64,000 bases of DNA from Thalassospira sp. (GTDB lineage Bacteria > Pseudomonadota > Alphaproteobacteria > Rhodospirillales > Thalassospiraceae). The notes under the pieces were generated by a model, which searched no databases, had not been told where the DNA came from, and saw only the letters and a list, made by a program, of their open reading frames with translations. The position numbers and the translations under genes are program-made. Shown piece by piece: positions 1 through 64,000 of the stretch. Numbering within the stretch: position 1 is the stretch's first letter; each line of letters opens with the position of its first letter. The stretch covers positions 124,001-188,000 of the forward strand of contig NZ_JAUYHK010000022.1 in assembly GCF_030690045.1 (NCBI RefSeq). The letters run 5' to 3'.

Positions 1-1132
1 CGTCGCGGAAACTGTCCTCGATCAGGCGCGGGTCGCGCTCCAAAGCCGCCGAAAAAAAGCTTTCACCGGGCAGGAACAACACGACAAATTCCGGCGAATC
101 AACCGATTTCCAATAACTTTTTTTCGACAGTTCGGTAATCACCTTGCGCACATTGACGACATAACTTTGCATCAGGGCTTCGCGTTTGACCTCGTCATGG
201 ATTTCGTCGATGGCTTCCAGATAGGCCGATGTCGGGGCCTTGGCATCCACCACAATGTTTTTGCCACCAGGCAGATGCACCACCATGTCAGGCTTGTGCG
301 CACCGTCTTCATTGGCGAAATGCACCTGTTCGTCGAAATCGCAATGTTTCAGCATCCCGGCCAGTTCGACAATCCGGCGCAATTGCAATTCGCCCCACCG
401 CCCCGACACCGACGAACTGGACCGCAAGGCAGAACTCAGCGTCTGGGTTTCCTTGGTCAGACGGGTTTGCGATTGCACCAGATGCCCGACCTGTTCACGC
501 AATTCGCCATAGGCCTGCTTGCGCGAATTTTCCAGATCATTGACCTTGGTGTCAAAGGCTTCCAGCCGTTCGCGGATCGGCTTGATCATGCCGTCAATCG
601 CCTGTTGGCGTTTTTCAAGATCGCCCTTTGCCCCCTCCTGAAGCCGCGAGAAATTTTCGCGTGCCAGTTTGAGGAATTCATCATTATTGAGTTTGAGCGC
701 GTCCGATGACAGCACCTTGAAACTGTCAAGCAGCTTGGTCCGCGCATCATCAAGCATCGCCAGTTTTTCGGTCGCCGCCTCGCGTTCCTTTTCAAGGGCG
801 GTTTCCAGTTCCGCGCCCTTTTCGCGCCAATGATCAAGGGCGATGCGCAATTCGCGTATTTCCCCTTCCAGCACCGGCACCCGCGCCGCCGTGGTTTCGG
901 CAATGGCGCGTTTTTCTGCCGTTTCTGACAGGCGGTCGCGCATCACGGCAATTTCGGTCGCCAGATCGCGCCGGGCGCGTTCGGTCTGTTCAAGTTGTGC
1001 TGACAGCAACGCTGTTTGCGATGCTACTTCGGCCTGTGCCGCCGTGCGGGCCCGCCCCAGCATCATCACACAAAATAGCAGCGACACCACAAGAACCGCA
1101 CCGCCACCAACCGCCAAGGAAATCGGATCCAT
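1..1132 (-). CDS. rmuC: DNA recombination protein RmuC, C-terminus cut by window edge
   Basis: The minus strand is open from an ATG at 1132 to the left edge, so only the N-terminal 377 codons are present. Residues about 5-24 form one membrane segment. A long charged coiled coil follows to about residue 180. Then comes the RmuC core, with the stretches SGRWGELQLRRIVELAGM and VVDAKAPTSAYLEA, the latter being the nuclease-like region of the family. RmuC is a membrane-anchored PD-(D/E)XK-type protein thought to limit inversions at short inverted repeats. It is divergent from acs, with 477 bases between the two start codons. Family assignment is firm; its biochemical role is poorly defined in general. 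Confidence 0.93.
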   Translation of the reverse strand, partial: MDPISLAVGGGAVLVVSLLFCVMMLGRARTAAQAEVASQTALLSAQLEQTERARRDLATEIAVMRDRLSETAEKRAIAETTAARVPVLEGEIRELRIALDHWREKGAELETALEKEREAATEKLAMLDDARTKLLDSFKVLSSDALKLNNDEFLKLARENFSRLQEGAKGDLEKRQQAIDGMIKPIRERLEAFDTKVNDLENSRKQAYGELREQVGHLVQSQTRLTKETQTLSSALRSSSSVSGRWGELQLRRIVELAGMLKHCDFDEQVHFANEDGAHKPDMVVHLPGGKNIVVDAKAPTSAYLEAIDEIHDEVKREALMQSYVVNVRKVITELSKKSYWKSVDSPEFVVLFLPGESFFSAALERDPRLIEDSFRD

Positions 1133-1609
1133 AATCCCACCGTTTCATTAAAACCTGTTTCTTTGTATCTGTTTTGTTCCGTCAAATCCAGTCAGGGACA
1201 GACAGATATCGCAAAATCCCGGCAAACACCGCAGAAAACAGGCAAAACCCTTCAAAAAATAACAGCAATTCCGTGACAGAACCGGCGCAATCGGTCACTA
1301 TGACGGCTTGGTATTTTGCGGTGAAACAGCACGCCTGCCCAACCCGCCCCGCCCTTTGCCCGGCGGGCTTTTGCCCCCCGTCTTAAGTTGTATTCCCACA
1401 AATCGGGCTGCGCACTAGCATAGGGGCAAGCGGACCATCAAGGTGGGCTTGACGGGTTTGGGGTCGCCAGTCTGCGACCAGACCCTGAAAAAGCCATCGA
1501 AACCGGCAAGATGCAAAGCAACAGAATTTTTGCGGCGGCCAAACTGCGCCCGACAACAGCAGCAACCGCCCGCAAGTCCCGTAACTGGAAACGACAAGAG
1601 GCCACATAT
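1133..1609. other. Divergent rmuC-acs intergenic region with hairpins
   Basis: No credible gene is present. On the plus strand CCCGCC at 1343-1348 can pair with GGCGGG at 1362-1367 and is followed by TTTT at 1369-1372, a terminator-like structure in the acs leader. Further on, GGTCGC (1462-1467) and GCGACC (1474-1479) form a perfect short inverted repeat. I could not pick a confident promoter for either gene. An open frame runs into acs from 1511, but the part upstream of 1610 looks non-coding. Confidence 0.4.
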
Positions 1610-3553
<1,944 letters not shown>

Positions 3554-3585
3554 TCACCGTTTCTGCGTCAGACCCGATTTTACAG

Positions 3586-3614
3586 GCCCCGTCGCCCTTG
3601 CGGCGGGGCTTTTT
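3586..3614 (+). terminator. Rho-independent terminator of acs
   Basis: GCCCCG (3586-3591) pairs with CGGGGC (3604-3609), extended by weaker inner pairs, and is followed directly by a run of five T. It lies 33 bases after the acs stop codon. Confidence 0.85.
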
Positions 3615-3910
3615 CCTTTGTCTCACAGGTCTTTTCCACCCGTTTTTCAAGATTCCCGATTGTACCGGTTCTGGAATTGCGATAAATAAATGCCGTTGCA
3701 ACGCAGCAATTTTGCCAATTCCCTGAGGGATACGGGGCCGATGTAAGACCTGTTTCAATGAGTCACGCCCGCGACCGGCCTGCCATGTCCGCGCCGATGT
3801 TTTGCGATGCAGTGACGAAACAGTATTCCGCCCCCTTGAATTTCTTTATCAATTCCAAACAAAAACCTGTCTGCGCGATAACAGACGGATTATGAGACTG
3901 GAGAGAGTCT
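3615..3910. other. Intergenic region upstream of the SulP gene
   Basis: About 300 bases with no plausible gene; the short open frames here do not resemble any protein. It must hold the promoter of the SulP-Usp pair, but I see no clear -35/-10 match. GGAGAGAG at about 3900-3907 is the ribosome binding site for the GTG start at 3911. Confidence 0.4.
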
Positions 3911-5401
3911 GTGAACACCGATTTCCTTCCGCAATTGCGGACCGAATGGCTGGGCAATATCCGTGGCGATATCCTTGCCGGGATCGTCGTCGCCCTCGCC
4001 CTGATCCCCGAGGCCATCGCCTTTTCGATCATCGCAGGGGTTGATCCCAAGATCGGGCTGTATGCCTCGTTCTCGATTGCGGTGATTACGGCAATTGTCG
4101 GCGGGCGTCCGGGGATGATTTCCGCCGCAACGGCGGCCACCGCCGTTTTGATGGTCACACTGGTGCGCGATCACGGGCTGGAATATCTGTTGGCCGCAAC
4201 CGTTCTGGCCGGTTTGTTACAGATCGGGGCGGGAATATTGCGGCTGGGCTATGTCATGCGGTTTGTGTCGAAATCGGTGATGACCGGCTTTGTCAACGCC
4301 CTTGCCATTCTGATTTTCATGGCGCAATTGCCCGAACTGACCAATGTCGGCTGGATGACCTATGTGATGGTCGCAGGCGGGCTTGCCATCATCTATCTGT
4401 TTCCGCGCCTGACCAAGGCCATCCCGTCGCCGCTGGTATGTATCATCGTCCTGACGGTGATTTCGCTGTTCATCAATGCCGATCTGCGCACGGTGGGCGA
4501 TATGGGTGAATTGCCATCGACCCTGCCGGTGTTTCTGATCCCCGATATTCCGCTCAATTTTGAAACCCTGATGATTATTCTGCCCTATTCGGCGGCGGTC
4601 GCGGTTGTCGGTCTTCTGGAAAGCCTGATGACCGCCCAGATCGTCGATGATCTGACCGACACCCCGTCCAACAAAAACCGCGAATGTATCGGCCAGGGCA
4701 TTGCCAATACCGCCACCGGTTTTATCGGCGGCATGGCGGGCTGTGCAATGATCGGACAGTCGGTGATCAACGTCAAATCCGGCGGACGTGGGCGTTTATC
4801 GACCTTTGTCGCCGGGATTTTCCTGTTATTCATGATCGTTGTACTCAGCGACATCGTCGCCATCATCCCGATGGCCGCCCTTGTTGCCATCATGATCATG
4901 GTATCGATCGGCACCTTCAGCTGGTCCTCGATCAAAAACCTGAAAACCCATCCGCGCAGTTCCAGCATCGTGATGCTGGCAACCGTGATCACGGTGGTTG
5001 CCACCCACAATCTTGCCATCGGCGTTTTGATCGGTGTTTTGTTGTCGGGCATTTTCTTTGCCTGGAAAATCGCCCAGATTTTCCGTGTTTCCAGTACGGT
5101 TTCCGAAAATGGCAACCACCGCACCTATCTGGTCGAAGGTCAGGTGTTCTTTGCCTCTGCCGATGATTTCACCGCATCGTTCGATTTCAAGGAAGCCCTT
5201 GATAAAGTCACCATCGATGTCAGTCGCGCCCATATCTGGGACATATCAAGTGTTGCGGCCCTTGACATGGTTGTGTTGAAATTCCGCCGCGAAGGGGCCG
5301 AGGTCGAGTTGATCGGCCTCAATGACGCCAGCGAAACAATCGTCGATAAACTGGCGATCCATGACAAGCCCGGCGCGTTTGAACGCCTGATGGGGCATTA
5401 A
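3911..5401 (+). CDS. SulP family anion transporter with STAS domain
   Basis: A 496-residue inner-membrane protein. Residues about 1-390 hold the hydrophobic SulP core, with the conserved start [20 protein letters not shown] and the stretch [15 protein letters not shown]. Residues about 395-496 form a C-terminal STAS domain, with DISSVAALD at the position where STAS proteins carry a regulatory Ser. SulP proteins carry sulfate, bicarbonate, dicarboxylates or other anions, and the sequence does not say which. Translation starts at GTG 3911 behind GGAGAGAG. The next gene, a tandem universal stress protein, begins 13 bases after the stop, so the two are co-transcribed. The substrate is unknown; bicarbonate or sulfate are the usual candidates. 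Confidence 0.88.
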
Positions 5402-5414
5402 GGGGAAACAACCG

Positions 5415-6269
5415 ATGACACATCTGATCGCACTGATCGACGGATCGGTCTATGCGCAAAGCGTTTGCGACCATGCAAGCTGGGTCGCCAAACAGACGAA
5501 TGCGTCGGTCGAACTGATCCATGTTATGGGGCGGCGCGGCGTTGGCACGGAACCTGTCGATCTTAGCGGCAATCTCCAACTGGGGGGCCGGACGGCCCTT
5601 CTCAAGGAACTGGTCGATCTGGATGAAAAGGCGGCCAAGGTTGAAATGGCGCGGGGGCGCGTCCTGTTGGAAGAAGCCAAACACCGTCTGGAAGAATCCG
5701 GTGTCGCCACTGTCACCACCAAATTGCGCCACGGCGACATTGTCGAAGCCATTCAGGAATTTGAAAAAAATGCCGATCTGATTCTGGTGGGCAAACGGGG
5801 CGAAGCCGCCGATTTTGCCAAACTGCATCTGGGATCGAACCTTGAACGGGTCGTCCGGTCGGCCAGCAAACCGGTTTTTGTGTCTTCCCGCGCCTTCAAG
5901 CCGGTGCAGAAATTCCTGATCGCCTTTGATGGCGGGGCCAGTGCGATGAAGGCGGTCAATCACATTGCCAAGGGGCATTTGTTCAAGGGTCTGCCCTGTT
6001 CATTGCTCAGTGTCGGCAGCGAAACCGCCAGCCTGCGCGACCGCCTTGATGAAGCCGCCGCCACCCTGCGCAAGGCCGGATACGAGGTGGACAGCATGAT
6101 CGTCCCCGGCGAGCCTGAAACGGTGATCGTTGAAAAAATCGAGTCTGATGGCATTGATCTGCTGGTGATGGGGGCCTATGGCCATTCGCGCATCCGCAAT
6201 CTGATCATCGGCAGCACCACCACCGAAATGGTGCGATCCTGCCATGTGCCGGTGATGATGTTCCGCTAA
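5415..6269 (+). CDS. Tandem universal stress protein (two UspA domains)
   Basis: Encodes 284 residues made of two Usp folds, about 1-150 and 160-284. The second domain has the ATP-binding pattern G-x2-G-x9-G-S/T (GAYGHSRIRNLIIGST). The first has a near match (GKRGEAADFAKLHLGSN) with ten instead of nine spacer residues, so nucleotide binding may be confined to domain two. It follows the SulP gene by 13 bases and a terminator follows it, so the pair forms a two-gene operon. A role in regulating or sensing the state of the transporter is an inference from this pairing only. Confidence 0.88.
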   Translation: MTHLIALIDGSVYAQSVCDHASWVAKQTNASVELIHVMGRRGVGTEPVDLSGNLQLGGRTALLKELVDLDEKAAKVEMARGRVLLEEAKHRLEESGVATVTTKLRHGDIVEAIQEFEKNADLILVGKRGEAADFAKLHLGSNLERVVRSASKPVFVSSRAFKPVQKFLIAFDGGASAMKAVNHIAKGHLFKGLPCSLLSVGSETASLRDRLDEAAATLRKAGYEVDSMIVPGEPETVIVEKIESDGIDLLVMGAYGHSRIRNLIIGSTTTEMVRSCHVPVMMFR

Positions 6270-6290
6270 AATACCCCGTCCTTAAAAGCC

Positions 6291-6323
6291 AAAACCCCGG
6301 TGGAGATGATCCATCGGGGTTTT
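6291..6323. terminator. Bidirectional Rho-independent terminator
   Basis: AAAACCCCG (6291-6299) pairs perfectly with CGGGGTTTT (6315-6323), with further pairing inside the loop. The T run on both strands lets it serve the SulP-Usp operon and the converging lipoprotein gene. Confidence 0.85.
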
Positions 6324-6347
6324 GTTTATGCGATCGGGGCCGCGCTA

Positions 6348-6953
6348 TTATCGCAGCAAAAACCGGCCCAGATTGGCATTGATCTGGCGTTCCAGTTCAA
6401 GGTCAATATCTTTCAAAAGGGCGGCGGTTTCGTCGTAAATCGCACTTTCGCGTTCGGCAACCGACATCGATTGCGCAAGGGTGCGCGACCGGGCAGCAGA
6501 CGCAATCGCCTCGCCCTTTTGCGTGCCATTGGCACCAAGCACGTCAAGTTTCACCGAAATTTTCAGATCAATGCGTTCGGACTGATCATCGGTAAAAACG
6601 CCGCGCACGCCCTTGGTGGTTTTCAGGGCCGATGACGTGATCGAGGCTTCGGTCACGCTATAACGCAGAATATCGGTGGTTCCGGCGGTCTGCACCCGGT
6701 CATCGGGCCATCTCATCGCCATGCGGCCCAGACTGAACGGCAGATAGCCTTCCAGTTCATTGGCACCACCAACACTATAGGCCGCAACCTTTTCAACCGG
6801 CCCGGCGGCAAAGGTGATCGGGGCAAGGTGACGCCATGTCACATCGGGATAGGTCGGCGCCGGGGCCGATGTACAGGCCGCAACAAATGCGACCGCCACC
6901 CCGGCCAACACCACCCGCAATTTGCGCACAGACATCCATTTCATCCCGTTCAT
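6348..6953 (-). CDS. Putative lipoprotein of unknown function
   Basis: Encodes 201 residues. The N-terminus is basic, followed by a hydrophobic stretch and a lipobox (VAAC, Cys about residue 27), so the protein should be lipidated and exported. The mature part is soluble and mixed alpha/beta in character, with a late segment rich in Ala, Glu and Arg that could be helical. I do not recognise a characterised family; it resembles small conserved outer-membrane lipoproteins of alphaproteobacteria. It has its own terminator downstream and is separated from hslO by about 95 bases, so it may be transcribed alone or after hslO. Confidence 0.75.
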   Translation of the reverse strand: MNGMKWMSVRKLRVVLAGVAVAFVAACTSAPAPTYPDVTWRHLAPITFAAGPVEKVAAYSVGGANELEGYLPFSLGRMAMRWPDDRVQTAGTTDILRYSVTEASITSSALKTTKGVRGVFTDDQSERIDLKISVKLDVLGANGTQKGEAIASAARSRTLAQSMSVAERESAIYDETAALLKDIDLELERQINANLGRFLLR

Positions 6954-7047
6954 TCCCTTGATACTCCTGCCTTGATGCGAAACACGATAAGGTTATATTC
7001 CAACACATGCCTGCCGATTAAGGCAAGGCTATGGCTATGCCTGTGAC

Positions 7048-8022
7048 TTAAGGGATATGCGGGCCTTCCGGCGCATCCCCTTCTGCTTTCAACAGGCGCA
7101 AATCGGCCTCGTTAAAGCCATAACGGGTTTTGCAGAACTGGCAGGTTGCCGCCACCTCGCCGCTGTCGGCTTCGCGCATATCAAGCAATTCCGTCAAGGG
7201 ATAAACCTTCAGCGCCCCTTCGATCTTGGCGCGGGAACACCGGCATTTAAACTGCAAATGCAGCGGATCAAACACCCGCGGATCTTCTTCGTGGAACAAC
7301 CGCCAGATCAGATCATGGGCGGATAATGAAATATCGACCAGTTCGGTTTCAGTCGCACTATGCATCAGCACCACCGACCGGTTCCAGTTTTCATCATTTT
7401 CAAGGGCCAGTTCCGGGGTGGCCGCATCGCCCGATGCGCTGACCGGCAGGCGTTGCAAAAACACACCGCCCACCCACCAGTCATCGCCGGTTTCCCCGCG
7501 ATGCACCATGATCTTGAACGATGTTTCAAGCTGTTCGGACTGCCGGAAATAGGCTTCGGCACATTGTTCCAGCGTCTCGCCTTCCAGCGACACAATCCCC
7601 TGATACCGTTCGGTATCGTCGCCCTGATCCACCGTAAAGGCGATATGACCATGCCCCATCAGTTTGGTGACATTGCCGCGCAGGGCATCTTCCCCGCCTT
7701 CTTCGGCGGCAATCATTGCCGTCAGGCGATCTTCATCAACCCGCAAACAGGCCCGCACATTGCCGTCGCTATCAACATCCACCACCAACATGCTGACCGG
7801 CCCGTCCGACGAGGTTTGCAGGGTAAACAGCCCGTCATATTTCAGCGCCGAGGACAACAACACCGCAAGGGCGGTGATTTCCGCCAGCAAATGATTGGCC
7901 AGCGGCGGGTAATCATGTTGCCCGATAATGGTTTGTACCGTCGGCCCCAGACGCACGAACCGCCCCCGGATATTGGAATGTTCAAGGGTAAAGGGCTGAC
8001 AAAAATCGACCGCGATCTGCAT
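7048..8022 (-). CDS. hslO: Redox-regulated chaperone Hsp33
   Basis: Encodes 324 residues. Hsp33 is a cytoplasmic holdase switched on by oxidative unfolding. The C-terminal zinc-binding redox switch is present as CRC followed by CQFC (C-x-C and C-x2-C, about residues 265-300). The N-terminal fold starts with the typical variable segment and then ITALAVLLSSALKYDGLFTLQ. The gene lies 118 bases downstream of argF on the same strand, an order (argD-argF-hslO) I know from other alphaproteobacteria. It may be co-transcribed with argF, although an inverted repeat lies between them. Confidence 0.94.
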   Translation of the reverse strand: MQIAVDFCQPFTLEHSNIRGRFVRLGPTVQTIIGQHDYPPLANHLLAEITALAVLLSSALKYDGLFTLQTSSDGPVSMLVVDVDSDGNVRACLRVDEDRLTAMIAAEEGGEDALRGNVTKLMGHGHIAFTVDQGDDTERYQGIVSLEGETLEQCAEAYFRQSEQLETSFKIMVHRGETGDDWWVGGVFLQRLPVSASGDAATPELALENDENWNRSVVLMHSATETELVDISLSAHDLIWRLFHEEDPRVFDPLHLQFKCRCSRAKIEGALKVYPLTELLDMREADSGEVAATCQFCKTRYGFNEADLRLLKAEGDAPEGPHIP

Positions 8023-8057
8023 TTCGGATTCCGCTTGTTGCTGTGACGCCCGTTTGG

Positions 8058-8156
8058 GGACTATTTCCCGGCGGGCTGTCGTGAAACGGGGCGACCATTT
8101 CTGCCCGCCCCGTTCAAAATAACGATCCCCAATTTAGGAACTATTTCCCGGTGGGC
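8058..8156. repeat. argF 3'-end direct repeat and inverted repeat
   Basis: A 19-base segment at 8138-8156, which contains the last codons and stop of argF, recurs at 8058-8076 with 17 of 19 bases identical (core ACTATTTCCCGG). Between the copies AACGGGGCG (8085-8093) and CGCCCCGTT (8106-8114) form a perfect 9-bp inverted repeat with a 12-base loop. The pattern suggests a small local duplication of the argF tail. The hairpin has no real T run, so I do not call it a terminator. Confidence 0.6.
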
Positions 8157-9064
8157 AAGCCGTTAAAACAGTATAGCAGAATGCCCTTTTGCGCATGAAG
8201 GCGATTTTCCGCCTCGTCAAACACCACCGATTGCGGCCCGTCAATCACCGCATCGGTGACTTCTTCATTCCGATGGGCCGGCAGGCAATGCATGAAAATC
8301 GCATCGGGTTTGGCCTGGGCCATCGTCGCCTCGTTGATCTGATAGGGCGACAGGGCCGTCATACGGGCATCATGGTCTTGATCCCCCATCGACACCCAGC
8401 AATCGGTAATGATCACATCGGCCCCGGACAATGCACTGTCCATATCGGTCAGGCGGACCTTGCCGCCCTGCGCATTGGCCGTTTCAATCAGGCCCTGTTG
8501 CGGGCGATATCCGACCGGGCAGGCCAGATCCAGCGCAAAGCCGAATTTCGGGGCGGCATGAATGAACGAGGTCGATACATTGTTGCCATCGCCGATCCAG
8601 GCGAATTTCAGGCCGTCAATCCGGCCTTTATGTTCCTGCACCGTCATCAGATCGGCCATGATCTGGCACGGATGGCTTTGATCGGTCAGGCCATTAATCA
8701 CCGGCACGGTCGCATGTTGCGCCAGTTCCAGCAATTTCGATTCGTCGGTCGTGCGGATCATGATCACATCAACAAAACGCGACAAAACCCGCGCCGTATC
8801 GGCAATGGTTTCCCCGCGCCCCAACTGGCTGCTGTCGGAATCAAGGATCACGACATCGCCGCCAAGCTGGCGCATACCCACCTCGAACGACACCCGCGTA
8901 CGGGTGGACGGTTTTTCAAAAATCATCGCCAGCGTCTTGCCCGCCAGCGGTTTCGCCCCGAACGGGGCCTTGCCGGTTTTTTCCTGCCCCGCCAGGGCCA
9001 GAATACCGCTCAGTTCCCCCGCCGACATCCGGTCAAGATCGAGGAAATGGTTAAAATCAGTCAT
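8141..9064 (-). CDS. argF: Ornithine carbamoyltransferase
   Basis: Encodes 307 residues, normal for the family. It condenses ornithine with carbamoyl phosphate to give citrulline in arginine synthesis. The carbamoyl-phosphate loop STRTR (in [15 protein letters not shown]), HPCQ (in [16 protein letters not shown]) and the ornithine-site HCLP ([13 protein letters not shown]) are all present. The ATG at 9064 is chosen because AAGGAA lies just upstream and the protein then begins [11 protein letters not shown]. Its start lies 10 bases from the argD stop, so the two genes form an operon in pathway order. Confidence 0.96.
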
Positions 9065-9074
9065 CCACTTTTCC

Positions 9075-10247
9075 TTACGATGTGAGGGCAGCCGCCGCCG
9101 CGTCAATCGCCGCCAGCGCCTCGTCCACATGGGTTTTGGTGATGTTCAGTGGCGGTATGATCCGCACCACATTATCGCCTGCCGGAACTGTCAAAAGGTT
9201 CAGTTCGCGCAATTTGGCAACCACATCGCTATTGGTCGGCACGGTTTTGATGCCCATCAACAGGCCCATGCCCCGGATTTCCGCAATAAATCCCGGATGC
9301 TTGCGGCCAATCGCCTCAAGGCCGGTGCGCAGAAACTGGCTCATGGCAAGGACATTCTCCATCAGGTCGGGCTTCAGAACTTCGTCAAGCACCGCATTGG
9401 CTGCGCGCGTGGCAAGCTGATTCCCCCCGAATGTCGTACCGTGCATCCCCGGTGAAAAGGCACTTGCCGCCTTTTCATTGGCCAGCAATGCCCCGATCGG
9501 GAAACCGCCGCCAAGACCCTTGGCCGATGAAATGATATCGGGTTCCATATCCGACCATTGATAGGCAAAAAGTTTGCCTGTCCGGCCGATCCCGGTCTGT
9601 ATTTCATCAAACATCACCAAAAGGCCATATTCGTCGGCCGCCTTGCGAAGCCCTTCAAGATATCCCTCGGGGGCCTTGCAAATCCCGCCTTCACCCTGAA
9701 TCGGTTCAACAAGAATACCGGCGGTCTCGGGTGTAATCGCATCGCGCAATTCGTTCAGATTGCCAAAGGCCACCCGGTCAAACCCGTCGGGCATCGGGCC
9801 GAAACCCTCGCGGTATTTTTCGCTGTAACCGGCGGTCAGCGTGCCCAGCGTTCTGCCATGAAACGCATTGGTCGCCACCAGAATGCGGTTCTTTTCCCGG
9901 TTGCCCGCGACATACTGATACCGGCGCATCATCTTGATGCCCGCTTCGTTGGCTTCCGCCCCGGAATTGCAGAAAAACACCGTATCGGCAAAAGTGTTTG
10001 CCACCAGCCGTTCCGCCAGTTTTTGCTGGCCGGGCATCTGATACAGGTTTGACGTATGCCAAAGCTTCGCCACCTGATCGGTCAGTTCCCGAACCAGATG
10101 CGGGTGCGAATGCCCAAGGCAATTCACCGCAATACCGGACCCGAAATCAAGGAATCGTCGGCCGTCCAGCGCATAGAGATAAGGTCCTTCGCCTCTCTCA
10201 AAGGCCAGATCGGCCCGCGCATAGGTCGGCATGACGGCTGTGATCAC
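9075..10247 (-). CDS. argD: Acetylornithine/succinyldiaminopimelate aminotransferase
   Basis: Encodes 390 residues of a class III PLP aminotransferase. It makes N-acetylornithine for arginine synthesis and often serves the lysine pathway too. The cofactor region is visible as [13 protein letters not shown], and the Schiff-base Lys lies in [15 protein letters not shown] choose the GTG at 10247 as start because GAGGAA sits 7 bases before it, giving [13 protein letters not shown], the usual family N-terminus. An ATG at 10232 is the alternative. The leader contains a short hairpin (CTGACC at 10283-10288 with GGTCAG at 10293-10298). argF follows directly. Confidence 0.95.
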
Positions 10248-10384
10248 AGTTCGGTTCCTCAAATTACGGGTAAAACACATTCCTGACCAAAAGGTCAGCA
10301 CCGGCAGAATACCGGAAAGCCGGGGAGTATCAAGAGTTTCCGCCCCCCTGTCAATGCGGCAAAACCCCCATATGGTGCAGGTGC

Positions 10385-10424
10385 AAAACAAAACGGGCAG
10401 CATCCGGCGTCGCATGCTGCCCGT
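10385..10424 (-). terminator. Rho-independent terminator of the ABC-2 permease gene
   Basis: ACGGGCAGCAT (10393-10403) and ATGCTGCCCGT (10414-10424) pair perfectly over 11 bp. Read on the minus strand, the stem is followed by TTTTGTTTT (plus-strand A-rich 10385-10392). It lies about 30 bases after the permease stop. Confidence 0.88.
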
Positions 10425-10452
10425 AAATTCCAAAATCGTAATGGCCGTGCCA

Positions 10453-11247
10453 TTACGCCTTCAGTTTATAACCGCTTTTGATCATCCGGTAACACAATAG
10501 CCACAAGGCAATATTGACAACCAGAAGCACGATCATGCCGGTCACGATGGAGCCATCAGCGATGCCGATAAAGCCATATCGGAACCCGTCGATCATGTAA
10601 AAAAACGGGTTGAAATGCGCAAGGATACGCCCACCTTCCGGCAGGTTTTCCGCACTGTAAAATGTGCCCGACAAAAACGATAACGGCGTGATGATGAAAT
10701 TGGTCACAACGGCAATATGATCGAATTTTTCCGACCAGACTCCGCCCGCAATACCCAGCAGCGACAGCATCAAAGATGCCGAAATGCCAAAATACAGCAC
10801 CGCCCAGATATTATGAATTTCCATATCGACGAAAAACGCCATCACAACAGCGGTTGCAATGCCGACCATAATCCCGCGCGTCACCGCCCCCAGGGCAAAC
10901 CCCGCCACCAGTTCCCCCGCCGACAGCGGCGGCATCAGAACATCAACGATATTACCCTGCACCTTGGAAATCAGGATCGAGCTGGAGGTATTGGCAAAGG
11001 CATTCTGCGCCATGGTCATCATGACAAGGCCCGGTGCCAGAAAGGTTGCAAAGGCAACCCCGTTCACAGTTTCAACCGCACGGCCCAGTGCCAGAAGAAA
11101 AACGGCCAGAAACAGCAAACTTGTCACCACCGGCGCGCCGATGGTTTGCAGATGCACATTCAAAAACCGCCGGACTTCCTTGGCATAAAGTGTCCACAGG
11201 CCGAGCCAGTTGATCGCGCCCATATAGCGCGGTGCAAGCTCTTTCAT
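10453..11247 (-). CDS. ABC-2 type transporter permease, no ATPase alongside
   Basis: Encodes 264 residues with about six membrane helices. The family signature of ABC-2 permeases is near the C-terminus (PLSFLSGTFYSAENLP followed by FNPFFYMIDGFRYG), as in the YadH-type exporters. It would be the membrane half of an efflux or polysaccharide-type exporter. No ATP-binding subunit gene is adjacent: argD lies downstream past a terminator and recX is divergent upstream. The partner must be encoded elsewhere, or be absent. In E. coli yadH is next to its ATPase gene yadG, so the single gene here is notable. Substrate unknown. Confidence 0.85.
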   Translation of the reverse strand: MKELAPRYMGAINWLGLWTLYAKEVRRFLNVHLQTIGAPVVTSLLFLAVFLLALGRAVETVNGVAFATFLAPGLVMMTMAQNAFANTSSSILISKVQGNIVDVLMPPLSAGELVAGFALGAVTRGIMVGIATAVVMAFFVDMEIHNIWAVLYFGISASLMLSLLGIAGGVWSEKFDHIAVVTNFIITPLSFLSGTFYSAENLPEGGRILAHFNPFFYMIDGFRYGFIGIADGSIVTGMIVLLVVNIALWLLCYRMIKSGYKLKA

Positions 11248-11319
11248 AAATTATCCCCGAAAAAATACAGACATTTGGCGCTAAAATAGGGACAGTTACC
11301 CTCTGGGCGCAAGGGCAAC

Positions 11320-12000
11320 ATGAGTAAGATATCCGGTGAAATGATGGAACCATCCAGAAACAACGCCAAAACAGACCGCAAACAACCGGGAAAACGCGAC
11401 CCGAAACAGCCGCGCCGTGTCACCCGTGATTATCTGATGAATTATGCGACATGGTATCTGGAACGGTTCACCGCATCACGCGCCCGGCTGGAAAAACTGA
11501 TGCGCCATAAAATCCGACTGTCGGCCGCTGAACATGGCACCGACCCGCAAGAAGCCGAAGACTGGATGCGCAACGTGCTTGATACCTGCACCCGCGCCGG
11601 GTTTATCGATGACCGGGCCTATGCGCTGGGCCGGGCGCGATCGCAATTGCGCAAGGGCAAGGCATTGCGCATGATCGGGGCCGATCTGGCGGCGCGTGGC
11701 ATTGATGCCGATCTGATCGACACCGCCCTGTCCGGCCTGCATGATGCCGCAAGACAGGCCGCCACCACCGGGCCGGATCAGAACGACCCCGCCATCGACC
11801 CCAACCTTGCCGCTGCGGCCGTCTATGCCCGCCGTCGCCGTCTTGGCCCGTTTCGCAACACCGACAATCGGGCGGAACGCCGCGACCGCGACCTTGCCGC
11901 CCTCGCCCGGCAGGGTTTTGCCTATGACATCGCCACCCGGATCATCGATGCCGATCTGCATGATCTTGACGGGTTGCTTCTGATGATTGACGGGGTTTAG
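11320..12000 (+). CDS. recX: RecX family regulatory protein
   Basis: Encodes 226 residues. The RecX triple-helical repeats are recognisable around SRARLEKLMRHKI, AGFIDDRAYALGRARSQLRKGKALRMIGADLAARGI and the last repeat RRDLAALARQGFAYDIATRII. The first 35 residues are a basic, probably disordered tail. RecX modulates RecA filament growth. There is no recA next to it, unlike in many enteric bacteria; alphaproteobacterial recX genes are commonly isolated. An internal ATG at 11341 is an alternative start. It converges with the RraA-like gene, leaving 31 bases between the stop codons. Confidence 0.85.
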   Translation: MSKISGEMMEPSRNNAKTDRKQPGKRDPKQPRRVTRDYLMNYATWYLERFTASRARLEKLMRHKIRLSAAEHGTDPQEAEDWMRNVLDTCTRAGFIDDRAYALGRARSQLRKGKALRMIGADLAARGIDADLIDTALSGLHDAARQAATTGPDQNDPAIDPNLAAAAVYARRRRLGPFRNTDNRAERRDRDLAALARQGFAYDIATRIIDADLHDLDGLLLMIDGV

Positions 12001-12031
12001 GGGAATATCCGGGCCGTTTCCCGTCGCTCAA

Positions 12032-12757
12032 CTATCGCCCGTTCTTTTTGCGCCAGGCCTCGTAACTGGCTTTGGTTTCGTCTTTGGTTGCCGGATAAAG
12101 GCCAATGATCGGCTTGCCTGCCAGAACTTCTTCCAGCACGAAATCCTCGAAACTTTCCATGCCGGTGCATTCATCGGCCAGTTCATCGGCCAGATGGGCC
12201 GGCACCACAATCACCCCGTCACGATCCCCGACCAGAACATCGCCGGGAAACACCGGGGCATCCCCGCACCCGATCGGCACATTCAGGTCATAGGCCTCGT
12301 GCAGGGTCAGATTGGTCGGGGCCGAAGGCCGGTTGTGATAGGCGGGCATGTCGAGTTTGCCAATGCCTTCGGCATCGCGAAATCCGCCATCGGTGACAAT
12401 CCCGGCACAGCCACGCTGTGCCAGACGGGTAACAAGGATCGACCCGGCCGAGGCCGCCCGGGCATCCTTGCGGCTGTCCATCACCAGAACAAAGCCGGGC
12501 GGGCATTGCTCAATCGCCACCCGTTGCGGATGGTCGGGATTGCGAAACACCTCAATCTGGTTGCGGTCTTCGCGGGCCGGGATATAGCGCAGGGTATAGG
12601 CCTGCCCAACCATATTTTCCGCCTTGGCAACCACCGGATGCACATCCTGGATAAACTGGTTGCGCAGGCCGCGTTTATAAAGGGCGGTACACAACGAGGC
12701 GGTGCTGACTTTTTTCAGCTTGTCGCGGGTCGCATCGCCCAGAACATAATCGGTCAT
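12032..12757 (-). CDS. RraA-like / HMG-aldolase family protein
   Basis: Encodes 241 residues of the RraA fold. The family centre is GCAGIVTDGGFRDAEGIGKLDMP, whose Arg-Asp pair is the metal/substrate motif of this fold, and GDAPVFPGDVLVGDRDGVIVVP follows. Members include the RNase E inhibitor RraA and class II pyruvate aldolases or 2-keto-acid decarboxylases. Its position, two bases after a DapA-family gene and in an operon with a sugar-acid dehydratase, argues for an enzyme of carbohydrate-acid breakdown rather than an RNase regulator. The exact reaction cannot be told from sequence. The length (about 240 versus about 160 for E. coli RraA) fits the catabolic group. Confidence 0.8.
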   Translation of the reverse strand: MTDYVLGDATRDKLKKVSTASLCTALYKRGLRNQFIQDVHPVVAKAENMVGQAYTLRYIPAREDRNQIEVFRNPDHPQRVAIEQCPPGFVLVMDSRKDARAASAGSILVTRLAQRGCAGIVTDGGFRDAEGIGKLDMPAYHNRPSAPTNLTLHEAYDLNVPIGCGDAPVFPGDVLVGDRDGVIVVPAHLADELADECTGMESFEDFVLEEVLAGKPIIGLYPATKDETKASYEAWRKKNGR

Positions 12758-12759
12758 GG

Positions 12760-13698
12760 TTATTTCTCCGCGTGATTTTGGGTGGTGGTTGCCAAAAGGC
12801 CGTTGGCCTTCATAAAGGCCGCCAGTTTGTCATGTTGTCTGTCCGTCAATGGCCAGGCCGAGGGCGGACGGGTCGCGCCGCAATCCTGCCCCATCAGTTG
12901 CAAGGCACCCTTGACCCCGGTGACATTGGTGCCGTTCATTTCTTCGGCCCGGACATCTTCAAAGGCCCGCATATCGGCAATCAGACGACGCGCCCCGGCA
13001 TAGTCACCGGCTTCAAGCGCGGCATGGATCGCCACAGACCGTTCCGGCCAAACATTGATCAGCCCGGATGTAAATCCCCGTGCCCCCACCGCATAAAACG
13101 CCGGAGCCCACACTTCGGCCAGCCCGCCCACCCAGATAATATCGGGATCACAGGCCGCAATGGCTTCGGCCAGTTTCATCGGGTTTGGCGTTGCCCATTT
13201 CACGCCCGCCACCCCCTCGACCGCGCATAAATCGGCAATCGCCGCCGTGCCAATCGCATCATTGCGCAAATACAGCATCATCGGCAATCCGCCCGACGCA
13301 TCGGCCACCGCCTTGATATAATCCACCACCCCGCGCGGCGAAACAAACGGGTCTGGCGGCTGATGGATCATCAATGCCGTCGCCCCGGCCCCGGCCGATG
13401 TTTTGGCCAGACGGCAGGCATCGCGCACACCGCGCCCGATCCCGGCCAGAAGCGGCGCCCGCCCCGCCAGCATCTCGGCCACCGACACCACCATATTTTC
13501 CGCTTCATCGGTCGTCAGGGCATAAAATTCACCGGTATTGCCATTAATAACCGGAAAATGAACGCCTGCCGCCAATGCGCGATCAATGATCGGTTCCAGT
13601 TTGCGCGGGGCGATATCGCCCTTTGCGTCATAGGGGGTAACCAGAATACCGGAAATGCCGGTCAGGACATTTCGCAATTCCGCCTTTGAAAGAGTCAT
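12760..13698 (-). CDS. DapA-family lyase (dihydrodipicolinate synthase/N-acetylneuraminate lyase superfamily)
   Basis: Encodes 312 residues of the class I aldolase/dehydratase barrel. The Schiff-base Lys is in GVAGVKWATPNP (about residue 166) and the catalytic Tyr in MLYLRND (about 142). The substrate-carboxylate loop reads NGNTGEF where most members have GTTGE. Relatives in sugar-acid operons act as 2-keto-3-deoxy-acid aldolases or dehydratases. It follows the IlvD/Edd dehydratase by 21 bases and precedes the RraA-like gene. It probably handles the 2-keto-3-deoxy acid made by the dehydratase; that step is inferred from context. Confidence 0.88.
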   Translation of the reverse strand: MTLSKAELRNVLTGISGILVTPYDAKGDIAPRKLEPIIDRALAAGVHFPVINGNTGEFYALTTDEAENMVVSVAEMLAGRAPLLAGIGRGVRDACRLAKTSAGAGATALMIHQPPDPFVSPRGVVDYIKAVADASGGLPMMLYLRNDAIGTAAIADLCAVEGVAGVKWATPNPMKLAEAIAACDPDIIWVGGLAEVWAPAFYAVGARGFTSGLINVWPERSVAIHAALEAGDYAGARRLIADMRAFEDVRAEEMNGTNVTGVKGALQLMGQDCGATRPPSAWPLTDRQHDKLAAFMKANGLLATTTQNHAEK

Positions 13699-13719
13699 AT
13701 CGGGATTCCCTGAAAAGGA

Positions 13720-15465
13720 TTAAAAAATATCGGGTTCGCCTGCGGTCTTGCCAAATTCCGGCAACAGGAAATCAAAATCGCAGCCTTCATTGGCCTGGGT
13801 CACATGTTTGCCAAACAACCAGCCATAACCGCGCTCATACCGGGGTTCGGGCGCTTTCCATGCCGCCCGGCGGGCTTCAATTTCGGCCTCGGGCACCAGC
13901 ATATCGAGCCTGCGATTTGGCAGGTCCAACCGCACTCTGTCCCCGTTTTTCAAAAGCGCAAGCGGCCCGCCAATATAGGATTCTGGTGCCACATGCAGAA
14001 CACAGGCCCCATAGGATGTCCCCGACATCCGGGCATCGGAAATGCGCAACATATCGCGATGGCCCTGTTTGATCAGAGCCTTGGGAATCGGCAACATACC
14101 CCATTCCGGCATCCCCGGCCCGCCCAGCGGCCCGGCATTGCGCAACACCATCACATGATCGGGCGTGACATCCAGATTTTCGTCATCGACGGCTTTTTTC
14201 ATCTCGGGATAACTGTCAAAGACCAAAGCCGGGCCTTCATGCACCCAAAACCGTTCATCGCAGGCCGCCGGTTTGATCACCGCGCCATCCGGGCACAGAT
14301 TGCCGCGCAACACCGCCAGCGATCCTTCATGATACACCGGATTCGAAAGCGGGCGGATCACATCATCATTATAAACCTGCGCCCCTTCAAGGGTTTCGCC
14401 CAGCGATTTTCCCGTCACCGTGACGGCCGCAAGATCAAGCCGGTCGCCCAGTTGCGCCATCAGGGCGCGTAACCCCCCGGCATAAAAGAAATCCTCCATC
14501 AGATAATCGCCCTTGCCCGATGGCCGGACATTGGCAATCAGCGGCGTAGACCGGCCCAGCGCGTCCAGTTCGTCCAGCGTCAGATTGACCCCGGCGCGTT
14601 TCGCCATCGCCAGCAAATGAATGACCGCATTGGTCGAACAGCCGGTCGCCATCGCCACAATCGCCGCATTGCGCGCACTGGCCGGGGTGACGATCAGATC
14701 CGGAGTCAAATTTTCCCACACCATATCGACAATGCGCCGCCCGCAATTGGTTGACATGCGCATATGCCCGGCATCGGCCGCCGGAATGGACGATGCCCCG
14801 GGCAGGCACAGGCCCAGTGCCTCGGCAATCGCGGTCATGGTGGATGCGGTGCCCATGGTCATGCAGGTGCCATAGGACCGCGCAATACCGCCTTCAACCC
14901 CCAGCCATTCCGCATCGCTGATATTTCCGGCCCGGCGTTCGTCCCAGTATTTCCAGGCATCCGACCCGGACCCCAGAATTTTACCGGCATAATTGCCGCG
15001 CAACATCGGCCCGGCAGGCAGATAAATCATCGGCACCCCGGCCGACAAGGCCCCCATCACCAGCCCCGGCGTGGTTTTATCGCACCCGCCCATCAACACC
15101 ACCCCGTCCAGCGGATGGGACCGGATCATTTCCTCGGTCTCCATCGCCAAAAGATTGCGATACAGCATCGATGTCGGCTTGGTGAATGTTTCATCCACCG
15201 AAATCGCCGGCAGTTCGACCGGGAAACCACCCGCCTGATGCACCCCTTTTTTGACATCGGCGGCCCGTTCGCGGAAATGGGCGTGGCAGGGATTAAGTTC
15301 CGACCAGGTGTTCAAAACACCAATCACCGGGCGGCCTTCCCAATCCTGAGGATCAAGGCCCATCTGCATCAATCGCGAACGATGGCCGAAACTGCGCAAA
15401 TCATCGGGCGCAAACCAGCGCGCACTACGCAAATCATCGACGTTTTTTTTCATTTGTCGGCTCAA
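13720..15465 (-). CDS. IlvD/Edd family sugar-acid dehydratase (L-arabinonate dehydratase-like)
   Basis: About 581 residues. The Fe-S cluster cysteines are in NTWSELNPCHAH, GGCDKTTPG and GTCMTMGTAS (about residues 60, 127 and 199), and the catalytic Ser lies in ARMSGTSYG near 480. The sequence is closer to pentonate/hexonate dehydratases such as L-arabinonate dehydratase than to dihydroxyacid dehydratase of branched-chain synthesis, as shown for example by the opening RSARWFAPDDLRSFGHRSR. TTG at 15465 is favoured by GGGAGAG 8 bases upstream; ATG at 15453 is the alternative. It heads the minus arm of the divergent locus, facing two LacI-type operators. Substrate unknown. Confidence 0.88.
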   Translation of the reverse strand: MSRQMKKNVDDLRSARWFAPDDLRSFGHRSRLMQMGLDPQDWEGRPVIGVLNTWSELNPCHAHFRERAADVKKGVHQAGGFPVELPAISVDETFTKPTSMLYRNLLAMETEEMIRSHPLDGVVLMGGCDKTTPGLVMGALSAGVPMIYLPAGPMLRGNYAGKILGSGSDAWKYWDERRAGNISDAEWLGVEGGIARSYGTCMTMGTASTMTAIAEALGLCLPGASSIPAADAGHMRMSTNCGRRIVDMVWENLTPDLIVTPASARNAAIVAMATGCSTNAVIHLLAMAKRAGVNLTLDELDALGRSTPLIANVRPSGKGDYLMEDFFYAGGLRALMAQLGDRLDLAAVTVTGKSLGETLEGAQVYNDDVIRPLSNPVYHEGSLAVLRGNLCPDGAVIKPAACDERFWVHEGPALVFDSYPEMKKAVDDENLDVTPDHVMVLRNAGPLGGPGMPEWGMLPIPKALIKQGHRDMLRISDARMSGTSYGACVLHVAPESYIGGPLALLKNGDRVRLDLPNRRLDMLVPEAEIEARRAAWKAPEPRYERGYGWLFGKHVTQANEGCDFDFLLPEFGKTAGEPDIF

Positions 15466-15511
15466 GATCGTCTCTCCCTGATGTGCACGCCATCGGCTCC
15501 TCTCTGCCAAA

Positions 15512-15527
15512 AGGTATGCGCAAACAT
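15512..15527. promoter_or_regulatory. LacI/GntR-type operator, upstream copy
   Basis: AGGTATGCGCAAACAT matches 14 of 16 bases of the perfect palindrome at 15634-15649. Its position 47-62 bases before the dehydratase start suits repression of the minus arm. The centres of the two sites are 122 bp apart. Confidence 0.72.
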
Positions 15528-15535
15528 ACACCACT

Positions 15536-15566
15536 TATGATATTTTATTACAAGTTAAATATCATA
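15536..15566. repeat. Perfect 10-bp inverted repeat between the operators
   Basis: TATGATATTT (15536-15545) and AAATATCATA (15557-15566) are exact inverted copies separated by 11 bases, in a very AT-rich stretch. The sequence differs from the LacI-type sites, so it could bind a second regulator or form part of the minus-strand promoter. Confidence 0.6.
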
Positions 15567-15601
15567 TTTTTTGCCATTTTTTTAAATTTTTATCGCTTGT
15601 G

Positions 15602-15630
15602 TTGACAAGATAAAATCAAGATGTCATAAA
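15602..15630 (+). promoter_or_regulatory. Sigma-70-type promoter of the tctCBA operon
   Basis: TTGACA at 15602-15607 is a perfect -35 box. After a 17-base spacer, CATAAA at 15625-15630 matches the -10 consensus in four of six positions. The expected start point, near 15637, lies inside the 22-bp palindrome, as expected for a repressor-controlled promoter. Confidence 0.75.
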
Positions 15631-15652
15631 TTTATGTATGCGCATACATAAA
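15631..15652. promoter_or_regulatory. Perfect 22-bp palindrome, LacI/GntR-type operator
   Basis: The core ATGTATGCGCATACAT (15634-15649) extends to a perfect 22-bp palindrome. Its ATGT...ACAT frame with a central CG is typical of LacI-family operators; E. coli GntR uses ATGTTA-N4-TAACAT. It overlaps the predicted start point, and the likely ligand is the regulator encoded at 18947-19987. Confidence 0.8.
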
Positions 15653-15773
15653 AACTGCCCCAAGAACAAACTCACAAATCAAATCGCATGCATCACGGCA
15701 GATACCCCTTCTTGATCGGGTCTGCGGTGCAGGGGCAAACACCGATATAAAACATGTCATTAGGGAGGAAATA

Positions 15774-16820
15774 ATGACCGGATTTTTCAAAACCCTTGCC
15801 GCTGCGGCGAGTTTTGCCGCACTTGTTGCAACGCCGACCCTTTCCAGTGCACAGGAACTGCCGGGCAATGTCCGTCTTGTCATTGGCTCGACATCAACGG
15901 GTGGTGATACCTATCAAAACAGTGCGATTGTGGCCGAAGCACTGGCCGAACATCTTGATATCAACATAAAAGTGGACGCCGTGGGTGTCAGCGAAGCCTT
16001 CAAGGCCCTGAACCGGGATTCGCGCGGCTCGACCATTATGATTTTCCACGATCAGTCCTATCTTGGTCATCTGTATGGTGTTCGGGGTTACGATGACATT
16101 TTTGAAACCTACAAAGTCGGTCCGACCGTTGCGATCAATCCCGGAAATGCCTATCTCGTGGCGAAAAATGGACCGTTTCAGTCGATGGAAGACATCATCG
16201 CAGCGGCCAGTGCCGGTCAACGCATCCGCGTTGCCATCCAGCCTGGCGGTGTTTCGGAAATCGGATTCTCGGCCCTTAAAAATGCAGTCCGCATCGCCCA
16301 TCCAGGGGCCGAAGAAAACATCGTCGCCGTCAATACCGGCTCGCAGGCTGATAAAAATCAGGTGTTGTTTGACGGACAGGCCGAGGTAATCAACGGATCT
16401 GTACAAGCCAACGAACAATTCACCCGACTGCCGCAAGACGATCAGAAAGCCATGCGGTTTGTCTGGCTAACCGCCGCCAAGGAAACCATTGCACAGGCCA
16501 ATCCCGAAGGACTGGGCGATACGCCGCGCGATGAAATGCTGGCCTATGTCACCCCGAATGTCAGTGTCACAATGGATGGCGCAGAGGATTTCGTCTTCGA
16601 TAAGGAATTCTTTTTCCTGTATAACAAGGACATGGACCCGGCGATCGTTGAACAGATCGACACCGCCCTTGCCGAAATCTTTGCCGCAGGCAAAATTCAG
16701 GAAACACAGAAAGCTTCTTTCTTTATTCCGGATTTCAAACCTTCTGCCGAAGCAGCAACCTATCTAAAGGCAAAACGGGACGATTACCGTCAGATCATTG
16801 ATGCGATCTCCGCCCAATAA
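15774..16820 (+). CDS. tctC: TTT transporter periplasmic solute-binding protein (TctC)
   Basis: Encodes 348 residues with a cleavable signal peptide (basic start, hydrophobic Ala-rich core, likely cut after LSSAQ near residue 27). The fold is that of the Bug/TctC family, which captures organic acids in the periplasm and hands them to TctAB. It starts behind a strong site (AGGGAGGAAATA). The binding pocket is divergent from well-known citrate binders, and the substrate is probably a sugar acid, judging from the divergent dehydratase operon. It is the first gene of the plus arm. Confidence 0.88.
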   Translation: MTGFFKTLAAAASFAALVATPTLSSAQELPGNVRLVIGSTSTGGDTYQNSAIVAEALAEHLDINIKVDAVGVSEAFKALNRDSRGSTIMIFHDQSYLGHLYGVRGYDDIFETYKVGPTVAINPGNAYLVAKNGPFQSMEDIIAAASAGQRIRVAIQPGGVSEIGFSALKNAVRIAHPGAEENIVAVNTGSQADKNQVLFDGQAEVINGSVQANEQFTRLPQDDQKAMRFVWLTAAKETIAQANPEGLGDTPRDEMLAYVTPNVSVTMDGAEDFVFDKEFFFLYNKDMDPAIVEQIDTALAEIFAAGKIQETQKASFFIPDFKPSAEAATYLKAKRDDYRQIIDAISAQ

Positions 16821-16923
16821 CCTCTCTCATGCGGCCCGGTTATAGCATAATCGGGCCGCATTCTCTGGCGGCCCGCCCTGTTTCCCTTTGTCGGTCCGTC
16901 AAAGCGAAAACGGAGATCGTCCC

Positions 16924-17349
16924 ATGTCTTTTTCCTCGCTGCTGGATGTCTCGATTGATTTCGATACATCCCACCTTGTTTTCCCGACCCTGATTGCGGC
17001 TGTATTGGTGATTTTGCTGGTAGCGATCGCCGCAACAAACTGGCGCGTCATTGTTTCGGCTGTTGGTGCAACACCGACATGGCCCGCCGGTATCGATCAC
17101 ATGCGGTTCTTTGGTACCCTGATTGCCACGGTGATTTATTTTATCGCAATGCCCGCGGTTGGCAATTTGTATCCCAATACCGGCCTTGGATTTTACATCT
17201 GTTCTATCGTCTATCTGTTTGGTCTTGGTGCTTTGTATCTGCACAAACGTGACCGCAGGCACCTGACGATTGTCACGCTGAATGCGCTGATCGCGCCCAG
17301 TCTGGTCTGGTTTATCCTGTCTGAAATATTCAACCTGTCGCTGCCCTGA
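16924..17349 (+). CDS. tctB: TTT transporter small membrane subunit (TctB)
   Basis: Encodes 141 residues with four predicted membrane segments (about 20-40, 50-75, 80-105 and 115-138), the standard TctB layout. It pairs with TctA in the inner membrane. I choose the ATG at 16924, where CGGAG lies 8 bases upstream; a GTG at 16888 would add 12 charged residues unlike the family. It lies between tctC and tctA, 26 bases before the latter. Confidence 0.84.
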   Translation: MSFSSLLDVSIDFDTSHLVFPTLIAAVLVILLVAIAATNWRVIVSAVGATPTWPAGIDHMRFFGTLIATVIYFIAMPAVGNLYPNTGLGFYICSIVYLFGLGALYLHKRDRRHLTIVTLNALIAPSLVWFILSEIFNLSLP

Positions 17350-17375
17350 GCGCGCATTGTTGCGAAAGTCACGTC

Positions 17376-18872
17376 ATGGAACTTTTCGACATCCTGACTC
17401 CGCTGTTTTTCATCCTGATTGTCGTCGGCACTGTGATCGGCATCATTTTTGGTGCCATTCCGGGAATGACGGCAACGATGGCAGTTGCCGTCTGCCTGCC
17501 CCTGACCTATTCTCTGGGCCTTGAAAATGGTCTGGCCCTGCTATTGGGTCTTTATGTCGGTGGCATATCGGGCGGCCTTGTTCCGGCAATTCTGATCAAC
17601 ATTCCCGGCACGCCATCATCGTTGACGACCACATTCGACGGTTATCCGATGACCTTGCGCGGCGAGGGCGAAAACGCCCTTAAAATCGGCATTGTTTCAT
17701 CTCTGGTCGGTGGGTTGATCAGCCTTGCCATCCTGTATTTTTTCGCTCCGACGCTGGCAGATTTTGCCATCAAATTTTCCTATGTCGAAAAATTCCTGAT
17801 CATCTTTTTCGCCCTCACCGTGATGGCCGCACTGAGCAGCAATATGCTTGTCGGTATTTTCAGCGGGATTCTGGGTATTTTCATCAGCCTGATCGGAACT
17901 TACGACATCTCCGACGGTGGCAATGGCGAATACCGGCTGCTGTTTGATTTCATGGTGCCCTATCTCGATAGCGGCTTTTCATTACTGCCGGTCCTGATTG
18001 GCATTTTTGGTCTTTCGGCGATCCTGATCGAGGCCGAACACGGCATGCCCGCCGGACAGGGATTGTCCGGCGTCAAATTGCCAAAGGGCAAACCCTTCAA
18101 ATTTTCGGTTTTCAGGGGGCAGTCTGTCAATTTGTGCCGTTCGTCGCTGATTGGCACCTTTGTCGGTATCCTGCCCGGCGTCGGCGGCAGTGCGGCATCG
18201 ATCCTTTCCTATAGTCAGGAAAAGCATTTTTCAAAAAATCCCGAAGAATTCGGAAAAGGCGCACCGTCCGGGGTTATTGCATCGGAAAGCGCCAATAACG
18301 GCCTGACCGGCGGGGCACTGGTGCCGCTGCTGTCACTTGGCATTCCCGGGGATTCGACCACCGCCATCCTGATCGGTGCTTTTACCCTGCAAGGGATTCA
18401 GGTTGGCCCGTTGTTCATCGGCAATAATCCGGTGACATGGGATGTCATCATCATTGCAATGCTGGCCGCCAATATCGTCATGTTTCTGATCATGATGTTT
18501 GCCATCCGCCATCTGGTCAAAGTCGTCAGCGTCCCCAAACATGTGCTGTTTCCCGTGATCCTGATGATGTGTGTGGTCGGTGCCTATACCATCAATTACG
18601 GCATCATGTTTGATGTCTGGACCTTGCTGATCTTTGGGGTGTTTGGGTACCTCGCCCATAAAATCCGGCTTGAAATTGCCCCCTTCATCATTGGCTTCAT
18701 TCTCGGCCCGTCGGCAGAAATATATTTTGTCAAAAGCCTCGAATCCTTTGGCACATTGTCGATCTTCTTTACCAAAAGCTGGATTGCCGGTGTGTTGTGG
18801 CTGCTGATCATCATGTCCATCGCTTTTTCGATCGCCCTTTCGCGGCGAAACAAAGGACACGGACAGGCCTGA
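17376..18872 (+). CDS. tctA: TTT transporter large permease subunit (TctA)
   Basis: Encodes 498 residues, with about 11-12 membrane helices. TctA hallmarks are present: GIIFGAIPGMTATMAVAVCLPLTY at the N-terminus, the loop INIPGTPSSLTTTFDGYPM, and the second repeat LPGVGGSAASILSY with SANNGLTGGALVPLLSLGIPGDSTTAILIGA. It forms the cation-driven channel with TctB. The stop codon is followed after three bases by a 15-bp hairpin that separates it from the regulator gene. Confidence 0.93.
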   Translation: MELFDILTPLFFILIVVGTVIGIIFGAIPGMTATMAVAVCLPLTYSLGLENGLALLLGLYVGGISGGLVPAILINIPGTPSSLTTTFDGYPMTLRGEGENALKIGIVSSLVGGLISLAILYFFAPTLADFAIKFSYVEKFLIIFFALTVMAALSSNMLVGIFSGILGIFISLIGTYDISDGGNGEYRLLFDFMVPYLDSGFSLLPVLIGIFGLSAILIEAEHGMPAGQGLSGVKLPKGKPFKFSVFRGQSVNLCRSSLIGTFVGILPGVGGSAASILSYSQEKHFSKNPEEFGKGAPSGVIASESANNGLTGGALVPLLSLGIPGDSTTAILIGAFTLQGIQVGPLFIGNNPVTWDVIIIAMLAANIVMFLIMMFAIRHLVKVVSVPKHVLFPVILMMCVVGAYTINYGIMFDVWTLLIFGVFGYLAHKIRLEIAPFIIGFILGPSAEIYFVKSLESFGTLSIFFTKSWIAGVLWLLIIMSIAFSIALSRRNKGHGQA

Positions 18873-18875
18873 ATA

Positions 18876-18919
18876 TGACAGTTATTGCCCCACCCCATGG
18901 CGTAGGGTAATAACTGTCA
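18876..18919. repeat. 15-bp inverted repeat between tctA and the regulator gene
   Basis: TGACAGTTATTGCCC (18876-18890) pairs with GGGTAATAACTGTCA (18905-18919) at 14 of 15 positions; the exception is a G-T wobble. The loop is 14 bases. There is no T run, so simple termination is unlikely. It could slow or attenuate read-through into the regulator gene, protect the tct mRNA 3' end, or be an operator. Confidence 0.7.
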
Positions 18920-18946
18920 ATACCCTGCCACAACGAGAATTCTGCC

Positions 18947-19987
18947 GTGCCCAAAGCACCCAAACATCGCGATCCCGACACCAGAAAAGACCAAACCGGC
19001 GGGACCATTACGATGGAAACGGTAGGGCGCCTTGCCGGTGTCTCGCAGGTGACGGTATCGCGCGCGCTCAACAACCCCAAAAAGGTTTCACCGCAAACGC
19101 TGAAACGTATTCAGGACGCCATTGCCGTTACCGGTTATGTGCCCAATCTTGTGGCCGGGGCACTGGCATCCCGGCGCAGCCATTTGGTTGCCGCCCTTGT
19201 ACCCTCCATCACCAACATCGTTTATTCTGGATTGATGAAACATTTCATCGATGTGATCCGGGCGTCGGGTTATCATGTCCTGATGTCGGAAACCGGCTTT
19301 TCGCAGGAAGAAGAACAGGCGATTGTCGCCGCCCTGCTCAGCCGTCGTCCCGATGGCCTGCTTCTAACCGGAATCCATCATTCCGCCGGGACGCGACGCA
19401 TGTTGTTAAGTGCAGGCATTCCCGTGGTCGAAATATGGGATATTACCGACACACCGGTCGATATCTGCATCGGATTTTCGCACATAAAAGCCGGGCATGA
19501 TGTTGCGGATTTTGCCCGGATGCGCGGTTATCACCGCGCTGCGGCTGTGGCTGCCAACGACGAACGCGCCTTGCGCCGCAAGGATGCCTTTTGCGCCCGG
19601 TTTTCCGAACTGACCAAAACAGACGTGCCTGAAATCTGTCTGGATAGCGCGGCTTCGATCAGTCGTGGCCGCGAAGCGCTTGCCCGGCTGGTCGCTCAGG
19701 GTTTCGACAAGGGTGTTATTTTTTGCAGTTCGGATTTGCTGGCGCACGGCATCATAATTGAAGCACAGTCGCGCCACCTGAATGTCCCGCAAGACATCGC
19801 CGTTATCGGTTTTGGCGATCAGGATTTCTCGGCCCACACATTGCCACCCATCACAACCGTCCATGTTGATCGTGAAATACTTGGGGCGCGCGCCGCAGAT
19901 GCCCTGCTGTCGCGGATGAATGGTAATGATGCCAACATACGATGCATTGATGTCGGCTTTGAAATTATCGCCCGGGACTCAGCCTGA
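18947..19987 (+). CDS. LacI family transcriptional regulator, GntR (gluconate) type
   Basis: Encodes 346 residues. The N-terminal helix-turn-helix reads ETVGRLAGVSQVTVSRALNN (about residues 24-43), with the hinge helix around NLVAGALASRRS. A periplasmic-binding-type sensor domain follows. The phrase IGFSHIKAGHDVADF is typical of the gluconate-repressor subgroup. The start is GTG 18947 with only a weak ribosome site; an ATG near 19013 would remove the basic tail. It follows tctA, and the two palindromes at 15512 and 15631 are the likely operators. Its inducer is probably the sugar acid imported by the locus, or an intermediate. Confidence 0.88.
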   Translation: MPKAPKHRDPDTRKDQTGGTITMETVGRLAGVSQVTVSRALNNPKKVSPQTLKRIQDAIAVTGYVPNLVAGALASRRSHLVAALVPSITNIVYSGLMKHFIDVIRASGYHVLMSETGFSQEEEQAIVAALLSRRPDGLLLTGIHHSAGTRRMLLSAGIPVVEIWDITDTPVDICIGFSHIKAGHDVADFARMRGYHRAAAVAANDERALRRKDAFCARFSELTKTDVPEICLDSAASISRGREALARLVAQGFDKGVIFCSSDLLAHGIIIEAQSRHLNVPQDIAVIGFGDQDFSAHTLPPITTVHVDREILGARAADALLSRMNGNDANIRCIDVGFEIIARDSA

Positions 19988-20023
19988 TCCTTTAATGTCG
20001 CAACATCCCGAAAGGAAACCCCG

Positions 20024-20359
20024 ATGACGGTGACAATCTATCACAATCCGCGCTGTTCCAAATCGCGCCAGACCCTGGACCTGATCCGGGAACAGGGGAT
20101 TTCCCCGACCGTGATTGATTATCTTGCCACCCCGCCATCCGCAGCCGACCTTGCCGATATCCTGCGTAAACTGGGCAAACAGCCCGAAGATATCCTGCGC
20201 CGCAAGGAAGCCCGCGAAGAAGGCATTGACGGGCTTTCAGGTGATGCCCTGATCGCCGCCCTTGCCGCCCATCCCCGCGCCATCGAACGGCCGATTGTCG
20301 TCAATGGCAACAAGGCGGCCCTTGGCCGCCCGCCTGAAAATGTTCTGGCGATTCTGTAA
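20024..20359 (+). CDS. arsC: Arsenate reductase, ArsC glutaredoxin-coupled family
   Basis: Encodes 111 residues. The active-site Cys is in NPRCSKSR (Cys11), and the substrate arginines are conserved in ILRRKEA, ERPIVV and LGRP. It reduces arsenate to arsenite using glutathione and glutaredoxin. No arsB/acr3 efflux gene or arsR is nearby, so a lone housekeeping arsenate reductase, or a related YffB-like protein, is possible. It sits 36 bases after the LacI-type gene on the same strand and converges on flgL with only 16 bases between. Confidence 0.85.
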   Translation: MTVTIYHNPRCSKSRQTLDLIREQGISPTVIDYLATPPSAADLADILRKLGKQPEDILRRKEAREEGIDGLSGDALIAALAAHPRAIERPIVVNGNKAALGRPPENVLAIL

Positions 20360-20375
20360 ACCGGAAAATCGCCGG

Positions 20376-21287
20376 TTAGCTCAGATAATCAAACAGCGAC
20401 AGTCCCTGCACCTTGGCGACGGCGGAATAGGATGCTTCAAGCTGGATCGACAGGGTTTCCAGCGATACCAGGGCTTCGGCCACATCCACTTCGGCCATCC
20501 CCGACACAATGCCCTCGGCGGTCAGTTGAAAATCGGTATGCATGTCGATGACGGTGTCCAATTGATTGGAGGTGGTAGACATTTGGGTTTGCATATCGCC
20601 AATCCCGATAACCGCCGTTTCAAGCAGGCCATAGGCCTCGTTCAGGGCGGCTTCATCAACCGGGCTGCTGGAGGCATTGACGACAAGATTCAAGGCCCGC
20701 AACGCCTGTTCAAACGGTTCCATATCCGCCGTCAGGCCATATTCGATTTTTGTGCCATCCGCGATTTTGGCCGATGCAACGTCACTATTGCCCGTGTAAT
20801 ACGACGTATCGGTTGTTGAGGGCGACGTAATCGCCGCATAATCGGCCGGATCAACCGAAACCGGGGCGGCGTTGGTTGCACTGCCCGCATAAAGATACCG
20901 GTCTTCATATTCGGTATTGAGAAGGGCCGCAAAACTGTCCAGGGCGGTTTGCGCCTCGTCGGTAATGCCATAGGCCGTGTCCGAACCGCTGCTGATCGCC
21001 GCCGAAATATTGGCCATCATGTCGCCAAGAATATCCACCATGCTGTTTAGCGTGTCGTAATACATATCAACACGGCCCTGCACGGTTTCGGCAACCTTTG
21101 TGTATGCTGCGGCTTCGGATATTTCCGCCGACAGGTTTGCCAGAACATAGGATGTATCGGCGACACCGGTATAATTGTCCGATTTCATGCCGGTAACCGA
21201 TTGTGTCGAGGCCTGATTAAGCTGTGTCTGAACACTGCGCATCTGCGTCAGCAGGGATTGCTGTACTGCGGCGGTGGAAACTCTCAT
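20376..21287 (-). CDS. flgL: Flagellar hook-filament junction protein FlgL
   Basis: Encodes 303 residues with the flagellin-like N- and C-terminal coiled-coil ends (MRVSTAAVQQSLLTQMRSVQTQLNQ at the start, VDVAEALVSLETLSIQLEASYSAVAKVQGLSLFDYLS at the end). FlgL (HAP3) joins the hook-side HAP1 ring to the filament. It is secreted by the flagellar export apparatus and has no signal peptide. It follows flgK by 12 bases and ends the operon. Like its neighbours it is acidic and poor in Lys and Arg. Confidence 0.9.
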   Translation of the reverse strand: MRVSTAAVQQSLLTQMRSVQTQLNQASTQSVTGMKSDNYTGVADTSYVLANLSAEISEAAAYTKVAETVQGRVDMYYDTLNSMVDILGDMMANISAAISSGSDTAYGITDEAQTALDSFAALLNTEYEDRYLYAGSATNAAPVSVDPADYAAITSPSTTDTSYYTGNSDVASAKIADGTKIEYGLTADMEPFEQALRALNLVVNASSSPVDEAALNEAYGLLETAVIGIGDMQTQMSTTSNQLDTVIDMHTDFQLTAEGIVSGMAEVDVAEALVSLETLSIQLEASYSAVAKVQGLSLFDYLS

Positions 21288-21299
21288 GATATCACCTGC

Positions 21300-23021
21300 T
21301 TACCTGACCATTTCCAACAATGTGTCCATCATGGACTGGGTAATTTCAAGGATCGCCGCTGCCGCCTCATAGGCACTTTCAAGATTGCTGAGCGACAGGG
21401 CTTCTTCATCGACATTGACGCCATACTGGTTGCTGAAACTTTCCACCAGTTCGCCAAAGGCGCTGGTGGCAACACTTGCCTTTGTTTCAACATCCGATGC
21501 CTGCCGGGCAATATCCGACAGGATTTCAGACGCATAATCCGACAGGCTGGTCGTCGTGCTGCCCAGCCCGCCTGCCGCATCAAAACCGATATTTTCATCA
21601 AACAACCCGGCAAGGGCTTCGGCCACATCCGCACTGCCCGATGAAATGACACTGTCCCCGACCGCAAGTGCCGCATCATCCGATCCCGATCCGGTCGGCA
21701 TCAGGCCGGGGTCTGCAAGCCATGCGGCATTAACGGAAATCGTGCCTGCCGATGTGCCTGAAAACATGTCGTTCAATCCGAAATAATCGGAAAATCCCTG
21801 TTGATCCGCCCCCACGACGGCATCCATATTTACAATCGAAATACCGTAATCATCATTGCTGCTGGCGATGGTCAGGGTGCCGTCGGCATTCAGGGTGGCG
21901 GTCATATTGGCCGACCCGTTGATCTCGTCCATCAGGTCCTGAACCGTCGCAATGGTTGACAGGTCAATTTCCAGAATTTCCTGTGCCGTCCCGCTGTCAT
22001 CCGTTGCAACCAGCCGCACCGTGCCGGTGCCCGCAAACGCATCGGTCGCCGCCAGACTTGCCGCCGATGTCAGTTCGGACGCCCCCGGATAACTGGTCCC
22101 AAGATTGGTAATCGCATTGATGCTGTCGGCCAGGGTGACGGCAAGATTGTTCAACTCATCCTGAATAGCCGGCAGGGTTTCATCGCGCAGATCAATCAAA
22201 CCGCCCAGTTGCCCCCCGGAAATCTGATCGGTTATTGATGTGCCATTCACCGTAATGTCGCCAAATACAGTGTCTTCCGTCACCAGTGCCGTCGCGTCAT
22301 ATTCCAGTTCCTGAACCTGGCTTCCAACCACCAAAGTCCCGCCCAGATAAATCTGGGTCTGGTTGTTGGAATTCGTGAAATAAGTCACGTCGGCAAGTTC
22401 CGAAAGATTCTGGATCGCCTGATTGCGGGCATCGGTCAGTTCGCTTTCGCTCATTGACCCGCTGGCAACGCCGGTCAACTGATCGTTATAGGATTGGATC
22501 TGATGCAACAGTGAATTGATCTGATCGACGGTTTCCTCAATGGTTTGATCGGCCTGGGCGCGTTGATCCTGAACGGTTTCCGACAGGGTATTCAGACTGT
22601 TGGCAATATCCCCGGCATCGGCCAGCGCCACCGCCGCCGCCGACTGGCTTTCCGGACTGGCCGCCAGCGAGGCAATGGACGTTTCCAGATCGGAAATCAG
22701 GGTTGTCAGGGCATCATCCTCGCCCACCGTTCCCAGCGCATTGGCCACCATTGCCAAAGGATCGGTGAAGACCTCCGCATAACCGGCATCACTGGCCGCC
22801 GCATTGATCGATTTCAGCAGATAGGTGTCCACCGTTGATCCGGTCGCACTGACGCTGACACCGGTTGTTGCCCCCGAACTGACATTGGTGGTCAGGGTCT
22901 GGCTTTTGGCGGTGTAACCGTCAACCGACGCATTGGCGATATTGTTCGACGACACGGCAATGCCGGACTGGCTTGCCTGAAGCGAACTTAACGCAGCAGA
23001 TTGTGCGGCACGGATCGACAT
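21300..23021 (-). CDS. flgK: Flagellar hook-associated protein FlgK
   Basis: Encodes 573 residues. The N-terminus carries the rod/hook family motif SSNNIANASVDGYTAKSQ, and the C-terminus ends in an amphipathic helix (EEALSLSNLESAYEAAAAILEITQSMMDTLLEMV). FlgK (HAP1) is the first junction ring between hook and filament. The gene is 12 bases before flgL and 32 bases after the FlgN-like gene, the usual order of chaperone then cargo. The long central region is rich in Thr, Ser, Asp and Gly. Confidence 0.93.
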   Translation of the reverse strand: MSIRAAQSAALSSLQASQSGIAVSSNNIANASVDGYTAKSQTLTTNVSSGATTGVSVSATGSTVDTYLLKSINAAASDAGYAEVFTDPLAMVANALGTVGEDDALTTLISDLETSIASLAASPESQSAAAVALADAGDIANSLNTLSETVQDQRAQADQTIEETVDQINSLLHQIQSYNDQLTGVASGSMSESELTDARNQAIQNLSELADVTYFTNSNNQTQIYLGGTLVVGSQVQELEYDATALVTEDTVFGDITVNGTSITDQISGGQLGGLIDLRDETLPAIQDELNNLAVTLADSINAITNLGTSYPGASELTSAASLAATDAFAGTGTVRLVATDDSGTAQEILEIDLSTIATVQDLMDEINGSANMTATLNADGTLTIASSNDDYGISIVNMDAVVGADQQGFSDYFGLNDMFSGTSAGTISVNAAWLADPGLMPTGSGSDDAALAVGDSVISSGSADVAEALAGLFDENIGFDAAGGLGSTTTSLSDYASEILSDIARQASDVETKASVATSAFGELVESFSNQYGVNVDEEALSLSNLESAYEAAAAILEITQSMMDTLLEMVR

Positions 23022-23053
23022 GATGTCTGCTTTCCGAAAGACAGTTAAGGGGC

Positions 23054-23467
23054 TTAAAGTTTAAGATTGAGGATCATCTGCGAAAAGGAATTGACCAGAT
23101 CCCCGTCGCGATCATAGCCAATCGAACTTTCGGGTCGCGTTGCCATCCAGCCCGCCCGAAGACGTTGCAAACAGGCATCGCGTTTGGCCATCAGGCGGAC
23201 ATTGTTCCGGTGCAATTTTGCCTGCAAGTCGCGGATCATCTGCATTTCGGCAATTTCGACATCCGGTGTGCGGACGGTATCGACAATCCGGTCATTGCGC
23301 ATCCGGATCTGAAGCTGCTTTTGCAATTCGTTCTTTTCTGCCGTGATATCGGCCAACAGATGATATTGCGCCAGATCGAGAATCCGCCATTCAACATCCA
23401 GCAAGGTATCAAGACGTTTGAGAATTGCGGCAGCAGTTTCAGGTTCTCTGGTTTGTGCCTGTGTCAT
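23054..23467 (-). CDS. FlgN-like flagellar export chaperone (putative)
   Basis: Encodes 137 residues, all-helical and charged, with many Arg, unlike the acidic exported proteins around it. Similarity to FlgN is weak by eye (long helix ILKRLDTLLDVEWRILDLAQYHLLADITAEKNELQKQLQ, then a second long helix). The position just before flgK and flgL, the cargoes of FlgN, supports the call. FlgN keeps HAP1 and HAP3 unfolded in the cytoplasm before export. It lies 11 bases after flgE. It could also be another cytoplasmic flagellar helper; family membership needs a profile search. Confidence 0.6.
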   Translation of the reverse strand: MTQAQTREPETAAAILKRLDTLLDVEWRILDLAQYHLLADITAEKNELQKQLQIRMRNDRIVDTVRTPDVEIAEMQMIRDLQAKLHRNNVRLMAKRDACLQRLRAGWMATRPESSIGYDRDGDLVNSFSQMILNLKL

Positions 23468-23478
23468 GTCCCGTTCCC

Positions 23479-24774
23479 CTAGTTCATGGCCGAAATCAAG
23501 GTCTGATACATATCGTCGGTGGTCGAAACCACCTGTGCCGCCGCCGAATAGGCCTGCTGCGCGATGATCATTTTGGAAAATTCGGTGGTGGTATCGACGG
23601 TGGAACTTTCAAGCGAATAGGCCGAAATATCGCCGGTTCCGCCATCACCGGGGGTATTGAGCACATAACTCCCCGAGGTGTTGCTTTCCTTGTAGATCGT
23701 ATCGCTATAGGAAATCAGGCCATCGGCATTCGAGAAATCCGCCAGAACAAGCTGATAGATCGGACGCGATTCGCCATTTTCAAATGTCACCGAAATCACG
23801 CCTTCCGATGAAATGGTGACCGATTCAACTTCGCTGTAATTGCTGCCATTTTTTGAGACAGAATACAGCGTCATGTCACCGTCACTGTCTTTTGACGCCG
23901 CTTGCTGCAAACCGTCGGTATCGCCTGCGGTGCCCAGATCATTGGTGATCGTGCTGTCATTCGCACCGGTCGTCCATCCGCTGATCGTCAGGGTCGAATT
24001 CGCGGTAACATCCGTCCCCCCGGCATCGGTGATGGCCGACAGATTGCCATCCCCGTCAAAGGTAATGGTCAACGGCCCGCCCGACGATGTGCCGGTCACG
24101 GTTGTTCCGTCCGATGTCAGAACCGGGTCGCCATATTCAAGCTCCCACTCATTGACCGCAGTTTTGGTGTAAGTATAGGTGACCGTATGGCTGGTTCCCA
24201 GCGAGTCAAAAATTTCAACTTCAACCGAAAAATCATCCCCGATTTCAGCATCGGCAGGCAAATTGGCCACCATGCCGACCTCGGTTGTTGCTTCGGCCAT
24301 GCCGGTCATTTCATCAAGATCAATGGTCGTCAGCGCGGCGGTACTGGTTGGCACCGTACCGCCGACAGGGTCGCCATTGGCGTCGAGTTCATATCCCATC
24401 AGGTAATAGCCGGAACTGTTCACCAGCACCCCGTTGGCATCGGTTTCAAAATCACCGGCACGGGTGTAATAGACATCCCCGTTGGCCGCCGTAACGACAA
24501 AAAAACCATCCCCGGAAATCGCCAGACTGGTCGATGAAGAATCCGACTCGATCAGGCCCTGCGCACTGATATTGGACAGGGTTGTGGTCGTCACACCGTT
24601 TGAATAACCCTGGGTGGTCGAACCGGGCGTAGTCACCAGCGAGGAAAATGCCGTCGAACCCGACTTGTAGCCGGTGGTGCCGCTATTGCTGATATTGCCG
24701 GAAATAACGCCCAGCGACGTCGATTGGGCCGACAGACCCAGAACGGCCGAATTAAGTGCGCTTGAAAGGCTCAT
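23479..24774 (-). CDS. flgE: Flagellar hook protein FlgE
   Basis: Encodes 431 residues. The N-terminal rod/hook motif is SLGVISGNISNSGTTGYKSGSTAF. The conserved ISGDGFFVV...YTRAGDFETDANGVLV block follows, and the C-terminus is SKMIIAQQAYSAAAQVVSTTDDMYQTLISAMN. It polymerises into the hook, the universal joint of the flagellum. It is secreted without a signal peptide. It lies 17 bases after flgD, its capping scaffold. The protein has only 6 Lys and 2 Arg. Confidence 0.9.
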   Translation of the reverse strand: MSLSSALNSAVLGLSAQSTSLGVISGNISNSGTTGYKSGSTAFSSLVTTPGSTTQGYSNGVTTTTLSNISAQGLIESDSSSTSLAISGDGFFVVTAANGDVYYTRAGDFETDANGVLVNSSGYYLMGYELDANGDPVGGTVPTSTAALTTIDLDEMTGMAEATTEVGMVANLPADAEIGDDFSVEVEIFDSLGTSHTVTYTYTKTAVNEWELEYGDPVLTSDGTTVTGTSSGGPLTITFDGDGNLSAITDAGGTDVTANSTLTISGWTTGANDSTITNDLGTAGDTDGLQQAASKDSDGDMTLYSVSKNGSNYSEVESVTISSEGVISVTFENGESRPIYQLVLADFSNADGLISYSDTIYKESNTSGSYVLNTPGDGGTGDISAYSLESSTVDTTTEFSKMIIAQQAYSAAAQVVSTTDDMYQTLISAMN

Positions 24775-24791
24775 GACCCTAATCCTTCATC

Positions 24792-25490
24792 TCAGGAAAC
24801 GGTTTTGGTGCCCTGGACATCGGACATGCCGACATCGACACCATTGACATAAAGAACGGCTTCATCGCCCGTCAGGTCGATTGCCGAAACGGTGCCCGTC
24901 ATCAGGATTTCCGAGGAAACGGCATTGCCATCATCATCCGTCGCACTGACCGACAGGGTATAAGTCCCCGACGTTACCGTCGTGCCGTCGCTGGTCACCC
25001 CGTCCCAGACAAAATTATTGCTGCCTTCGGCCCCGGTGGTGGTGGTTTCATAGACCACATTGCCATCGTCATCGGAAACTTGCAGGGTGACGGACTGGGC
25101 ATCGTCCTCAAGGACGAAATACCATTCCGCCTCACCGTCTTCATAAGGTGCGGTATCGCCAATCGCGACAATATCGGTGCCAAGATAGGCCTGGGCGGCG
25201 GAATCATCGACCACCCCCTGCAAGGCCAGCAGCGACGTGGACAAATCCGAAAGCAGGGCATTATTCTGTTCAGACAGTTCAAGCTGCTGAAAGGAAACAA
25301 GCTGGCTGGTGATTTCCGACGTATCTTCGGGATCGGTGGGATCCTGATTTTGCAACTGGGTCAGCAACAACGTCATATAGGTCTCGTAGGTCGAGGTCGT
25401 ATCGTCGCTGCTTGTCGTTGTGCTGCCCGTCGAAGACGATGACGTGGCAGACGTAAGGCTGTCATATGTCAGGCCGCTGAGGTAACTCAT
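24792..25490 (-). CDS. flgD: Flagellar hook-capping protein FlgD
   Basis: Encodes 232 residues. The N-terminus has the FlgD signature (MTLLLTQLQNQDPTDPEDTSEITSQLVSFQQLELSEQ, about residues 40-75). The C-terminal half has the FlgD beta domain with VWDGVTSDGTTVTSGTYTLSVSATDDDG. It caps the growing hook while FlgE assembles. The second of two adjacent ATGs (25490) has the better spacing to GGAGG. The composition is extreme: I count no Arg and a single Lys in the whole protein. The gene begins a separate transcription unit, with a terminator behind it at 25624-25648 and a FlgM/FliA-class promoter candidate in front. Confidence 0.88.
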   Translation of the reverse strand: MSYLSGLTYDSLTSATSSSSTGSTTTSSDDTTSTYETYMTLLLTQLQNQDPTDPEDTSEITSQLVSFQQLELSEQNNALLSDLSTSLLALQGVVDDSAAQAYLGTDIVAIGDTAPYEDGEAEWYFVLEDDAQSVTLQVSDDDGNVVYETTTTGAEGSNNFVWDGVTSDGTTVTSGTYTLSVSATDDDGNAVSSEILMTGTVSAIDLTGDEAVLYVNGVDVGMSDVQGTKTVS

Positions 25491-25499
25491 CATCGCCTC

Positions 25500-25564
25500 C
25501 GTGAAATGAACGGTTAAAAAACCCGATTGTTCATTTCACGGCTGACCAGGCAAAAGCTGGCGCA
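25500..25564 (-). promoter_or_regulatory. FliA-like promoter of flgD overlapped by a 12-bp inverted repeat
   Basis: Read on the minus strand, TGCGCCAGCTTTTGC (25550-25564) and GCCGTGAA (25535-25542) match the spacing and sequence found upstream of fliC (30481-30510). GCCGTGAA resembles the sigma-28 -10 element GCCGATAA at six of eight positions. CGTGAAATGAAC (25500-25511) and GTTCATTTCACG (25529-25540) form a perfect inverted repeat that covers the -10 region and the start site, as an operator would. The motif is inferred from two sites only. Confidence 0.5.
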
Positions 25565-25623
25565 ACGGATGCGATTTTTTTGGATTTTCCGAATTTCAGG
25601 GTAGAGCCCCTGACCAAACAGAT

Positions 25624-25648
25624 AAAAAAGGGCGCAAAAGCGCCCTTT
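25624..25648 (-). terminator. Rho-independent terminator after the ECF module
   Basis: AAAGGGCGC (25627-25635) and GCGCCCTTT (25640-25648) form a perfect 9-bp stem with a 4-base loop. On the minus strand it is followed by six T (25624-25629). It overlaps the stop codon of the sensor gene and ends the fliC-side transcript before flgD. Confidence 0.9.
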
Positions 25649-26171
25649 AATTATCAATCCGGTATTTCGGCAAAGGTGGTGGCGGCGTATTGATCGCAAG
25701 CTGATAGCGATCCTCGGGTGACAGTTTCACCGCAACATTGGCAAGCTGTTGGATAACCCGCTGTATTTCACCGGTAATATGGTTTTCGACATCGGCAAAA
25801 GCCGCCCGGATATCCTGTTCGGTCGGATCATCGCTGAGCAAAACCTGACCCATTATCCGGAACCGCTCGCCGACTTCGCGCTTCGGGCCCAGTTCCGCGA
25901 TCAGGCCCTGCATTTCGGCATCAAAAATCACCTGCCCTTCCGGCGATAATCTTTCCCGCAAACGATTGAGCATTTCCGTCGGGGCCGGTGGGCCTTCAGG
26001 ACCGCGAAATTCCTGCGCGGAATTTGCATCATTGCTGCCAAAGGGCAGAATATTATTGCTTCCGGCAATGAAATTTCCGGCAATCGCCCCACCGACAAAC
26101 AGGTTCAGGGCAAGTGATGCATAAAGCAGCTTGCGCGATGTACTGGTTTTGCGCCGGTCATCAAACACCAT
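25647..26171 (-). CDS. Periplasmic metal-sensor-like protein (CnrX / Metal_resist type)
   Basis: About 174 residues. A short cytoplasmic stretch and one membrane anchor (KLLYASLALNLFVGGAIAG, about residues 14-32) are followed by a periplasmic helical domain of about 135 residues. That layout and the phrase SLALNLFVGGAIAG are typical of the Metal_resist/CnrX group of periplasmic sensors paired with ECF sigma factors. The C-terminus is Pro-rich. It overlaps the anti-sigma gene at ATGATG, so the two are translationally coupled; the second ATG (26171) has the better ribosome-site spacing. I see no Cys and few His, so metal binding is not demonstrated; it may sense something else. Confidence 0.7.
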   Translation of the reverse strand: MVFDDRRKTSTSRKLLYASLALNLFVGGAIAGNFIAGSNNILPFGSNDANSAQEFRGPEGPPAPTEMLNRLRERLSPEGQVIFDAEMQGLIAELGPKREVGERFRIMGQVLLSDDPTEQDIRAAFADVENHITGEIQRVIQQLANVAVKLSPEDRYQLAINTPPPPLPKYRIDN

Positions 26172-26680
26172 CATGGCCTCCTGCCCCGTTTGTTTGCCAA
26201 GGCCGGATCACCCGGCAGAATTGTTTCCACATCATAAAGATGCTGATCGACAATTTTCATTACCGGCAGTTCCCCGGCATCTGCCGAACTGTCCATGTCC
26301 TGATCGGCGGTAAAAACCACGCCAAACACAAACCCGAACAACACACACATCGCCATGCCAAATACCGGCGCAGCATAAGGAAGGCGATAGGATGATAAAA
26401 CACCCCCCAGCCGCTTGTGCCAGGGCTTCGATGCAGGAGGAGAGGATAATTTTTCCTGTGCGTCGATTTCAGCAAAGATGTTGTCAATGGCCCGATGCCT
26501 GCCCATTGGCAGGGGATCGGCGGAAATCGCATCTTCCAACATCTGCAAATTGTGGATCAATTCGGCGGCTTCGTCATTTTGCGCAACGAATTTGTTGGCC
26601 TCTTGGCGAAACGGCTCCGGCCAGGACGCAATGTCCCATCCATGTTGATCCAGCAAGTCTTCAAATTCCTTGATATTCAC
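26171..26680 (-). CDS. Putative membrane-bound anti-sigma factor
   Basis: Encodes 169 residues. The cytoplasmic N-terminal domain has the pattern LLDQHGWDIASWPEPFRQEA, seen in alphaproteobacterial proteins encoded between ECF sigma factors and periplasmic sensors. One membrane helix lies at about residues 100-122 (PVFGMAMCVLFGFVFGVVF), followed by about 45 periplasmic residues. There is no zinc-binding HxxxCxxC motif, so it is not a ZAS-type anti-sigma. It lies 59 bases after the sigma gene and overlaps the sensor gene. The role as inhibitor of the sigma factor is inferred from topology and gene order. Confidence 0.68.
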   Translation of the reverse strand: MNIKEFEDLLDQHGWDIASWPEPFRQEANKFVAQNDEAAELIHNLQMLEDAISADPLPMGRHRAIDNIFAEIDAQEKLSSPPASKPWHKRLGGVLSSYRLPYAAPVFGMAMCVLFGFVFGVVFTADQDMDSSADAGELPVMKIVDQHLYDVETILPGDPALANKRGRRP

Positions 26681-26739
26681 TGGTCACCGCTTTTTTTTAG
26701 GACGGACCTACCTGTCCGAACATGATTGAAACTACTCGT

Positions 26740-27363
26740 TTAACGCATATTCTTCAATTCTTCCCTCAATCGCTGTCGCGCCCTTTTCAAAAGGGATTCC
26801 ATCGCATTGAGGGAAACCCCCATGATTTCGGCCGCCTCGGCATTGGAAAGTTCCCGATCATAAAACAGGTTAATGGCAATTTGTTGTTGGTCGGACAAAT
26901 TGCGAACGGCACTGCGCAACCGCTGGAATTCTTCATGCTGCGCCAGTTTTTCAACCGGCGACATCGCATCATCGGGTTCGGCTTCGATGTCGCATCCCTC
27001 AACCGGCTGCGGACGTCGTTTGAAATCAATAACCCGGTTGACCGCCACCCGGTATAACCATGTTTTGAATTTCGCCCCTTCGGGCCGCCATCTTTCGCGA
27101 TGCAACCAGACCCGGACAAAAACATCCTGTGCGACATCTTCGGCATCGCCATTGCCCAGCCCCATGCGCCGGGCAATGCCCTGAATACCGCGATAATAAC
27201 GTTCGACCAGCACCCGATAGGCCGCCTTGTCGCTGGCAACGACCCGTGCAACCAGCATCTCGTCGTCAAGGCTGTTTAAATCAGCGCTGGCATCAACGGT
27301 ACCGGACATCCGTATGTCGATTGTCATATTATGATCGATGCCTGCGTCCAACATGGCCCTCAC
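26740..27363 (-). CDS. ECF-type RNA polymerase sigma factor
   Basis: Encodes up to 207 residues. Region 2 is clear (AYRVLVERYYRGIQGIARRMGLGNGDAEDVAQDVFVRVWLHRERW, then FKTWLYRVAVNRVIDFKRR), as is region 4 (LSDQQQIAINLFYDRELSNAEAAEIMGVSLNAMESLLKRARQRLREEL). A GTG at 27363 overlaps the fliS stop as GTGA, implying translational coupling; an ATG at 27354 is an alternative start. It is followed by the anti-sigma and sensor genes, the CnrYXH-like order. The location within flagellar genes raises the question of whether it drives flagellar promoters. Confidence 0.88.
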   Translation of the reverse strand: MRAMLDAGIDHNMTIDIRMSGTVDASADLNSLDDEMLVARVVASDKAAYRVLVERYYRGIQGIARRMGLGNGDAEDVAQDVFVRVWLHRERWRPEGAKFKTWLYRVAVNRVIDFKRRPQPVEGCDIEAEPDDAMSPVEKLAQHEEFQRLRSAVRNLSDQQQIAINLFYDRELSNAEAAEIMGVSLNAMESLLKRARQRLREELKNMR

Positions 27364-27833
27364 AAGACCTGATTCAGTAACTGTTTTCCAGTATGGGACG
27401 GCGGAACGGCGGAAGGAACATTTTTACTTTCTGCCGCGACCCTTTTCCACTCTGCGGCCAGCGCCTCAAGCTGTTGATCGGCCAGAATATATCTGTTTTC
27501 AATCGGGGTTGCCCGCCCCCCCGAAGACAGCAATCGCAGCAGGCGGGTATAAAAGGCATACAGATCCCGCGACAGTTCCGGGGCATTTTCAAACGAAACC
27601 ACCGCCCGCAACCCGCGAATTTTGCCCAGCGCCGTGCTTTTTTCCTGCTGTTCAAGATCAAATTTTTTGGCCGCCCGGTGATGGGCCGCCTGTTTCAAAT
27701 TCTGGCGGATTTGCGTAATCACCGTAATCATCATCATGACCGGGGAAATTGTCCGCAATGCCTGATTATAACGCGAAGACGCATTGGCATAATGGTTCGC
27801 ATGGGTAACATGTGCTTTTTCAGGTCTAGTCAT
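27360..27833 (-). CDS. fliS: FliS-like flagellin export chaperone
   Basis: About 157 residues. The N-terminal half has the FliS pattern (NHYANASSRYNQALRTISPVMMMITVITQIRQNLKQA) and the middle has the conserved helix ENAPELSRDLYAFYTRLLRLL, compare ENLYALYDYMIRRL in classical FliS. The protein is basic and cytoplasmic, and it would bind the C-terminal end of flagellin. I choose the ATG at 27833, 7 bases behind GGGGA; an upstream ATG (27839) is possible. It overlaps the end of fliD, and its own stop overlaps the sigma start. The tail beyond residue 125 is longer than usual. Confidence 0.75.
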   Translation of the reverse strand: MTRPEKAHVTHANHYANASSRYNQALRTISPVMMMITVITQIRQNLKQAAHHRAAKKFDLEQQEKSTALGKIRGLRAVVSFENAPELSRDLYAFYTRLLRLLSSGGRATPIENRYILADQQLEALAAEWKRVAAESKNVPSAVPPSHTGKQLLNQVL

Positions 27834-29517
27834 CGTCATTTCCCCACAAAGCTTCAAGTTGTGTCCGCAAAAGTTCCAGTTGGTACAATTTTGTTTCAAT
27901 CGCCGCATAACGCTCGACCAGATCGGCGGCGTATGCGTCTGCCTTTTCGGTGATTTCGGTAACATCTTCATTCAGGCGGGTCGTCTGTTCTTCCAGCCGG
28001 TCAATGCGCGTTTGAATGAAACCGTCCGATGTATTGGTATAGGATTCCAGGCTGTTCATCATCTTGAAGGCCAGCCCCGATGAAATGGTCACATCAATGC
28101 TTTGGCTGGTATCGCCGCCATAAAACAGCGTCAGCCCCTCATACGCCGTGCCGCTCGCCCCGATGATCTTGTTGCCGTCAATCGTAAACAGGCTGTCATC
28201 GCCGCCGACATCGGCAGATGTCAGGGTGCCATCGGCATCCACTGTGACATTGACGGTGAAAGTGCCGGTATAAGAACCATCCGAGTCAAAAATCAGAAGA
28301 TCATCCGACCCGGTATCGGATTCCATTGAAAACAACGCCGCCACACTGTCAAAATCCGACACCATGGCTTCTTCCAGAACCGTGCTGTCGATCACGAGAT
28401 AATTGCTGCTATCAAGGGTGATGCCAATCGCCGCCAGACTTTGATAGGTGTTACTGTCTTCTGAAAAACGAAGGGCGCTATAGACATCGCGGGTCAGCGA
28501 CGACAAAAGGCTGTCCCCGAACAAAACCGCATCCTCATCCGCGCCCTCACCCGCCGTATAGGCCTGATGGGTCAGAAAAAAGCTGCGCAGGTCGTTATAG
28601 GCATCGACAAACGCCTCAATCGCCGAATAGGCCGAACTGGCATCCTGCTCGATATCAAGGGTGATCTGCGTGCCTTCTTCTTCGGCATAAAGATAAAGCG
28701 TCACCCCGTCGATAACATCGTCAACGGTGTTGCTTTTGCGCGTAATCTCGACACCATCAATATTCAGAATTGCCGGTTCCGCCTCGACCAGTTCATTGGC
28801 ATAGGCCCCGGCCTCATCAACAAATCCCAAGGCTTGCGCCACTGCCGTATCGGCCCCGTCGCTGTCAAAGGTGATATTTTCACCCGTCGCCGTCGCCGAT
28901 AAAACCAGCATGTATTGATCATCGGAAACCTTGAGGATCGTGGCCTTGACCCCGGTTGCCGAAGACTGGTCATTGATGGCATCCGCAATATCGTCCAGCG
29001 ACATATCCGATGTAACGTCAATATCGGTGGCGGTATAATCATCCCCGGCCACAAGATTGAGCGTCCCCTCAATCCCGGCCGCACTATCCTTGTCAGCAGA
29101 GGTATCACCGCCAATCTTGTGGGCGGTTGCCGTCTGAAGAACTTCGATTGTATAGCTGCCGGTCGCGGTTGTATCCTCGACCATTACCCCGACAATATCG
29201 GCCGCATCGGTATTGGCATCCGATGATGTCAGATAGGCCGATTTCCCGACCCAGACATCATCACGCGAAGAATCAAGTTCTGCTTCGGATGTCAGGGCTT
29301 CGGACGCATCCGAAAGCGTTTCGAGAAGATCAAGCAGGTCGTTATAGGCAGCAATCTGCAATTCAATGTCATCGATTTCCACTTCGATAACATCGGCGGC
29401 TTCCATCTTGATGTTATAGGCGTCCTCGACCAGTTGCGCCGTATCAAGATCGGTCAGGCCAGAAGTATAGGACGACGTGATATAGCTCGTCGATGTAGAT
29501 GAATTAACAGTCGACAT
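27826..29517 (-). CDS. fliD: Flagellar filament cap protein FliD
   Basis: Encodes 563 residues. The N-terminal D0 region (YTSGLTDLDTAQLVEDAYNIKMEAADVIEVEIDDIELQIAAYNDLLDLL) and the C-terminal coiled coil (GFIQTRIDRLEEQTTRLNEDVTEITEKADAYAADLVERYAAIETKLYQLELLRTQLEAL) match FliD/HAP2. The cap sits on the filament tip and guides flagellin folding. It lies between flagellin and fliS in the usual order. A 13-bp hairpin separates it from fliC. The central domains are acidic and rich in Asp, Ser and Thr. Confidence 0.92.
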   Translation of the reverse strand: MSTVNSSTSTSYITSSYTSGLTDLDTAQLVEDAYNIKMEAADVIEVEIDDIELQIAAYNDLLDLLETLSDASEALTSEAELDSSRDDVWVGKSAYLTSSDANTDAADIVGVMVEDTTATGSYTIEVLQTATAHKIGGDTSADKDSAAGIEGTLNLVAGDDYTATDIDVTSDMSLDDIADAINDQSSATGVKATILKVSDDQYMLVLSATATGENITFDSDGADTAVAQALGFVDEAGAYANELVEAEPAILNIDGVEITRKSNTVDDVIDGVTLYLYAEEEGTQITLDIEQDASSAYSAIEAFVDAYNDLRSFFLTHQAYTAGEGADEDAVLFGDSLLSSLTRDVYSALRFSEDSNTYQSLAAIGITLDSSNYLVIDSTVLEEAMVSDFDSVAALFSMESDTGSDDLLIFDSDGSYTGTFTVNVTVDADGTLTSADVGGDDSLFTIDGNKIIGASGTAYEGLTLFYGGDTSQSIDVTISSGLAFKMMNSLESYTNTSDGFIQTRIDRLEEQTTRLNEDVTEITEKADAYAADLVERYAAIETKLYQLELLRTQLEALWGNDDD

Positions 29518-29550
29518 TTCGTCCCTCCCTGCCTTTCCATACAGATCAAT

Positions 29551-29580
29551 CCGGGGCCGCCCGCAACCGGGCGGCCCCGG
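29551..29580 (-). repeat. 13-bp GC-rich hairpin between fliC and fliD
   Basis: CCGGGGCCGCCCG (29551-29563) and CGGGCGGCCCCGG (29568-29580) pair perfectly around a 4-base loop, seven bases after the flagellin stop codon. No T run follows on the minus strand, so it would partly terminate transcription or stabilise the abundant flagellin mRNA rather than stop all transcription. Confidence 0.8.
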
Positions 29581-29586
29581 TCAGGG

Positions 29587-30408
29587 TCAGTTCATCAGAC
29601 GGCTGAGTTTTTCGAGATTCTCGTTGGAAACAGACAGGGCCTGAATGGCCGAATCCATTTTCACGCCCAGTTCGGTCTGTTCGGCGCTCAGCTGGGCAAT
29701 GTCGGCATCCATATAGACGCCCATCGCGGCTTCAAGGTTGGTCTGGGCGGTATCGATAACGCCGTTTGCAAAATCGAAACGCGACATCAGCGCACCGACA
29801 TTTGCACGGGCTTCCGAAACCGTTGTCACCGCGGCTTCGATTGCCGCCAGTGCCGTGGTCGCATCCGCCGAGGTGGCAATGGTCGATGCATCCAGCGCAA
29901 GACCGGCCGCCGTTGCATCCGTCGCAAGGGTCACTGCAATGGAGGAATTGGCCGTGTTGGATGCCGCAACCAGAAAGCTTTCGGCATAGGCACCATCCAG
30001 CAAGGCCGTATCGAAATACGTCGTTGATTCAACGATGGAATCAAGCTGGGTCTGAAGTTCGGTGAATTCCGCCTCAAGATAGGCACGCTCGGTATCCGTC
30101 ACCGAACCCGATGCCGCCTGGGATGCCAGTTCGTACATCCGTTCAAGAACGTCTGCCGTTTCGCCAAGACCGCCATCGGCGGTTTCAAGAATGGCGGTCG
30201 CAACATCGGCATTGTTACCGGCCTGTTCCCATGCCGCCGCATCCACAGACATCGAGGTATAAACGGCAAGACCGGCCGCATCATCCGATGCCGAGTTGAT
30301 TGATTTCCCGCTCGACATTGCTGTCAGAACAGACGTCATTTCATCCGTCGTCTTGTTAAGGTTCGATACCGCAAGTGACGCCGAAATATTGGTGTTGATA
30401 CTGGGCAT
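29587..30408 (-). CDS. fliC: Flagellin (short, atypical N-terminal motif)
   Basis: Encodes 273 residues, near the minimum for a flagellin: D0/D1 ends and almost no variable domain. The start is INTNISASLAVSNLNKT and the C-terminus is SVSNENLEKLSRLMN. The conserved motif usually read as SSGLRINSAKDDAAGLAI is here SSGKSINSASDDAAGLAV, so the Arg and the second Lys are missing. The protein has only four Lys and five Arg. GGAGG lies 8 bases before the start. It heads the fliC-fliD-fliS-ECF unit. More than one flagellin may exist elsewhere in the genome. Confidence 0.93.
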   Translation of the reverse strand: MPSINTNISASLAVSNLNKTTDEMTSVLTAMSSGKSINSASDDAAGLAVYTSMSVDAAAWEQAGNNADVATAILETADGGLGETADVLERMYELASQAASGSVTDTERAYLEAEFTELQTQLDSIVESTTYFDTALLDGAYAESFLVAASNTANSSIAVTLATDATAAGLALDASTIATSADATTALAAIEAAVTTVSEARANVGALMSRFDFANGVIDTAQTNLEAAMGVYMDADIAQLSAEQTELGVKMDSAIQALSVSNENLEKLSRLMN

Positions 30409-30480
30409 AACCCTGCCTCCTATATGGACTTTGTGACTGACATACCTGCCAGCCGACCGCTAAATCGGCCGGTACAAATA

Positions 30481-30510
30481 TCCACGGGCGAAGCCGCAAA
30501 AACTGGCGCA
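30481..30510 (-). promoter_or_regulatory. FliA-like promoter of flagellin
   Basis: On the minus strand TGCGCCAGTTTTTGC (30496-30510) is followed at a fixed distance by CCCGTGGA (30481-30488). The same pair with the same spacing occurs upstream of flgD, 14 of 15 bases being identical in the first element. A tract of eight A precedes the first element in the direction of transcription. The match to sigma-28 -10 elements is partial. Confidence 0.5.
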
Positions 30511-30561
30511 TTTTTTTTCGCAATAAGGAACATCGCCGTCATGCCCCCGGAACCGGGGCGC

Positions 30562-31911
30562 TCAATCCCCGGCCCTATGCTCGGTAAAAGGCAGGGTAAT
30601 GGTCACTTCCAGACCGCCTTGCGCACGGTTTTGCATCGTGATGTTGCCGCCATGCGCCGCAATCGCCCGCCGGGCAATCGCCAGCCCCAGCCCAAAACCG
30701 GCCCCTGCCCCCTCGCCGTCACCGCGCACAAAGGGATCAAAGATATTTTCCATGCGGTCTGGCGCAATGCCCGGCCCCTGATCGGCAATCGTCACCGCAA
30801 GGGAATGGCGATCAAAATCCGCCGCAAGGCTGATGGCAACTTCCTGTCCGTCTTTGGAATGGCGCAACGCATTGCGGATGATATTTTCAAAGGCCCGCCG
30901 CAACAATTCGGCATTTCCCGATACCATCGGCGCATTGCCGTTATGGGACCGCAACGCCACCAGATTGCAGGTGGTCACAATGATGCCCGATGCTTCGGCC
31001 TCGAACCGGGCATCGCTGACGACCCGCCCCAAAAGGCTGTCGATATCCATAAAATTCTGATGATGGGCGACCCCGCTTTCGACCCGCGACAGGGTCAGAA
31101 GTTCACCAACCAGTTCATCCAGACGCGCCGTTTCCTTTTCGATCCGGTCCAGCGTCGCCGGGATTTTTTCCGGTTTCTGCCGTGCCAGCCCGACGGCCAG
31201 TTGCATCCGCGCCAAAGGCGACCGCAATTCATGCGACACATCATTCAGCAACCGGTCGCGGACCGCGATCAATTGCTGCAACCGCCCGGCCATCACATCG
31301 AAATCCCGCGCCAGATCGGCAATTTCATCACGCCTGCGCCCCATCACCGGGCCCAGACGGCATGCCATGTCCCCCGCCGCCAATTGCTGAAACCCGGCCC
31401 GCAATTGCAAAATCGGCCGGGTCAGATACCACGCCAAAAGGGCGCTAAACACCAACCCGCCCACCACACCGGCAATCAGCATCGGTTGCGGGATATTGAA
31501 CTTGTGGCGATCAGGAATCCCCGCAACAATATCGCGCACATCAAACCGGATGCGGATCACATCCCCTGACGGGGTTATGACATCGCGCACAATTTCGCCC
31601 TGTGCCTTCAACGCATCGATGGTCGGTCGCTCCGACAGGGTCCTGACCAGATCGACCGGCTCGACCGAAATCCGTTTGCGTTCGGCATCGGGCCATGTGG
31701 CAATCAGTTGTTGCAGGCCGATGGCACCGCGCGTTTCTGCCGTCATTGCCGCCGTCCGGGTATAACCGGGCGCAACATCGAGCAGATACCCGATGGCATA
31801 AGGTACTGGCGGCTGACCATAAAACTGGAACAACAACCACACCCCCTGGGCAATGGCGATAAAGGTCAGGCCAAAGCCGATCAGGATTTTCCAGAAAAGA
31901 CGTCCTCTCAT
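30562..31911 (-). CDS. Sensor histidine kinase of the two-component system next to macAB
   Basis: Encodes 449 residues. Two membrane helices (about 7-30 and 150-170) bracket a periplasmic sensor of about 120 residues. A HAMP domain follows, then the H-box NDVSHELRSPLARM (His about residue 226) and the ATPase lobe with NALRHS, DQGPGIAP and GFGLGLAIARR. It is a CpxA/EnvZ-like inner-membrane kinase. It overlaps the response-regulator gene by four bases (ATGA), so the two are co-translated. Divergent position to macA-macB suggests it senses envelope stress or a peptide handled by that pump. Confidence 0.92.
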   Translation of the reverse strand: MRGRLFWKILIGFGLTFIAIAQGVWLLFQFYGQPPVPYAIGYLLDVAPGYTRTAAMTAETRGAIGLQQLIATWPDAERKRISVEPVDLVRTLSERPTIDALKAQGEIVRDVITPSGDVIRIRFDVRDIVAGIPDRHKFNIPQPMLIAGVVGGLVFSALLAWYLTRPILQLRAGFQQLAAGDMACRLGPVMGRRRDEIADLARDFDVMAGRLQQLIAVRDRLLNDVSHELRSPLARMQLAVGLARQKPEKIPATLDRIEKETARLDELVGELLTLSRVESGVAHHQNFMDIDSLLGRVVSDARFEAEASGIIVTTCNLVALRSHNGNAPMVSGNAELLRRAFENIIRNALRHSKDGQEVAISLAADFDRHSLAVTIADQGPGIAPDRMENIFDPFVRGDGEGAGAGFGLGLAIARRAIAAHGGNITMQNRAQGGLEVTITLPFTEHRAGD

Positions 31912-32600
31912 ATGTCCTGCCTCAAACGATAGCCAAACCCGCGCACCGTTTCGATCAGACCGGCATCGCCGCTGACCTGATGCAGTTTCTGGCGTAAATT
32001 GCTCATATGGACATCGATGGAGCGGTCATAGACCTCACGCGGGCGACCAAGAACCTTCATCGACAATTCGTTTTTCGACAAAACCCGCGTCTGCGCCCGG
32101 ATCAGGATTTCCAGAAGATTGAATTCGGAAACGGTCATATCCATTTCCGTATCGCCGAAATAAACGCTGCGGCGTGCCGGATTAAGGCGCAATGGCCCCT
32201 GTATCAGATCATCCTCGTTGCCGATGCCCGCTGCGGGTTTTTCAACCCGGCGCAACACCGCACGCAACCGGGCAACCAGTTCACGCGGATAATAGGGTTT
32301 GGGAATATAATCATCCGCGCCCAGTTCCAACCCGACCACCCGGTCCACATCATCGCCCTTGGCCGTCAGCATGATCACCGGGATCATGCTTTGCCCGCGC
32401 ACCTGACGCAAAACCTCGATCCCGCCAATGCCGGGCATCATGATATCCAGCAACACCGCCGCATAATCGCCCGACAGGGCATGGCGGATGCCGTCCTGAC
32501 CATTATAAACGACACTGACCGCAAATCCCTCGCCGTCAAGATATTCGGCCAGCATCGCGCCCAGTTCGGCATCATCATCAATCAACAGGATCCGTGTCAC
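31908..32600 (-). CDS. OmpR-family response regulator
   Basis: Encodes 230 residues. The receiver domain has the acidic pair in ILLIDDDAELG, the phosphorylated Asp in AAVLLDIMMPG (about 50) and the Lys in VIMLTAKGDD. The C-terminal winged helix is typical (TVSEFNLLEILIRAQTRVLSKNELSMKVLGRPREVYDRSIDVHMSNLRQKL). GTG at 32600 is chosen because GGAG lies 8 bases upstream and the protein then starts directly at the receiver strand. Direct repeats at 32670-32697 are the likely binding site, controlling both its own operon and macAB. Confidence 0.93.
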   Translation of the reverse strand: MTRILLIDDDAELGAMLAEYLDGEGFAVSVVYNGQDGIRHALSGDYAAVLLDIMMPGIGGIEVLRQVRGQSMIPVIMLTAKGDDVDRVVGLELGADDYIPKPYYPRELVARLRAVLRRVEKPAAGIGNEDDLIQGPLRLNPARRSVYFGDTEMDMTVSEFNLLEILIRAQTRVLSKNELSMKVLGRPREVYDRSIDVHMSNLRQKLHQVSGDAGLIETVRGFGYRLRQDI

Positions 32601-32669
32601 GTTCCATTCTCCGTTTGCCGGGCTATCATAACGCGGAAAATCGCGGCGAAAAGCCACCCTGCCGCAGTT

Positions 32670-32697
32670 TTACACATTCCTTACACAACCTTTTCAC
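32670..32697. promoter_or_regulatory. Direct repeats, probable response-regulator binding site
   Basis: TTACAC occurs at 32670-32675 and 32681-32686, and TTTCAC at 32692-32697. The period is exactly 11 bp, as expected for OmpR-family tandem binding. The site lies in the 189-bp divergent region between the regulator and macA. Confidence 0.68.
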
Positions 32698-32789
32698 CGG
32701 CCTGACCCCGCTTTTACATTGCGACTGTTATCTAGGGTTCATCACCGGCGCGTAATCGCCGATCTGTTGACCTGGGATATGAAAGTCCG

Positions 32790-33980
32790 ATGGAAAAAAC
32801 GCACAAGACGATCCGCAACCTGTTGCTTCTTGCCCTTGCCCTGATCGTGGCGGGCTGGATGGCGCAGGCATGGCTGTTCCCGACCGAGGCCAAAACCGGC
32901 TATATCACCGCAAAACCCCGTGTCGGCGACCTTGCCGACACGGTCCTTGCCAGCGGCACGATTACCGCATCACAACTGGTCAGTGTCGGCGCACAGGTAT
33001 CGGGGCAGATCAAGGCCCTGCATGTGAAACCGGGCGACACAATCCTTCAGGGCGATCTGATTGCCGAAATCGATCCGGCAACCCAGCAAAATGCCCTGCG
33101 CGATGCCGAGGCCGCCCTCACCAATATCAGGGCGCAACTGGCCGCCAAACAGGCCGAGGCCCGGCAGGCCGAACAGGTCTATGCGCGGCAAAAGAAAATG
33201 CGCGCCCTGGATGCCTCGCCCCAGGAAGATTTTGAAACGGCGCAAGCCAATCTGGCCATCACCAAAGCCGAAATCGAGGCCCTGAACGCCCAGATTGATC
33301 AGGCCGAAATCGCCGTCGATACCGCCCGGATCGACCTTGAATATACCCAGATCAAAGCCCCGATGGACGGCACCGTGGTCTCAATCCCGGTCAAGGAAGG
33401 CCAGACCGTCAATGCCAGTCAGGAAGCCCCGACCATCATCAAGCTGGCACAACTTGATATCATGACCGTCGAAGCCGAAATTTCCGAGGCCGATGTCATC
33501 CGCGTTCATGAAGGACAACCGGTTTCCTTTACCATCCTTGGCGATTCCGACACCCGCTACAACGCCATCCTGCGCGCCATCGAACCGGCCCCCAAAGGCA
33601 TCGATGATGACGATGACAACACCGATGACGACGCCGTTTATTATAATGGCCTGTTTGACATCGCCAATCCGGACCGCCGCCTGCGCATCTGGATGACCGC
33701 CGAAGTCACCATCAAACTGAACGAAGCCACCAATGCCCTGATCGTCCCGTCCAGCACCCTGAACGGGACGGATGCCGACGGGCAATATTATGTGCAGGTG
33801 ATCGGCGCAAACGGCCAACCGGAAAACCGCCCCGTCACGGTGGGGCTGAACACAAATATCGACGCGCAAATCATTGATGGCCTGAATGAAGACGACCTGA
33901 TCGTGGTGGGTGCCACCACCGGCGGCACAGTTGCCCCCGATGACCCGGCCGCCCGCCGCCAGCCCGGAGCAATGTTCTGA
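32790..33980 (+). CDS. macA: Periplasmic adaptor of a MacAB-type efflux pump
   Basis: Encodes 396 residues. One N-terminal membrane anchor ([19 protein letters not shown]) is followed by split lipoyl half-motifs ([17 protein letters not shown] and [21 protein letters not shown]), a long coiled-coil hairpin between them (about residues 95-175), and the beta-barrel and membrane-proximal domains. It links MacB to the outer-membrane factor. An Asp-rich insert ([11 protein letters not shown], about residues 270-281) is unusual. The stop overlaps the macB start by one base. Confidence 0.92.
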
Positions 33981-35938
33981 TGAGCGCCCCCCTTATCGAT
34001 ATCCGCAATTTGTGGCGTCATTATCCGGCAGGCGATGAACAGATTGCCGTGCTGAAAGGCGTCAATCTGACCATCGAACGCGGTGAAATGGTCGCCATCA
34101 TCGGTGCATCGGGATCGGGCAAATCAACCCTGATGAATATTCTGGGCTGTCTGGACCGCCCGACCGCCGGGGAATACCGTATCAATGGCACCCTGACCGG
34201 CGATCTTGCCGCCGATGACCTTGCCGCCCTGCGTCGGGAATATTTCGGCTTTATCTTTCAGCGCTATCACCTGCTCTCGGACCTGACCGCGCTGGGCAAT
34301 GTCGAGGTTCCGGCGATTTATGCCGGTCACGATACCGAAACCCGCCGCGACCGGGCGATGGATATCCTGACCCGTGTGGGTCTGGGCGACCGCATCCATC
34401 ACCGCCCCGGCCAGCTTTCGGGCGGACAACAGCAACGGGTCAGCATCGCCCGCGCCCTGATGAATGGCGGCGATGTCATTCTGGCCGACGAACCCACCGG
34501 TGCGCTGGACAGTCAAAGCGGCGCCCAGACGTTAAAGCTGTTGCGCGATCTGCATCAGGACGGCCACACCGTTATTCTGGTGACCCATGATCATGATGTT
34601 GCCGCCCATGCGCAGCGCATCATTGAAATTCGCGATGGCGAAATCATCCGCGATGAACGACAACCGGCATCCTCCGAACAAACACCCCCGCGCAAACTTG
34701 CCCACAAGGCCGGGCAACCCGGCTTTCGTCTGCGGGCCGAATTCGACCGTTTTGGCGAAGCCTTGAAAATGGCGCTGGTGGCGATGAATGCCCATCGTCT
34801 GCGCACCTTCCTGACCATGCTGGGCATTATCATCGGGATTGCATCGGTGGTATCGGTCGTCGCCCTTGGACAGGGATCGCAGGACAAGGTCCTGTCCGAT
34901 ATCAGTTCGATTGCCACCAATACGATTGATGTCATGCGCGGCAAGGATTTTGGCGACCGGGACGCCAGCCAGATCCGCACCCTGACCGCCGCCGACGCCG
35001 CCGCCCTTGCCAGCCAGTATTATGTCGATAGCGTCACCCCGTCGGTTTCCAGTACCCTGACCCTGCGGTTTGGCAATATCGAGGTCGATGCCAATGTCTC
35101 GGGCGTGGGCACCGATTACGACCGGGTGCGCGGATATGAAATTGCCGCGGGCATGTGGTTCAATCAACGTGCCGTCGATCTGCGCAGTCAGGATGCCGTC
35201 ATTGATGACAATACCCGCCAGAAACTGTTTGCCGATGGCCGCAATCCGGTTGGTCAGGTGATTTTTCTCGGCACCGTCCCGGTCCGCATCATCGGTGTGA
35301 CCGAACCCAAAAACAGCACCTTTGGCAATAATGACAGCCTCAATATCTGGGTGCCCTATTCCACCGCCCTGACCCGCATTCTGGGCCAGAATTACCTGAA
35401 CAGCATCACCGTGCGCATTGATGACGCCGTTGAAACATCTCTGGCCCAGCAAAAAATCAACGCATTGCTGACCCTTCGCCACGGGCAGAAAGATTTCTTT
35501 ACCGTCAATACCGACACCATTCGCGAAACCATCCAGAAAACCACCAGCACCATGACCCTGCTGATTTCATCGATTGCAGTGATTTCGCTGATTGTCGGCG
35601 GCATCGGGGTGATGAATATCATGCTGGTCTCGGTAACCGAACGCACCGGCGAAATCGGGGTGCGGATGGCCGTGGGGGCCCGTCAGGGCGATATCCTGCG
35701 CCAATTCCTGATCGAGGCCGTTCTGGTCTGCATCATGGGCGGGGCGCTGGGCGTTGGCATGGCCCTTGGTATCGGGGTGCTGTTTGATGCCATCGGCAGT
35801 TCATTTTCAATGGTTTATTCAGCCTCATCGATCATCGGTGCCTTTGCCTGCGCCTCGTTGATCGGGATTCTGTTCGGCTTTTTACCGGCCCGCAACGCCG
35901 CCCGGCTTGATCCGGTCGATGCGCTGTCACGGGGATAG
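33980..35938 (+). CDS. macB: MacB-type ABC transporter (ATPase fused to permease)
   Basis: Encodes 652 residues. The N-terminal ATPase has Walker [13 protein letters not shown], the signature [16 protein letters not shown] and Walker [14 protein letters not shown] linker leads to four membrane helices around a large periplasmic domain (about residues 300-520), and the C-terminal FtsX-like part reads [30 protein letters not shown]. MacB acts as a mechanotransmitter that expels peptides, toxins or macrolides from the periplasm through MacA and an outer-membrane channel. It forms an operon with the adaptor and the outer-membrane factor. Confidence 0.95.
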
Positions 35939-35949
35939 GGGAATTTCTG

Positions 35950-37368
35950 ATGTTCAAAAACATGCTTAAATCCGGCACCATCCTGATGACCATCACGCTA
36001 ACCATCACACTGGCCGCATGCAGCAGCCTGTCCACCGTCGATTATACCCCCCCGGAAACATCCATTCCAACCGGCTGGCACGGCGAAACCGCGCCGGACA
36101 CCGCCGGGGTTGCGATGGTGGCATCGTCGGACTGGTGGTCGAATTTTAACGACCCGGTTTTAAACAGCCTGATTGCCGATGCCCTGTCGCGCAATAACGA
36201 TCTTGCCGCCGCCACCATCAAGGTCCGCCGCGCCCAATTGACCGCCGGTCTGGCCGAGGATGCTTTCTATCCCGATCTTTCAGCCGGCAGCACGGCATCG
36301 CTGGAACGTGAACTCGACGGTGCGCGCAGTTCCAGCCGCAATTTCGGGGCCAATGCCACCGTCAGTTACGAACTCGACCTGTGGGGCAAGCTGGGCCATG
36401 ATTATGACGCGGCAAAATGGGAAGCATTGGCGACCCTTGAAGACCGCGAAAGCACCGCCCTGTCCCTGACGGCCACCACGGCAACGCTGTATTGGCAGAT
36501 CATTTACGACCGCCAGCGCCTTGATATTGCAAATGCCAGCATCGCCTATGCCCGTCAGACTTTGGCGCTGGTCGATGTGCAATATGAATCGGGGTCGTCT
36601 TCTGCGCTTGAGGTGTTTGAAGCCCGTCAGAATCTGGACAGCCAGCTTGCCGATTATACCCTGATCGAACAAAGCCTGCGCGAAAATACCAATGCCCTGT
36701 CGATCCTGTTTGATCAGCCACCACAGGAAATGGCCGTGGCCCGTGCCACCCTGCCCGAAAATGCCCTGCCCGAAATCGCCGCCGGGTTGCCCGCCCAATT
36801 GCTGGGACGCCGCCCCGACATCCGGGCGGCCGAATTGCGGTTGCGCGAAAATGTTGCAGAACTCAATGCGGTGAAAACCGGCCTGTTGCCGACCATAAGC
36901 CTGACCGGCGAACTGGGCAGCAGCAGCGATCAGTTGCGATCCCTGTTGCAAAACCCGCTGGGAACGCTGGGCGCCAGCCTGGCCCTGCCGTTCCTGAACT
37001 GGAACGAGGGGCAGCTTGACATCAAAATATCCGAATCCGATTACCAGCAAGCCATCGTCGAATATCGCCAGACCCTGTATCAGGCCTTGGCCGATGTTGA
37101 AAATGCCCTGTCGGCCCGAACCCAATATGACCGGCAGTCCGTCAATCTCGAAGCCGCCCTTGACGCCGCACAAAATGCCGAACGGATTTATGAAACCCGG
37201 TTCCGGGCCGGTGCGGTGTCGATGCAATCCTGGCTGGACGCACAGGAAACCCGGCGTACCGCCGAAGAATCCCTGCTTGCCAATAAACGGGACCGGATTA
37301 TCAACCTGATCACGCTCTATCAGGCGCTGGGCGGCAATGCCGATGCCCGTCCAACGGCGGAGGGATAA
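35950..37368 (+). CDS. Outer-membrane efflux lipoprotein (NodT/TolC family)
   Basis: Encodes 472 residues. A signal peptide ends in the lipobox LAAC (Cys about residue 25). Two outer-membrane-factor repeats follow, with SDWWSNFNDPVLNSLIADALSRNNDLAAATIKVRRA at the start of the first and ELNAVKTGLLPTISLTGELG in the second. QLLGRRPDIRAAELRLRENVAEL is the family hallmark. It completes the tripartite pump 11 bases after macB. The export channel for this locus is therefore dedicated, not a shared TolC. Confidence 0.93.
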   Translation: MFKNMLKSGTILMTITLTITLAACSSLSTVDYTPPETSIPTGWHGETAPDTAGVAMVASSDWWSNFNDPVLNSLIADALSRNNDLAAATIKVRRAQLTAGLAEDAFYPDLSAGSTASLERELDGARSSSRNFGANATVSYELDLWGKLGHDYDAAKWEALATLEDRESTALSLTATTATLYWQIIYDRQRLDIANASIAYARQTLALVDVQYESGSSSALEVFEARQNLDSQLADYTLIEQSLRENTNALSILFDQPPQEMAVARATLPENALPEIAAGLPAQLLGRRPDIRAAELRLRENVAELNAVKTGLLPTISLTGELGSSSDQLRSLLQNPLGTLGASLALPFLNWNEGQLDIKISESDYQQAIVEYRQTLYQALADVENALSARTQYDRQSVNLEAALDAAQNAERIYETRFRAGAVSMQSWLDAQETRRTAEESLLANKRDRIINLITLYQALGGNADARPTAEG

Positions 37369-37372
37369 AACC

Positions 37373-37398
37373 GGGCCGGTTATCCCTGTAACCGGCCC
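37373..37398. terminator. Hairpin between converging efflux and ABC-exporter genes
   Basis: GGGCCGGTTA (37373-37382) and TAACCGGCCC (37389-37398) pair perfectly with a 6-base loop. It starts five bases after the efflux-factor stop and overlaps the last codons of the converging gene. There is no T run on either side, so it is at best a weak bidirectional terminator. Confidence 0.6.
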
Positions 37399-39107
37399 AA
37401 TGCCTGCGCATCATGCAAACGGCGATAGGCCCCGCCTGCCGCCAGAAGGTCATCATGCGTGCCTTCTTCAACAATCCCGTCAAGGGTCACAACCACAATG
37501 CGGTCAGCATTGCGGATGGTCGCAAGGCGGTGCGCAATCACCAAAGTCGTGCGGCCTTTGGCCAAATCATCAAGGGATTGCTGAATGGCGCGTTCGGTTT
37601 CGGTATCCAGTGCCGATGTCGCCTCGTCCAGAATCAGGATCGGCGGGTTTTTCAGGAAAATCCGGGCAATCGCCACCCGCTGTTTCTGTCCGCCCGACAA
37701 TTTGACGCCGCGTTCACCAATCACCGTATCCAGCCCGTCCGGAAGATCGGCAATCAGCGTATCAAGTCGCGCCCGCCGGGCGGCTTCCAGAATGTCGCCT
37801 TCGCTGGCATCAAGGCGGCCATAGGCAATATTTTCGCGCAAGGTACCGGCAAACAGGAAAACATCCTGTTGCACAATGCCGATCTGGCGGCGCAGCGACG
37901 TAACGGTCATGTCGCGGATATCGATCCCGTCAATCCGGATGGCCCCGGTGCTGACATCGTAAAACCGCGGCACCAGCGAACATAACGTGGTCTTGCCCGC
38001 ACCGGACGGGCCGACAAAGGCCACCGTTTCACCGGCCCGGATCGCAAGATCAATCTGGCGCAACACGGCCCGGTCGGCGGTATAGCCAAAACTGACATTG
38101 GCAAAATCAATATTGCCATCCAGATGGTCAACCGGGCGGGCATCGGGTGCATCGACAATATCGGGTTCGGTCCCCATCAGCGCCTGATAGCTTTTGAACC
38201 CGGCAATCCCCTTGGGATAGGTTTCCACCACCGCCGCGATTTTTTCAAGCGGCATATAGAACACATTGATCAGCAACAAAAACCCGACAAAACCGCCAAC
38301 CGACAATTCACCGGTCATGACGAAATAGGTGCCCGCAACAAGGATAACCACCTGCACAATCCGCATGCCCAGATAATTGATCGCAAGGCTGACCGCCATG
38401 ATGCCATAGGCCTGCAACTTGACCTTGCGGTATTTGTCATTGTCATCATTGAACAGGGCGCGTTCATGATCTTCATTGGCAAAGGCCCGCACCACGCGCA
38501 CGCCGCCGACATTTTCCTCGATCCGCGCGTTAAAGGCCCCGATCCGGCCAAACTGGCTTTGCCAGTTCCGGGTCATTTTCCCGCCAAACCGGATGATCAG
38601 CCACATCACCAGCGGCGCAATCGTCATTGCAATCAGCGCCAGTTCCATATGCACCGCAAACATCAGGATCAGCGCACCGACAAAGGTCATGACGGCAACA
38701 AACACATCTTCCGGCCCGTGATGGGCAACCTCGCCGATTTCTTCCAGGTCCTTGGTCACGCGGGCGACAAGATGGCCGGTTTTCTGGTTGTCGTAAAACC
38801 GGAAAGACAGTTTTTGCAAATGGTCAAAGGCCCGGCGGCGCATCTCGGTTTCAATTGTGATACCCAGAACATGCCCCCAATAGGTGACAATCGCCATCAA
38901 CCCGGTATTGATCAGATAAACGGCCAAAAGCCCGGCTGCCGCCATCCCGATCAACACCCAGTCCTGTTTGGGCAACAAGGTATCGACAAAACCCGCCACC
39001 GCAATCGGAAAACCCAGCGACAGCAGACCCGACAGAACAGCACAGCCGAAATCAAGCAGAAACAGCTTTTTGTGCGGCAGATAGTAAGAAAAGAATTCTT
39101 TTAACAT
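37380..39107 (-). CDS. ABC exporter, membrane domain fused to ATPase
   Basis: Encodes 575 residues. Six membrane helices (about residues 15-300) are followed by an ATPase with Walker A GPSGAGKTTLCSL, the signature LSGGQKQRVAIARIFL and Walker B ILILDEATSALD. It belongs to the MsbA/lipid-or-drug half-transporter group and would act as a homodimer. The ATG at 39107 is chosen because MLKEFFSYYLPHKKLFLLDF is the common start of this subfamily; the frame opens earlier at 39158. Substrate unknown. It is divergent from lrgA, with about 290 bases between, in which I see no clear sites. Confidence 0.9.
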   Translation of the reverse strand: MLKEFFSYYLPHKKLFLLDFGCAVLSGLLSLGFPIAVAGFVDTLLPKQDWVLIGMAAAGLLAVYLINTGLMAIVTYWGHVLGITIETEMRRRAFDHLQKLSFRFYDNQKTGHLVARVTKDLEEIGEVAHHGPEDVFVAVMTFVGALILMFAVHMELALIAMTIAPLVMWLIIRFGGKMTRNWQSQFGRIGAFNARIEENVGGVRVVRAFANEDHERALFNDDNDKYRKVKLQAYGIMAVSLAINYLGMRIVQVVILVAGTYFVMTGELSVGGFVGFLLLINVFYMPLEKIAAVVETYPKGIAGFKSYQALMGTEPDIVDAPDARPVDHLDGNIDFANVSFGYTADRAVLRQIDLAIRAGETVAFVGPSGAGKTTLCSLVPRFYDVSTGAIRIDGIDIRDMTVTSLRRQIGIVQQDVFLFAGTLRENIAYGRLDASEGDILEAARRARLDTLIADLPDGLDTVIGERGVKLSGGQKQRVAIARIFLKNPPILILDEATSALDTETERAIQQSLDDLAKGRTTLVIAHRLATIRNADRIVVVTLDGIVEEGTHDDLLAAGGAYRRLHDAQALGRLQG

Positions 39108-39400
39108 CGGATTTTGTCCACTGCCAAAGGCGGGGTGCCCTGCATGGTGATGCAGCATTCCGGATGGATATCGGATCTGCCGTGAAAATGGAGGACCCCG
39201 AATGTTCCAGAATCCGGCAAACAGTTAGCACAGCGCCCTGACAAATTCAAAGGCAAAGAAACTGCTACTCATTTGCAATTTTACGGGCCCGCCTGTGCCA
39301 TCTCCGCATGGGCGTTTTTCAGAATTGATAAAAGTTGTCAAAGCCAAAGCAGGATATGTCAGAGTGAACGGAACATAAAAATATCCTGCGGGAGGCTGTC

Positions 39401-39775
39401 ATGATTGCTGCATTTGCCCTCATCCTTGTCTGCCAGTTGTTTGGCGAGGTGATTTCCGAACTTTTCCACCTGCCCGTACCCGGCCCGGTGATCGGCATGG
39501 GATTGTTGTTTGTCGGGCTGATCGTCAAACGCCGCCCGCCCAAAGTTCTGACCGATGCCGCCGATAATCTGCTGATCCATTTTTCCCTGTTGTTTGTGCC
39601 CGCCGGGGTCGGGGTGGTGACGCAACTTGACCGTCTCAAGGGCGACTGGCTGCCGATTGCCGCCGCCCTGATTGTTTCAACCCTGCTGACCATGGTCGCC
39701 ACCGCCTTTTTGATGTCAAAACTGTTGCCGCCCCAATCGGTCGATAGTGCGACACAGGATAAGGGGCAAGCCTGA
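39401..39775 (+). CDS. lrgA: LrgA/CidA family membrane protein
   Basis: Encodes 124 residues with four membrane helices. The CidA/LrgA signature is visible (LFHLPVPGPVIGMGLLF and LLIHFSLLFVPAGVGVV). Such proteins are described as holin-like or as pyruvate/small-organic-acid transport partners of LrgB. GGGAGG precedes the ATG by seven bases. It overlaps lrgB by one base (TGATG). Confidence 0.9.
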   Translation: MIAAFALILVCQLFGEVISELFHLPVPGPVIGMGLLFVGLIVKRRPPKVLTDAADNLLIHFSLLFVPAGVGVVTQLDRLKGDWLPIAAALIVSTLLTMVATAFLMSKLLPPQSVDSATQDKGQA

Positions 39776-40500
39776 TGGAACCCGCCGACATCACGCAATT
39801 ATGGGTCTATCTGTCCACCAAACCGCTGACCGGGCTGACCCTCACGCTGGTCGCCTATTCGCTGGGCTTTTGGCTGTATGAAAAAAGCAACCGCAACCCG
39901 GTCTGCAACCCGGTGGTGATCGCCATCGCCCTGATTGCCTTTTTGCTCAGGGCGACCGGCACCCCCTATGCGACCTATTTTGAAGGGGCGCAATTTGTCC
40001 ATTTCCTGTTGGGTCCGGCCACCGTCGCCCTTGCCGTGCCCCTGTTCCGACAGCTTGACACCCTCAAACGCGCCCTGCCGGTGATTGTCTTTGGCGTGTT
40101 GTTCGGGTCCCTGATGGCCAGTGCCAGTACAATTGTTCTGGCATGGGCCTTGGGGGCCGCCCCCGATACGCTGGCATCCCTGGCCCCGAAATCGGTCACC
40201 ACCCCGGTTGCGATGGGCATTGCCGAACAGATTGGCGGCATTCCCGCCCTGACCGCGGTCTGTGTGATTGCAACCGGCATTGTCGGGGCGACGATGGGGC
40301 CGATGGTGATGAATCTGGCCCGCCTGACCGACTGGCGGGCACGCGGTTTTGCGATGGGTGTGGCCGCCCATGGCATCGGCACGGCCCGGGCCTTTCAGGT
40401 CAATCAGACCGCCGGGGCCTTTTCGGGGCTGGCGATGGGCCTCAATACCCTTGCCACCGCCCTCACCATCCCGTTTCTGTGGGGATGGTTTTTCGGGTAA
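39775..40500 (+). CDS. lrgB: LrgB/CidB family membrane protein
   Basis: Encodes 241 residues with about seven membrane helices. Conserved LrgB segments are present: ALAVPLFRQLDTLKRALPVI, LAPKSVTTPVAMGIAEQIGGIPALTAV, and AHGIGTARAFQVNQTAGAFSGLAMGL. LrgA and LrgB together affect murein hydrolase activity in Gram-positives and take up pyruvate in some species; in proteobacteria the role is less clear. The toxin-antitoxin pair begins 12 bases later on the same strand. Confidence 0.92.
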   Translation: MEPADITQLWVYLSTKPLTGLTLTLVAYSLGFWLYEKSNRNPVCNPVVIAIALIAFLLRATGTPYATYFEGAQFVHFLLGPATVALAVPLFRQLDTLKRALPVIVFGVLFGSLMASASTIVLAWALGAAPDTLASLAPKSVTTPVAMGIAEQIGGIPALTAVCVIATGIVGATMGPMVMNLARLTDWRARGFAMGVAAHGIGTARAFQVNQTAGAFSGLAMGLNTLATALTIPFLWGWFFG

Positions 40501-40512
40501 AATTGCCGCATC

Positions 40513-40812
40513 ATGCATCGCAAATGCAATGCACAGGAGATGACCCTGAAAACCGCAACCATTCCCGCCATCCGGGTCGAACCGGAATTGCGCGCCGCCG
40601 CCGAAAATGCCTTGCAGGACGGGGAAACCCTTTCGGGCTTTGTCGAGGATGCCTTGCACCGCCACATTGCCCGCCGCCGCCTGCAACAGGATTTCATAAC
40701 CCGTGGTCTGATATCGCGCGATTCGGCCCGGGAAACCGGCCATTATGTCAGTCCGGCGGACATAATGGCCGAACTTGACGATATGATTGCTGCACATCCT
40801 GAAAAACCGTGA
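40513..40812 (+). CDS. Antitoxin-like protein (YlcI/YnfO type, ribbon-helix-helix-like)
   Basis: Up to 99 residues; an ATG at 40540 would give 90. The N-terminal part (TIPAIRVEPELRAAAENALQDGETLSGFVEDALHRHIARRR) looks like a ribbon-helix-helix DNA-binding domain. The C-terminal part (YVSPADIMAELDDMIAAHP) looks like the toxin-binding tail of antitoxins. Its stop overlaps the GTG of the next frame as GTGA, the usual coupling of antitoxin and toxin genes. The toxin behind it is broken, so this may be an orphan antitoxin still able to repress its own promoter or bind related toxins. Confidence 0.75.
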   Translation: MHRKCNAQEMTLKTATIPAIRVEPELRAAAENALQDGETLSGFVEDALHRHIARRRLQQDFITRGLISRDSARETGHYVSPADIMAELDDMIAAHPEKP

Positions 40813-41043
40813 CCTATCAAGTCCGCTTCACGCCCGGCGCACAACATGATCGCCAGAGCCATCGACATGCTGACACAATTTCCGTTTGCCTGCCGCAAGG
40901 CCGCACCGGATAATCCGTTCCTGCGCGAACTCGTCATCTCATTTGGCAGCGGCGGTTATGTCGCCCTGTTTGAAATTGAAGACACCGCCACCGTCACCAT
41001 CCTTGCCCTGCGCCATCAGAACGAAGACGATTATCTGTCATGA
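40809..41043 (+). pseudogene. RelE/ParE-type toxin, internally deleted and frameshifted
   Basis: From GTG 40809 the frame reads VTYQVRFTPGAQHD, the normal toxin N-terminus, and then runs out of register to an early stop. A second frame (from 40846, +1 relative) reads IARAIDMLTQFPFACRKA, then NPFLRELVISFGSGGYVALFEIE, and ends with RHQNEDDYLS, a normal toxin C-terminus. From memory of the family, about 25 residues that should lie between these parts are missing. The most economical reading is a deletion with frameshift near 40845. A start at 40846 could still make a 65-residue fragment. Confidence 0.78.
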
Positions 41044-41082
41044 AAAAACCGGCAGCCGCCACAGACGCTGCCGGTTTTTTTT
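41043..41082. terminator. Strong bidirectional terminator
   Basis: AAAAAACCGGCAGC (41043-41056) and GCTGCCGGTTTTTT (41067-41080) form a 14-bp stem with T runs on both strands. It ends the toxin-antitoxin unit and the converging chemoreceptor gene. Confidence 0.92.
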
Positions 41083-41097
41083 GCGGGACAGGAAACC

Positions 41098-42807
41098 TCA
41101 GGCGGCGCGCAAATGCCCCAGGAATTCACGCACCTTGCTTTCCAGATTTTCGATCTGGGACGACAAATCGGTCATGCCATGTTCCAGCTTGCCTGCGGCT
41201 TCGCCGCCGCTGCTGGCCGCTTCATGGACCGCACCAATGGTTTGAACCACATCGGTCGAACCGTTTGACGCCCGTAACGCACTGTTGGCAATTTCCGATA
41301 CCACGGCACCCTGTTCGGCAACCGAAGAAGAAATGCCGCTGGTGATATTGTTGATCGACGAAATCGTTTCGGTCACTTTTTCAATCGCCTCGACCGTCAC
41401 CCGTGTTTCCGTCTGGATCGAACCGATTTGCTGGGCGATTTCATCGGTGGCCTTGGCTGTCTGGTTGGCAAGGTTTTTGACTTCCTGTGCCACCACGGCA
41501 AATCCCTTGCCCGCTTCACCGGCACGGGCCGCCTCAATGGTCGCATTCAGCGCCAGCAAATTGGTCTGGGAGGCAATGTCATTGATCAGGCTGACCACCT
41601 CGCCAATCCGTTCTGCCGCCACGGCAAGACCGCTGACCATTTCATTGGCCCGCGCGGTTTCATCAACCGCCGCCGTGGCAATCGATGCCGATTCATTGAC
41701 CTGCCCGCCAATTTCATTGATCGAGGCAGACAATTCTTCGGTCGCCGCCGCAACGGTTTGCACATTTTGCGCCGCTTCATTGGCGGCATTGGACACCGCC
41801 AGACTTTGGCTGATCGAATTTTCCGCCGACTGGCGCATCTGACGGGTGGATTGCATCATCCCCTGTGTCGCCTTTTGCACCGACGACACGATCAGGCCAA
41901 TCGACTGTTCCAGTTCGGTCGCCAGACGGTTGCGTTGATCGACACGGGCCTGTTCGGCCTGTTTTTCGGCGGACAATTTGTCGGCTTCGGCCTTGCTCAT
42001 ATGGTCGGCGGTTTCTTTCCAGCGCACTAGGCCATTGGCGATAATGCCGATTTCATCAACCCGGCCGGTATAGGCAACATCGCCTTTGAAATCGCGGTCC
42101 ACAAACCGCAAAATGGTCTGCCCCAAAACCCGCAACGGGCCCAGTTGCCAGCGCAGAACCCCAAACAGAATGCCCGCCGCAACAATCGCAACCACCAGAC
42201 CGGCAATCATGATGCGCAGGCCGATGGCGTTTGACACTTCGACCACTTCGGCCTTTTTGATGCCGACATACAAAATGCCCTGCACATCCCCGGCAGGATT
42301 GAAAATCGGCGAATATTGGGTGATGTATTCGGTGCCCAGAATAAGCGCCTCACCGCGAAAGGTTTGCCCCGCCATGATCGGCGCATAGGCTGCACTGCCA
42401 TTGCCCAGAACCGTACCAACCGCACGTTCGCCATCGGGTTTGATGATATTGGTCGAAACCCGGACAAAATCCTGTTTGTCCTGTTCCCATTGAAACACCG
42501 TGGCGGTTTGCCCGGTCGCCAGACCAATCCGGTCAATCAGCTGATGCGACGACAAATCGGGAATTTCCGGCCAGACAAGGCCCGATGTTTCCCCATCACC
42601 GGCAATTTTGACCTGAAAGTCAGGATAGCTGTCCTGAATCAGCAAGGACGCCACCCGCAAATTCAGCTTCTGCGTCTGCAAACTGGTATTGCTGACTTCT
42701 TGCCCGATGCGCTGCATGATTACGCCGCCCAGAATCAGAATACCGGCAACCAAAACCAGAATGGCAACGCCCGCAACCTTGAAAATCAGACTTTTATTCA
42801 TACCCAC
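41098..42807 (-). CDS. Methyl-accepting chemotaxis protein with periplasmic Cache domain
   Basis: Encodes 569 residues. Membrane helices lie at about 10-32 and 197-220. The periplasmic part has the Cache_3-Cache_2 pattern ([27 protein letters not shown], then [23 protein letters not shown]...GILYVGI), which in relatives binds carboxylates. A HAMP domain follows. The C-terminal signalling hairpin has the conserved tip [20 protein letters not shown] with [12 protein letters not shown]. It would report to CheA/CheW. It is not next to other chemotaxis genes. The upstream region holds two overlapping inverted repeats. Confidence 0.93.
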
Positions 42808-42839
42808 TACCCCTGAGCACCCAAAACCGCCCCGTTGAT

Positions 42840-42871
42840 TATACTATGGTAGTATACACCAACAGGTGTAT
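42840..42871. repeat. Two overlapping inverted repeats upstream of the chemoreceptor gene
   Basis: TATACTA (42840-42846) pairs with TAGTATA (42850-42856). ATACACC (42854-42860) pairs with GGTGTAT (42865-42871). Both are perfect and share three bases, so only one can form at a time. They lie 33-64 bases before the chemoreceptor start and may be a regulator site. Confidence 0.6.
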
Positions 42872-43000
42872 TATTAGAATGGTTCTTGTGATGAATTGTC
42901 ACAGTTGTATTTTGGAAATGAAAAAATCAATTCAAGTTCTTTGTTTGTATTCTTTTGAAAGAAGAACACTTTCGGCATAATCCGGGCCGCAAAGAGGACT

Positions 43001-43459
43001 TCAATCCCGGACGGGTTCGGCCTGCAATATCGTTCCGTCTATTGCCGTGATGCGGATTTTATGCCCCGCAGGCAGATCGATCCCCGTATTGACCCGCCAG
43101 ATCGTGCCATCGAGATGAATACGGGCCTCGGCATTTTGCGTGGCGTCAACAAGGCTGACAACACGACCAAACAAATGCTGGCCGCGCTGGTTCAAATGCG
43201 GGTGATCGGTGGTGTTCTGACGGCTGGCAAACCATTTGCGCCCGGCGACGGTCACAACCACGGCAAAAACCGCAAAAATCAGAAACTGAAATTCAATCGC
43301 CATGCCCGGAAGGATCAGGCTGACCAATCCGGTGATCCCGGCCGCCACGGCAATCCACAGGAAAAAGACCCCCGGCGCCAGCAATTCCAGCACCAGCAAA
43401 ACAACGGCAAAAATCCACCAGTGCCAGAAGGTCACACTTGTTTCGGTCAAAAATTCCAC
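43001..43459 (-). CDS. NfeD-like membrane protein
   Basis: Encodes 152 residues. Two to three membrane helices (about 10-75) are followed by a C-terminal OB-fold (GRVVSLVDATQNAEARIHLDGTIWRVNTGIDLPAGHKIRITAIDGTILQAEP) typical of the NfeD/YbbK group. NfeD proteins pair with SPFH/flotillin proteins in membrane domains. Here the partner gene lies 21 bases upstream on the same strand. Confidence 0.88.
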   Translation of the reverse strand: MEFLTETSVTFWHWWIFAVVLLVLELLAPGVFFLWIAVAAGITGLVSLILPGMAIEFQFLIFAVFAVVVTVAGRKWFASRQNTTDHPHLNQRGQHLFGRVVSLVDATQNAEARIHLDGTIWRVNTGIDLPAGHKIRITAIDGTILQAEPVRD

Positions 43460-43480
43460 GGCGCGGCTCCTCCGTCAGGC

Positions 43481-44506
43481 TCAGTCTTTGGCATCCCACG
43501 GTCCGGCTTTCGGGGCCGAAGATTTGGCCGCACTGCTTTTGGCGGTCGATGCCCTTGCCACCGGCGCTTTCCCGGCATCCGTCGTACCCAGATTGCGCAG
43601 CAATTCGGCAACCCCGCCGATTGAACTGACAACGCCCGATGCCTCCAGCGGCATGAAGACCAGCTTGCTGTTGGGGCTGGACCCGATATGCATCAGGGAA
43701 TCGACATATTTCTGGGCGACAAAGTAATTGATGGCATTGATGTCGCCTTCGGCAATTGCCTTGGACACCACAAGGGTTGCCTCGGCTTCGGCCTGGGCTT
43801 CGCGTTCGCGGGCTTCTGCATCGCGAAAGGCAGCTTCGCGGCGGCCTTCGGCCTCCAGAATTTTCGATTGTTTTTCGCCTTCGGCCCGCAGGATGGCGGC
43901 TTCGCGCGATCCCTGCGCTTCCAGAATCTGGGCGCGTTTTTCACGTTCCGCCTTCATCTGGCGGCCCATCGCATCGACCAGATCACGTGGCGGCGTGATA
44001 TCCTTGATCTCAACGCGGGTCACTTTCACCCCCCACGCATCGGTCGCCGCATCCACCACATTCAACAAACGGTCATTGATGGTATCGCGTTGCGACAGCA
44101 ACTGATCCAGATCCATCGACCCGACCACGGTGCGCACATTGGTCATCGACAGATTGAGAATGGCAAATTCCAGCCGGTTGACCTCATAGGCGGCGCGTGC
44201 CGCATCAATCACCTGAAAAAACACCACACCATCAACCGTCACCATCGCATTGTCGGCGGTAATGACTTCTTGTGACGGCACGTCCAGAACACTTTCCATC
44301 ATGTTCATTTCGCGACCGATGCGGTCGATAAACGGCACGATGATATGCAAGCCGGGACTAAGGCAGCGCGTAAACCGCCCGAACCGTTCCACGGTGTACT
44401 GATACCCCTGCGGTACAATCTTGACGCCAAGAAAAACAAGAAAAAGCGCAAGGACAACGATAAAACCGGTAAATATCGAAAAATCAGACGTCAGCCACTG
44501 CATCAT
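43481..44506 (-). CDS. qmcA: SPFH/Band 7 (QmcA-like) membrane protein
   Basis: Encodes 341 residues. One N-terminal membrane helix (TGFIVVLALFLVFLGVKIV) is followed by the SPFH domain (VPQGYQYTVERFGRFTRCLSPGLHIIVPFIDRIG). A long charged coiled coil of Ala-Glu-Arg repeats runs from about residue 175 to 260. The last 40 residues are an Ala-Lys-Ser-rich tail (ARASTAKSSAAKSSAPKAG), probably disordered, that most QmcA proteins lack. It organises membrane microdomains together with NfeD. Confidence 0.9.
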   Translation of the reverse strand: MMQWLTSDFSIFTGFIVVLALFLVFLGVKIVPQGYQYTVERFGRFTRCLSPGLHIIVPFIDRIGREMNMMESVLDVPSQEVITADNAMVTVDGVVFFQVIDAARAAYEVNRLEFAILNLSMTNVRTVVGSMDLDQLLSQRDTINDRLLNVVDAATDAWGVKVTRVEIKDITPPRDLVDAMGRQMKAEREKRAQILEAQGSREAAILRAEGEKQSKILEAEGRREAAFRDAEAREREAQAEAEATLVVSKAIAEGDINAINYFVAQKYVDSLMHIGSSPNSKLVFMPLEASGVVSSIGGVAELLRNLGTTDAGKAPVARASTAKSSAAKSSAPKAGPWDAKD

Positions 44507-45296
44507 GTACCCCGTTTTTCTTTGGTTGTTTCAAAACGAAACTAAAGATTTACCTCAAAAACAGCAACGTGTTTATCCGCCAGGCCCTTATGGCACTGCG
44601 ACCTGCCCTCTCTTTGATCGGGGCAGGGTGGCGTCGGGTGACATTGGATGACATTGGGCCGGGCGGCCCTCAAGGCGCACTTCCCCCTTGCGGTTCCGGC
44701 TTCCGGCCTTCCGGGGACAGCGGAAAATAACGGCCGTGAAAGCCCGTGCCCACAAATGCGGGAACGGGACTCAGGACAGACGCCGGGCCTCCGCAGCCTC
44801 ACCAACAAGCCCGCCATCGGACCCACCACCCGCTCTCGCAGCGCCCGACAAAACCGGATGCTGCCCGAAACTGTCAGGAGAGATTCCGGTCCGGCAAGCC
44901 ACCCACAAGACGCATCTCGGGCGTCCTGACAAATGGCCGGGTTAGCGGACCTGCAAAGGACCACCGTAATGGCTTTTCCACCTGCCGGTTATCGTCTTGC
45001 GGGGTCGCCCGCCGCCTTGTCTGTCTCTGTATCGCTGCATCATCATCTCTTTCATCTGGCGCCAAACGCAAAAACCCGCAAAGCATCAAGCCTTGCGGGT
45101 TTCGGTCCGGGCGGATTTGTCCCGTTGATTTTTCTCTTATGCCACGGCGAAAAGAACAAATCGAGAACTTTTTTCAAAAATCGGAAAATAATTTATCGCG
45201 TCAGGAAATCCCGACCTTTTTCAAGGGTTTCGCCGACATCATCTCAGGTTGAGAATCAAAAAACATAACGATCTAAAATATTGATTTTTCAGTAAT
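44507..45296. other. 790-base region without a recognisable gene
   Basis: This is the largest gap in the window. Several frames are open, but none has the codon pattern or any family resemblance of the surrounding genes. I looked for RNase P RNA, tmRNA, SRP RNA and a cobalamin riboswitch on both strands and did not find their conserved cores. A direct repeat TGACATTGG occurs at 44639-44647 and 44649-44657. A terminator-like hairpin lies at 45072-45102. An unidentified small RNA is possible. Confidence 0.4.
45072..45102. terminator. Terminator-like hairpin in the gap before nos
   Basis: AAACCCGCAA (45072-45081) and TTGCGGGTTT (45093-45102) form a perfect 10-bp stem with an 11-base loop. The A and T ends suggest weak termination in either direction. 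No known gene ends here. Confidence 0.6.
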
Positions 45297-45310
45297 TTGA
45301 TCAATATCAA
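45297..45310 (+). promoter_or_regulatory. FNR/DNR-type operator of the nos operon
   Basis: TTGATCAATATCAA is a perfect TTGAT-N4-ATCAA box, the target of FNR, Anr, DNR and NnrR regulators. It lies just upstream of the first gene of the nos operon, consistent with induction under low oxygen or by nitric oxide. A class II activator bound here would place the start point near 45345. Confidence 0.85.
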
Positions 45311-45317
45311 TCGCAAC

Positions 45318-45734
45318 ATGCTACGGCAGGCGCATGGTGCGGCCATGTGTAAAAACAGGCTTCGCCCCCTTTTCTCGATTCTAATCGCCTTGTCGCTGAT
45401 CGGCGGCAATATGGCGGCGGGAAAAGTGCAGGCATCCGGCCTGCATGGTTCAGCGCCCCTTACCGAAATCATCATCTGCACGGCCAATGGCGAACCGGCA
45501 AAAATCCTTGTCGATGCGCAAGGAGTTCTCAGCGACCCGCAACAAGACTGCGGCTGTCCGCTTTGCCCTGATTGTTTGCAAACCGGCACATTTTATCTGA
45601 CCCCGGCTGATGTTGTGCTTTGGCGCAAGCAACCTGTCTTTAGCCCTGCCCGTACCGGACAGACCGATCTTGTAAGCCAGCGTCATTTCTCGCTGGCAAG
45701 CGCCCGTGCGCCACCGTTCCCGCAAAAGGCCTGA
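45318..45734 (+). CDS. Small exported Cys-rich protein, DUF2946-like
   Basis: About 138 residues from ATG 45318, or 129 from ATG 45345. A signal peptide (KNRLRPLFSILIALSLIGG) is followed by a soluble domain with IICTANGEPAKILVDAQG and the cluster CGCPLCPDC, like the DUF2946 group, often found next to copper-related genes. Such a Cys pattern suggests metal binding, perhaps copper handling for NosZ, in the periplasm; this is an inference. It ends four bases before nosR, so it is the first gene of the nos operon. If transcription starts near 45345 as the FNR box suggests, translation from 45345 would be almost leaderless. Confidence 0.68.
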   Translation: MLRQAHGAAMCKNRLRPLFSILIALSLIGGNMAAGKVQASGLHGSAPLTEIIICTANGEPAKILVDAQGVLSDPQQDCGCPLCPDCLQTGTFYLTPADVVLWRKQPVFSPARTGQTDLVSQRHFSLASARAPPFPQKA

Positions 45735-45738
45735 CACC

Positions 45739-47985
45739 ATGACGCCCCCGTATATCTGCGCGCCCAAAATTTCTGACATAATCCCGCTCAGGGATTTTCT
45801 CCGGCCCTTTCTGGCAGCATTGCTTTTCATGCTGCTGCCCTTGGCCGCATCGGCGCAAACACAGCCCCATCTTTCCCGTTTTCTGACTGAAATGCCTGCC
45901 GCGTCCTTGGTGGCGGGCGCGGACAGCTATGGCCCGATCAGCAAGGATGTCCCGGTTGCCCCTGTGTTGCGGGATGGTGAGACCATCGGCTGGGCCTTTA
46001 TCACCTCTGATTTTGTCGGCACCACCGGTTATTCCGGCAAACCGATCCATGTCATGATGGCGGTTGATGCCGATGCCAAAATCATTGGCGTCAAACTGGT
46101 CAAGCATTCCGAACCGATTGTCCTGATCGGCATTCCCGACGCCAAAATCGCCGCCCTGACCGAAGGCTATGTCGGGTTTGACCTGATAACAGCGGTGGAT
46201 GGTTCAAGCCACGAACTGAACATCATTTCCGGCGCGACCGTCACCATCATGGTGATTGACGATTCGATCATCCGGTCCGGCCTGCGGGTGGCCCGCGCCC
46301 TTGGCCTTGGCGGGTTATCTGTGGCACAGGCCGCCACAGGTCCGACCTTTGACATCAACCCCGATGCCAAGGCGGCGTCGGACTGGCTGACACTGGTCGG
46401 GGACGGAACCATCCGGCGCATGTCGCTGGATATCGGACAGGTCAACAACGCCTTTGCCGCCATGGCCGACCCCCGCGCCGCCGAACGGCCCATTGACGGC
46501 ACACCCGATGATAATTTTATCGACATGTATGCCACCCTTGTCAGCATCCCGGCAATTGGCGAGGCCGTGCTGGGTGATCGCGGCAATGCCAATCTGCGCA
46601 CATGGCTGAAAGACGGCGAACACGCCATTCTGGTGGCCGGACGCGGACAATATTCCTTCAAGGGATCAGGCTATGTGCGCGGCGGGCTGTTTGACCGCAT
46701 CCAGCTTATTCAGGGCGACATGTCGGTACGGTTCCGCGACCGCAACCACCGCCGGGTCGGGGATATCTTCGCCGATGGTGTGCCCGAACTGTCCGAAATG
46801 GATCTGTTCAAAATTCCCGCCGATGCCGGTTTTGATCCAACCGAACCGTGGCGGTTACAGCTTTTGGTTCAGCGTGATGTCGGTGCCATCGAACGGGTTT
46901 ACACCACCTTTGACATGGGGTGGCAGGCCCCGGCGCAATATCTGCGCCAGATGGCCCCGGCACCCTCCCTTGCCCCGGTTACTGCCGAAATTGATAGCGA
47001 TGAACAGGCCGCCAAAACCGCCCTGTGGCAACGCATCTGGCGTGACAAGACGCTGGAAATCGCCGGTCTTGCCATCATGCTGGCCGTCCTGACCGCCGCC
47101 TTTTTCTTTCAGGGTTTTCTGACACGTTCCGCCGCCGTCACCTTCTGGTTCCGGATTGGCTATCTGTCGGTCACGCTGGTTTTTCTGGGCTGGTACGCCA
47201 ATGCGCAACTCTCTGTCGTCAATCTGATGGCACTGGGCAGTTCGTTGATCTCCGGCTTCACCTGGGAAGCCTTCCTGCTGGACCCGCTGACCTTCATCCT
47301 GTGGTTTGCGATTGCGGCTGCCCTGATTTTCTGGGGACGCGGAGCCTATTGTGGCTGGCTGTGCCCGTTTGGTGCCCTTCAGGAACTGACCAACCGCATC
47401 GCCAAATTTTTCCGCGTGCCGCAATGGACCCTGCCCTGGGGTCTTCATGAACGCTTGTGGGCGGTGAAATACATCATCTTTTTGGGTCTGCTCGGCACCA
47501 TGCTGGCCTCGGTCGATCAGGCCGAAAAACTGGCCGAGGTCGAACCCTTCAAAACCGCCATTGTCCTGAAATTCGACCGCGCCTGGCCCTTTGTCCTCTA
47601 TGCGCTGGTGTTGCTGGGCATCGGGCTGTTCGTCGAACGGTTTTTCTGCCGATATCTCTGCCCGCTGGGCGCTGCACTGGCGATTCCGGCGCGCATCCGG
47701 ATGTTTGACTGGCTCAAACGATACCGGGAATGCGGCAGCCCCTGCCAGACCTGTGCCCACGAATGCATGGTGCAGGCCATCCACCCAACAGGAGAAATCA
47801 ACCCCAACGAGTGTCTCTACTGCCTTCATTGTCAGGTGCTGTATCAATCCGAACACAAATGCCCGGTCGTCATCAAAAAGCTCAAACGGCAGGAAAATCT
47901 CCTGGCCGGTTCCAAAGGCGCAACAGAAGCGCTGGAGCGGTTCATGACCAAAAATCCCAATCCCAAGGAGAATAGAAATGTCTGA
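45739..47985 (+). CDS. nosR: NosR, membrane flavoprotein/Fe-S protein for N2O reduction
   Basis: Encodes 748 residues. A signal segment leads to a periplasmic FMN-binding domain with the flavinylation motif ISGATVT (about residue 172). Several membrane helices follow, with the cysteine motifs CGWLCPFGA and CRYLCPLGA. The C-terminus holds ferredoxin-like clusters ([12 protein letters not shown] and CLYCLHC). NosR feeds electrons to NosZ and is needed for its expression. ATG 45739 follows AAAGG at 9 bases. It overlaps nosZ by eight bases. NosX, encoded last in the operon, supplies the FMN. Confidence 0.95.
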
Positions 47986-49930
47986 CACGACACCCAAATC
48001 CGGCATCAGTCGCCGCGATCTTCTCAGTGCTGCGGCAAGCGGGGCTGCCCTCGTCGGCGCGGCCGGTGCGACCCGCATGGCAATGGTTGGCGGTGCAACC
48101 GGTGTTGCAACCCTTGCCGCCACCAGCGGCGCAAATGCCGCAACCACCACCGCCAATGCGCATCTCGCACCGGGCGAACTGGATGAATATTACGGTTTCT
48201 GGTCGTCGGGCCAATGTGGCGAAATGCGCATTCTGGGCATCCCGTCGATGCGCGAACTGATGCGCGTTCCGGTATTTAACCGCTGTTCGGCAACCGGTTG
48301 GGGGCAAACCAACGAAAGCCTCAAGATTCTGACCGAAAACATGTCGGACAGAACCCGGAACTTTCTGGCCGCCAATGGCAAAAAAGTGCATGATAATGGC
48401 GACCTTCACCATGTCCATATGTCCTTTACCGAAGGCAAATATGACGGTCGTTTTCTGTTCATGAACGACAAGGCCAACACCCGTGTTGCCCGTATCCGTC
48501 TTGACGTCATGAAGCCCGACAAGATCCTTGAAATTCCGAATGCCAAGGCCATTCACGGCCTGCGTCCACAAAAATGGCCGCGCACCAATTACGTCTTTGC
48601 CAATGGCGAAGACGAAGGGCCGATGATCAATGACGGCAAAATCCTGGATGATCCGTCGCAATATGTGAATTTCTATACCGCCATTGATGCCGACGAAATG
48701 CAGGTCGCATGGCAGGTAATGGTCTCGGGCAATCTTGACAACACCGATGCCGATTACGACGGCAAATACGCCTTTTCGACCAGCTACAATTCCGAAATGG
48801 GCATGAATATTGCCGAAATGACCGCGTCCGAACTGGACCATGTTGTGGTCTTTAACATCGCGGAAATCGAAAAAGGCATTGCGGCGGGTGATTTCATCGA
48901 ACTGAACGGTGTAAAAGTGATTGATGGCCGCAAAGGCCAGAACAAAAACTATACCCGTTATATTCCGATCCCCAACAGCCCGCATGGCTGCAACATGGCC
49001 CCGGACAAGAAACATCTGTGCATCAGCGGCAAACTGTCACCAACCGTTTCGGTGATTGATGTCACCAAACTCGATGCGGTGTTCTATGATGGTGCCGAAC
49101 CGCGTTCGGTCGTGGTTGCCGAACCGGAACTGGGGCTTGGTCCGCTACACACTGCCTTTGACGGGCAGGGCAACGCCTTTACCACCCTGTTCCTCGACAG
49201 TCAGGTGGTGAAATGGAATATCGACAAGGCGGTTCGCGCCTATGCCGGTGAAAATGTCGATCCGATCATTACCAAGGTCGATGTCCATTACCAGCCGGGT
49301 CACAATTCGACCTCGATGGGTGAAACCCTTGAAGCCGATGGCAAATGGTTCATTTCGATGAACAAGTTTTCCAAGGATCGCTTCCTCAATGTCGGGCCGC
49401 TGAAACCCGAAAACGAACAATTGTTCGCGCTTGAGGGCGACGAGATGATCCTGATGCATGACGGCCCGACCTTTGCCGAACCGCATGACTCGATCATCGT
49501 TCACCGCTCGCTGATCAATCCGCTGAATGCCTGGGACCGTCAGGACCCGATGTGGGCCGATACCCGCAAACAGGCCGAAGCAGACGGTGTGGATATCGAC
49601 GATTATGCCGATACGGTGATCCGGGATGGCAACAAGGTTCGGGTTTACATGACATCGCAGGCCCCGACTTTCAGCCTGGAATCCTTCACGGTAAAGGAAG
49701 GCGACGAAGTCACCGTGATTGTCACCAATCTTGATGACATCGATGATCTGACCCACGGCTTTACCATGGGCGATCATGGCGTTGCCTTCGAGGTCGCCCC
49801 GCAGGCCACCGCATCGGCAACCTTCGTTGCCGCCAAACCGGGTGTTTACTGGTATTACTGCCAGTGGTTCTGCCATGCGCTGCACATGGAAATGCGCGGC
49901 CGTATGCTCGTCGAACCCCGGAGCGCCTGA
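47978..49930 (+). CDS. nosZ: Nitrous oxide reductase NosZ (clade I, Tat-exported)
   Basis: Encodes 650 residues. The Tat signal SRRDLLSA identifies the clade I type. The seven-bladed propeller carries the CuZ histidines ([37 protein letters not shown]). The CuA site is C-x3-C-x3-H-x2-M near the C-terminus ([12 protein letters not shown], Cys about 628 and 632). It reduces N2O to N2 in the periplasm as the last step of denitrification. AAGGAG lies seven bases before the ATG. No nir or nor genes are in the window. Confidence 0.98.
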
Positions 49931-49933
49931 GCC

Positions 49934-51274
49934 ATGAAACGCCCCGTCCTTCTGCTTGTCGCCATGCTGATCCTGCCGCTGCATTTCGCCGTGGCCGGAC
50001 AACAATGGGTTCCGGCACAGGCCGGGGCGCTTGTAACTGCCATCGCCGGGGCCAATCCCGGCGATGTCCTGCTTCTGGCACCGGGCCGTCACGATGGCCC
50101 GGTGGTGCTGGACCGGGCCATCACCCTTGATGGCGGTGGTACGGCCATCCTTGATGGCGGCGAAACCGGCAGTGTCATTACCGTGACCGGCACCGATATC
50201 GTCATTCGCGGGCTGGAAATCACCGGATCGGGATCAGAACACGAAACCATCGATTCCGGGGTGCAGCTTTTGCGCAGTGCCGCCCGTATTGTGGTCGAAG
50301 ACAACCGTATTCTGGGCAATCTGTATGGCGTCGATATTCATGGTGCCACCGACAGCACGGTACGCAACAACACCATTGTCGGGCGCACCGGATACCGGGT
50401 CAATGCGCGGGGCAATGGTGTTTATGTCTGGAATGCGCCGGGTACACTGGTTGAAAACAACGATATCCGGCTGGGCCGCGACGGCATTTTCGTCAATACC
50501 TCGAACCGGGGCATTTTTCGCGGCAATCTGTTTCGCGATCTGCGTTTTGCCGTCCATTACATGTATGCCAACGATTCCGAGGTGTCGGGCAATATTTCCA
50601 TCGGCAATCATCTGGGATACGCCCTGATGTTTTCCAATCGCATCAAGGTGCGCGGCAATATGTCGCTGGCCGATCGCGATCAGGGATTGATGCTGAATTA
50701 CGCCAATAACGCCGATGTCAGCGACAATCTGGTGCGGGGCGCGGGCGGCAAATGCGCCTTTATCTACAACGCACATCGCAATCTGATCAATGGCAACCGG
50801 TTTGAAGGCTGCGCGATTGGCATTCATTTTACGGCCGGGTCCGAACGCAACGCCCTGACCGGCAATGCCTTTATCGGCAATCAGACACAGGTCAAATATG
50901 TCGGCACCCGCGACGTAGAATGGAGCTTTGATAACCGTGGCAATTTCTGGTCTGACCATCCGGCTTTTGATCTGGATGGCGATGGCATTGCCGATGGCCG
51001 CTTTCGTCCCAACGATCTGATGGACCATATCCTGTGGTCACAACCCGCCGCCGGTTTGCTGCTGGGCTCGCCCGCTGTGCAGCTGATCCGCTGGAGTCAG
51101 GCCCATTTCCCCGCCACCCTGCCCGGCGGGGTGCTGGACAGTTTTCCGCTGACCCGCGCCGTCGAAATCAAGGTTTCCAAAGAAATCACCGCCATGGAGG
51201 CCGAGGCCCGCGCCCGCCCCGCATGGTTGCATGAAAGGTTTGAAGATGTGTCTGACCCTCTCACAAGTCACTAA
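49934..51274 (+). CDS. nosD: NosD, periplasmic protein for CuZ maturation
   Basis: Encodes 446 residues. A signal peptide (LLLVAMLILPLHFAVAG) is followed by a right-handed beta-helix of NosD/CASH repeats (ILDGGETGSVITVTGTDIVIRGLEITGSG, LYGVDIHGATDSTVRNNTIVG, RVRGNMSLADRDQGLMLNYAN). With the NosF-NosY ABC transporter it delivers sulfur or assembly factors to the CuZ site. It starts three bases after the nosZ stop and overlaps nosF by 29 bases. Confidence 0.95.
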   Translation: MKRPVLLLVAMLILPLHFAVAGQQWVPAQAGALVTAIAGANPGDVLLLAPGRHDGPVVLDRAITLDGGGTAILDGGETGSVITVTGTDIVIRGLEITGSGSEHETIDSGVQLLRSAARIVVEDNRILGNLYGVDIHGATDSTVRNNTIVGRTGYRVNARGNGVYVWNAPGTLVENNDIRLGRDGIFVNTSNRGIFRGNLFRDLRFAVHYMYANDSEVSGNISIGNHLGYALMFSNRIKVRGNMSLADRDQGLMLNYANNADVSDNLVRGAGGKCAFIYNAHRNLINGNRFEGCAIGIHFTAGSERNALTGNAFIGNQTQVKYVGTRDVEWSFDNRGNFWSDHPAFDLDGDGIADGRFRPNDLMDHILWSQPAAGLLLGSPAVQLIRWSQAHFPATLPGGVLDSFPLTRAVEIKVSKEITAMEAEARARPAWLHERFEDVSDPLTSH

Positions 51275-52136
51275 GCTTTATGACGGCAGGACCGTGCTGG
51301 ATGATGTTGGTTTTGACGTTGCACCCGGCGAACGGGTCGCCCTGCTGGGCCATAATGGTGCGGGCAAATCAACATTGATGAAAATCATCCTTGGGCTGAT
51401 CACCGCTGATCAGGGCACGGTGTCGGTTCTGGGCGATGCACCCGGCAGCCATACGGCCCGCGCCGGAACCGCCTATCTGCCGGAAAATGCCGCCTTTCAC
51501 CCGGCCCTGACCGGGGAGGAGCAAATCCGGTATTACCTGCGCCTGCGCAGTCAGGACCCCGACCTTGCCCCGGCCTTGCTCGCACGGGTCGGACTGGCGG
51601 ATGCGGCAAAACGCCGGATCGGTACCTATTCCAAAGGGATGCGTCAGCGGGTCGGTCTGGCACAGGCATTGATCGGCAAGCCACGCCTGATGGTACTGGA
51701 CGAACCGACCAGCGGCCTTGACCCGGTATCGCGCCGCGAATTTTACGAGATTCTGGATGAACTGGCACTTGAGGGTGTCGCCATCCTGTTATCGTCCCAC
51801 GCCTTGACCGAGGTCGAAGCCCGCACGGATCGCATTGTTATCCTGTCGGGCGGCGTCATGGTTGCCAATGATACGCTGGGCAATTTGCGCCGTCGGGCTG
51901 CCTTGCCGATCCGCCTTCAGGTTTCCGCCCATCCCGGAAGTGCCGATCAGGTTGCCGACAAATTGTCCGGTGGCCGTCGCAATGGGGTGATGGTCGATCT
52001 GACCTGCGGTTATGACGACAAACTGGCCCGGCTGGGCGATATCGCTGCCCTTGGCGCGATGATTGACGATGTTGAAATCATCCCGCCCAGTCTTGAAGAT
52101 ATCTATAGCCATTTTAGCAAAGGGGCCGCGTCATGA
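51246..52136 (+). CDS. nosF: NosF, ATPase of the CuZ maturation ABC transporter
   Basis: Encodes 296 residues. Walker A is GHNGAGKSTLMK, the signature region is SKGMRQRVGLAQAL and Walker B is LMVLDEPTSGLDP. The start is taken at 51246, seven bases after AAAGG and inside the end of nosD, because the protein then begins MCLTLSQVTKLYDG like other NosF. It energises the NosY permease. It overlaps nosY by four bases (ATGA). Confidence 0.95.
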   Translation: MCLTLSQVTKLYDGRTVLDDVGFDVAPGERVALLGHNGAGKSTLMKIILGLITADQGTVSVLGDAPGSHTARAGTAYLPENAAFHPALTGEEQIRYYLRLRSQDPDLAPALLARVGLADAAKRRIGTYSKGMRQRVGLAQALIGKPRLMVLDEPTSGLDPVSRREFYEILDELALEGVAILLSSHALTEVEARTDRIVILSGGVMVANDTLGNLRRRAALPIRLQVSAHPGSADQVADKLSGGRRNGVMVDLTCGYDDKLARLGDIAALGAMIDDVEIIPPSLEDIYSHFSKGAAS

Positions 52137-52954
52137 CCCGTATTCTGGCATCCGGTCGCGCCGAATTCCTGATTGCGCTGCGCAATCGCTGGGTCACCAT
52201 TGCGGTGGTGATGATGGCGCTGTTTTCCATGGTTTTATCTGCCGCTGGCAGTGCTCCCACCGGGGCACTGGGGGCAGATAAACTGTCCGTCACGGTTGCC
52301 AGCCTGACATCCCTGGCAGTCTATCTGGTGCCGCTGGTCGCCCTTTTGATGTCGTTTGATGCCGTGGCGGGCGAAGTCGAACGCGGCACCTTGCCGCTGG
52401 TTCTGACCTATCCGGTATCGCGCGCCGAATTGTTGCTGGGCAAGTTTACCGCCCATCTCGCCATTCTCGCGCTTGCGGTCGCGGTCGGTTATGGCATCGC
52501 GGTGATCGCCGCCATGGTCATGGACCCGCGTGCGGCCCTTGGCATTCCGGCCCTTGTCCGGCTGTTCTGGACCTCGCTTTTGCTTGGTGCCACCTTTCTG
52601 GGCATCGGATATGCCATTTCCGCCTTTGCCCGCCGTCCCGGTGCTGCGGCCGGTCTGGTGATCGGGCTGTGGCTGGTGCTGATTGTGCTGTATGACCTTG
52701 GGCTTCTGGCGGCGATTGTCGCCGATGATGGCGGGGTTTTCACCACACAGGTTTTCCCGTGGCTGTTGCTGGGCAATCCGGCGGATGCCTTTCGTCTGTA
52801 TAATCTTGCCGCGTCCGAGGCCACAGCCGCCGCCGCAGGCATTGCCGGGGCCGCCAACAGCATCCCGCAAATCCATGCCCTTGCCTCGATCATGCTATGG
52901 CCGATTGCCGCTTTCGGGCTTGCCCTGATGGCCTTTCGCAAGGTGACGCCATGA
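52133..52954 (+). CDS. nosY: NosY, permease of the CuZ maturation ABC transporter
   Basis: Encodes 273 residues with six membrane helices, in the usual NosY layout. The stretch LMSFDAVAGEVERGTLPLVLTYPVSRAELLLGKF is the family hallmark. It acts with NosF and NosD in the inner membrane. Four-base overlaps with nosF and nosL indicate tight coupling. Confidence 0.94.
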   Translation: MTRILASGRAEFLIALRNRWVTIAVVMMALFSMVLSAAGSAPTGALGADKLSVTVASLTSLAVYLVPLVALLMSFDAVAGEVERGTLPLVLTYPVSRAELLLGKFTAHLAILALAVAVGYGIAVIAAMVMDPRAALGIPALVRLFWTSLLLGATFLGIGYAISAFARRPGAAAGLVIGLWLVLIVLYDLGLLAAIVADDGGVFTTQVFPWLLLGNPADAFRLYNLAASEATAAAAGIAGAANSIPQIHALASIMLWPIAAFGLALMAFRKVTP

Positions 52955-53526
52955 CCAAAATCCTGCTGGTTGCCATCACGCTTTTGACCCTGACCGCCTG
53001 TCGCGAGGACGAGGCCGCAAACCTGCCCGCCCCTGTCGCCATGACCGCCGAGGCCGTCGGCCATTACTGCCAGATGAACATCCTTGAACATCCCGGCCCC
53101 AAGGCACAAATCCATCTGGATGGCATGCCCCATCCGCTGTTTTTCAGTCAGGTCCGCGATGCGGTTGCCTATCAACGCATGCCCGAACAAAGCCACGCCA
53201 TCCGTGTGATCTATGTCAGCGACATGTCACAGGTGACAGACTGGAACGTGATCGGCGCAGATAATTGGATTCCCGCCATATCGGCGCATTATGTCGTCGG
53301 TTCAAACCGGGTCGGTGGCATGGGGGCGGCCGAACTTGTGCCATTTTCAAACCCCGATGATGCCGCGCGTTTTGCCAAACTTCATGGCGGGCAGGTCATG
53401 ACGCTGGATGACATCGCCGATGTCGCCGTGCTGTCGCCGGTCGCCATCAACCCGGTCGCCATCAGCGAAGATGACGATGATTACCGTAACCGCCTCAAAC
53501 AACTCCGTCAGGAGGGCGAAAATTAA
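52951..53526 (+). CDS. nosL: NosL, copper-binding lipoprotein
   Basis: Encodes 191 residues. The lipobox LTAC (Cys about residue 16) predicts an anchored periplasmic lipoprotein. The copper(I) site region is GHYCQMNILEHPGPKAQIHLDG, with the Cys and Met expected of NosL, and the C-terminal half carries ELVPFSNPDDAARFAKLHGGQVMTLDDI. It delivers copper to NosZ. The protein ends in an acidic, then basic tail. ATG 52951 overlaps the nosY stop (ATGA). Confidence 0.95.
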   Translation: MTKILLVAITLLTLTACREDEAANLPAPVAMTAEAVGHYCQMNILEHPGPKAQIHLDGMPHPLFFSQVRDAVAYQRMPEQSHAIRVIYVSDMSQVTDWNVIGADNWIPAISAHYVVGSNRVGGMGAAELVPFSNPDDAARFAKLHGGQVMTLDDIADVAVLSPVAINPVAISEDDDDYRNRLKQLRQEGEN

Positions 53527-53527
53527 A

Positions 53528-54463
53528 ATGACCCAAGTGTCACGACGCCGTTTTTTAATGATTTCCGCCGCCACGGCGACCCTTGCCGGTTTGCCCGGCA
53601 TCGCCCGTGCCGCCCTTCCGGTCACTCATTGGCGCGGGGTGGCGATGGGGTCTGCGGCCTCAATCAGCCTTGCCCATCCCAATGCCGATGCAATCATCCA
53701 GCGCGCCCTTGCTGAAATCGCCCGGCTGGAAAACATCTTCAGTCTCTATCGACCCAATTCAACCCTGATGCAGCTTAATGCACATGGCCGGATCGACGCA
53801 CCACCATTTGATCTGCTTGAATGTCTGGGCCTGTGCAATGCCGTACATACCGCCAGCAACGGCCTGTTCGATCCAACGATCCAACCCCTGTGGCAGCTTT
53901 ATGCCCGACACCATGCCAACGGGCAGGCTCCGCATCCCGACGCCATCAAAACCACCCTGTCGCAAACCGGCTGGAACGGGGTGGGGTATGATCAGAATGG
54001 TGTGCAGTTTGACCGCCCCGGCATGGCCATCACCCTGAACGGGGTGGCGCAAGGTTATGTTGCAGACCGCGTTGCGGCCCTGTTGCAGGCCGAAGGCCTG
54101 ACCGACATTCTGGTCAATACCGGCGAATTTCACGCCCTTGGCGGGCATCCCGATGGCGGTGACTGGCCGGTGTCGATTGATACCGGATCAAGCATTCTGA
54201 CCGATGCTGTCCCCTTGCGCGACCGCGCACTGGCAACATCATCCCCCCGCGGCACAGTGTTTGATGCGCAAGGCAAAGTCGGCCATATCCTTGACCCGCG
54301 CAATGGCGCAGCGGGTAAAAGTCCGTGGCAAAGCATCAGTGTTTCCGCACCCGATGCCGCCCTTGCCGATGCGCTCAGCACTGCCATGTGCCTGATGACC
54401 CGCCCGGAAATCACCGCCCTGCTGGCAGCGTTTCCCAAGGCGCGGCTGGTGCATCTCGCCTGA
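53528..54463 (+). CDS. nosX: NosX, ApbE-family FMN transferase
   Basis: Encodes 311 residues. A Tat signal (SRRRFLMISAATATLAG) is followed by the ApbE fold (RLENIFSLYRPNSTLMQLN, GLFDPTIQPLW, ITLNGVAQGYVADRVA, ILVNTGEFHALG, and HILDPRNG...SVSAPDAALADALSTAM). It attaches FMN covalently to NosR through its SGATVT motif. It ends the nos operon; dadA converges with a gap of four bases, and I see no terminator between them. Confidence 0.93.
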   Translation: MTQVSRRRFLMISAATATLAGLPGIARAALPVTHWRGVAMGSAASISLAHPNADAIIQRALAEIARLENIFSLYRPNSTLMQLNAHGRIDAPPFDLLECLGLCNAVHTASNGLFDPTIQPLWQLYARHHANGQAPHPDAIKTTLSQTGWNGVGYDQNGVQFDRPGMAITLNGVAQGYVADRVAALLQAEGLTDILVNTGEFHALGGHPDGGDWPVSIDTGSSILTDAVPLRDRALATSSPRGTVFDAQGKVGHILDPRNGAAGKSPWQSISVSAPDAALADALSTAMCLMTRPEITALLAAFPKARLVHLA

Positions 54464-54467
54464 CCGG

Positions 54468-55724
54468 TCAGGCATACCGCGCAATGCCCAGATCATGGGT
54501 GTCGATGTCGGGTGTGCGGTTGCTGATCAGGTCGCACAGCACCCGCCCCGACCCGCAGGCCATGGTCCAGCCCAGCGTACCGTGGCCGGTATTCAGATAC
54601 AGATTGTCAAACCGGGTCGCGCCGATAATCGGCGTGCCATCCGGCGTCATGGGCCGAAGGCCCGACCAGAAACTGGCTTCTTTCAGATTACCGGCACCGC
54701 CAAACAGGTCATCGACCGAATGTTCAAGGGTCGCCCGGCGGGCCAGGGGCAGATCATCGTTAAACCCGGCAATTTCGGCCATCCCGCCCACCCGGATGCA
54801 GTCGCCCAGACGGGTGATGGCGATTTTATAACTTTCATCCATGATGGTGGAAACCGGGGCACGCGATGCGTCCATGATCGGCACCGTGATCGAATATCCC
54901 TTGACCGGATAGACCGGCAATTTCAGGCCCAGCGGCTTTAACAAGCCCGGCGAATAACTGCCCAGCGCCACAACAAACACATCCGAACGCACCACCCCTG
55001 CCGCCGTTTCAACGCCAATAATGCGGTTGCCATCCTGATGCAGGCGACGAATATCAACACCAAAGCGAAAGGTCACGCCCAGTTCTTCGGCACGTTTTTG
55101 CAGTTCATTGGTGAATTTGAAACAGTCGCCGGTTTCATCATTGGGCAGGCGCAAACCCCCGACGATTTTATCACGCACCCCGGCAAGTCCCGGTTCGGCG
55201 GCAATGCAGCCCAGCGGGTCCAGCACCTCGAACGGCACACCGTCCGCCCGCAACACATCCACATCCTTGCCAATCCCGTCCAGCTGTTTTTGGGTACGAA
55301 ACAGCTGCAAGGTGCCCTGGGTCCGGTGGTCATAGGCAATACCGGTTTCGTCGCGCAGCGCAATCAGGCTGTCGCGGCTGTATTCCGCCAGACGCACCAT
55401 GCGCCCCTTGTTGACCGCATACCGTGCCGATGTGCAATTGCGCAACATCGCGCTGATCCAGCGCCAGGTCGCCGCATCGAACATCGGCTGCAAGATCAGT
55501 GGCGCATGTTTCATAAACAGCCATTTGACCGCCTTTTGCGGAATACCCGGCCCCGCCCACGGCGAGGCATAACCCGGCGAAATTTCCCCGGCATTGGCAA
55601 AACTGGTTTCAAGCGCAGGCCCGGCCTGCCGATCAATCACCGTGACCTCATGCCCCGCCCTGGCAAGATAATAGGCCGAAGTCACACCAATAACGCCTGC
55701 GCCAAGAACCGTAATTTTCATCAT
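54468..55724 (-). CDS. dadA: D-amino acid dehydrogenase small subunit
   Basis: Encodes 418 residues. The FAD-binding beta-alpha-beta motif [17 protein letters not shown] is at the N-terminus, and the C-terminal motif [39 protein letters not shown] is typical of DadA. It oxidises D-amino acids such as D-alanine to keto acids at the membrane, feeding the respiratory chain. It is divergent from an Lrp-type regulator, like dad loci controlled by DadR or Lrp. No alanine racemase gene is adjacent. Confidence 0.93.
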
Positions 55725-55825
55725 GATCTCATGTGAAAGGGAAAATGCGGGACAGCCCCGACGGGCCGGGAAAAGACGGAGAATATTGAAATGATCTGGA
55801 AAAATCCTGCGAATGAGTGGATAAT

Positions 55826-55839
55826 TTGATCAATTTCAA
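55826..55839. promoter_or_regulatory. FNR-like 14-mer between dadA and the Lrp-type gene
   Basis: TTGATCAATTTCAA differs in one base from the FNR box of the nos operon. It lies in a 156-bp divergent region that is AT-rich, as Lrp targets are, so it may be part of an Lrp-binding region instead of a true FNR site. Confidence 0.4.
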
Positions 55840-55880
55840 CCATGAAATGACATTATCATTGGCATATTGAAAGAATCCGC

Positions 55881-56342
55881 ATGTCCCGCCTTGACGCGAT
55901 TGACCGCAATATCATCCGGGCGCTGCGCCTCAATGCCCGAATCAGCAACACCAAACTGGCCGCCGATGTCGGTCTGTCACCATCGGCCTGCCTTCGGCGC
56001 ATCAATTTGCTGGAACAGGAAGGGGTTATTCGCGGCTATACCGCCCTTGTCGGCAATGCCGAGGATCAAAACACCATTTCCGTGATCATCAACATCACGC
56101 TGGAACGCCAGACCGAGGAGCATCTCAACCGGTTTGAAGCCGCCATCCGCAAACATCCCGAAATTCAGGAATGTTACCTGATGACCGGCGGATCGGATTA
56201 TCTGTTGCGGGTTGTGGTCGAAAATGGCGGCGATTTTGAACGTATCCACAAGGAAATCCTTGCCAAACTGCCCGGCGTATCACGCATCCATTCCAGCTTT
56301 TCGATCCGTAATGTGCTGGTATCACGGGCCGTCCGGAAATAG
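55881..56342 (+). CDS. Lrp/AsnC family transcriptional regulator
   Basis: Encodes 153 residues. The N-terminal helix-turn-helix (NTKLAADVGLSPSACLRRINLLEQEGVIRGY) and the RAM ligand domain (QECYLMTGGSDYLLRVVVENGGDFERI) are standard. It is divergent from dadA and likely controls it in response to an amino acid, as DadR or Lrp does. It converges with truA, eight bases apart. Confidence 0.92.
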   Translation: MSRLDAIDRNIIRALRLNARISNTKLAADVGLSPSACLRRINLLEQEGVIRGYTALVGNAEDQNTISVIINITLERQTEEHLNRFEAAIRKHPEIQECYLMTGGSDYLLRVVVENGGDFERIHKEILAKLPGVSRIHSSFSIRNVLVSRAVRK

Positions 56343-56350
56343 GCAACCGC

Positions 56351-57091
56351 CTAATAATCCACCCGCACAAAATACAGCCCGTCGGCAGGCGCAGTCGGGC
56401 CGCCAGCGCGGCGGTCGCAGGCTTCAAGGGCCGTTTTGACATCATCGGGTTGCCAGTTGCCCTTGCCAACCAGAACAAGGGTGCCAACCATGTTGCGCAC
56501 CTGATGATGTAAAAAAGACCGGCTTTCGGCATGGATGCGGATTTCATCCTTTTCACCGCGCACCACATCAAGACGATCCAGTGTCTTCATCGGGCTTTTG
56601 GCCTGACAATCCGTGTCGCGAAAACTGGTGAAATCGTGATGGCCCAGCAAATGGCGGGCACCCACATTCATCGCATCAACATCCAGCGCCCTGAAAATCC
56701 CCCAGGCGCGACCGGCCTCAAGCGCCAGCGGCGCCCGGCGATTGATGATGCGATACATATAATATCGTTTCTTGGAATCAAAGCGGGCGTGAAAATCCGG
56801 ATCAACGGCTTCTGCCGCCACAACCGCCACCGGGGCCGGGCGCAAATGATGGTTGATCGCGTTCATCACCACATCCGCAGGATACGCCGTTGAAATATCG
56901 AAATGCACCACCTGGCCCAGCGCATGAACCCCGGCATCAGTGCGGCCCGATACATGCACGCGCACAAACTGTCCGGCAAATTTCGCAAGGGCCTGTTCAA
57001 ACACCTGCTGTACCGAAATCACATTGTCCTGATATTGCCAGCCATGATAGGGGCGGCCATCATATTCAACAGTGCATTTATAACGTTGCAT
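56351..57091 (-). CDS. truA: tRNA pseudouridine(38-40) synthase TruA
   Basis: Encodes 246 residues. The catalytic Asp lies in SGRTDAGVHALGQVVHF (about residue 53). Other conserved parts are YDGRPYHGWQ at the N-terminus, KKRYYMYRI and FLHHQVRNMVGTLVLVGKG. It modifies uridines in the anticodon arm of tRNA. It lies downstream of the argG terminator on the same strand and is probably transcribed from its own promoter. Confidence 0.96.
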   Translation of the reverse strand: MQRYKCTVEYDGRPYHGWQYQDNVISVQQVFEQALAKFAGQFVRVHVSGRTDAGVHALGQVVHFDISTAYPADVVMNAINHHLRPAPVAVVAAEAVDPDFHARFDSKKRYYMYRIINRRAPLALEAGRAWGIFRALDVDAMNVGARHLLGHHDFTSFRDTDCQAKSPMKTLDRLDVVRGEKDEIRIHAESRSFLHHQVRNMVGTLVLVGKGNWQPDDVKTALEACDRRAGGPTAPADGLYFVRVDY

Positions 57092-57112
57092 CGCAGGATA
57101 TTACCGCACTTT

Positions 57113-57147
57113 CAAACAAAGACGAGGGACGTCAAACGCCCCTCGTC
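57113..57147 (-). terminator. Rho-independent terminator of argG
   Basis: GACGAGGG (57121-57128) pairs with CCCTCGTC (57140-57147), with an inner CGT/ACG extension. On the minus strand it is followed by TTTGTTTG (plus-strand 57113-57120). It lies 35 bases after the argG stop. Confidence 0.82.
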
Positions 57148-57181
57148 CAATAAATCAGACCGAAACAGGGGATGACCCTGC

Positions 57182-58402
57182 TTATTTGACGCTATCGCGA
57201 TCAAAGCCCAGACGCAGGCGCAACGCATTAAGCTTGATAAAGCCTTCAGCGTCGCGCTGATTGTAAACCGTGTCGGCCTCGAACGTCACATGCGCCTCGG
57301 AATAGATCGAATTTGGCGATTTGCGGCCGGTCACAGTGACATTGCCCTTGTAAAGGTCAAGGCGCACAACACCATTCACCGTTTTCTGGGTATCGTCGAT
57401 CAGGCGTTGCAGGGCCTGACGTTCCGGCGACCACCAGTAACCGTTATAGATCATTTCGGCATAACGCGGCATCAACTCGTCCTTGAGATGGCCTGCATTA
57501 CGGTCCAGCGTGATGCTTTCCATCGCCCGGTGTGCAACCGACAGGATGGTACCGCCCGGGGTTTCGTAAACGCCGCGTGATTTCATACCGACATAGCGAT
57601 TTTCAACCAGATCAAGACGGCCAATACCGTTTTTACCGGCAATGTCGTTCAGCTTGGTCAGCAGGGTCGCCGGGCTCATGCGTTCGCCATTGACCGCAAC
57701 CGGGTTGCCCTGTTCAAATTCGACTTCGATGGTGGTGATGGCGTCCGGCGCATTTTGCGGCGAAACCGTGCGCACAAACATGTTTTCGTTCGGCTTTGTC
57801 CACGGGTCTTCCAGTGCCTTGCCTTCATAGGAAATATGCAAAAGATTGGCATCGGTCGAATAGGGCGGCTCGTCCCCGCCAGCCTTGTCGGCCGAAATCG
57901 GAATTTGATGTTCGCGGGCGAAATCCAGCAACATGGTGCGCGAATTCAGTTTCCATTCGCGCCACGGTGCGATCACCTTGACGTCGGGTTTCAGGGCGTA
58001 ATAACCCAGTTCAAACCGAACCTGATCATTGCCCTTGCCAGTGGCACCATGCGACACGGCATCGGCACCGACCATTTCGGCAATTTCGATCTGACGTTTG
58101 GCGATCAGGGGCCGGGCAATCGAGGTACCCAGCAAATAAACGCCTTCATACAGGGCATTGGCGCGGAACATCGGAAAGACATAATCGCGGACGAATTCTT
58201 CGCGCAAATCTTCGACAAAGATTTCCTTCACGCCCATCATCTCGGCTTTTTTGCGGGCAGGTTCCAGTTCCTCGCCCTGGCCAAGATCGGCGGTGAAAGT
58301 GACGACTTCGCAATTATATTCTTCGCGCAGCCATTTCAGGATGATGGAGGTATCCAACCCGCCTGAATAGGCAAGCACCACCTTTTTAACCCGATTGCTC
58401 AT
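57182..58402 (-). CDS. argG: Argininosuccinate synthase
   Basis: Encodes 406 residues. The N-terminal pyrophosphatase loop is [15 protein letters not shown]. Downstream are [40 protein letters not shown] and other class I motifs. It joins citrulline and aspartate, the step after argF in arginine synthesis. The ATG at 58402 is preceded by AAAGG at about 9 bases; the open frame begins earlier. It is monocistronic with its own terminator and is about 47 kb away from argD-argF. Confidence 0.96.
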
Positions 58403-58561
58403 GCTGTGACGCCTTTCGTCTTCCGATGTTATGCCGGGCCGACGCCATTTTGGCATCCGCCCGCGGGCCCAAACCGGGATGGCCGGTTTCAGGTTACCGG
58501 GTTTGGCCCTTTACCTTGAGCGCGGAGTATAGGAAAACCCATAGGCCGGGCAAGGGCCAAG

Positions 58562-59347
58562 ATGGCGCGACCGGCAAAAACACGCAAAAACTTTGAAATT
58601 TCTGCCCCAAACCGGATCATTTCGCCTGACATGCTGCGCCATATCGAAGAAACCGAGATTGATTTGCCCCGGATCGGCCCGTTGCCGGTGCGACTGCGGC
58701 CCAGTGCGCGCGCAACCCGGTTGAAATTGCGCATTGATCCGGCTTTTGACGGGGTAGAAGTGATTGTGCCCGACGGCATATCGCGCAAAGTGGCCCTGTC
58801 GATGCTGTCACAGCATAGCGACTGGATCGCCGCCCATATCAGTCGCCTGCCCGACCGGGTGCATTTTGTACCGGGCGCATGGGTACCGTTTTTGGGGCAG
58901 GACCATGCGATCCGCACGGTGCCGGACGCCAAACGCGGGGTTTGGGCCGATTCCGGTGTGATCTGGGTTTCCGGGCAACCCGAACATAGCGGACGGCGAG
59001 TCGCCGACTGGTTGAAAAAACAGGCAAAACTGGAAATCGCCCCCCGCGCCCATGCCTATGCCGGGCGCATTGGCAAAAAAATCAGCCGGATTTCAATCAA
59101 GGATACCAAATCGCGCTGGGGCAGCTGTTCATCGGGCGGCAATCTGGCGTTTTCCTGGCGGTTGGTACTGGCTCCCGAAGATGTTCTCGATTACGTCGTC
59201 GCCCACGAAGTCGCCCATCTGGCCGAACTTAATCACAGCCCGCGTTTCTGGAAGGTGGTTGACGATCTGTATGGACCTTCGACCAAACAGCAATTCTGGC
59301 TGAAAAAACATGGTGCGTCCCTGCACCGCTATGGTGTCGGCAGCTAA
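58562..59347 (+). CDS. YgjP-like zinc metallopeptidase (SprT/DUF45 family)
   Basis: Encodes 261 residues. The zinc motif HEVAHLAELNHSPRFW, with a third His-type ligand, lies near residues 215-230, and SRWGSCSSGGNLAFSWRLVLAP precedes it, both hallmarks of the DUF45/YgjP family. No signal peptide, so it is cytoplasmic. YgjP-type proteins are linked to restriction or protein turnover in some genomes, but no partner is seen here. It precedes a LysE-type exporter by 20 bases. Confidence 0.88.
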   Translation: MARPAKTRKNFEISAPNRIISPDMLRHIEETEIDLPRIGPLPVRLRPSARATRLKLRIDPAFDGVEVIVPDGISRKVALSMLSQHSDWIAAHISRLPDRVHFVPGAWVPFLGQDHAIRTVPDAKRGVWADSGVIWVSGQPEHSGRRVADWLKKQAKLEIAPRAHAYAGRIGKKISRISIKDTKSRWGSCSSGGNLAFSWRLVLAPEDVLDYVVAHEVAHLAELNHSPRFWKVVDDLYGPSTKQQFWLKKHGASLHRYGVGS

Positions 59348-59367
59348 CCCCACAGGATGGTCAGGTC

Positions 59368-59997
59368 ATGATCCCGTTTGAAACCCTGCTGATTTTCGTT
59401 CCTGCTGCGCTGGCACTCAATATGACGCCGGGCAATGACATGCTGTTTTGTCTGGGGCAGGGTATCAAATCGGGGCCACGGGCCGGAATTGCCGCCAGTT
59501 TTGGCATTGCCACCGGGGCGCTGATCCATACCTTTCTGGCCGGGATCGGTCTGGCCGCGCTGATTGCCGCCCACCCGGTGGCGTTTGAAATGCTGCGCTG
59601 GGCGGGGATTGCCTGGCTGGTCTGGCTGGCGATCCAGACATTTCGCAGCGGCACCACACGCCTGCAACCGACCAAAACCGCGTCGTCATCGGCCTTTCGG
59701 GCGTGGCGCGACGGGATTGTGGTTAATCTGCTCAATCCCAAGATCATTGTCTTTGTGCTGGCCTTTGTGCCGCAATTTGTCCATCCCGCGCAAGGATCGG
59801 TTCTGGCGCAGTTTTTGATTTTGGGCCTGATCCTCAATATCGGCGGCACGGTGATCAATGCGCTGGTCGGCGGCTTTGCCGGAAAACTGGGACAATTTCT
59901 GGCGCGCTCCGCCCGCATGGCGCGGGCGTTTCAGATTTTTACCGGCTGCGTATTCCTGTCCCTTGCCGCCAAACTGGCCTTTGACCGGCGCGGCTAA
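59368..59997 (+). CDS. LysE/RhtB family amino acid exporter
   Basis: Encodes 209 residues with six membrane helices. The family signature is LNMTPGNDMLFCLGQGIKSGPRAGIAASFGIATGALIHTF, and VVNLLNPKIIVFVLAFVPQFV follows. It would export an amino acid or homoserine lactone-like compound. It may be co-transcribed with the preceding YgjP-like gene. It converges with the LysR gene; the stop codons are two bases apart. Confidence 0.9.
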   Translation: MIPFETLLIFVPAALALNMTPGNDMLFCLGQGIKSGPRAGIAASFGIATGALIHTFLAGIGLAALIAAHPVAFEMLRWAGIAWLVWLAIQTFRSGTTRLQPTKTASSSAFRAWRDGIVVNLLNPKIIVFVLAFVPQFVHPAQGSVLAQFLILGLILNIGGTVINALVGGFAGKLGQFLARSARMARAFQIFTGCVFLSLAAKLAFDRRG

Positions 59998-59998
59998 G

Positions 59999-60904
59999 TC
60001 ACAACACACAGCCGCTATCGCGCAAAACCGGAATTTCGGCGCGCAGGAACCCCAAAAAACTGCGTTGCACATTGCTAAGATCGCGGCTGCCATGAAAGAC
60101 GGCCACATCCCAGTCAATCGCCGGAGTCAGGGGCCGCGCCACCACCTTTTTGTCGTCAACCAGCAAGGCGGCAAACGGATCAATCACCGCTATGCCGACA
60201 TTGCGTTCAACCAGCCGCGATACCGTGCGAATGGTGCGGGCCTCCACCGCGATTTTGCGCGGCCAGCCCGCAATCTGAAAGATATAGTCGATCTTGGTAC
60301 GCAGCGGACTGCCGATGCTCAGTTCAACAAAACTTTCCCCGCGCAACAAATCAATATCAATCGTCTCGAACCCTGCCAGACGGTGATCGCGGGGCATCAG
60401 ACACACCGCCCGGCATTGCGCCAACGGCGTCATCGCCACATCGCGGTCATGCATATCAAGGGTAATGCCAATGCCAAGGTCGCATTCGCGTGTTGTCACC
60501 AGCTCCAGCAACCCTTCCAGACCCGTATCGGTAATACTGACCGAAACATTGGGATGGGCGCGTTTAAATTTCGCAACAACATCAAGAAGATAAGTATCAA
60601 CATAGATCGGCTGGGCGGCGATGCGGATGCTGCCAAGCTGCTGGTTGGCAATGGCGCGGGCCTGGGTTTCCAGTTCGCGCAGACCATTCAGGCTGCGCAA
60701 GACCGTGCTGTGAAACTGCTGGGCCTCAGCCGTGGCGACCAACTGGTTGCGCTTGCGCATAAACAGCGGAAAACCGACGCTTTTTTCAAAATTTGTCAAA
60801 AGGCGACTGACCATCGGCTGGCTGATATTCATCGCCTGTGCCGCCCGCGTGACCGAGCCATGCGTCATAAAGGCATTGAAACTTTCCAGTTCGCGTAAAT
60901 TCAC
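59999..60904 (-). CDS. LysR family transcriptional regulator
   Basis: Encodes 301 residues. The N-terminal helix-turn-helix is FNAFMTHGSVTRAAQAMNISQPMVSRLLTNFEKSVGFPLFMR, followed by the LysR substrate domain. It is divergent from the second TTT transporter operon. A perfect T-N11-A box lies between them. The likely role is control of that transporter by its substrate. Confidence 0.92.
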   Translation of the reverse strand: MNLRELESFNAFMTHGSVTRAAQAMNISQPMVSRLLTNFEKSVGFPLFMRKRNQLVATAEAQQFHSTVLRSLNGLRELETQARAIANQQLGSIRIAAQPIYVDTYLLDVVAKFKRAHPNVSVSITDTGLEGLLELVTTRECDLGIGITLDMHDRDVAMTPLAQCRAVCLMPRDHRLAGFETIDIDLLRGESFVELSIGSPLRTKIDYIFQIAGWPRKIAVEARTIRTVSRLVERNVGIAVIDPFAALLVDDKKVVARPLTPAIDWDVAVFHGSRDLSNVQRSFLGFLRAEIPVLRDSGCVL

Positions 60905-60925
60905 CCCTGCCCCGTTTTCCCGCTT

Positions 60926-60948
60926 CAGTATCTATATAAGTTATACTG
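60926..60948. promoter_or_regulatory. LysR-type T-N11-A operator
   Basis: CAGTAT-N11-ATACTG is a perfect inverted repeat with the T-N11-A core of LysR-type regulators. It lies 22 bases before the LysR start and about 100 before tctC, a usual position for a recognition site of the divergent pair. Confidence 0.8.
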
Positions 60949-61050
60949 GAATTATAATTTTGCGTCACCGGTTATAGTTTGCCATGTTTTAACCACAAAA
61001 TAAAAATGAACCGACCGGCAATCGTGCCACCACATCCGGGAGACATATAT

Positions 61051-62040
61051 ATGTTTCGTCATCTGAAAAAGGCGGCGTTTGGCGCCGCAGCCCTGCTTGC
61101 CGCAACCGCCGTTGTTTCTGGCGCACAGGCGCAATCCTATCCTGAAAAACCCGTCACCCTGATCATCCCCTATGGGGCAGGCGGCGCATCCGACCTTGCC
61201 GGTCGTGCTTTGGCCGAAACCGCCCGTCCCTATCTTGGCGATCAGCCGGTTGTCGTTGTCAACCAGCCGGGCAATAGCGGCATGACCGGTGCGCGTGTTG
61301 TCAGTGAATCGGACGCGGATGGGTATACCCTTTTGCTGTCACGTGTTGGCATGGCCCTGTATCCGGCGGTTTACGCCGACAGCCCGGTGGGCTGGGATGC
61401 CTACAGCTTTTTGGGGATTCTCGAAGTCACCCCGATGATCTTGGCGGTCAATGCCGATTCAGATATCAAAAGCGTTGACGACCTTCTGACCAAGATCCGT
61501 GAAAATCAAGGCCGCATGACTTACGCTGCGTCCGGCCCGACCGCGATTGACGGTTTCACCGTTCAGGCGCTGCTGTCGGATGCCGGTCTTGACCCGCTCT
61601 CAGCCGCAACCCTGATCCCCTATGAAGGCGGCGGGCAGCTTGCCTCGGCCGTTCTGGGCGGGCATGTTGATTTTCTCGCCATCGCCTCGGCCTCGCTGAT
61701 GCCCCATATCGAAGCTGGCAAAATGCGCGCCTTGATGGTCTATGCGCCCAAACGCATGCCGAACCTGCCCGATGTCCCGACAGCCAAGGAACTGGGATAT
61801 GAACTCGCCGGTCAGGTCAGCGGCTGGAGCGGCTTTTACGGCCCGAAAAATCTGCCTGCCGATGTTCGTGCCAAATGGACCGAGGTCCTGGGCAAGGTTG
61901 CCGTTGATGAACAATGGTTGTCGCTCGCGGAAAAACGCGGTGCGGTTTCGGTGATTGGTGAAGACGAACCCAATGCCTATGTCGAAAGCCAGTTCAAGCT
62001 TTACAACGATATGGCCAAAAAATTCGGCTATATTCAGTAA
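61051..62040 (+). CDS. tctC: TTT transporter periplasmic binding protein (TctC), second system
   Basis: Encodes 329 residues. A signal peptide (KKAAFGAAALLAATAVVSGAQAQ) is followed by the Bug/TctC fold with the hallmark YPEKPVTLIIPYGAGGASDLAGRAL and VVVVNQPGNSGMTGARVV. ATG 61051 follows CGGGAGA at about 9 bases; an upstream ATG would add 24 residues unlike the family. It starts the second TTT operon. Substrate unknown. Confidence 0.92.
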   Translation: MFRHLKKAAFGAAALLAATAVVSGAQAQSYPEKPVTLIIPYGAGGASDLAGRALAETARPYLGDQPVVVVNQPGNSGMTGARVVSESDADGYTLLLSRVGMALYPAVYADSPVGWDAYSFLGILEVTPMILAVNADSDIKSVDDLLTKIRENQGRMTYAASGPTAIDGFTVQALLSDAGLDPLSAATLIPYEGGGQLASAVLGGHVDFLAIASASLMPHIEAGKMRALMVYAPKRMPNLPDVPTAKELGYELAGQVSGWSGFYGPKNLPADVRAKWTEVLGKVAVDEQWLSLAEKRGAVSVIGEDEPNAYVESQFKLYNDMAKKFGYIQ

Positions 62041-62073
62041 CCGGTTTTCCCACCATTAAAGCGAGACGGAACC

Positions 62074-62598
62074 ATGATGCCAAATCGTGATTTCATTACC
62101 GGACTGATCGTTTCGGCGTTTTTCGCGCTGACCCTGTTTGTTCTGATCCCGGTTTACGTCAAGGTTCCGTCTTTTATTCCCGGCTTTGCCCCACCGCCCA
62201 ATATGTGGCCGCGTGTCATTGCGGTGACCGGGTTATTCATGGGTCTTGTTGCCCTGATCCTCTCCATACCGGCAATGCGCCAACAAAGTTCTGATCATAT
62301 CACCGGTCTGGGGGCCTATCTGCACCGCCACCGGGTTATGATCGTGCGTTTCGCCATTCTGTCGGTCGGGTTTATCGCCTTTGTTTATGCCTTGCCGGTT
62401 CTGGGATTTCTGGTTTCCAGCACCTTGCTGCTTGGCTTTTTGTTTTTGATGACCGGCAATTACAGCAACCGGGTCTGGGTTTTGGTGCTGACCGCGCTGT
62501 TTCCGTTTTTGCTTTATACGATTTTCGCCCAAATCGCCCATACGCGTTTCCCGGCAGGCAAGCTGTTTTCGGCTGCGGGCCTTACATCCCTGTTTTGA
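62074..62598 (+). CDS. tctB: TTT transporter small membrane subunit (TctB), second system
   Basis: Encodes 174 residues with four membrane helices (about 8-28, 45-65, 85-115 and 130-150). It lies between tctC and tctA, 33 and 16 bases away. It is longer than the first-system TctB and not close to it in sequence, so the two systems are not a recent duplication. Confidence 0.82.
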   Translation: MMPNRDFITGLIVSAFFALTLFVLIPVYVKVPSFIPGFAPPPNMWPRVIAVTGLFMGLVALILSIPAMRQQSSDHITGLGAYLHRHRVMIVRFAILSVGFIAFVYALPVLGFLVSSTLLLGFLFLMTGNYSNRVWVLVLTALFPFLLYTIFAQIAHTRFPAGKLFSAAGLTSLF

Positions 62599-62614
62599 TT
62601 GACGAGTGCCCGTG

Positions 62615-64000
62615 ATGTGGACTGATTTGCTTTATGCCTTCGATGCCGTTGCCACCCTGCCCAATTTTCTGGCGATGGCCGCCGGAATCTGGGCCGGTGT
62701 GATCATTGGTGCCATTCCCGGCATGACCGGGACGATGGCGGTGACCCTTGCCCTGCCATTTACCTTTTATATGCCGCCGGTCACCTCGATCCTGCTTTTG
62801 GTCGCCCTGTATAAAGGGTCAACCTATGGTGGGTCGATTTCAGCAATCCTGATCAAAACCCCCGGCACCGCATCGGCGGCCTGTACGGTACTGGATGGCT
62901 ATCCGCTGGCGCAGCAAGGCAAGGGTGGCAAGGCGCTGAATATGGCGCTGGTTTCCAGCTGCATCGGCGATTTCATTTCCAATATTTCGCTGTTTTTCTT
63001 GGCCCTGCCGCTGGCGCTGTTTGCCTTGCGCGTCGGCCCGCCTGAATATTTCATGCTGATGGCGTTTTCGCTGACCATCGTCGCCAGCATTTCGGGCAAA
63101 TCATTGTTGCTGGGGATTGTATCGGGTTGTCTCGGCCTGTTGCTGGCAACCGTGGGCGAGGATATGTATGGCTCGTTCCGTTTTGCCGTCAGCGAAGATA
63201 TGAAAAACGGTCTGGGTGTGGTGCCGGTGCTGATTGGCCTGTTTGCCCTGCCCGAACTGATCCGTCTGGTGGTGTTCCGGCCCGAAGACACATCCATTGC
63301 CATGAAACTGGGCGATAACCGCCTGACCCTGTCGGAATTTCGCCACAGCCTGAAATCCATCCTGCGCGGCAGTGTGATCGGCGTGATTCTGGGCGCAATC
63401 CCCGGCATCGGGCCGTCCACAGCGGCATTCTTTTCCTACAGCGAAGCACGGCGTACCTCCAAAACCCCCGAAAAATTTGGCGAGGGCGAACTGGAAGGCA
63501 TTGCAGCGGCGGAATCGGCCAATAATGGTTGTTGCGGTGCCACGATGATCCCGCTTCTGGCCCTTGGCATTCCCGGGGATGTGATTACCGGTGTGATGCT
63601 GGGTGCCTTTATGATCCACGGCATGACGCCGGGGCCGATGTTGTTCCAGAACAATCTGGGCGATGTCTATGCCCTGTTTATCGGCATTCTGTTCAGTTCG
63701 GTGTTCCTGTTTTTTGCCGGAAAAATGACCGCCGGGGCGTTTAGCAAAATTTCACGCATTCCACAGCATCTTTTGCTGCCCTGTATTCTGATCCTCTGCG
63801 TTTTTGGCATTTATTCCATCGGTTCCAGCAGCTTTGACGTCGCAGTGTTGCTGGTGATGGGCGTTGTCGGCTTTGGCATGATGCTGCTGAACATCCCCGC
63901 CGCCCCTTTCCTGATCGCCTTTATCATCGGCCCGATGTTTGAAGACAATATGCGCCGGTCGCTGGCGATTTCGCGCGGCGATCTCGGGGTGTTTTTCCAA
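62615..64000 (+). CDS. tctA: TTT transporter large permease (TctA), second system, cut by window edge
   Basis: 462 codons are present, without a stop. The start is MWTDLLYAFDAVATLPNF at ATG 62615. TctA hallmarks are visible (GVIIGAIPGMTGTMAVTLALPFTF, the loop IKTPGTASAACTVLDGYPLA, and IPGIGPSTAAFFSYSEARRT with AESANNGCCGATMIPLLALGIPGDVITG). About 11 membrane helices are expected in the full protein. It completes a tctC-tctB-tctA operon controlled by the divergent LysR gene. Confidence 0.93.
   Translation, partial: MWTDLLYAFDAVATLPNFLAMAAGIWAGVIIGAIPGMTGTMAVTLALPFTFYMPPVTSILLLVALYKGSTYGGSISAILIKTPGTASAACTVLDGYPLAQQGKGGKALNMALVSSCIGDFISNISLFFLALPLALFALRVGPPEYFMLMAFSLTIVASISGKSLLLGIVSGCLGLLLATVGEDMYGSFRFAVSEDMKNGLGVVPVLIGLFALPELIRLVVFRPEDTSIAMKLGDNRLTLSEFRHSLKSILRGSVIGVILGAIPGIGPSTAAFFSYSEARRTSKTPEKFGEGELEGIAAAESANNGCCGATMIPLLALGIPGDVITGVMLGAFMIHGMTPGPMLFQNNLGDVYALFIGILFSSVFLFFAGKMTAGAFSKISRIPQHLLLPCILILCVFGIYSIGSSSFDVAVLLVMGVVGFGMMLLNIPAAPFLIAFIIGPMFEDNMRRSLAISRGDLGVFFQ

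Follow-up and report, generated by a model that had tools for sequence, protein, structure and literature searches.

The nos operon in the 64,000-nucleotide stretch of Thalassospira sp. DNA analyzed here (the window) is led by an open reading frame whose 129-aa product carries a Cys cluster and, near its C terminus, the arrest motif RAPP. We propose that this upstream ORF (uORF) is a cis-acting, copper-responsive arrest peptide of the CruR/CutF kind, in which arrest would keep nosR off and copper would turn it on, a reading to which we assign a probability of about one half. That the uORF is a regulatory arrest peptide, whatever the direction of control, is very likely. Judged from its sequence, the uORF and nosC of Paracoccus denitrificans are genes of one kind. 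The C-terminal RAPP was missed in the initial annotation, and it changes the interpretation of the uORF.

The uORF between an FNR-type box and nosR

The uORF is the first gene behind a perfect FNR-type box and lies directly ahead of nosRZDFYLX (Table 1), in what the gene spacing suggests is a single operon. The initial annotation had correctly reported the box, TTGATCAATATCAA at 45297-45310, the leading position of the uORF, and its distance of four bases to nosR: the stop codon TGA (45732-45734) is followed, after a 4-nt gap, by the nosR ATG at 45739. However, the start that it gave for the uORF, 45297, is a TTG within the FNR box and very unlikely as a gene start, the likely start being the ATG at 45345. 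FNR-like sites with at most one mismatch number 9 in the 64-kb window versus 3.3 expected (standard deviation, 1.7), and two of them are perfect, the other perfect box being located at 9247-9260. A copy with one mismatch, TTGATCAATTTCAA (55826-55839), is found shortly 5' of an ORF at 55881 that resembles, by eye, an Lrp-type regulator.

Table 1. Features of the uORF region and the nos genes in the window
Feature	Position	Strand	Remarks
FNR-type box	45297..45310	+	TTGATCAATATCAA; perfect; centre 45303.5
nosC/CruR-like uORF	45345..45734	+	129 aa; putative copper-responsive arrest type
Signal peptide, Sec type	45345..45434	+	MCKNRLRPLFSILIALSLIGGNMAAGKVQA; approximate, read by eye
Cys45	45477..45479	+	invariant in 9 aligned sequences
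Cys cluster CGCPLCPDC	45549..45575	+	residues 69-77 (C69, C71, C74, C77); proposed Cu sensor
mRNA hairpin	45676..45697	+	GCCAGCG-TCATTTCT-CGCTGGC; coding, just 5' of arrest codons
RAPP motif	45705..45716	+	residues 121-124; sequence motif, arrest predicted
nosR Shine-Dalgarno, candidate	45724..45729	+	AAAAGG; within last uORF codons
nosR	45739..47985	+	NF046105, 808 bits, E 5e-243; model cut-off 1000, under which every NosR of the class search scores, this one included
nosZ	47978..49930	+	Tat-dependent type; TIGR04244, curated NCBIfam cut-off passed
nosD	49934..51274	+	TIGR04247, curated NCBIfam cut-off passed
nosF	51246..52136	+	ABC ATPase by match, nosF by position
nosY	52133..52954	+	permease; weak permease matches, name by position
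nosL	52951..53526	+	no family match, name by position; later ATG picked as start by eye
nosX	53528..54463	+	ApbE-like; ApbE model E 2e-16, below cut-off; start by eye

At class II FNR promoters, transcription starts 41.5 nt from the box center. The ATG at 45345 is located at this very distance, on the predicted class II +1, and the uORF is probably translated leaderless. The initial annotation had hinted at this, and the hint is supported by the 51 homologues described below, 22 of which have an in-frame ATG 41.5 to 43.5 nt from the box center. These 22 include all 10 genus homologues as well as those of C. sphaeroides, R. capsulatus, and the two Paracoccus species. Ahead of 47 of the 51, an FNR-like box is present that deviates by no more than one base. 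With the genus counted once, the ATG falls at this position in 13 of 42 cases, nine of them at exactly 41.5 nt, and the other offsets in the histogram hold at most 4 each. Among the other 29 homologues, 23 have an in-frame start at about +61 to +74. We looked for a classical sigma-70 promoter and found none.

The product has a hydrophobic N-terminal stretch, the CGCPLCPDC cluster that the initial annotation had already pointed out, and the C terminus SARAPPFPQKA. Its layout is CPLC, 46 residues, RAPP, five residues, and stop, with C69, C71, C74, and C77 located 51, 49, 46, and 43 residues ahead of the Arg of RAPP. The DUF2946 likeness noted initially is real but weak, since the Pfam entry PF11162 matches the protein with an E value of 4e-4 and 21.5 bits and does not reach the gathering cut-off of 23.7; on its sequence, the protein is best called DUF2946-related. 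When eight homologues were scanned with this entry, one passed, five fell below the cut-off, and two (P. denitrificans NosC and L006) had no match at E ≤ 1. NCBIfam, PHROGs, and solved structures gave no match to the window protein, Rfam gave two matches near the region that were both far below the cut-offs, and a single-protein search of genome contigs found no relatives. Relatives were gathered by nosR-anchored retrieval.

Distribution, conservation, and junction with nosR

A gene-neighborhood survey, as suggested in the initial annotation, showed that the association with nos is conserved. It covered 151 nosR loci from 145 genomes, out of 220 distinct places obtained in NosR searches; the 69 places left out were partial or lower scoring (nearly all below 690 bits), and many of them are probably the NirI paralogue, although four loci at 662 to 694 bits (L110, L111, L112, and L154) were included. 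We found a homologous uORF at 47 loci and none at the other 104. By group, it was present in 10/15 loci of the genus, whose members are close relatives of one another, in 35/60 of family f25, in 2/3 of family f40, and in 0/73 of all others. We took f25 to be Rhodobacteraceae because L043, one of its members, has the very same uORF as Phaeobacter porticola (L190). L140, a wrong-frame match, was dropped from the list, and the nosR locus of G815 was checked and has no uORF. At L039 (reverse complement, 1025-1384), a short ORF whose signal peptide is similar but which has neither the Cys cluster nor RxPP ends beside the nosR start and may be a decayed nosC (profile E value of only 0.09).

Ten named plasmid records, picked from 206 with a match, were added, and the uORF was found in seven (P. 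denitrificans, P. pantotrophus, C. sphaeroides, R. capsulatus, R. pomeroyi, Phaeobacter porticola, and Roseinatronobacter) and was absent from Roseibium, Sinorhizobium BG8, and Azospirillum. The resulting table of 51 homologues comprises 44 surveyed and 7 named cases and 50 distinct proteins (L190 being the L043 protein); L133, L077, and L141 belong to the 47 surveyed uORFs but stand outside it. A profile built from the 51 recovered the 44 surveyed members as well as these three. An RxPP-like motif is kept in 46/47 surveyed uORFs, the exception being L133, which reads RGSP, and the motif of the 51 is RGPP in 35, RAPP in 13 (48 for the two together), and RDPP, HAPP, and QAPP in one each. Cysteines occur 43, 46, 49, and 52 residues ahead of the motif Arg in 33, 35, 33, and 21 of the 51, and 3 to 45 residues follow the motif. 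L029 and L035, from f40, have CPSCATAC-type cysteines, HAPP or QAPP, and an overlap with nosR, a divergent form that is possibly an independent recruitment. A CXXC-RxPP pattern matched 49/51 homologues but, within the first 150 loci, only 2 of 2,780 further ORFs, both of which proved to be additional nos-linked uORFs. The module does not appear to lead nirK as well: none of 18 nirK loci had a genuine case, and the lone match to the pattern reads through stop codons.

The uORF looks like a real gene under purifying selection, since dN/dS was 0.17 to 0.44 in the 9 computable pairs among 10 picked from the 45 within the genus. Across nine aligned sequences, only I44, C45, C77, R121, P123, and P124 are invariant. 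Within the 10 genus sequences, all variation in the RAPP codons is synonymous. Constraint is lowest in the last eight columns of the alignment (pN/pS of 0.72, versus 0.48 to 0.56 elsewhere), although RAPP itself is invariant. L015 is a natural variant in which the frame shifts directly after RAPP; the motif is retained, and the stop codon of the new frame overlaps the ATG of nosR. From these sequences, the residues 3' of RAPP appear free to vary.

A start codon in the nosR frame lies -10 to +4 nt from the uORF stop in 51/51 homologues under a nearest-start rule, which favors small gaps; RefSeq sets the nosR start farther on, with gaps of 56 nt in R. pomeroyi and 75 nt in Roseinatronobacter. 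In a compact class of 22, the distance from the first Pro codon to the nosR start is 21 to 38 nt (28 in the window), and in an extended class of 29, RxPP is located 80 to 140 nt ahead of nosR. The table of 51 thus shows that the sensor-to-arrest spacing and the tight nosR junction are kept but that the arrest-to-nosR distance is not.

As a control carrying the same bias, we examined 31 of 71 other DUF2946 places in the genus, mostly the best-scoring one per genome, of which one (L183) was unusable. Thirty of the 31 end in the CXXC-RAPP module, with RAPP followed by 3 to 5 residues, and the cysteines of the 30 usable paralogues stand at 49/46 in 28 and at 47/44 in 2. In all 30, the next long ORF starts no closer than 36 nt under the nearest-start rule. 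L001 and L002 are canonical DUF2946/RAPP ORFs elsewhere in the genome of the window, with next-gene gaps of 77 and 587 nt by that rule, and, judged by eye, the next ORF at L001 resembles PepSY_TM.

In a quick NosR tree (93 rows, SH-aLRT support), the 10 genus members with a uORF form one clade (99), whose neighbor is L054, a compact f25 member (98), and both sit inside a 44-row clade (99) made up mostly of f25. Because the genus clade nests there, the window operon probably arrived together with its leader ORF. The five genus members without the uORF (L007, L011, L012, L013, and L020) form a separate clade with a second, distinct nosR, and the genus therefore has two nos operon lineages. Presence of the uORF required 10 changes on the tree, versus 27.8 in shuffles, none of 500 being as low.

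The hairpin of Table 1 has a relative, in another register, in the nine genus relatives, where it spans 38 to 15 nt 5' of the first RAPP Pro codon and might fold again in the wake of an arrested ribosome; the hairpin of the window itself is register shifted. An earlier covariation count leaned partly on the window sequence, which is not in its best register. In a recount without that sequence, support was weaker but persisted, with 88.9% of cells paired, double changes in 4/8 pairs (25/500 shuffles were as high), and a covariation of 0.323 versus at most 0.087 when slid. The stretch from RGPP to nosR showed weak conservation of RNA structure in 17 extended sequences (z score of -2.5, -0.6 kcal/mol).

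Relation to CruR, CutF, and NosC

The accessible parts of the cited papers describe two copper-responsive systems placed in DUF2946. CruR (bp2923) of Bordetella pertussis senses copper via a CXXC and arrests at RAPP, and its arrest turns the downstream gene on (PMC9426467). The arrest was shown in vitro by toeprinting, which placed the first Pro in the P site, and RAPP and RGPP are the most versatile of the experimental arrest motifs (PMC12992588); by analogy, the P-site and A-site codons at the RAPP of the window are expected at 45711-45713 and 45714-45716. In Rhodobacter capsulatus, copper delays the export of CutF itself, which exposes the next ribosome-binding site (PMC9973294). Both proteins act as nascent chains in regulation and are described as being degraded rapidly (PMC9426467, PMC9973294), and they bear out the association of DUF2946 with copper that the initial annotation had stated.

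Like CruR, the window uORF is small, has a predicted export signal, is the first gene of a copper-tied operon, and has its CXXC at the expected distance of about 45 to 46 residues, kept to within 1 or 2 in uORFs of this type, from a near-terminal RAPP; the Pfam family is common to both, if weakly matched by the window protein. CruR, however, is separated by a 162-nt gap with Rho-dependent termination from the gene for a TonB-dependent transporter, whereas the window uORF has no long intergenic region before nosR, and arrest there would cover the next start, unlike that of CruR. With CutF, the uORF shares the predicted character of an exported nascent copper sensor with a C-terminal Pro-rich motif ahead of a copper-enzyme gene, and it has the hallmarks of CutF-like genes: a length below 150 aa, PP among the last 15 residues (123-124), a Cys cluster, and a signal, read by eye. 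In contrast, a stem-loop hides the ribosome-binding site of cutO and copper prolongs the arrest, and the window offers no intergenic room for a stem-loop hiding the nosR Shine-Dalgarno sequence.

Among CutF-like genes with a gap below 10 nt or an overlap, nearly 60% precede the gene for nitrous-oxide reductase or NosR, and a distinct cotranslational mechanism was suggested for these short-gap nos cases (PMC9973294), to which the window uORF belongs. In its accessible parts, that paper gives the proportion and the suggestion, without the geometry or a link to NosC, and its filters for length and for PP would drop P. denitrificans NosC, which has 169 aa and an RGPP 41 residues from the end. The nos link was therefore already in print; the identity with NosC, the geometry, and the proposed mechanism are added here. 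SecM, ApdA, and ApdP likewise combine a C-terminal RAGP or RAPP arrest core with cis control of the next gene, but they sense export or membrane insertion and not a metal (PMC12992588).

NosC of P. denitrificans (Pden_4221, in nosCRZDFYLX) resembles the window uORF in position, Cys cluster, 46-residue spacing, RxPP, and tight nosR junction; in strain HAMBI_2443, it reads CRDC-46-RGPP, and an FNR-like box lies 42.5 nt ahead of the ATG. The differences are RGPP in place of RAPP, a longer tail after the motif, and an ATGA overlap with nosR in place of the 4-nt gap. The window protein, as a homologous product encoded immediately ahead of nosR, is 26% identical to NosC of P. denitrificans and 23% to that of P. 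pantotrophus, with C45, C77, and R-x-P-P aligned. In the accessible parts of the literature, the function of NosC is called unknown (PMC8139620) or left unassigned (PMC5387054), and the protein is labeled putatively heme containing (PMC9409073), which an arrest-peptide reading of its CXXC would make a misannotation. Deletion of nosC reportedly deregulates the response of nosZ to copper (PMC5387054), and low copper is reported to raise nosCR transcription and to lower that of nosZ (PMC7660919). When copper is low, nosZ transcript is also reported to be more abundant in a nosR mutant, from which NosR was read as a repressor (PMC8951191, citing Sullivan 2013); all three statements go back to a 2013 study. 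The specificity for copper is uncertain, since nosC is also up 9.4-fold in Zn-depleted medium (PMC5387054). PMC6530538, PMC11102522, PMC5987163, and PMC12914433 contributed nothing decisive. Among the matches listed in a search that most subscription papers lay outside, no paper joined NosC to DUF2946, CruR, CutF, or arrest peptides.

Direction of control

The leading edge of a ribosome lies about 15 nt beyond its P site. With Pro123 in the P site, it would reach about 45726, against the candidate Shine-Dalgarno AAAAGG and 12 nt away from the nosR ATG; the AAGG of this element is kept in 9/9 genus relatives, where it falls entirely within the footprint of the arrested ribosome. Arrest and nosR initiation would therefore be mutually exclusive in the genus, and since the stop/start junction is the rule shared by all homologues, we propose that arrest means nosR off. 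At low oxygen, FNR would activate the promoter, and the transcript would begin at most about 2 nt from the ATG, giving a leaderless mRNA. The nascent chain would be targeted for export, with its Cys cluster 43 to 51 residues ahead of RAPP. In the absence of copper, the ribosome would stall once the first Pro of RAPP occupied the P site and, covering or abutting the Shine-Dalgarno sequence, would exclude initiation at nosR; with nosR untranslated, Rho polarity would also lower nosZ. Copper bound to the Cys cluster would relieve the arrest, as proposed for CruR, and the released ribosome would terminate just ahead of the nosR ATG, so that nosR would be translated by coupling and nosZ would follow. 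In the extended form, occlusion is impossible at a distance of 80 to 140 nt and coupling alone could act; as several of these 29 cases have a GGAGG-type Shine-Dalgarno sequence for nosR, independent initiation is possible there.

Several points count against this explanation. It reverses the direction of CruR for the same chemistry, PF11162 stays below its cut-off here and is absent for P. denitrificans NosC, and 104/151 nosR loci, those of five genus members included, have no uORF. The Zn response of nosC, the low constraint on the last eight alignment columns, and the failure to find a classical sigma-70 promoter weigh on the same side. The three copper observations in P. denitrificans can be explained by polarity in cis but also by the CruR direction, NosR then being a repressor; unless it is a cis effect, the rise of nosZ in the nosR mutant fits the latter, which is simpler. 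There, arrest at low copper would keep Rho off the message and nosR on, NosR would repress nosZ, and copper would turn nosR off. Such a sign has been characterized for CruR (PMC9426467) and agrees with the increase in nosCR transcription at low copper (PMC7660919) and with the nosR mutant (PMC8951191, citing Sullivan 2013). We nevertheless regard it as unlikely: where CruR has its 162-nt gap, the nos uORFs have a junction of -10 to +4 nt, a stalled ribosome would block nosR initiation in the compact form, and more NosR, which also serves NosZ, would be made just when NosZ cannot be built.

A copper-on sign, the physiologically sensible one for NosZ, would also result if copper strengthened the arrest and the stalled ribosome melted a hairpin over the nosR ribosome-binding site, the mode of R. 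capsulatus CutF (PMC9973294). This is improbable, as an intergenic hairpin has no room and PMC9973294 itself suggests another mechanism for the short-gap nos cases. Melting as a way to open the nosR start was rejected for the extended class (29 cases), where the mean predicted openness of the start region was 0.37 free and 0.36 with a parked ribosome; the rise from 0.46 to 0.67 in the 22 compact cases is largely an artifact of forcing the covered bases to be unpaired. The initial annotation had suggested that the uORF product might supply copper or balance redox state while NosZ matures. Such a periplasmic carrier of copper or redox factor in NosZ/NosR maturation, with RAPP incidental, would suit a Cys-rich, apparently exported protein encoded beside nosR at 47/151 loci, and a chaperone was the first conjecture for CutF, as stated in PMC9426467. 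Yet just six residues are invariant, those after RAPP are free to vary, and the gene is absent at most nosR loci; we consider such a role very improbable. The regulatory, rapidly degraded CruR and CutF relatives and the RAPP ending also speak against copper supply (PMC9426467, PMC9973294), as does the reported effect of the P. denitrificans counterpart on copper control of nosZ transcription (PMC5387054, PMC7660919). From that initial interpretation, we thus retain the link between DUF2946 and copper, the first-gene position, the association with nos, and the leaderless start, and abandon the supply or redox role, although the finished protein may have a second role too.

Arrest with nosR off, the reading that we prefer for the window, can be extended tentatively to NosC proteins at large, that of P. 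denitrificans included: they are possibly leaderless cotranslational copper sensors, in which an RxPP arrest relieved by copper, of the kind that holds a copper-uptake operon on when copper is low, would keep nosR off, since only a ribosome that finishes nosC would translate nosR. If so, the increase in nosCR and decrease in nosZ at low copper, as well as the effects of losing nosC or nosR, would be explained in cis, and NosR would be no repressor protein. As a CruR/CutF-type arrest peptide, NosC would make the copper control of nosZ testable by a few point mutations. One sensor module would have been wired in the opposite sense simply by shifting the next start codon. Denitrifiers release N2O under copper limitation, and the bacterial copper switch for N2O emission would then be a translation-arrest device.
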